A stretch of 21,795 nt of DNA, taken from the IMG/VR virus record IMGVR_UViG_3300045922_000426, positions 1-21,795 of that record, one strand, 5' to 3'. The notes under the pieces were generated by a model. That model was not told where the DNA came from and did not search any database. It saw nothing but the letters and a program-made list of their open reading frames with translations. The DNA comes from a virus. Position numbers and translations under genes: made by a program. Positions 1 to 21,795 of the stretch are shown here, in pieces. Position 1 is the first letter of the stretch; every line of letters starts with the position of its first letter.

Positions 1-2
1 CG

Positions 3-350
3 ACGGCCGCCTCGACGAACATCCAGGGCCTGCACCGCGGCGCCACAACGGCGCAGAACAGCACGCGCTCCGGGATTGCCGCGCCCGCGACCTTTGTCGC
101 GACCGTCATCTCCGACCTCGCCGCACCGAACGTGCAGCTGCGGGTGAACGGCACGCCCTCGACAGCCAATACGGGGGCCACAGGCGGCGGCACCTACGGC
201 AATCAGACCATGTTCATCGGCTCGCGGAACAACACCACGACCTATTTCACCGGGCGCATCTATGCTCTGGTCGGCCGGGCCGGGACGACCTCTGCCGAGG
301 ACATCGTCGGGATCGAGACCTACCTCAACGAACGCTGCGGAGCCTGGTGA
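3..350 (+). CDS. C-terminal part of tail-fibre-like / lectin-fold structural protein (5' end outside window)
   Basis: An open frame runs from the window edge (frame beginning at base 3) to a TGA at 348-350, so this is the last 115 residues of a longer gene. The visible part is rich in Thr, Gly, Asn and Ala, with short beta-type stretches such as QLRVNG and TMFIGSRNN, and a closing helix EDIVGIETYLNERCG. This is the pattern of a laminin-G/concanavalin-like jelly-roll domain found at the C-termini of phage fibre and receptor-binding proteins. The family call is from memory of such domains. A start at the internal GTG at 132 is unlikely, because the frame is open and protein-like upstream of it. 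The DNA is clearly richer in GC (first 60 bases about 72%) than the lysozyme gene that follows (about 53% over a comparable stretch), which hints at a separate origin. Confidence 0.6.
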   Translation, partial: TAASTNIQGLHRGATTAQNSTRSGIAAPATFVATVISDLAAPNVQLRVNGTPSTANTGATGGGTYGNQTMFIGSRNNTTTYFTGRIYALVGRAGTTSAEDIVGIETYLNERCGAW

Positions 351-400
351 TGAGAGCGTCTGACTGATCGAAATCACCGCTGAACTGGAGAGATGGTAAC

Positions 401-961
401 ATGAAAACGAGCAACAAAGGCAAGATCGCTCTGGCGATCAAGGAAGGTTTGGTACCCGCACCTTATCTAGACAGCAAGGGTATCTGGACTTTTGGCATTG
501 GCCATGCTGAGACGAGCAATATCCCACCCAATCCGCGCAGTATGCCGAAGGGTATGCCTGCCAACCTAGATGGCGCAATCCAGAAAGCGTTCCAGCTATT
601 CAACTCGACTCTGGAGCGGTACGAAAAAGATGTGAACGCCGCAGTCAAGGTTCCGCTGAAACAGCATGAGTTCGACGCTCTGGTGTCCTTCCACTACAAT
701 ACCGGTGCTATCGGGCGGGCAGCTATAACGCGGCATCTGAATGCAGGCGACCGTAGAGCAGCTGCAGCGGCTTTTATGAATTGGATAAAGCCGCCCGAAA
801 TCCGGAGGCGGCGCGAAGCTGAGCAGAGGCTGTTTCGTGACGGCGTCTATCCGGTAGGGGCAATCCCTGTTTACGAGGTAACCGCCGCAAATAAGCCGGG
901 GCGCGTAATCCGTCGCATCACTGAAGAGGAGGCACTCTCCATGCTTTCCGCTGCAAAATAG
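401..961 (+). CDS. Endolysin, T4-type lysozyme (GH24 muramidase)
   Basis: This 186-residue protein should cleave the beta-1,4 bond between N-acetylmuramic acid and N-acetylglucosamine in peptidoglycan at the end of infection. The T4 lysozyme triad spacing is present exactly: Glu15, then Asp24 nine residues on and Thr30 six further, in the context KEG...YLDSKGIWTFGIGH. The later FDALVSFHYNTG segment matches the conserved hydrophobic helix of the family. The length is typical (T4 lysozyme is 164 residues), with a short C-terminal extension. No signal peptide or signal anchor is apparent at the N-terminus, so release probably depends on a holin, which fits the next gene. The start has a GGAG Shine-Dalgarno about ten bases upstream. 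Confidence 0.93.
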   Translation: MKTSNKGKIALAIKEGLVPAPYLDSKGIWTFGIGHAETSNIPPNPRSMPKGMPANLDGAIQKAFQLFNSTLERYEKDVNAAVKVPLKQHEFDALVSFHYNTGAIGRAAITRHLNAGDRRAAAAAFMNWIKPPEIRRRREAEQRLFRDGVYPVGAIPVYEVTAANKPGRVIRRITEEEALSMLSAAK

Positions 962-1025
962 GCAGACTAATCCGCTCTGAAAACTCTAGCAGCCTTGACG
1001 GCAGCCTTCAAAAGGAGGATATGAC

Positions 1026-1265
1026 ATGAAACTGGTTCCCGACGCCCGCCGTGCATGGCGGTGGTTTTCGGTGCAGGCCATGACTCTGGCAATCGCTATT
1101 CAAGGAGCGTGGGCGATGCTGACACCTCAACAGGTAGACTGGCTCCCTGAATGGGTTCCCCATGCTGTCACGACCGCCATTCTAATTTTGGGCATCATCG
1201 GTCGCCTGATCGATCAGGGTGATACTGGTGATGGTGATGGTGATGGCGGTTCATCCGAATTGTAG
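1026..1265 (+). CDS. Holin-like protein with two transmembrane helices
   Basis: This 79-residue protein has a basic N-terminus followed by two hydrophobic segments (about residues 14-32 and 46-62) and a short acidic Gly-Asp tail. Small size, two helices and position directly after the lysozyme support a pinholin or holin role, forming membrane lesions that let the endolysin out or depolarise the membrane. The opening KLVPDARRAWRWFSVQAM resembles a family of small phage membrane proteins seen next to endolysins (DUF7940-like, from memory). The start has a strong AGGAGG site. The C-terminal GDGDGDG is encoded by tandem GGTGAT hexamers. The stop codon sits in the Shine-Dalgarno region of the following gene, so translation is probably coupled. 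Confidence 0.75.
   Translation: MKLVPDARRAWRWFSVQAMTLAIAIQGAWAMLTPQQVDWLPEWVPHAVTTAILILGIIGRLIDQGDTGDGDGDGGSSEL
1218..1244. repeat. Short tandem hexamer (GGTGAT) in the holin-like gene
   Basis: Four copies of GGTGAT, the first separated from the other three by a three-base spacer, encode alternating Gly and Asp at the C-terminus of the holin-like protein. It belongs to a set of similar short-period repeats at gene ends in this window. Confidence 0.85.
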
Positions 1266-1277
1266 GAGGCACAAAAC

Positions 1278-1982
1278 ATGGCGAACACTGCGAACTTGGG
1301 GATGGAATTCCTCGAGCAGAACCAGTCGCAAAAGCATGTGACTGTGAATGATGCTCTGATCGAGCTGGACGCCGTTGTCCAGCTTTCGGTCATCAATCGC
1401 ACTACTTCCACTCCTCCAGCCAACCCGGCCAATGGTGACCGATACTTGATTGGGGCATCTCCCACAGGAGCGTGGACGGGCTCTGCAGGAAAGATCACGA
1501 TGTATCAGGACAATGCCTGGCACATCTACACGCCGAAGAAGGGCTGGATTTGCTATGTCGAAGCTGAAAAGCTCTACCTGAGATATGATACCAGCTGGGC
1601 CATCAGCTCGGCGCGGAGTGACTCTCCGAACGGCGCCTTTACTGCTCTGAGGACGGTGGAGGAGCTGTTGACGGGGCTGACAGGTGCGACAAAAGTCTCG
1701 ACGGTAGCATTTCCTAATCAGTGTATCATTCTGGGTGTATCTACCCGAGTCATCACAGCGATCACGGGGGCAACCTCGTTCGATTGCGGAGATGGTGTCA
1801 CAGCCAACAGGTTCGGCGGAAACCTCGGAGTTTCTGCCGGATCCACGAACCAGGGGCTCATCGGTCCTGCAGGCAACTACGCCCCAACGACCGTCACCCT
1901 CACAGCAAACGGCGGCAACTTCACCGGAGGATCTGTGCGCATCGCTCTGCATTACATCGAGACCTCCGCTCCTGCAGCATAG
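1278..1982 (+). CDS. DUF2793-domain protein, probable tail/receptor-associated protein
   Basis: This protein has 234 residues. The first 110 or so match the DUF2793 pattern: an opening LGMEFLEQNQSQKHVTVNDA, then PANPANGDRYLIG, then W-rich beta segments (GAWTGSAGKITMYQDNAWHIYTP and a following GW). DUF2793 proteins are common in alphaproteobacterial phages and gene-transfer agents, usually near tail or receptor genes; the biochemical role is not firmly known. The C-terminal half has Gly/Thr-rich beta stretches (STRVITAITGATSFDCGDG) as in fibre-tip domains, ending in a helix-poor tail. It lies between the holin-like and XhlA-like genes, an odd place for a virion protein unless it is a spike expressed late with the lysis genes. 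The start follows a good AGGAGG site. Confidence 0.8.
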   Translation: MANTANLGMEFLEQNQSQKHVTVNDALIELDAVVQLSVINRTTSTPPANPANGDRYLIGASPTGAWTGSAGKITMYQDNAWHIYTPKKGWICYVEAEKLYLRYDTSWAISSARSDSPNGAFTALRTVEELLTGLTGATKVSTVAFPNQCIILGVSTRVITAITGATSFDCGDGVTANRFGGNLGVSAGSTNQGLIGPAGNYAPTTVTLTANGGNFTGGSVRIALHYIETSAPAA

Positions 1983-1992
1983 TGAGGTAGCA

Positions 1993-2283
1993 ATGAGCGT
2001 CGAAAACGATCGCAGCAGCAGCAAAGGCAGCAACTTCCGCGCTAGCAGCGCTGCCCGCAGCAACAGCAACGACGTGCTTGCTGAGCGTATATCGCATTTG
2101 CAGACAGCAGTAACCAAGCAGGCCGAGAAGATTGAAAGTCTGCAGAAGGAAATCGAAGCCGTGGAAAAGGCCATGGCCGAGCGCGACAGGAAAAACCTAA
2201 TTTGGGGCATCAGCGTTCTGGGCGGGGCCGTTTCAACGCTAATCGGAGTTATCTGGAACTACAGAAACGTAATCTTCCGGTGA
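1993..2283 (+). CDS. Coiled-coil protein with C-terminal membrane anchor, XhlA-like lysis accessory
   Basis: This 96-residue protein has three parts. Residues 1-27 are Ser/Asn-rich and low complexity, encoded by AGC/CAGC runs. Residues 28-66 have heptad-like Leu, Ile and Lys/Glu spacing (ERISHLQTAV, EKIESLQKEIEAVEKAM), consistent with a coiled coil. Residues 69-88 are one transmembrane helix, followed by a short basic end. This order (coiled coil, then C-terminal helix) is that of the XhlA haemolysin/lysis proteins that accompany holins; the similarity is of architecture, not proven sequence. The ATG at 1993 has GAGGT upstream and begins just after the DUF2793 stop. A longer open frame starting at 1735 only shadows the DUF2793 gene and was not used. 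Confidence 0.65.
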   Translation: MSVENDRSSSKGSNFRASSAARSNSNDVLAERISHLQTAVTKQAEKIESLQKEIEAVEKAMAERDRKNLIWGISVLGGAVSTLIGVIWNYRNVIFR

Positions 2284-2295
2284 GGAAACAATAAG

Positions 2296-2742
2296 ATGAA
2301 GGTCCTGACATACATCCGCAATCTGCTTTTGGCAGTGACTGTAATCCTGGCGATCTGGATCGCAATACCTCCCAGGATGCTTATCGACCCCCAGGTCGTT
2401 GCCATTGAAAACTATGAAGTTACGGCATATGAATCTTTTCCGCTGTATCCAATTCTGCCCACAATACGCTTCAATCGTATCGAATCCATTCGCAGTATCC
2501 CAACTGAATCTGGAGGTGTATCAATTTTTTGCACACACCTAAAAGAGGTAATCAACTATCCGAGAGATCCACAAGAATTCAGCCGCTGGAATATCGAAGA
2601 CTGGGCAAAACCGTGCATGGAGGGCGATTACATCTGGCGGGGGGTATGGATTCCCTATCTGTTCGGACTGATTCCGTTGCGTCCAATTCTTCAAGAGTAC
2701 ATCTTATCCCAGGCGCGTGCGTCCTCTCACCCGCCGCTTTGA
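2296..2742 (+). CDS. Membrane-anchored protein of unknown function
   Basis: This 148-residue protein has an N-terminal hydrophobic helix (about residues 7-25, LRNLLLAVTVILAIWIAI-like) preceded by Lys and Arg, so the bulk of the protein is probably periplasmic or membrane-associated. The rest has predicted beta segments, two cysteines that could form a disulfide, and a second moderately hydrophobic stretch near IPYLFGLIPLRPIL close to the C-terminus. No family was recognised. The position at the end of the lysis cassette would suit a lysis regulator, spanin substitute or superinfection-exclusion protein, but nothing in the sequence selects among these. The start has GAGGAAAC upstream and lies 12 bases after the preceding stop. 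Confidence 0.6.
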   Translation: MKVLTYIRNLLLAVTVILAIWIAIPPRMLIDPQVVAIENYEVTAYESFPLYPILPTIRFNRIESIRSIPTESGGVSIFCTHLKEVINYPRDPQEFSRWNIEDWAKPCMEGDYIWRGVWIPYLFGLIPLRPILQEYILSQARASSHPPL

Positions 2743-2786
2743 CGGGCCGGCCGCAGAGTAGTAGTGTCAGGCACGCGCGGGGGCAT

Positions 2787-2824
2787 ATTTCCGGTGGCTG
2801 CCAGGCAGAGGCGAAACCGGAAAT
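2787..2824. terminator. Hairpin in the convergent junction (possible terminator)
   Basis: ATTTCCGGT (2787-2795) and ACCGGAAAT (2816-2824) form a perfect nine-pair stem around a 20-base loop. It lies after the + strand lysis genes and downstream of the - strand block, where transcription must stop from both sides. There is no U-tract, so a factor-dependent or roadblock role is as likely as intrinsic termination. Confidence 0.45.
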
Positions 2825-2855
2825 TGTGCTGGGTGGTGGTTGCGCACCCGGCGCA

Positions 2856-2893
2856 GGGCCGGAACGTGTTGGTGCCTCCTCACGTTCCGGCCC
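2856..2893. terminator. Strong GC-rich hairpin, probable bidirectional terminator
   Basis: GGGCCGGAACGTG (2856-2868) pairs perfectly with its complement at 2881-2893: a 13-pair stem with a 12-base loop. It begins five bases beyond the stop codon of the last - strand gene (2898) and sits between convergent transcription units. It lacks a classical U-tract on either side, so termination strength is inferred only from the stem and its location. Confidence 0.6.
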
Positions 2894-2897
2894 ACCA

Positions 2898-3335
2898 TCA
2901 ATCCGGCTCAGGCTTGGGCCCCCAGGTATCGTATAGGTAATCAATGGTTGGTTTGAGTTCTTCGAGCAGCTGCTCAAAATCGGTGTTTAGGGGGTGTCTG
3001 TCGTCGATTAGAGTGCCATATTGCTGTGCATCCATGATGATGTTCAGACAGGCGCAGGCATGTGCTAAGTGGTGTACCCGGCTATCACTTGCGATCTCAG
3101 CCCCCTCTTTCCAGTCGGCAATGTGGCGGAGAGCCGCGTTGATGTAGACCGAAGCCGATACAGGGTCTTCCCGCCAATTGAAATGCCCGTATTTTAGAGC
3201 TCCGTGGAGGTGTGCCAGTGCCGTTTTGTACAGGGCTGTGAATGGTACGTACCACAGAGGGGGTTTCCTGATTCCAAAGGCCGTCTTCGGATTGCCGTCT
3301 GGATAGCGGCTTGTGGGCTTGACTTTCTGTCGCAT
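2898..3335 (-). CDS. DUF5664 / dATP-dGTP diphosphohydrolase-like protein
   Basis: This 145-residue protein shows the core pattern of the DUF5664 (dATP/dGTP diphosphohydrolase, N-terminal) family: KYGHFNWRED around residues 48-57, YINAALRHIADWKEG at 64-78 and VHHLAHACACLNIIMDA at 87-103. These all-alpha proteins relate to MazG-like nucleotide pyrophosphohydrolases; the cyanophage S-2L member (MazZ) converts dATP/dGTP to monophosphates. The Glu/Asp and His residues expected for metal binding are present in these helices. The frame is open to 3485, but the ATG at 3335 is preferred: it lies 16 bases after the nrdJ stop with GAGGGATGGAAGA upstream, whereas an upstream start would overlap nrdJ by over 130 bases. 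It is last in the nrdJ block, supporting a role in dNTP pools. Confidence 0.8.
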   Translation of the reverse strand: MRQKVKPTSRYPDGNPKTAFGIRKPPLWYVPFTALYKTALAHLHGALKYGHFNWREDPVSASVYINAALRHIADWKEGAEIASDSRVHHLAHACACLNIIMDAQQYGTLIDDRHPLNTDFEQLLEELKPTIDYLYDTWGPKPEPD

Positions 3336-3351
3336 TTCTGTCTTCCATCCC

Positions 3352-5766
3352 TCAACCGCAGGTGGTATATCCACAGCTGTAGCACCTACGGCAACCTTCT
3401 TCCCGAAAGAAAGTCGGTGCATGGCAGGCAGGGCAGATTTCGCCCTTGACTTTGACTTCGGCTTTCGATTCAGTCGGGGACTCACCCACGTTTTTGATTG
3501 TCGAAATGGGTTTCTGCGCAGGCATCAGTCCAACACGGATGAAATGTTGCTCGATCACATCTCCGATTCGATGCACCAGCGATCCGTAAAACTTGCCATT
3601 GACCCAAGCCGAGTCGTGAGTGCTGTGAACCTGTTTCAACTCTGCCGGAATGAACGTGATATCGCCTCCGCGGCGCATACAGGCAGAGATCATGATTGTC
3701 AGTGCGGTGATCCATTCTTGATGGCGAGCATCTTTGGACTGGATGAAAATCTCGAATGGTTTCCCGTCAGTATCATGGTTGATGGTGACGTAGACAGAAG
3801 ACGACCAAGAAGGCCACTTGATTTTGTACGTCGTTCCGTCGAGAGCTTCTGCCCGAGCACGAATCTGCTCTCCCGCGGGCGCCTGCGATGGTTTTGACGG
3901 TTTCGACTCCTCGGAACTCTTGGAATCGGCGTTGGGGTCTGAAAGTACGGCATCCATGTTGGCGTTCGGCCTATACGTCGTGCATCCCTTGCAGCCCATC
4001 CGATAAGCCTTCATGTAGAGCTCTTGGAATTCTTCGAACGGGGTGTCTTCGGGGACGTTGATAGTTTTGGATACCGACGCGTCAATCCACTTCTGGCAGG
4101 CTGCCTGAATACGTAGGTGGTCATCGACGGACAGATCTTTCATCGTGACCATATAATCAGGCAGTTCAGAAACGGGCACCTCTCCATGGACGGCTTTATA
4201 CAGACGGTAGCCGTACGCCGGCACCATCCCGTATTCTTTCCACTGGCCGTCTGCTCCAAACACCCGACGATTGACTTCATGCAGGAAGGTGCATTCCAGC
4301 CCCGACGAGATATTGCCGAAGACTAGGGAAGTCGTGCCGGTGGGAGCGATAGTCAGTAGCACACCGTTACGCAGCCCCAGACTTTCGATTGTCCCTCTGA
4401 CTTCTTTGTCCAGCTTCTGCACGAACGGCGCATTTAGGATCTCGTCTTTGTCGTAGAGCGGGAAGACACCGCGTTCATGTGCCAGCAAAGCCGAAGTCCG
4501 ATAAGCAGTATTCGCCAAACACCGCATGATATTCTCTACCATACGGACTGACTTTGCCGAGCCGTAGCGGATACCCAGCTGAGCAAGGCAATCGGCAAGC
4601 CCCGAGATCCCAAGGCCCAAACGCCGTTTATTCTTTTCTTCCTTTTCCTGCGCCGGGAGCGGATAGTTCGTCACGTCGATAACGTTGTCGAGAAACCGGA
4701 TGCCGACGGAGACGACATCCTCTAGTAGGCTGAAGTCGAACTCGGCATATTCCGTGAAAGGATTGCGCACCATCCGTGCAAGGTTCACTGCGGCCAGGTT
4801 GCACGTACCATGCGGTGGTAATGGTTGCTCGCCGCAAGGATTCGTGCAACGGATCTCTTCGCAGTACTTCAGGTTGTTGAGATCGTTGACCCGATCGATG
4901 AAGATTACGCCCGGTTCGGAGAACTCATAGGTGTTCCGGGTGATCATATCCCAGAGCTCGCGGGCTTTCCACTTGGAATAGACGTACTGGCGGATGCCAG
5001 TGTTGTCGTCGAAGTCTAGGGAAGCCAGTTCTTCAGGCCGCTCGAAAGAAGGCTCTGTATAAAAGTACAGATACCAATCGTCATCAAGCTCGACCGCTTG
5101 AATAAAGGCATCAGACACCAACACCGAAACGTTAAACTGCTCCCAACGCCTGTTGAGATTACCCTGCTTTCCCCGAATGAAGTCAGGCAGATCAGGATGG
5201 GTATCGGAGATCGTCCCCATCATCGCGCCCCGTCTGTTACCTGCCGACTTGATCGTCTTGGACGTTGCATCCCACTGATCCATAAAGGGCAGAGGCCCCG
5301 ATGCAGCTGCTCCTTTGCCAGTACGATGCAGCCTTGCCCCCTTGGGGCGGAGAGTGGAGAAATCCGTTCCGATACCGCCTCCCTGCTGAAGGGTGAACAT
5401 CACGTTCCCGAGAGCCTCATGGATGCCCTCCATGGAGTCTTCTACGGAACCGTTGACGTAGCAGTTCATCAGGGTTACGCGCTTCGTTGTACCTGCACCG
5501 GCAAGAATTCTGCCTCCAGGCATCAGTAGACCTGCACACATCGCCCTGATGGCTTCAACTTTGTAGACTTCGTCCTCGCCGGTGTCATATTTGTAAATAC
5601 CGTCAACCACACGCACGAACATATCTTCAAACGTGTTTTCTCCCTCCCAAGCGTATTTGTCTTTCCAGACATCCTTGATCAGTGGGACGTCGAACGGATC
5701 GATCTTTTGATGCACTGGATCGATATCGAAGGTACGGGGTTCCAGCTTCTTACCTTTTGCAGACAT
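3352..5766 (-). CDS. nrdJ: Class II adenosylcobalamin-dependent ribonucleoside-diphosphate reductase
   Basis: The 804-residue enzyme reduces ribonucleotides to deoxyribonucleotides with a B12-derived thiyl radical, so it works with or without oxygen. Visible marks are Cys102 (LMNCYVNGS) and Cys322 as the likely active-site redox pair, the catalytic Asn309-x-Cys311-x-Glu313 in CTNPCGEQPLPP, and the finger motif APTGTTSLVFGNISSG. A TSCPD domain follows from about residue 640 (KIKWPSWSSSVYVT through MRRGGD). The C-terminus has a zinc/redox tail with six cysteines (CPACHAP...CRRCYSCGYTTCG). The fused TSCPD domain and Cys-rich tail match the long NrdJ form of proteobacteria and their phages. The host or medium must supply cobalamin. 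The start has GGGAG eight bases upstream and overlaps the preceding gene by 17 bases. Confidence 0.96.
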   Translation of the reverse strand: MSAKGKKLEPRTFDIDPVHQKIDPFDVPLIKDVWKDKYAWEGENTFEDMFVRVVDGIYKYDTGEDEVYKVEAIRAMCAGLLMPGGRILAGAGTTKRVTLMNCYVNGSVEDSMEGIHEALGNVMFTLQQGGGIGTDFSTLRPKGARLHRTGKGAAASGPLPFMDQWDATSKTIKSAGNRRGAMMGTISDTHPDLPDFIRGKQGNLNRRWEQFNVSVLVSDAFIQAVELDDDWYLYFYTEPSFERPEELASLDFDDNTGIRQYVYSKWKARELWDMITRNTYEFSEPGVIFIDRVNDLNNLKYCEEIRCTNPCGEQPLPPHGTCNLAAVNLARMVRNPFTEYAEFDFSLLEDVVSVGIRFLDNVIDVTNYPLPAQEKEEKNKRRLGLGISGLADCLAQLGIRYGSAKSVRMVENIMRCLANTAYRTSALLAHERGVFPLYDKDEILNAPFVQKLDKEVRGTIESLGLRNGVLLTIAPTGTTSLVFGNISSGLECTFLHEVNRRVFGADGQWKEYGMVPAYGYRLYKAVHGEVPVSELPDYMVTMKDLSVDDHLRIQAACQKWIDASVSKTINVPEDTPFEEFQELYMKAYRMGCKGCTTYRPNANMDAVLSDPNADSKSSEESKPSKPSQAPAGEQIRARAEALDGTTYKIKWPSWSSSVYVTINHDTDGKPFEIFIQSKDARHQEWITALTIMISACMRRGGDITFIPAELKQVHSTHDSAWVNGKFYGSLVHRIGDVIEQHFIRVGLMPAQKPISTIKNVGESPTESKAEVKVKGEICPACHAPTFFREEGCRRCYSCGYTTCG

Positions 5767-6115
5767 TATCCATCTCCCGCTGTTGCCGCTGCCGCTGCTG
5801 CCGTTGTTGCTGTTGCTGTTGCTGTTTCCGGCGCGAATTCAGATTTACCACCTGTGCGGAATTTCGTCTTTGGCTACTCTTGGAGCATTTGCCTTCGATG
5901 ATGGCGTCACGCAAAGAGCGCAGTCTCAGAGAGAGTTTGTGCGCGGGATTTGTAGAGAATGTCAGTCGTCGCAGAACCTTGAGAGCTTGCTCAACAGAAA
6001 CTGTCTTGCCTCGCCCGTTCCATCCACGAGAGAGCTTCCAGTAGGTAAGCGTCCGCTGTGCTAGAGGCGTGGGCTTTGTATTGGCCATCGCCGGAATTCT
6101 GAACGATGTTGTCAT
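5750..6115 (-). CDS. Basic protein of unknown function with C-terminal polyglutamine tract
   Basis: This 121-residue protein is first after promoter P1. It is strongly basic, with helical segments (VSVEQALKVLRRLTF, KLSLRLRSLRDAIIEG), and ends in a Gln/Arg tract (seven Gln, then QQR repeats) encoded by CAG/CAA codons. No family was recognised; the charge and helices could suit nucleic-acid binding, but this is a guess. The ATG at 6115 has AGGAGA ten bases upstream and fits the promoter; an internal Met at residue 10 (6088) is an alternative. The 3' end overlaps the nrdJ start by 17 bases, so the polyQ DNA forms the nrdJ leader and may affect coupling. Confidence 0.65.
   Translation of the reverse strand: MTTSFRIPAMANTKPTPLAQRTLTYWKLSRGWNGRGKTVSVEQALKVLRRLTFSTNPAHKLSLRLRSLRDAIIEGKCSKSSQRRNSAQVVNLNSRRKQQQQQQQRQQRQRQQREMDNVCKR
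5779..5826. repeat. Imperfect CTG/TTG trinucleotide tract
   Basis: A run of imperfect CTG, TTG and CCG triplets (CAG/CAA on the coding strand) encodes the Gln/Arg-rich end of the preceding basic protein and lies just upstream of the nrdJ start at 5766. Length variation by slippage is plausible. Confidence 0.8.
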
Positions 6116-6151
6116 GGGCTCTTGTCTCCTCTTTCTTTCCTCTACTCTTTT

Positions 6152-6188
6152 ATTATAGCCGATTTCTAGAAGAAATCAATAGTCAAAA
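6152..6188 (-). promoter_or_regulatory. Promoter P1 (sigma70-like) for the nrdJ block
   Basis: On the - strand TTGATT (6179-6174) and TATAAT (6157-6152) are separated by 16 bases, and the box TTTTGACTA (6188-6180) directly abuts the -35. The predicted start of transcription is near 6145, about 30 bases before the ATG at 6115. The abutting box is shared with P3 and P4. Confidence 0.75.
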
Positions 6189-6264
6189 TGATGGTTGGTG
6201 CCAAAATCTTTATTTGTAGACATATCAATGTCCGTAAACACTGGGCTACTACACGGCTTGCTCC

Positions 6265-6282
6265 CCCCGCTAAAGTGCGGGG
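6265..6282 (-). terminator. Short GC hairpin after the polymerase gene
   Basis: CCCCGC (6265-6270) and GCGGGG (6277-6282) form a six-pair stem with a six-base loop immediately after the TGA of the polymerase gene. No U-tract follows. It may limit read-through from the P2 block into the P1 region. Confidence 0.4.
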
Positions 6283-6283
6283 C

Positions 6284-8725
6284 TCACAATTCCAGATCAT
6301 GCAGCTGCCCCCAGTTATAGCCGATCTTAGCATCGGCCTTGAACGGGATGCGGTCGATGCCCCACTCGATCGGAGTTTTCATCATCTCGCCGGTTACATA
6401 CGCAGCGACTTCTTTGCAGAGGTCCATATTGTCAGGAAGCTCGATGAGGATGGCGTCGTGGATAAGGTTGACGATCTTGACTCCCCAGCGGCTGAGTTTC
6501 TCCCGCACCTTTACCGCCGACAGCAGCGTAATGTCAGATGCAATCGATTGATGCGGGAAGTTGGCAGCCTCGTTCTGCAGATCCTTCAAGCGCTCTCTCG
6601 AAATCACCCCAGCGCGCTTCCGACGCCCAAACGGCGTAACGAGGTTTTGCCCCTTCACGGGGGCCATCCGACATTTCTGGATGTAAGCCCATGCGTCGGG
6701 GAACTTCTTAGCCCAGCCGTCGACCATCTTTTGAGCTTCTGCCTGCGAGATCTCGAATTCGGCCGCAATCGAAGGAGCTTCCCTCCCATAGATGATACCG
6801 AAATTCAGAGCTTTGGTGCGCATGTATTCTTCTTTGGCCTGATCGTATTCTGGATTTCCGGGCTCATCTAGGGCATATCGGCGCTCCCAGTCGGCGCCCC
6901 AAAGATCGATAGACACCTCCTTATGGATCTTTCGTCCCTGTTCATAGATGGCGCAGAGGGCATCGTCGCGCGAGAGTGCTGCCAGACAGCGCAGTTCGGC
7001 CTGATCCAGATCCATCTCGCAGTAAATATGTCCTTCAGCGGGAATGAACTGCCCGCGCAATCTCGGTCCTCGAGGCTGGTTCTGCATATTCGGATTGCGC
7101 GACGATAAACGTCCTGTAGCTGTACCATGGATCAAATATGTTGCATGGACCCTGCCATCATCGGATACCTGTTCTGCCAGAGGTTTGACGTAGGTGCCGT
7201 AAGCTTTAGCCGCCTTGCGATACGTCTTTAAGGCATCAACCAGCGGATGTGCAGGCAGCTTATCTAGAATATCAGCACCAGTACCGCGGCGCCTATTAGA
7301 CAGCCGCAGCATGTCGTAAATTAGGACATTTAGCTGCGCGGGAGAATTCGGATTTATATCACCGCCACCACACGCTCGAGAAATGGCGTTGATTTTCGCC
7401 TCCTCTTGCCGCATAATGTCAAGATAGTATTCTGTATTTTCCTTCACCTTGCCGAAATCGACCAGCATTCCGTTGGCTTCGACGTCAGCCAGCAGCTCGG
7501 ATGCGGGCAGGAGAACGCGGTGGTACAGCTTTGTGTTTTTCTCGTCCTTTAGCAGTCTGTGGTACAAACGTGAGTAGATCTGCTTGACATTCGAGACATC
7601 CAAGGCCAGGTAGTGGTGTAGTACCTTTGGTGGAACAGCTCTAAAGCTGACACCCCGATTTGGCAGGTATTTCTTGAGCATGTGCTTGTAATCTGGTGCG
7701 CCGATTTCATCAGCAGCAACCTGCTCAAGATCGTGAAACCCTCTCTGCTCCTCCATAGTATACGACATCAACATTGTATCATGGTCTACAGCCGAGCGGA
7801 GACCATAGGTGCGGAGGAACTTGACGTCGAACTTACCGTTGTGCCATACCCACTTTAACGGGCCGCCGTAAAGGGCTGCTTTGTCGAAATCTCTGTGCAT
7901 GAGGGCTGTTGGCACTCGCTTCAATAGCGATTCCGGTACAATGAATACCTTTGCAGGATCAATGCACCAGCCGAGTGCCAAGATGGCATTTTGCCGATGA
8001 TCAAAGCCGTCTGTTTCAATGTCTGCTGCGATCACATTGTCGCCAGCACCAGCATCAGCACCTCCCCGCTGGGCAAGGGCGAGGGTTTCATCGATGAAGT
8101 CTTTGACGTCGGATTCAGTTTCAGCCACCAGCCATCCGGGTACAATGGGCTTTTTCTCCTCACCGCCGCTGGCGAGATCCAGGGCGTATTCAATGTCCAT
8201 CTTGAATTTCCGGTAGCTGCCGCCTCCGCGAAGCAGAAAAGCCGGATGGACTGTAGCAATAATTCCACGTTCGGCAAGATCTGAATGGAGTAGCTTACCC
8301 CGCTCTTTGGTGATCTTCAGATCAAATCTTCCGGTCAAAGCCCAAAGAGCTCCGTTCCCCAAAGCCACAATAACTTTGCGGGGGTATGCTCTAATCTCAG
8401 ACAGCAGACGATCTCTACAGCGACGACATGCCGCCTGAAGATCCGCCTGATTCTTATTTGCGTCCTCTGAACGCTTGGGCATACACTGCAGAGCGTTCGT
8501 AACGTAATAGTCGTTGGGTGTTAGCGAGTCTGGAAAGCAGTCTTCCAATACTTTTCCGGATGGGCCTACAAAAGGCAGACCCTTTGAGAATTCGACAGCT
8601 CCTGGACTCTCCCCGACAAAGACGATCGGCGCCCTGGGATTTCCCCTCGTTCCGACGAATTCTCGGCGCTTGAAGAAGCAATTGCCGCAGCCAGACGCTG
8701 TCGAAACCATCTCAGCCCTCGTCAT
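6284..8725 (-). CDS. Family 4 uracil-DNA glycosylase fused to family A DNA polymerase with 3'-5' exonuclease
   Basis: This 813-residue fusion is the replicative polymerase. Residues 1-185 are a family 4 UDG: Cys13, Cys16, Cys81 and Cys100 can hold a 4Fe-4S cluster, with GESPGAVE at 38-45, PFVGPSGK at 51-58 and His160 in VHPAFLL. An exonuclease domain follows: Asp235-Ile-Glu237, WHNGKFDVKF, and the third motif around HHYLALDVSN. Polymerase motif A has Asp572 and steric-gate Glu577 (DLDQAELR), motif B has Lys638, Phe642 and Tyr646 (KALNFGIIYG), motif C has His756-Asp757. Oddities: the Glu after HD in motif C is Ala758, and the Arg four residues before the motif B Lys is Tyr634. Known UDG-polymerase fusions exist in phages such as SPO1. 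The ATG overlaps the dpdA stop (ATGA), so the two are translationally coupled. Confidence 0.93.
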   Translation of the reverse strand: MTRAEMVSTASGCGNCFFKRREFVGTRGNPRAPIVFVGESPGAVEFSKGLPFVGPSGKVLEDCFPDSLTPNDYYVTNALQCMPKRSEDANKNQADLQAACRRCRDRLLSEIRAYPRKVIVALGNGALWALTGRFDLKITKERGKLLHSDLAERGIIATVHPAFLLRGGGSYRKFKMDIEYALDLASGGEEKKPIVPGWLVAETESDVKDFIDETLALAQRGGADAGAGDNVIAADIETDGFDHRQNAILALGWCIDPAKVFIVPESLLKRVPTALMHRDFDKAALYGGPLKWVWHNGKFDVKFLRTYGLRSAVDHDTMLMSYTMEEQRGFHDLEQVAADEIGAPDYKHMLKKYLPNRGVSFRAVPPKVLHHYLALDVSNVKQIYSRLYHRLLKDEKNTKLYHRVLLPASELLADVEANGMLVDFGKVKENTEYYLDIMRQEEAKINAISRACGGGDINPNSPAQLNVLIYDMLRLSNRRRGTGADILDKLPAHPLVDALKTYRKAAKAYGTYVKPLAEQVSDDGRVHATYLIHGTATGRLSSRNPNMQNQPRGPRLRGQFIPAEGHIYCEMDLDQAELRCLAALSRDDALCAIYEQGRKIHKEVSIDLWGADWERRYALDEPGNPEYDQAKEEYMRTKALNFGIIYGREAPSIAAEFEISQAEAQKMVDGWAKKFPDAWAYIQKCRMAPVKGQNLVTPFGRRKRAGVISRERLKDLQNEAANFPHQSIASDITLLSAVKVREKLSRWGVKIVNLIHDAILIELPDNMDLCKEVAAYVTGEMMKTPIEWGIDRIPFKADAKIGYNWGQLHDLEL

Positions 8726-9540
8726 CCGAGATCGACGATCCAGTCGCGCACCTGGTTGGCATTACGAATCGCCATGTCGATGTTTTGGTTGGGTGACAGG
8801 GGGTTTTCGAACCAGTCACCACGCTTGCCTGGGATATTGCCAGACAGAGTGATCGGACGACCATCGCGCCAGCCCGACCAGATCGGGGCGGCGCTGTCGA
8901 TTCCCGTCACAAGACCAAGCTGATGTCCGTATTTTGTTGCCATGATGTCATCCCACAGATCATCGCTGAATCCGAGCATGTGGCACTGCTTTTCCAAGCC
9001 GCAGACGGTCCAAACGGCATCGATCGCCTTCTTGCGACTGACTCCCAACTTCTCGTTGATGTTCTTGGCAATACCGATCCAGCTGATCTCTTCGACTTCA
9101 GCAAACGCTTCCAAGCAGCGTACCCACTCGCCGAAAGAGTCGCCTTGTGGTACTGCCATTGCAGCCCCGGCAGCGGCCAGAGGCTCTGTGTAGGTTTCGA
9201 GGGCGTCAAGAGTCGCACGGATTGTCAGATCGCAATCCAGCAGATGATCTGGAAGGACAATCACGTTAGCATTGACGATCTGCACAGCCTCGAGCAGTTG
9301 ATTGGCCGGCACAGGATAGCCAAGCTCGATCACGGAATTATCCATGATGATAGTGCCTTGCGTATCATCGAAGATGTTGTCATCGGCACGGCTGCCGGTG
9401 ATCTGCCCGTAGATGTCATGATATGCATCGGGCTGTTTCAGCACATCGTGGGCGAGTAGCAGATGGTAAGAGCCTAGAGCATCTTCACGCTGGAAGATCT
9501 CGGCAACAGGAATCGGCATGACAGGCGCAAAGCGAGCCAT
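8722..9540 (-). CDS. dpdA: DpdA-like DNA guanine transglycosylase (7-deazaguanine insertion into DNA)
   Basis: This 272-residue protein resembles phage DpdA, a relative of tRNA-guanine transglycosylase that swaps guanine in DNA for preQ0 or a related base. Supporting segments, in TIM-barrel order, are IIMDNSVIELG (65-74), VIVLPDHLLD (93-102), AVPQGDSFGEWVRCLE (129-144), WIGIAKNI (154-161), HMLGFSDDLWDDI (187-199) and GIDSAAPIW (213-221). Asp67, Asp98 and Asp215 are candidates for catalytic acid residues; I cannot assign them by alignment. Context strongly supports the call: all four preQ0 genes lie just upstream in the same unit. The ATG at 9540 is chosen over the longer frame to 9573 because it overlaps the previous stop (TGATG) and has no conflict. 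Nothing in the window shows further processing of preQ0 (no QueF, ArcS or Gat domain). Confidence 0.88.
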   Translation of the reverse strand: MARFAPVMPIPVAEIFQREDALGSYHLLLAHDVLKQPDAYHDIYGQITGSRADDNIFDDTQGTIIMDNSVIELGYPVPANQLLEAVQIVNANVIVLPDHLLDCDLTIRATLDALETYTEPLAAAGAAMAVPQGDSFGEWVRCLEAFAEVEEISWIGIAKNINEKLGVSRKKAIDAVWTVCGLEKQCHMLGFSDDLWDDIMATKYGHQLGLVTGIDSAAPIWSGWRDGRPITLSGNIPGKRGDWFENPLSPNQNIDMAIRNANQVRDWIVDLG

Positions 9541-9731
9541 CAGACAATGTCCTCCACAAACTTTAGAGCCCAATCCAACTTGTCTCGAACCGCCTGCAGA
9601 TCATTGCGCAGCTGGTAAACATCTTCGTCTTCGTGGATCAGGATGCTTTCCACCTCTTCCAGACCATCTCTTATGTCGAAAATCTGCTGGATCAGATCTT
9701 CACGCTGTTCGTCAGTCAGTTCAGGTTTCAT
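9540..9731 (-). CDS. Small acidic helical protein between folE and dpdA, unknown function
   Basis: This 63-residue protein is rich in Glu, Asp, Leu and Ile and looks almost entirely helical with heptad-like spacing (LIQQIFDIRDGLEEVESILI, then LRNDLQAVRDKL), so it may form a coiled-coil dimer. No family was recognised. It has an excellent AAGGAGAT ribosome-binding site within the folE stop region, and its own stop overlaps the dpdA ATG (TGATG). Tight coupling to dpdA suggests a partner of DpdA or of the modified-base pathway, but this is inference from position only. Confidence 0.75.
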   Translation of the reverse strand: MKPELTDEQREDLIQQIFDIRDGLEEVESILIHEDEDVYQLRNDLQAVRDKLDWALKFVEDIV

Positions 9732-9732
9732 G

Positions 9733-10386
<654 letters not shown>

Positions 10387-10393
10387 AGCTGTA

Positions 10394-11224
10394 CTACCTT
10401 CCCTTCGTATTGCCCCAGAGTAGGGTGTGCAGTTGCGGCAAGACTCTCACCGATGCCAGGCGCGGATCCTGCATGACATCTTCTAGGATGGTTCTGTACG
10501 ACTTCAGCACCTGCTGTACAAACTCTTCATAGCTGATGTCTGCCTGGGCGCTGCCGTCGGCACCGCGCTTGGCCGGCGCCGGAGGATAGATGTTGCCGAT
10601 CGACAAGAACATTACCGGAGCCAGCTGCGGCCAGGTCTGTAAGAGACTGACCACGAATTCCAGATCGCGCTGATCGAACACCGGAACCTTGACGGAGAAG
10701 CCTAGATGCCAGGGTTTCTGATCTCCTCGAAGTTCCTGCACGAACCGATCAAACTTCTCGGGCTCAAACTTCTCACCCATCCCTGGGCCTTTTGGAGACA
10801 CCGTCACCTTGGTGCACCAAGGAACCCAATCTTGCCAGATTGTCCCTTGAGTCTCGAGGGCAAACTTCTTCTGCGGCCCTGCAGGATCAATTCCGAGAGC
10901 GAACACCAGGTGGCCGAGCTCTTCCCAGATGCAGGGGTTACCTCCGGAGAGGGTAATCCATTCAGTATGGCCGACAAAATCGCGCACATGAGGAATTAGA
11001 TCCTTGACGGTCATCTGCACGAAAGTCGGCTCTTGATGCATCAGGTCAGGCAGAACGGCATGAAGACTGTCACAGCGCTCACACCGGTAATCGCAGCCCC
11101 CCAGGCGAACGAAGATGGTTTGATATCCGATAACAGAACCCTCTCCCTGTATAGTTGGCCCAAACATCTCCACGATCGGGAGCTTCTTCGTACTCGCTTC
11201 CCCGTACGACATCGCTGCCGGCAT
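10394..11224 (-). CDS. queE: 7-carboxy-7-deazaguanine synthase (radical SAM)
   Basis: This 276-residue radical SAM enzyme contracts 6-carboxytetrahydropterin to 7-carboxy-7-deazaguanine. The cluster motif is Cys44-x3-Cys48-x2-Cys51 (CDYRCERCD), the spacing used by QueE. FGPTIQGEG at 21-29 is the family's N-terminal signature, ITLSGGNPC and LETQGT mark SAM and substrate contact regions, and VSPKGPG resembles the conserved SPK turn. It is a little longer than many bacterial QueE proteins, with an insertion around residues 150-180 and a C-terminal extension. The start has GGAGG eight bases upstream. The gene lies between a small unknown gene and folE in the preQ0 cluster. Confidence 0.94.
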   Translation of the reverse strand: MPAAMSYGEASTKKLPIVEMFGPTIQGEGSVIGYQTIFVRLGGCDYRCERCDSLHAVLPDLMHQEPTFVQMTVKDLIPHVRDFVGHTEWITLSGGNPCIWEELGHLVFALGIDPAGPQKKFALETQGTIWQDWVPWCTKVTVSPKGPGMGEKFEPEKFDRFVQELRGDQKPWHLGFSVKVPVFDQRDLEFVVSLLQTWPQLAPVMFLSIGNIYPPAPAKRGADGSAQADISYEEFVQQVLKSYRTILEDVMQDPRLASVRVLPQLHTLLWGNTKGR

Positions 11225-11236
11225 TGTTATCGCCTC

Positions 11237-11539
11237 CTATAGCACACCCTTGGCGGTCTCGCCCGACCCGACCTCGACCGCCTCTGTAGTATCGATTTCA
11301 GCCATCCGCATGATGGCAAAGTTCCCCTCACGACGGATCTGCGGCCAAGTATCGATCACCCGATCTTCAGGCATCTTCGGATCCATCTGGATTAGCCAGC
11401 CCTCCTTGGTGTTGACTTCCAGGACCTGATGCACCAGCTCGTTGGTGTTCTGATCCACAACGACGAACTCATGCCAATCATCTGGTGGACCTCCCTGCCT
11501 GACATAATGGACGTTGGTATAGATTAGCTTATTGGGCAT
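11237..11539 (-). CDS. Protein of unknown function between queD and queE
   Basis: The frame is open to 11743, but the real start is most likely the ATG at 11539: it has GGAGTGGAAAG upstream and begins inside the last codons of queD, giving a 100-residue protein. Starting further out would cover more than 200 bases of queD in another frame. The protein has mixed beta/alpha character (LIYTNVHYV, HEFVVVDQNT, WLIQMDPKM, FAIMRMAEI) with a clear acidic C-terminal part and no Cys, signal or membrane segment. No family was recognised. It sits between two preQ0 enzymes and overlaps queD by 11 bases, so a role with that pathway is possible, though it may be unrelated. Confidence 0.7.
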   Translation of the reverse strand: MPNKLIYTNVHYVRQGGPPDDWHEFVVVDQNTNELVHQVLEVNTKEGWLIQMDPKMPEDRVIDTWPQIRREGNFAIMRMAEIDTTEAVEVGSGETAKGVL

Positions 11540-12050
11540 CTTTCCACTCCGCAGGGTAGGTTGCGGTGCAGTTGGGAGTCTCCCAAACTTTGACGGCAAC
11601 AAGATCAGCTTGACCATCAGACCGCTCTTTGACGGCCGGAGCAAGCCGCTGGAACCAATGACGAGCAAGGTTTTCAGCTGTCGGAACGAACGGAATGACG
11701 TAGAGTTTACCGCCACGCCCCACCAATTCCCAAGGCTTGGCACGATCTCGAGTCTGCAGTTCGATACGCTGCTCCTCGGTTAGAAACAGCTCAACGAGCA
11801 ACGGATCCTCATACCACAAGCACATGCCATGATCGCACGGCTTGTCGATATGGAGTATCATCAGCTCTTTCAAAAAGCCGAAATCAAGCACCATCCCCTG
11901 CTGCTCTCCTTCGGTGAAGAGAGGGCCTTCACAGATAGCCTGAATGGTATAGCGGTGGCCGTGCAGATTACGGCATTTCGAGCCGTGGTAGGTGACTCGA
12001 TGTCCCATATCGATGCCGATCTCACGCGAAATCAGATGCCTTTCACCCAT
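11529..12050 (-). CDS. queD: 6-carboxy-5,6,7,8-tetrahydropterin synthase
   Basis: This 173-residue enzyme converts dihydroneopterin triphosphate to 6-carboxytetrahydropterin, the second preQ0 step. The zinc-binding histidines are His17 (MGHRV) and His30 and His32 (NLHGHRY); Cys26 is the likely nucleophile. GMVLDFGFLKELM at 52-64, CDHG at 72-75, PTAENLARHWFQRL and VKVWETPNCTATY near the end match the tunnelling-fold family. It is longer than many QueD proteins (about 120 residues) through an insertion around residues 85-110. The ATG has GGGAGG eight to nine bases upstream. Confidence 0.94.
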   Translation of the reverse strand: MGERHLISREIGIDMGHRVTYHGSKCRNLHGHRYTIQAICEGPLFTEGEQQGMVLDFGFLKELMILHIDKPCDHGMCLWYEDPLLVELFLTEEQRIELQTRDRAKPWELVGRGGKLYVIPFVPTAENLARHWFQRLAPAVKERSDGQADLVAVKVWETPNCTATYPAEWKDAQ

Positions 12051-12095
12051 AAAGGCGCCTCCCTTCCTATCACTGCGAGCCCTTGTCTTCTCGAA

Positions 12096-12872
12096 CTACG
12101 CAGCCAGTTCGGGGTTGGCGGCATAGATCGTCGGGTCGTAAACACCCGCAGATCTGAAAGCGACGCGCCGGGCACGGCAAGTCGGGCAGACGCCGCAATG
12201 GACTTCACCCCCAACATAGCAAGACCACGTATTCGCCCAGTTGACTTTGAGCTTCGTGCCCCACTCCACGATCTGAGCTTTAGACAGCGACATCAACGGC
12301 GCATGGAGACGGACGGTGTAGTAGGTGCCTGTGTAGATAGCATTCCCCATCGCGCCGATAAACTCGGGCGTGCAGTCCGGATATGCCCAGTTGAACGCAT
12401 CTTCCGCGTGCGCGCCAAAGAAAACGCCCGTGCTATCGCGGAAGTTTGCGAGCGCCAGGCTCTTGGCGTAGTCTGGATTGTACCCTTCGGCGACCAGTCT
12501 GTCTTCGCAGTTCTTCACCTGCGACATCACCCACTTTTGGGCCTGTGCAGTGATGATCGACAGAAGAACGCCATTGCGGAAGGGAACGTATGTCGGCGAT
12601 ATTCCCTGAATGTCGTCATAACTGATACTGGGAATAGCAGTGTCTGCATCTGTCAGCATCACACCCTTACCGTCCAGCAGCCCTTTGATATTCAGCACCT
12701 TGTGATCGATGCCCAAAGATTTGCAGGAGCGTGCAGCATACTGCATTTCCTTGTAATGCTTCTGTCCATAATCGATCGAATAGGCTTCGACCTCGTCGTA
12801 CATGCCCTTCGCGATGTATAGGCAGGTGGTGCTATCGACGCCGCCGGAAAGCAGAACGAAGGCTTTCTTCAT
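12096..12872 (-). CDS. queC: 7-cyano-7-deazaguanine (preQ0) synthase
   Basis: This 258-residue enzyme uses ATP and ammonia to turn 7-carboxy-7-deazaguanine into preQ0. The N-terminus has the pyrophosphatase-type P-loop SGGVDSTT at 9-16, SIDYGQKHYKE follows, and the zinc site is the C-terminal cluster CYVGGEVHCGVCPTCRARR, with four cysteines. There is no fused Gat (amidinotransferase) domain of the kind that makes archaeosine-type DNA bases in phage 9g. This is why preQ0 itself, rather than archaeosine, is the simplest prediction for the DNA base. The gene follows the HTH gene by two bases, with AAGGA upstream of the ATG, and precedes queD by 45 bases. Confidence 0.96.
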   Translation of the reverse strand: MKKAFVLLSGGVDSTTCLYIAKGMYDEVEAYSIDYGQKHYKEMQYAARSCKSLGIDHKVLNIKGLLDGKGVMLTDADTAIPSISYDDIQGISPTYVPFRNGVLLSIITAQAQKWVMSQVKNCEDRLVAEGYNPDYAKSLALANFRDSTGVFFGAHAEDAFNWAYPDCTPEFIGAMGNAIYTGTYYTVRLHAPLMSLSKAQIVEWGTKLKVNWANTWSCYVGGEVHCGVCPTCRARRVAFRSAGVYDPTIYAANPELAA

Positions 12873-12874
12873 GG

Positions 12875-13096
12875 TTAGCTTCCTTCATCAGGGGGTGTTG
12901 GGTTGGGTGTTGAGCCGGGTATTGAGTTTGATAGATACCCCTCCCGCTTGTACCTTTCATACTCGTCCATCGAGATCCGATACCGCCCGCCAACCTTTAT
13001 AGCCTGCAGACGATTGTCTCTGATTTTCTTCCGGACGGTTTCTGGATGTTGCCCAGTCAAAGCACAGAATTGCGGGAGGGATATCCAGTTGCGCAT
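12875..13096 (-). CDS. Excisionase/MerR-type helix-turn-helix DNA-binding protein
   Basis: This 73-residue protein has the winged HTH seen in excisionase-family and MerR N-terminal domains: SLPQFCALTGQHPETVRKKIRDNRL (about 6-30) forms the helix-turn-helix, followed by QAIKVGGRYRISMDEYERY as the wing and a final helix. The C-terminus is Pro/Gly-rich (SIPGSTPNPTPPDEGS). In a phage replication block it is more likely a transcription regulator or recruitment factor than an excisionase, because no integrase is visible. The start codon directly abuts a hairpin (13097-13137) whose loop holds the best ribosome-binding sequence, suggesting regulated translation or autorepression. Confidence 0.8.
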   Translation of the reverse strand: MRNWISLPQFCALTGQHPETVRKKIRDNRLQAIKVGGRYRISMDEYERYKREGYLSNSIPGSTPNPTPPDEGS

Positions 13097-13137
13097 GCTA
13101 GTCAGCAGATCTCCCTAGCCACTGATCACTGACTAGC
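13097..13137 (-). promoter_or_regulatory. Nine-pair hairpin abutting the start codon of the HTH gene
   Basis: On the - strand GCTAGTCAG (13137-13129) pairs perfectly with CTGACTAGC (13105-13097), with a 23-base loop; the ATG of the HTH gene follows at once. The loop contains GGGAG, the only good Shine-Dalgarno, and the TAG of the upstream DUF669 gene lies in the 5' arm. Translation of the upstream gene would open the stem. It could be an RNA coupling switch or a DNA operator. Confidence 0.6.
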
Positions 13138-13585
13138 CCATGAAGGCGTCGCTGCTGCTGGCAGCTTTCAGGGCTCGCACCCGATTGCGGTTCTCGCCCT
13201 GATACTTCTCGATCGCGACTTCTGCACGAACGGACCTGCCTTCCAAGTCGCTCGCCACAACCTCGGGATTGAACGGTCCCGACAGCAGCTCGGGCGCGAT
13301 CGATGCCAGAGCTCGCTTGGTCAGCGGCAGAGCTTTCGGACTGAACGACAGGTGAGTGAAGAGCTTGCGCCCTTCGTACTCGCCTTCGGTGATGTTCAAC
13401 TTCAGCGTCCACATCGGCTGGCCCGAATTCTGTGACATCCCATACTCGCACGACTCGATCGTGCAAGAATAGGTACCTTTCGGCAGAAGTTCGAAGCCGA
13501 CATCTTCGATGTCGGATAGATCGATCATGATCGAGCCATCACCGCCCTCGAAGGTGCTGTCGTTTTCGAAGTCCGATCCACTCAT
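13133..13585 (-). CDS. DUF669-like protein, possible single-stranded DNA-binding/recombination partner
   Basis: This 150-residue protein has an acidic opening (MSGSDFENDSTFEGGDG) and then the DUF669 pattern: LLPKGTYSCTIESCEYGMSQ, MWTLKLNITEGEYEGRKLFTHLSFS, and a C-terminal stretch DLEGRSVRAEVAIEKYQGENRNRVRAL that resembles an OB-type strand layout. DUF669 proteins commonly sit beside Sak4-type ATPases and are thought to bind single-stranded DNA; direct evidence for this one is lacking. The ATG at 13585 has GGAGAG six bases upstream. A longer frame to 13705 reads through the GGTTGGTG repeats and the Sak4-like gene end, so it was rejected. Confidence 0.75.
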   Translation of the reverse strand: MSGSDFENDSTFEGGDGSIMIDLSDIEDVGFELLPKGTYSCTIESCEYGMSQNSGQPMWTLKLNITEGEYEGRKLFTHLSFSPKALPLTKRALASIAPELLSGPFNPEVVASDLEGRSVRAEVAIEKYQGENRNRVRALKAASSSDAFMG

Positions 13586-13600
13586 AGTACTCTCCATTTT

Positions 13601-13632
13601 GGTTGGTGGGTTGGTGGGTTGGTGGGTTGGTG
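13601..13632. repeat. Perfect (GGTTGGTG)4 repeat, G-quadruplex-prone
   Basis: Four perfect eight-base copies lie in the short gap between the Sak4-like and DUF669 genes, within the 5' leader of the latter. The + strand is a run of GG and GGG tracts, able in principle to fold into G-quadruplexes; this is the template strand for the - strand genes. It matches no terminator or known phage signal. Confidence 0.85.
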
Positions 13633-13661
13633 CCAGATTATTGCTTAGGAACTGGCTCCTC

Positions 13662-13682
13662 AAGGCGGTGTTAAGCCGCCTT
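13662..13682 (-). terminator. Hairpin overlapping the stop of the Sak4-like gene
   Basis: AAGGCGG (13662-13668) and CCGCCTT (13676-13682) form a seven-pair stem with a seven-base loop holding the TAA. No U-tract follows. It may be an RNA stabiliser or a weak attenuator; the distal genes need read-through from P2, so full termination is unlikely. Confidence 0.35.
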
Positions 13683-14615
13683 GTCTTTCTTCTGCAACAG
13701 GCCAAAGCCTTGCAGAATGCTGGTCATCGTAGGATTGTCGAAGAACGGCTCCCGATAGCTGGAGCGACGATTCTTTGCATCCCACTTACCGACGGGCTGG
13801 ACATACAGCCGCCGGGGAGCATCTCCCTTATCGTTCGTAGCTCCCACAGCCAAGTAGCCGACCACGTCGAAATAGCCCTGGATCTGCGTCGCCAACTTAC
13901 CCGTCAGATGCGGTGCATAGTAGAACCGCTTCAGCTCGTCCTGGTAGTAGGTCTGCCCACAGAGGATGATTACATGCATCGGCAAATCGCGGAAAGCTCG
14001 GACGAGCAGATTGACCATGTTGTTGTTCTTCTTATACTCGGCAAACTCCGCCGTCTTCATGTCGTCATCGATCTGGCCGAGATCGAACTCACCATGGATG
14101 CCGAGAAGATTGTACATGCAGTACGCTTCTAGCTCGGTGAGCGAATCCACGATCACGGTGCGATACCGCTTGGGCTCGATGATCTCTTCTACAGGCACCC
14201 CGCGGAGAGCTGCTTCATACTGCTTGATCTTTTGCAGTGCTTGAGCACCATCCTCACCGCCAGCATCTACCCTCTTCCACAGGGCTACATGCGACGAGAG
14301 AAACTCGTACATTTTGGCAGCCTGTTTGAAGTTGGATACATCCGCGATGTCGATCCTTTCCGGATGCTTGATGCGTTCATTGTCCGAGAACACCATCTCA
14401 CCGGATTCGACGTTGATCATGAAGATATCATTCATCTGATCGACATCGGCAGCCGAACCCGCTAGAGTCGTCTTGCCTGAGCCATGCTTTCCGTAGATCA
14501 GGATCTTCAGCCAGCGGTTGCTGGTTTGGATCGTCGAGAGCTGGAACGGCGGCGCCGATTTCGTGCGCACGCCAACATTCGCACCCGTCGCGGTAGACGT
14601 CGTCATCTGGTTCAT
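13671..14615 (-). CDS. Sak4-like RecA-family ATPase (recombination/annealing partner)
   Basis: This 314-residue protein has a Walker A motif, GKHGSGKTT, at 42-50, and a Walker B, YRTVIVDSLTEL, about 100 residues later. The rest fits a RecA-core ATPase of the Sak4 type used by phages for single-strand annealing and repair. A later VIILCGQTYYQDE segment matches a core strand and sensor region. The start is uncertain: the frame extends to a GTG at 14681 and has an ATG at 14651, but the ATG at 14615 has GAGGGAG nine bases upstream and avoids overlap with the preceding gene. It lies just upstream of the DUF669 gene, a pairing seen in many phages. Confidence 0.85.
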   Translation of the reverse strand: MNQMTTSTATGANVGVRTKSAPPFQLSTIQTSNRWLKILIYGKHGSGKTTLAGSAADVDQMNDIFMINVESGEMVFSDNERIKHPERIDIADVSNFKQAAKMYEFLSSHVALWKRVDAGGEDGAQALQKIKQYEAALRGVPVEEIIEPKRYRTVIVDSLTELEAYCMYNLLGIHGEFDLGQIDDDMKTAEFAEYKKNNNMVNLLVRAFRDLPMHVIILCGQTYYQDELKRFYYAPHLTGKLATQIQGYFDVVGYLAVGATNDKGDAPRRLYVQPVGKWDAKNRRSSYREPFFDNPTMTSILQGFGLLQKKDKAA

Positions 14616-14661
14616 ATCAGTCGACTCCCTCTCGGCTGTTTGTATGTGCATGTATTGGTCT

Positions 14662-14916
14662 TTACCACCAAGGCTGTTCACTTGCTGGCAGGCGTTTCAA
14701 CATGTAGATACAACCCTCTTTGTGGCTGACATGTGCATTGATGTACATCTTGAAATCATGGCCCATTGCCTTGATGATGTCGGGGGCCACCATCTTCTGC
14801 GGAACGTTGATCTCGATTTTACGGTCTTCTGAATAGAGAAGCCAGTGGGCATCAGGATCGTTTGTATTGATCGGCCGCTGAACTTTCAGCACGATAGGCG
14901 TCGAATTCCTCGTCAT
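14662..14916 (-). CDS. Small protein of unknown function
   Basis: This 84-residue protein opens with MTRNSTPIVLKVQRPI, has HWLLYSEDRKIEINV and then MVAPDIIKAMGHDFKMYINAHV, and ends in a Trp pair. It looks alpha/beta, with no Cys pair or membrane segment. No family was recognised. Its ATG overlaps the stop of the Cas4-like nuclease gene (TGATG), so it is translated with it, and it lies upstream of the Sak4-like ATPase. Position suggests a recombination-module accessory factor. Confidence 0.65.
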   Translation of the reverse strand: MTRNSTPIVLKVQRPINTNDPDAHWLLYSEDRKIEINVPQKMVAPDIIKAMGHDFKMYINAHVSHKEGCIYMLKRLPASEQPWW

Positions 14917-16139
14917 CAGTCGAAGTCCTTCTGTTTGAGGTCGATGTTGAGATTGTAGTCGTGGGTTTGGATCTTCTGGCGGTGGACCTCGAAGTCTATG
15001 GCTTCTACCGTATTCTTGTCCAGCTCCACCTGGGTGATTGATTTAGCCTTGTACCCCTGCATATACTTGCGCCAGGATTCTTGGCTCGTGGGGCGCGGCT
15101 GGGTTTCATCACGGAGCTGCTGTTCCCAGTCCGAGCCGTCGTCCATCGAGACACAGGCTTCATAAAACGAGCACATGTTCGGGCACATGAATGTGGGATT
15201 TGGATAGAGCGGAAGGTGCGGGTTGAGCATGTCTTCCAGCTCCAGCAGGATCTTGACGCCCTCAGCTTGAAGGGATGCAGGATTCTTGTAGATCCGATCA
15301 CGGCGGATAAAAGCGTCGTGATCTGGCCCCTCTAACAGGGCCAGTTGATTCAGGAACTTCTTGTTCTCGGCAGGGGCAGCCGCAACGCTCCCATAGCAAT
15401 CGATCAGAGCTTGCCGATATAAGGGGCGAGTGGTGCGCTGATTTGCCGCCACCGAGATCTTGCCCGACTTCAGGGGCTCTGGCGGCTTCGGGACGGCTTT
15501 CAAAAACTGCCAGTAAATCATGCCAGCAACAGGCCGCTGGTAGATATGGTAGGCAGCCCAGCAATAGGCGCTTACCTGACTGTCATTGGCGAAATGCGAA
15601 GTCTTCAACTGCTTGGCGGTCTTGTAGTCGACCAGCCACAGCTGCCCGTCACCGTCGATGGTCACCCGGTCGATTGTGCCCGAATAGACTACTTTGTCGT
15701 ATGGGCTGTCAGGAAAATGCTCTTTCGGATTGAAGGGCAGATCGACAACGAAATTCACCTCTGTCTGGAGAACTCCGTTGTGCACATACGTTGTGAGTGG
15801 ATCTCTTCCAGGAAGCCAGTACTTCTCGAAGTATTCCAGCATCCCCATGCCCAACTCCGTCTGCTCTTTCCAGTCATCAGGCATTTCCTGCCGATTCTGG
15901 CGAACAGTCGCGCGCACGTAGGCGTCGAAGGCATCTCTGGCTGTGAGGTGGTCTTTTACTCCGAAGAAGTCTTCCAGAGCGTAGTGGATTCCAGTGCCGA
16001 ACCATAACGGAGCAGCTGCTTGCTTCGGTTCGAGATTGCCCATCAAATGGGATGACCAAGCCCACTTGCGACGGCAGGATCGGAATGTTGCTCTGTCGGT
16101 TGTACGGATCACCGCCGTGTGCGGAGCAAGCTCGTCCAT
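14916..16139 (-). CDS. Cas4/RecB-like PD-(D/E)XK nuclease with predicted 4Fe-4S cluster
   Basis: This 407-residue protein has the order of Cas4/AddB-type nucleases: Cys22 (FRSCRRKW), an early His52 in GTGIHYALEDF, then the nuclease core with Asp157 (SGTIDRVT), Asp171 and Lys173 (LVDYKTAK), and Gln188 with Tyr192 (SQVSAYCW). Three later cysteines, Cys319, Cys323 and Cys329 (FMCPNMCSFYEAC), could complete a 4Fe-4S cluster with Cys22. It probably resects or trims DNA ends in recombination or replication. The frame is open to a TTG at 16187, but the ATG at 16139 with AAGGG seven bases upstream is better. It is the first gene after promoter P2. Confidence 0.88.
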   Translation of the reverse strand: MDELAPHTAVIRTTDRATFRSCRRKWAWSSHLMGNLEPKQAAAPLWFGTGIHYALEDFFGVKDHLTARDAFDAYVRATVRQNRQEMPDDWKEQTELGMGMLEYFEKYWLPGRDPLTTYVHNGVLQTEVNFVVDLPFNPKEHFPDSPYDKVVYSGTIDRVTIDGDGQLWLVDYKTAKQLKTSHFANDSQVSAYCWAAYHIYQRPVAGMIYWQFLKAVPKPPEPLKSGKISVAANQRTTRPLYRQALIDCYGSVAAAPAENKKFLNQLALLEGPDHDAFIRRDRIYKNPASLQAEGVKILLELEDMLNPHLPLYPNPTFMCPNMCSFYEACVSMDDGSDWEQQLRDETQPRPTSQESWRKYMQGYKAKSITQVELDKNTVEAIDFEVHRQKIQTHDYNLNIDLKQKDFD

Positions 16140-16200
16140 CTCAGAGCCCTTCACTGGTGTTTGCGGTGTGAGGATGCATATAAGCAACCATCACCCTTAT

Positions 16201-16238
16201 ATTATAGAGGATTCTTGTGGACAAATCAAGAGGGAATT
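16201..16238 (-). promoter_or_regulatory. Promoter P2 (sigma70-like) for the nuclease-to-polymerase block
   Basis: TTGATT (16229-16224) and TATAAT (16206-16201) are 17 bases apart on the - strand, with transcription expected from about 16194, some 55 bases before the nuclease ATG. The segment just upstream of the -35, AATTCCCTC (16238-16230), shares only its final CTC with the other promoters, so P2 is the most divergent. Confidence 0.75.
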
Positions 16239-16266
16239 TTTCGGTCGCCCACATATTTTTTGGCCC

Positions 16267-17802
16267 CTAGCCGAGAGTGCGAGTGCGGGTGCGGGTGCGT
16301 TCTAAGGCGCTTATGTAGTCTTGGAACGAAATACGCACATTGATGACGTTGCTGTTAAGCTGCTCCAAAATCACGTCGTCGACTGTATGCATATACCGAT
16401 AGTACCAGGACAGTATTGGGTGAGGCGTGATCAGCCTCTGGAGGCGTTTTTCTGCCTGGTAGTTGGTAATTTGAGTCCAGTCATAGCCGATGAAGAAACA
16501 CTGCTTGGCAGTCCACAGCTCGAAGGACTCGGCAAACCCCACCGAGCAGATGATGGCTCTGCGGCGGGCGTCTGGGGTATCTGCGTTGAACGCCCTTTCT
16601 ATCTGCCCAACGCGTACTGAATCAGTCCCGCCTTTGAGAACAAAGGGCTCCGGATGTCCTGCAGGCGCTTCTTGGATAGCGGCGGAGATGTATGGAATTG
16701 CCGAAGTAAATGGGGTAAAGATCACCACATGTGGATCGCCCCCAGATTCCGGGTCCATTTCTTCGACCAGATGTTCAATCGCAGAGCCGTACCCCATTTT
16801 AGAGTCGAGAATCTTGGGACAGATGAGGATCTGCCGCTGCTTGGTCGTCAGTCCCAGGATTGACGGAGTCGCTACAACCTCGCCGCTGGGTGTGATTGCA
16901 CAGAGCTCTTCGGTGAGCTGGTCGTACAGAGCCTTTTGCTCGTCAGACATCTCCACAAGCTTGAAATCCCTGATCAAAGGTGGACGTGCAGCTTTAACTA
17001 CAGGGTCTTGATCATTCAGCCTGATTAGGGTGTGAGACATGAGATTGGCAAAGCCGGCAGTATTTTTAGGCCCAACGATCTCTTTGCCAAAAGGGCCTTC
17101 AACCACCAGGCAGAAAGTATTCACCCACTTCCAGTAGGACGTGAAGACTTTGGGCTTGATCAGATTGTAGAAAGTCCACAGGTCCTGGGGACCCTTTTTC
17201 ACGATCGTGCCGTCCATCAAGATGACGTACGGGATCTTGTGGAAGATAGGTTGCCAGAACCGGAAGTTCTTTGTCTTGCGGTTGATCCAGAGCTTGCACT
17301 CGTCTGCGATTGCCAGTTTTATACGGCCCGTCAAATCTTTTGGGAGGCCATTCCAATCATTCGCAGCTGACTGGTAGGTTGCTACAAAAACCCTTGCCCC
17401 GTGCCTGACTCGCAGCCACTGTCGCATGCGTTTTTCGGCCGGCCCCTCAACGATCGATACCTGCTGCGCATCTAGAGTTGTCCACTTGGACCACTCACGG
17501 CGCCATGTATTCAATGCCTTTTTGGAGCAGAGTACCAGAATCAGATCCCCGCGCCCGAAATCGATGGGCAGCCGTGCAGCAGATTCGATGGCGATGCGGG
17601 ATTTGCCCAAGCCAGGATCGATGTACAAAATAGCACGCCCCAACGAGCTGGCTACAACAGCAACCGTCCCCAGAGGCTCTCCCGTCAGGGGGTCCCGTAC
17701 CTGCTGCTTGCCAGAAACCCCCTGGGAGACGAACTGTGCTGTGTGTTCCTGGAAAGAGAAGGGCGGATCCACGCCATCTCTGATAACAACCGACGATGTC
17801 AA
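16267..17802 (-). CDS. SNF2-like superfamily 2 DNA helicase/ATPase
   Basis: This 511-residue protein has Walker A DPGLGKSR at 62-69, a DExx-box ADECKLW with Asp167 and Glu168, motif III-like LMDGTIVKKGP, and in the second half the SNF2-type motif VI region NYQAEKRLQRL. The spacing and the QAE...R form fit small phage SNF2-like helicases, which remodel or unwind DNA during replication or recombination. The start is a TTG at 17802-17800 that overlaps the ligase TGA, with a perfect GGAGGT six bases upstream; the next in-frame Met is over 100 residues in, so the TTG is well supported. The C-terminus is a repeated Arg-Thr stretch from a hexamer repeat. Confidence 0.9.
   Translation of the reverse strand: MTSSVVIRDGVDPPFSFQEHTAQFVSQGVSGKQQVRDPLTGEPLGTVAVVASSLGRAILYIDPGLGKSRIAIESAARLPIDFGRGDLILVLCSKKALNTWRREWSKWTTLDAQQVSIVEGPAEKRMRQWLRVRHGARVFVATYQSAANDWNGLPKDLTGRIKLAIADECKLWINRKTKNFRFWQPIFHKIPYVILMDGTIVKKGPQDLWTFYNLIKPKVFTSYWKWVNTFCLVVEGPFGKEIVGPKNTAGFANLMSHTLIRLNDQDPVVKAARPPLIRDFKLVEMSDEQKALYDQLTEELCAITPSGEVVATPSILGLTTKQRQILICPKILDSKMGYGSAIEHLVEEMDPESGGDPHVVIFTPFTSAIPYISAAIQEAPAGHPEPFVLKGGTDSVRVGQIERAFNADTPDARRRAIICSVGFAESFELWTAKQCFFIGYDWTQITNYQAEKRLQRLITPHPILSWYYRYMHTVDDVILEQLNSNVINVRISFQDYISALERTRTRTRTLG
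16275..16298. repeat. Hexamer repeat (GAGTGC/GGGTGC)4 at the helicase C-terminus
   Basis: Two copies of GAGTGC followed by two of GGGTGC encode the alternating Thr-Arg tail of the helicase, just before its stop. Confidence 0.85.
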
Positions 17803-18713
17803 AGGTCAACCTCCGAACGCCAGCCGAGGAAGACAGGATGCCGCGGCTTGTCTTTCACCCCGACCGCGAAGTATTTGAACTTGGCCAGCTTGCCGAGATA
17901 CTTGTCGCGATTGTTCCAGATTTCGATCCTGTCGGCATCGGTAAAGCCCGTCCCCAGATCGACCTCGAACTCCTCTCCGGAAGGATACTTGCCACGGCAT
18001 TTCAATGCCCCAAGCTTCCCGCCGGGACGCATGTTTTCCTTATGGGTACTGTGGACTGTATAGCCCAACTCAGACTTCATCGCCGCATTTTCGTTGTGCA
18101 GAAGCTCATCGAAACCGACAACGACTGCTTCAGCATCGACATATCTTTTGAGCTTGATTAGCTGCCCCTGCTTGGGCGTCGCCCTCCCAAACTTGTAATG
18201 GGCCGCCGGCCGCCGGAGAATCGCCCCCTCATATCCCGCCCGAATTAGCTGTTCCTCCCGCGCGTAGACTTCATCGAGGGTATGGCACAGGTAAGTTTCC
18301 ACAGGATAAACCCAGTTGATACCCTGGGCCCGCAGCCGCATGATTGCTTGACTCAAAATGGCGTGCCGATTAACGAACTGCTCCTGCATGCTGACGATAT
18401 CGAAGACATAATACCGGAAATCAGGCTCACCTCCCTGAGACATCACCGCACTATTCGTTCGGTGGTACACACCTGGTGTATTAGGTTCACCGATGATCAA
18501 CTCGCCGTCGAAATTCTTCATCCAATTGTACTGGGCTTCAATTGTCTGCCGGATGTAATCATTGGGGATCGGCTTGAGGCTCCGTGACAGCAGCTGCCCA
18601 TAACAAAGAATGGCCCTGATCCCATCAAACTTGGGCTGGACGTAGACCGGCAACTGATTGGCAACCCTGCTCTCCTCGTACTGAGCAGCTAGCATCGGCT
18701 TGAAGTTACTCAT
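17799..18713 (-). CDS. ATP-dependent DNA ligase
   Basis: This 304-residue ligase seals nicks with ATP. The adenylated lysine is Lys28 in motif I (QPKFDGIRA); motif III is FDGELI, IIIa is YYVFDIV, motif IV is YEGAILRR and motif V is LIKLKRY. It then continues into an OB-fold (ALKCRGKYPSGEEFEVDLGTG). The size matches compact phage ligases that have only the adenylation and OB domains. The ATG has GGAGG seven bases upstream and overlaps the end of the preceding gene; the stop is shared with the TTG start of the helicase. Confidence 0.95.
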   Translation of the reverse strand: MSNFKPMLAAQYEESRVANQLPVYVQPKFDGIRAILCYGQLLSRSLKPIPNDYIRQTIEAQYNWMKNFDGELIIGEPNTPGVYHRTNSAVMSQGGEPDFRYYVFDIVSMQEQFVNRHAILSQAIMRLRAQGINWVYPVETYLCHTLDEVYAREEQLIRAGYEGAILRRPAAHYKFGRATPKQGQLIKLKRYVDAEAVVVGFDELLHNENAAMKSELGYTVHSTHKENMRPGGKLGALKCRGKYPSGEEFEVDLGTGFTDADRIEIWNNRDKYLGKLAKFKYFAVGVKDKPRHPVFLGWRSEVDL

Positions 18714-19110
18714 GAGCGCCTCCCAGATTAGTTCCGTTTACCAAGTTCTTCCGGAATTCCGCCCATGCGCGCTTCAAATCTTCTCCCATGACGCAAATAA
18801 AGACATCCATATAATTGATATGCACCCGTTTGTTGGTCAGTATTATCAATCCTGCTTTGATGAGAGCTTGAATTAAGCCTTCGTCCTCAGTCCAGTCTTT
18901 TATGAAAGTTTCATAGCAGCTTAGAAGATAGCCCATGCTATCGACCATTATCGTCGCTGTGTGGATGACTTCTTTGGTACCCGGCACGGTAGTAAGAATG
19001 GTAGGCTGACGCCGATCGTAGTGATATCCGTCCACGTAGACGTCGACAAAACCCTTCCAATGCTTTGTTTCGATGAAAACGTTCTTCTTAGCCAGAACGG
19101 GCTGAGTCAT
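18706..19110 (-). CDS. Protein of unknown function upstream of the ligase
   Basis: This 134-residue protein opens with basic and aromatic residues (KKNVFIETKHWKGFVDVYVDGYHYD), has several beta-type stretches (VIHTATIMVDSMGYLL, GLIILTNKRVHINYMDVFICV) and ends with a helix EDLKRAWAEFRKNL. No family was recognised. It is the first gene after promoter P3, with a strong AGGAGG eight bases before its ATG, and overlaps the ligase by eight bases. A role linked to DNA ends or replication is plausible from context only. Confidence 0.65.
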   Translation of the reverse strand: MTQPVLAKKNVFIETKHWKGFVDVYVDGYHYDRRQPTILTTVPGTKEVIHTATIMVDSMGYLLSCYETFIKDWTEDEGLIQALIKAGLIILTNKRVHINYMDVFICVMGEDLKRAWAEFRKNLVNGTNLGGAHE

Positions 19111-19153
19111 GGTATCCTCCTAGCTACAAGAAGTCTTCGTTTCTTGTTATCCC

Positions 19154-19192
19154 ATTATATCACAGCTCACAGATGGGCATCAAGAGTCCAAA
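19154..19192 (-). promoter_or_regulatory. Promoter P3 (sigma70-like) for the ligase/helicase block
   Basis: TTGATG (19183-19178) and TATAAT (19159-19154) are separated by 18 bases on the - strand, and TTTGGACTC (19192-19184) abuts the -35, one base different from the P4 box. Transcription should start near 19147, about 37 bases before the ATG at 19110. Confidence 0.75.
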
Positions 19193-19203
19193 TGATGTGC
19201 TGG

Positions 19204-19671
19204 TCAACGATCATCGCCAGAACCCTGAAGCTTATTGCGGGCTGCACGATCGGCTAGCTTTACCAGGTTTCGGCGCAACACCTCTGTCGGCCTGATATTC
19301 AGTTCACGGCAGGCATTGGCGACATACCAGCAGATATCGCCCAGTTCCTTGATCAAAGCTTCGCGCCTCTTAGGAGTCAGGTAATCTCTCGTCAGATATG
19401 CCGAGAAATTGCAGTCTTCGTCTTCACAGTCCCATTCTTCGACGAGGGTTACGATGCCGTCATCGCGAATGGCTTTGCCCACGTGTTCGGCAAACTCTCC
19501 GGCCTCACCGTTCAGTTTTAGAGCGACATACACCAGCCCCAGAGCCGTCCTTTGGCCGGGGTAAATTGCCGTGCGGGAAGCAAGCCGCATGTAGTCGTCG
19601 AAAGTGCCGCCATCTTCAAAGTCGGCGAGATCTTGATCGGTGATGCGGCTGGCCAGTGTGGTTTTTGCCAT
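19204..19671 (-). CDS. MazG-like nucleotide pyrophosphohydrolase
   Basis: This 155-residue protein has the MazG metal site: Glu56-x2-Glu59 (NGEAGEFAEH) and, after an insertion of about 50 residues, Glu109-x2-Asp112 (KELGDICWYVANA), then the helix VLRRNLVKLADR. MazG enzymes hydrolyse nucleoside triphosphates to monophosphates; phage copies may trim host nucleotide pools or (p)ppGpp. The insertion is acidic and Cys-containing (EEWDCEDEDCN). The frame extends to 19905 but the ATG at 19671 with AAAGG upstream avoids overlap with the preceding gene. Confidence 0.9.
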   Translation of the reverse strand: MAKTTLASRITDQDLADFEDGGTFDDYMRLASRTAIYPGQRTALGLVYVALKLNGEAGEFAEHVGKAIRDDGIVTLVEEWDCEDEDCNFSAYLTRDYLTPKRREALIKELGDICWYVANACRELNIRPTEVLRRNLVKLADRAARNKLQGSGDDR

Positions 19672-19705
19672 AGCTGTAGACCTTTCTGAGCTGATTGCTG
19701 GTTGG

Positions 19706-20176
19706 CTAGTCTTCAAGAGGGAGTTCGGGCCCACGGACCCAATCGTACATCTTGCCGTCGTACGACAAGAACACCTGGTATCGACCGTTGTCTGAGACCT
19801 CCGTGAAGAGCGGATCTTCGCCCCGTTCTGCACGATCAAAGATCGGCAGCATCCGAATATGGCGACACTCGGTTGTCCGGGCGGGGCAAGTACACGTCCA
19901 CTCACCGGTCGACTTTGCTCGGGTGAGAGTGTATGTATCCAGAGGTTCGAAGTCTTTATCGAACTTCTTTACCAGGTAAGAACCCGGCAGGGCGGAGTTG
20001 GGGTGCCTGAGATAGAGCGATTTTGTTGGCATGACAGCCTCCCTATTCATGCCCTGGTAGGCTCGCAGTAGCATAGATTGAGTTCTGTCGATAGGTGGCG
20101 CACTCACAACGGCTTTCACTACCTGGCGGGTATTGTCCTCGACAAACGGCGTCGACGGATACATCTCTCTGCGCAT
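19706..20176 (-). CDS. SWIM-type zinc-finger protein, unknown function
   Basis: This 156-residue protein has a SWIM motif, Cys95-x-Cys97-x6-Cys104-x-His106 (WTCTCPARTTECRHI), likely binding one zinc; SWIM domains bind DNA or protein. A preceding beta-rich segment (SLYLRHPNSALPGSYLVKKF) and a following NGRYQVFLSYDGKMYDWV complete the fold. The start is uncertain. The ATG at 20176 lies 12 bases after the previous stop; a second at 20164 and an internal one at 20032, which has the strongest ribosome-binding site (GGGAGG), are alternatives. It lies just upstream of mazG. Confidence 0.65.
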   Translation of the reverse strand: MRREMYPSTPFVEDNTRQVVKAVVSAPPIDRTQSMLLRAYQGMNREAVMPTKSLYLRHPNSALPGSYLVKKFDKDFEPLDTYTLTRAKSTGEWTCTCPARTTECRHIRMLPIFDRAERGEDPLFTEVSDNGRYQVFLSYDGKMYDWVRGPELPLED

Positions 20177-20188
20177 GTGGTTCCATCC

Positions 20189-20878
20189 CTAGACGATCCA
20201 CGGATCAACACTCCAATGCAGAAGAGCCTGCCGCAAACCCACAGCTGTTGGCATGGCCTGCAGCATAGCCGATTGGCGGACACGGTAGTTGATCCAGCGT
20301 TCGATCTGCCGGCGATCTTCTTTGTCGTGCCTACGCCCAAGCCAGTACCAGCAATACCACTCGAACCAGCCCAGAGGATCGATGTTGCTGATCAGCCTCC
20401 GCTCTAGCCACCACTCCCGCGAGAGGGATGCCTTCTTCTGGAACCATGCAGTCTTCCAGACAGGCTTGTCGTGATAGCTGTCTTGGAATTTCATGGAACC
20501 TTTGTACGGAGGAAACAGCGCGTGACGTTCACGCCCGAGAGGATATTTCGTATCAGCACGGAGACTGCCGAAATAGGCATTTCCGAAGATGCCCATGGCC
20601 ATCATAGTCATGGGAGAGAGGATCGGCTCAAATCCTTCAGGCTTTCCGGGGATGTAGAGGGTTTCGTACACGGGTTCGCCCGGCTCTTGTTCACCGTCCA
20701 GCCAATCCGACTGAACGATACGAGCACATTCGACAAAGTACACTTCATCCGGCCGATAGAACCTGTATGCCAATCCTGTCTCGGGATCGTGCATATCTCC
20801 GGGCACCCACCGAGCCTGTGCTTCCTGAATATGCTCAGGATTCGATCTGCAGGGCTCTCCCCAGGTCCGCTTTGTCAT
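20189..20878 (-). CDS. Tryptophan/tyrosine-rich protein of unknown function
   Basis: This 229-residue protein is rich in Trp, Tyr, Arg and Pro. It contains REWWLERRLISNIDPLGWFEWYC, in which PLGWFEWYC and the following YWLGRRHDKEDRRQIERW resemble, from memory, an uncharacterised family seen in diverse bacteria and some eukaryotes; this is uncertain. The N-terminal half has TLYIPGKPEGFEPILSPMTM. No catalytic motif was recognised. The ATG at 20878 follows the previous stop by five bases with GGTGAG upstream; an upstream TTG at 20890 is less likely. Confidence 0.65.
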   Translation of the reverse strand: MTKRTWGEPCRSNPEHIQEAQARWVPGDMHDPETGLAYRFYRPDEVYFVECARIVQSDWLDGEQEPGEPVYETLYIPGKPEGFEPILSPMTMMAMGIFGNAYFGSLRADTKYPLGRERHALFPPYKGSMKFQDSYHDKPVWKTAWFQKKASLSREWWLERRLISNIDPLGWFEWYCWYWLGRRHDKEDRRQIERWINYRVRQSAMLQAMPTAVGLRQALLHWSVDPWIV

Positions 20879-20883
20879 TGTTC

Positions 20884-21123
20884 TCACCAACTTTCATCCC
20901 AGACTTCTTTGTGGAGACGGCAGAGATAGTGCACCTTGTTGCTGTGCAGAATCCCCGCGAACACCACATCACCGTCAGGCGCCTTGATCTCGAAGGTTTC
21001 CTGTCCGGATTTCACCCGGGCGAAAGGCATCGGAGGATCGCTGATAGCCCTAAGCTGATCGATCATCGTGTTGACGTGCTCCCGACGGAGGATCCTGGTG
21101 AAGTATTTGCGTTCCATTTCCAT
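20884..21123 (-). CDS. Small protein of unknown function
   Basis: This 79-residue protein opens with MEMERKYFTRILRREHV, a basic helix, then has FEIKAPDGDVVFAGILHSNKVHYLCRL, a likely beta hairpin, and ends in Trp-rich residues. No family was recognised. The ATG has a near-perfect GGAGGTGAT site eight bases upstream that includes the stop of the previous gene, so translation is coupled. Confidence 0.65.
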   Translation of the reverse strand: MEMERKYFTRILRREHVNTMIDQLRAISDPPMPFARVKSGQETFEIKAPDGDVVFAGILHSNKVHYLCRLHKEVWDESW

Positions 21124-21124
21124 A

Positions 21125-21307
21125 TCACATCACCTCCACTCGAACACGAGCCCAATACTCTTCAGGATCGATTCTCCGATCACCCTGCTTTACAGGCACT
21201 CCAAGCATGGCGATGGCCTGATCAATCAGGAACAGGAGATTAGATCCTTCCACCTCGGCGATGTGGGAATCTCCCACCTGATCGGTGAACGTAACTCTGA
21301 TCTTCAT
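21125..21307 (-). CDS. Small protein of unknown function
   Basis: This 60-residue protein has two beta strands (KIRVTFTDQVGDSHIAEVEG) and a helix (LLFLIDQAIAMLGV), ending in an acidic then basic tail. No family was recognised. The ATG has GGGAGGAA upstream, and its stop overlaps the Shine-Dalgarno of the next gene. Confidence 0.6.
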   Translation of the reverse strand: MKIRVTFTDQVGDSHIAEVEGSNLLFLIDQAIAMLGVPVKQGDRRIDPEEYWARVRVEVM

Positions 21308-21328
21308 TTCGCGTTCCTCCCTGCAAAT

Positions 21329-21589
21329 TCAACCTGCGATCCAGTGCAGCTCGCCGTTCGGCTGGCGAACGTATTTCTGCCCGTATCCCGTCCCCAACAA
21401 ACGCACACCCCGGCGAGTCTTGTGGTACTTGATCGAGCTCCGCTCCGTCATACACGCCCACACTCCGCAGGTGGTGACAGCGTCATATACCACCTCACCC
21501 GGCTCGAACGTGAACGGATCACCGAAGTCGTCGCAGATCCGAGTCTCTGCGCTGATGTAGCGCTTGACCTGCTTTTTGGCAGTGCTCAT
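21329..21589 (-). CDS. Small protein of unknown function, first after promoter P4
   Basis: This 86-residue protein is basic at the start (MSTAKKQVKRYISAETR), with two cysteines at about 43-47 (TTCGVWACM) and an aromatic end. Those two cysteines, plus an earlier one, could bind metal, but no known motif is matched. The ATG has GGAGATG upstream, some 22 bases beyond the predicted P4 start of transcription. Confidence 0.65.
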   Translation of the reverse strand: MSTAKKQVKRYISAETRICDDFGDPFTFEPGEVVYDAVTTCGVWACMTERSSIKYHKTRRGVRLLGTGYGQKYVRQPNGELHWIAG

Positions 21590-21618
21590 AGCACATCTCC
21601 ACTGTTTTTCATACCCTT

Positions 21619-21657
21619 ATTATAGAATATCACTCCTCGAGGTCGCAAGAGTCAAAA
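21619..21657 (-). promoter_or_regulatory. Promoter P4 (sigma70-like), inside the end of the upstream gene
   Basis: TTGCGA (21648-21643) and TATAAT (21624-21619) are 18 bases apart on the - strand, with TTTTGACTC (21657-21649) abutting the -35. The -35 and upstream box lie in the last codons of the partial upstream gene, whose stop is at 21630-21632, so the promoter reuses coding sequence. Confidence 0.65.
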
Positions 21658-21794
21658 TCTTGATCCCGTTGAAAAATCTTTTGATCCGGGTCCGCCTCAC
21701 AAAGCTCGTCGTTGTCGTCGTTGTCGTCGTTGTCGTCAGGGCCGTTTATGCTGTTTGGACCAGGCCTGCCAAACCATTTGCGCTTGTTTGCAGC
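21630..21794 (-). CDS. C-terminal end of an unknown acidic protein (5' end outside window)
   Basis: An open frame enters from the right edge and runs to TGA at 21632-21630, giving 54 visible residues. It begins basic (NKRKWFGRPG), then has Asp-Asp-Asn repeats (DDNDDNDDNDDE) encoded by a nine-base tandem repeat, and ends acidic (FDSCDLEE). An acidic tail after a basic region is common in SSB-like and DNA-mimic proteins, but too little is visible to assign a function. Confidence 0.55.
   Translation of the reverse strand, partial: AANKRKWFGRPGPNSINGPDDNDDNDDNDELCEADPDQKIFQRDQDFDSCDLEE
21705..21740. repeat. Nine-base tandem repeat (GTCGTCGTT)
   Basis: One near-copy and two perfect copies of GTCGTCGTT, then a partial one, encode the Asp-Asp-Asn repeats of the edge gene. 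Confidence 0.85.
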
Positions 21795-21795
21795 C

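Follow-up and report, generated by a model that had tools for sequence, protein, structure and literature searches.

A tandem octamer array in the window (the whole stretch analysed, a 21,795-base virus record from IMG/VR) lies in the mRNA leader of a phage single-stranded-DNA-binding protein (SSB) of the DUF669 family, directly behind a Sak4-like gene. We give even odds to the array serving as the single-stranded portion of an autogenous SSB operator of the T4 gp32 type. That DUF669-Sak4 phages carry gp32-like operators, consisting of a pseudoknot or hairpin nucleator and a G-free tract that is selected for unfoldability and freely rebuilt, seems to us slightly less probable than that.

Results

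The octamer array and its genomic context

Positions 13601–13632 hold four exact copies of GGTTGGTG on the plus strand. Direct reading and TRF (period 8, 4.0 copies, 100% matches, score 64) confirm what had been reported from the sequence alone, that four exact G-rich octamers occur here. A two-unit probe allowing up to two mismatches gave three matches, all within the array, in contrast to a mean of 0.01 in shuffled sequences (n = 100). Over periods 4 to 12, the longest perfect match run in the window was 25, whereas none of 200 order-1 Markov randomisations exceeded 12. The array is thus real and far above chance expectation.

Other repeats are also present. The TRF score of the octamer array, the highest in the window, is equalled by that of a (TCGTCGTTG)n array at 21706–21737. 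The N-terminus of a FolE-like protein has a His-Glu repeat encoded by (TGCTCG)n at 10340–10370, a stretch that is 18 nt shorter in the closest relative, L004. An imperfect repeat at 5777–5826 encodes the Gln/Arg-rich C-terminus of a 121-aa ORF; the large ORF next to it resembles a ribonucleotide reductase gene.

Both the Sak4-like and the DUF669 gene are encoded on the minus strand. The G-rich strand thus serves as template, and in mRNA the array appears as (CACCAACC)4. The array sits between the Sak4 stop (13671) and the DUF669 Shine-Dalgarno sequence (SD, 13595–13592) and ATG (13585), and its 3' end in mRNA sense is 5 nt from the SD. The features of the junction are as follows.

13133–13585, minus strand: DUF669 gene, phage single-stranded-DNA-binding protein (PF05037, E 4.7e-12; PHROG SSB families)
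13592–13595, minus strand: Shine-Dalgarno GGAG, 6 nt upstream of the ATG (read directly; kept in L004)
13601–13632, minus strand: (CACCAACC)4 tract of the mRNA leader ((GGTTGGTG)4 on the plus strand); CCAAC-type tract in L004 and AACT array in L008 at the equivalent place
13633–13660, minus strand: weak pseudoknot candidate AGGA-G-CCAG-U-UCCU-(10)-CUGG, or plain CCAG/CUGG stem (crude scan score 21)
13661–13683, minus strand: 8-bp hairpin across the Sak4 stop codon, CAAGGCGG-(7)-CCGCCTTG, −12.6 kcal/mol
13671–14681, minus strand: Sak4-like single-strand annealing protein gene (PHROG 124, E 1.7e-42; AAA_24, E 4.5e-21)

The two neighbours had been named correctly in the sequence-only reading, as the matches to PHROG 124 and PF05037 (46.6 bits, curated cut-off 21) show. 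The AF2 model of the DUF669 protein (pLDDT 84.9) has as its best Foldseek match in the PDB the SSB PrgE (E 1.8e-6), with bacterial SSBs next (2.5e-3 and weaker); as modelled, the product is an SSB with an OB-type fold like that of characterised SSBs. The DUF669 protein of phage HK620 has been shown experimentally to be an SSB that stimulates the adjacent Sak4 (Hutinet et al., 2018, PMC5928155). No SD is visible before the earlier in-frame DUF669 starts (TTG at 13705 from the ORF finder, ATG at 13597). For the Sak4-like gene, the ORF finder places the start at 14681, while an ATG at 14612 matches the relatives in the alignment; the protein is 96, 43, 52, 69, and 44% identical to those of relatives. 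An 84-aa ORF at 14662–14916, lacking a Pfam or PHROG match, lies inside a 299-nt stretch that is absent from L004.

The hairpin across the Sak4 stop is retained in L004 through one double change from G-C to A-T (−10.5 kcal/mol). It was rejected as a terminator, since the T-rich tail is found on the plus strand only and the coding strand has no T run after the hairpin. The candidate at 13633–13660 directly abuts the repeat, in a region almost identical in L004, and was not recovered by the strict stem rules described below. A promoter scan of the coding strand of the junction was empty, and Rfam gave nothing meaningful, a single match to a miRNA close to the junction staying below threshold. 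The idea of a specially conserved 38-nt upstream block was dropped, as 17.7% of 38-mers are equally conserved between the window and L004.

Turnover of the repeat unit among relatives

The window and L004, with 88.6–91.8% DNA identity in aligned blocks, are the sole two members of their clade that were found. The two share the flanks of the array site, between which L004 carries a CCAAC-type tract of ~57 nt. Apart from the extra-gene stretch in the window, this tract is the largest length difference in the 11-kb alignment of the two; the leader is 27 nt longer in L004, in agreement with the earlier suggestion of a spacer that changes leader length. The predicted unpaired fraction is moderate over the window repeat (0.56) vs. 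0.84 over the L004 tract.

More distant junctions differ further. In the 12.9 kb of L008, TRF detects a single tandem repeat, the AACT-type array at this junction. The array of L018 is of the GTTTGTTC type, and in L045 a (CCCAAA)n tract at the equivalent place is translated as the PKPKPK tail of Sak4. Many relatives have no array at the Sak4-DUF669 junction; none is visible in L007, L005, or Brevundimonas phage StAshley. Since array units differ or are absent among relatives, the unit itself is not what is kept. The octamer array also precedes an SD in two other viral contigs (L012, 6415–6438; L013, 2066–2097), and the genes behind it there do not look like SSB genes.

Unstructured, G-poor DUF669 leaders

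Leaders were compared across 49 distinct Sak4-DUF669 junctions (set 1), with gene starts and control leaders taken from our own gene caller; the leaders share ancestry, and the statistics treat leaders that are not fully independent. For the repeat and pseudoknot tests, eight leaders with a gap of <24 nt were dropped, leaving 41. A replication set comprised 31 further distinct leaders, of which 23 were usable after eight were dropped; candidates with leaders at least 90% alike had been merged beforehand.

Over positions −45 to −1, the mean unpaired fraction was 0.552 for DUF669 leaders (n = 38) vs. 0.454 for leaders on the same contigs (n = 239; p 1.1e-6), and with strict same-contig controls 0.548 (n = 37) vs. 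0.456 (n = 110; p 1.5e-5), the DUF669 leader being the more unpaired in 29 of 37 paired comparisons. Nested folding revealed no extra structure at −100 to −51 of DUF669 leaders. Among 11 gene families with enough leaders, DUF669 had the highest mean (0.544; others 0.408–0.490), although the difference from ligase alone (six leaders) was not significant. In the replication set the values were 0.514 vs. 0.454 (p 0.014). High expression was considered as a cause of unstructured leaders and rejected, because the capsid-gene leaders of the same phages are ordinary: major-capsid leaders, located in StAshley and in 10 of the 24 records searched, averaged 0.439 vs. 0.603 for DUF669, which was higher in 9 of 11 phages (p 0.012).

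G-free runs of at least 25 nt occur in 8/37 DUF669 leaders vs. 6/110 controls (p 0.0075). In the replication set the mean longest G-free run was again greater (17.1 vs. 13.4, p 0.0015), but runs of at least 25 nt were found in just 3/23 vs. 9/104. Such runs also occur in some QueC (3/27) and Sak4 (3/23) leaders. The queC leader of the window (12875–12926) contains a G-free C/A-rich tract, CAACACCCAACCCAACACCCCC in sense orientation, that overlaps the end of the HTH gene, and L004 carries a variant of it.

The motif AACCA is present in 15/40 set-1 DUF669 leaders vs. 18/250 controls, L004 being left out to avoid counting the sister of the window twice; one of 500 label permutations matched the best p found across all motifs of 4 to 6 nt. 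It was enriched again in the replication set (9/23 vs. 11/104, p 0.002). Tandem repetition behaved differently: its set-1 enrichment (8/41 vs. 15/250 at p ≤ 0.01) failed in the replication set (4/23 vs. 10/104), and we reject it as a hallmark of the family. Slippage in a low-complexity tract is its probable source.

Pseudoknots in DUF669 leaders

In a crude scan the means of DUF669 and control leaders did not differ significantly (p 0.11), yet single cases were striking, and an earlier, looser scan found pseudoknots at p ≤ 0.05 in 16/41 leaders vs. 8/150 randomly chosen controls. Strict rules, fixed after the crude first look, compare the score of the weaker stem with that in dinucleotide shuffles of the same leader, without a full energy model. 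With these, 8/41 DUF669 leaders vs. 0/239 controls have a pseudoknot at p ≤ 0.01 (Fisher 1.1e-7), and 13/41 vs. 10/239 at p ≤ 0.05 (9e-7). The replication set gave 3/23 vs. 1/104 (p 0.019) and 5/23 vs. 6/104 (p 0.028, weaker than in set 1), respectively. The majority of leaders remain at p > 0.05 (28/41 in the first set, 18/23 in replication). An H-type pseudoknot is present in a subset of DUF669 leaders, and the evidence at the family level is good.

The strict scan also retrieves the known pseudoknot of T4 gene 32 (p 0.025), whose 3' end lies at −39. Those of the DUF669 leaders end mostly 30–50 nt before the ATG; of the eight at p ≤ 0.01, seven end at −30 to −39 and that of StAshley at −66. 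The fold common to L042, L040, L036, and L253 covaries within this subgroup, forming 59 of 60 possible pairs with double changes at 10 of 15 pairs. A DNA pattern scan returned at least 120 matches; among the matches listed, the best pseudoknots were those of four loci from three phages already known. A pattern scan of genome contigs for pseudoknot leaders gave one locus. Rfam searches of 14 loci, including L004, found nothing at gathering score; the L042 leader had no match at E ≤ 10, and the StAshley leader two unrelated sub-threshold matches. In several DUF669 leaders (L044, L048, L051, L261, and L265), a conserved block around CTAGGCCTTAACGGCGCTAG lies directly 5' of the SD and is perhaps another regulatory fold.

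Discussion

Comparison with known systems

T4 gp32 has been reported to act as an autogenous repressor, which first binds a pseudoknot in the gene 32 mRNA and then the unstructured tract with UUAAA/UAAA repeats that covers the ribosome-binding site, RBS (PMC535899, PMC3014915). Like those of T4 and RB69 gene 32, the DUF669 leaders belong to an SSB gene and have a fold on the 5' side and an unstructured stretch (>40 nt in T4) in which short tandem repeats and the RBS lie, and the H-type pseudoknots of several relatives end at a similar distance from the start. Of the 72 T4 leaders examined, that of gene 32 scores highest for repeats; among T4-like gene 32 leaders, 6/11 show a repeat excess at p < 0.05 and 5/11 none, and there too the repeat units change. 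GCACCAACT stands at the start of the unstructured tract in both the L004 and T4 gene 32 leaders, probably by chance. Unlike the A/U-rich tracts of T4 and RB69, those of DUF669 are C/A-rich, and the window has no convincing pseudoknot. The likeness is drawn from the leaders, not from protein homology of DUF669 and gp32.

Other systems share single elements. HK620 has the same module, sak4 followed by a DUF669 ssb (PMC5928155), but there the ssb overlaps sak4, so that HK620 has no such leader. The STAXI motif, as reported, also places pseudoknots near ssb and other DNA genes (PMC2864571); these are repeated, whereas the DUF669 pseudoknot is single, and the scanned loci gave no gathering-score Rfam match. 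M13 gp5 is likewise described as a phage SSB acting as a translational repressor (PMC535899). Unlike the self-repression proposed here, it represses the mRNA of another gene (gene 2). The gene 2 leader is G-rich.

A proposed operator and alternative explanations

As the DUF669 leaders share the layout of T4 gene 32, we propose the same mechanism. SSB in excess of available single-stranded DNA would load on its own mRNA leader, nucleating at an RNA fold just upstream of the tract: a pseudoknot in several relatives and, in the window, the 8-bp hairpin at 13661–13683 and/or the weak candidate at 13633–13660, an assignment that is the weakest step of the proposal. It would then spread along the G-free unstructured tract across the SD and block ribosomes; once single-stranded DNA is exposed, SSB would depart and translation resume. 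A tract read mainly as unfolded RNA would be free to turn over in sequence and length by slippage, which may yield CACCAACC, CCAAC, or AACT arrays in different phages. Selection would act on unfoldability and not on letters, and the tract could be rebuilt from varied tandem units, (CACCAACC)4 among them. SSB binding, repression, and a like working of the window leader are what we infer by analogy. The weak pseudoknot and moderate unpaired fraction of the window, the majority of leaders with no significant pseudoknot, the nested folding that revealed nothing extra at −100 to −51, the overlap of ssb and sak4 in HK620, the failed replication of tandem repetition, and the octamers before non-SSB-like genes in L012 and L013 all count against the operator.

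Those two contigs speak for a translation-enhancing or standby leader, in which an unstructured A/C-rich tract 5' of the SD would do no more than help ribosomes load faster on the mRNA of an abundant protein, feedback playing no part. CA-rich/ACA elements in this position have been described as raising translation in Salmonella (yifK, dppA, gltI; PMC3879156), and the G-free runs in QueC and Sak4 leaders are also in keeping with this. We nevertheless think it rather unlikely: these phages do not have unstructured major-capsid leaders (0.44 vs. 0.60 for DUF669), the ACA triplet is, by inspection, absent from the window repeat and the L004 tract, and the pseudoknots in DUF669 leaders would be left unexplained. 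Neutral slippage, with the array a functionless G-poor spacer that expands and contracts during replication, is less probable still. The change of unit and length between ~90%-identical phages, the failure of tandem repetition to replicate, and the further short arrays within the window would all be expected of it, but low structure, low G content, AACCA, and pseudoknots are enriched here over controls, and this was replicated.

Explanations at the level of DNA fare worse. The G-quadruplexes suggested in the sequence-only reading, or another template-strand signal in replication, recombination, or RNA polymerase pausing, appear very improbable. The G4Hunter score is 1.64 for the window leader and 1.80 for that of L004, and the 32-mer at 13601 has the top plus-strand score in the window. 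However, the mRNA is unable to form a G-quadruplex because the G-rich strand is the template; on that strand just 3/38 DUF669 leaders reach G4Hunter ≥1.2, the G-run pattern is not conserved, neither strand of the AACT and GTTTGTTC arrays in relatives has G runs, and the window has no four-run G3 pattern. An array of sequence-specific sites for a DNA-binding protein (the HTH product, Sak4, or DUF669) scarcely deserves credence: the octamers are regular and exact and an HTH gene lies downstream, but ~90%-identical L004 has a different unit, and no octamer array, at the equivalent site between two conserved flanks. What stands of the earlier suggestion of a protein-binding site is a candidate DUF669 site on the mRNA, our best hypothesis; as a site in G-rich DNA it does not hold.

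Literature searches, which covered few subscription papers, turned up no report of such operators in DUF669 leaders. As a second, widespread family of phage SSBs with unstructured leader tracts and with leader pseudoknots that covary in one subgroup, DUF669 offers many natural variants for direct testing.
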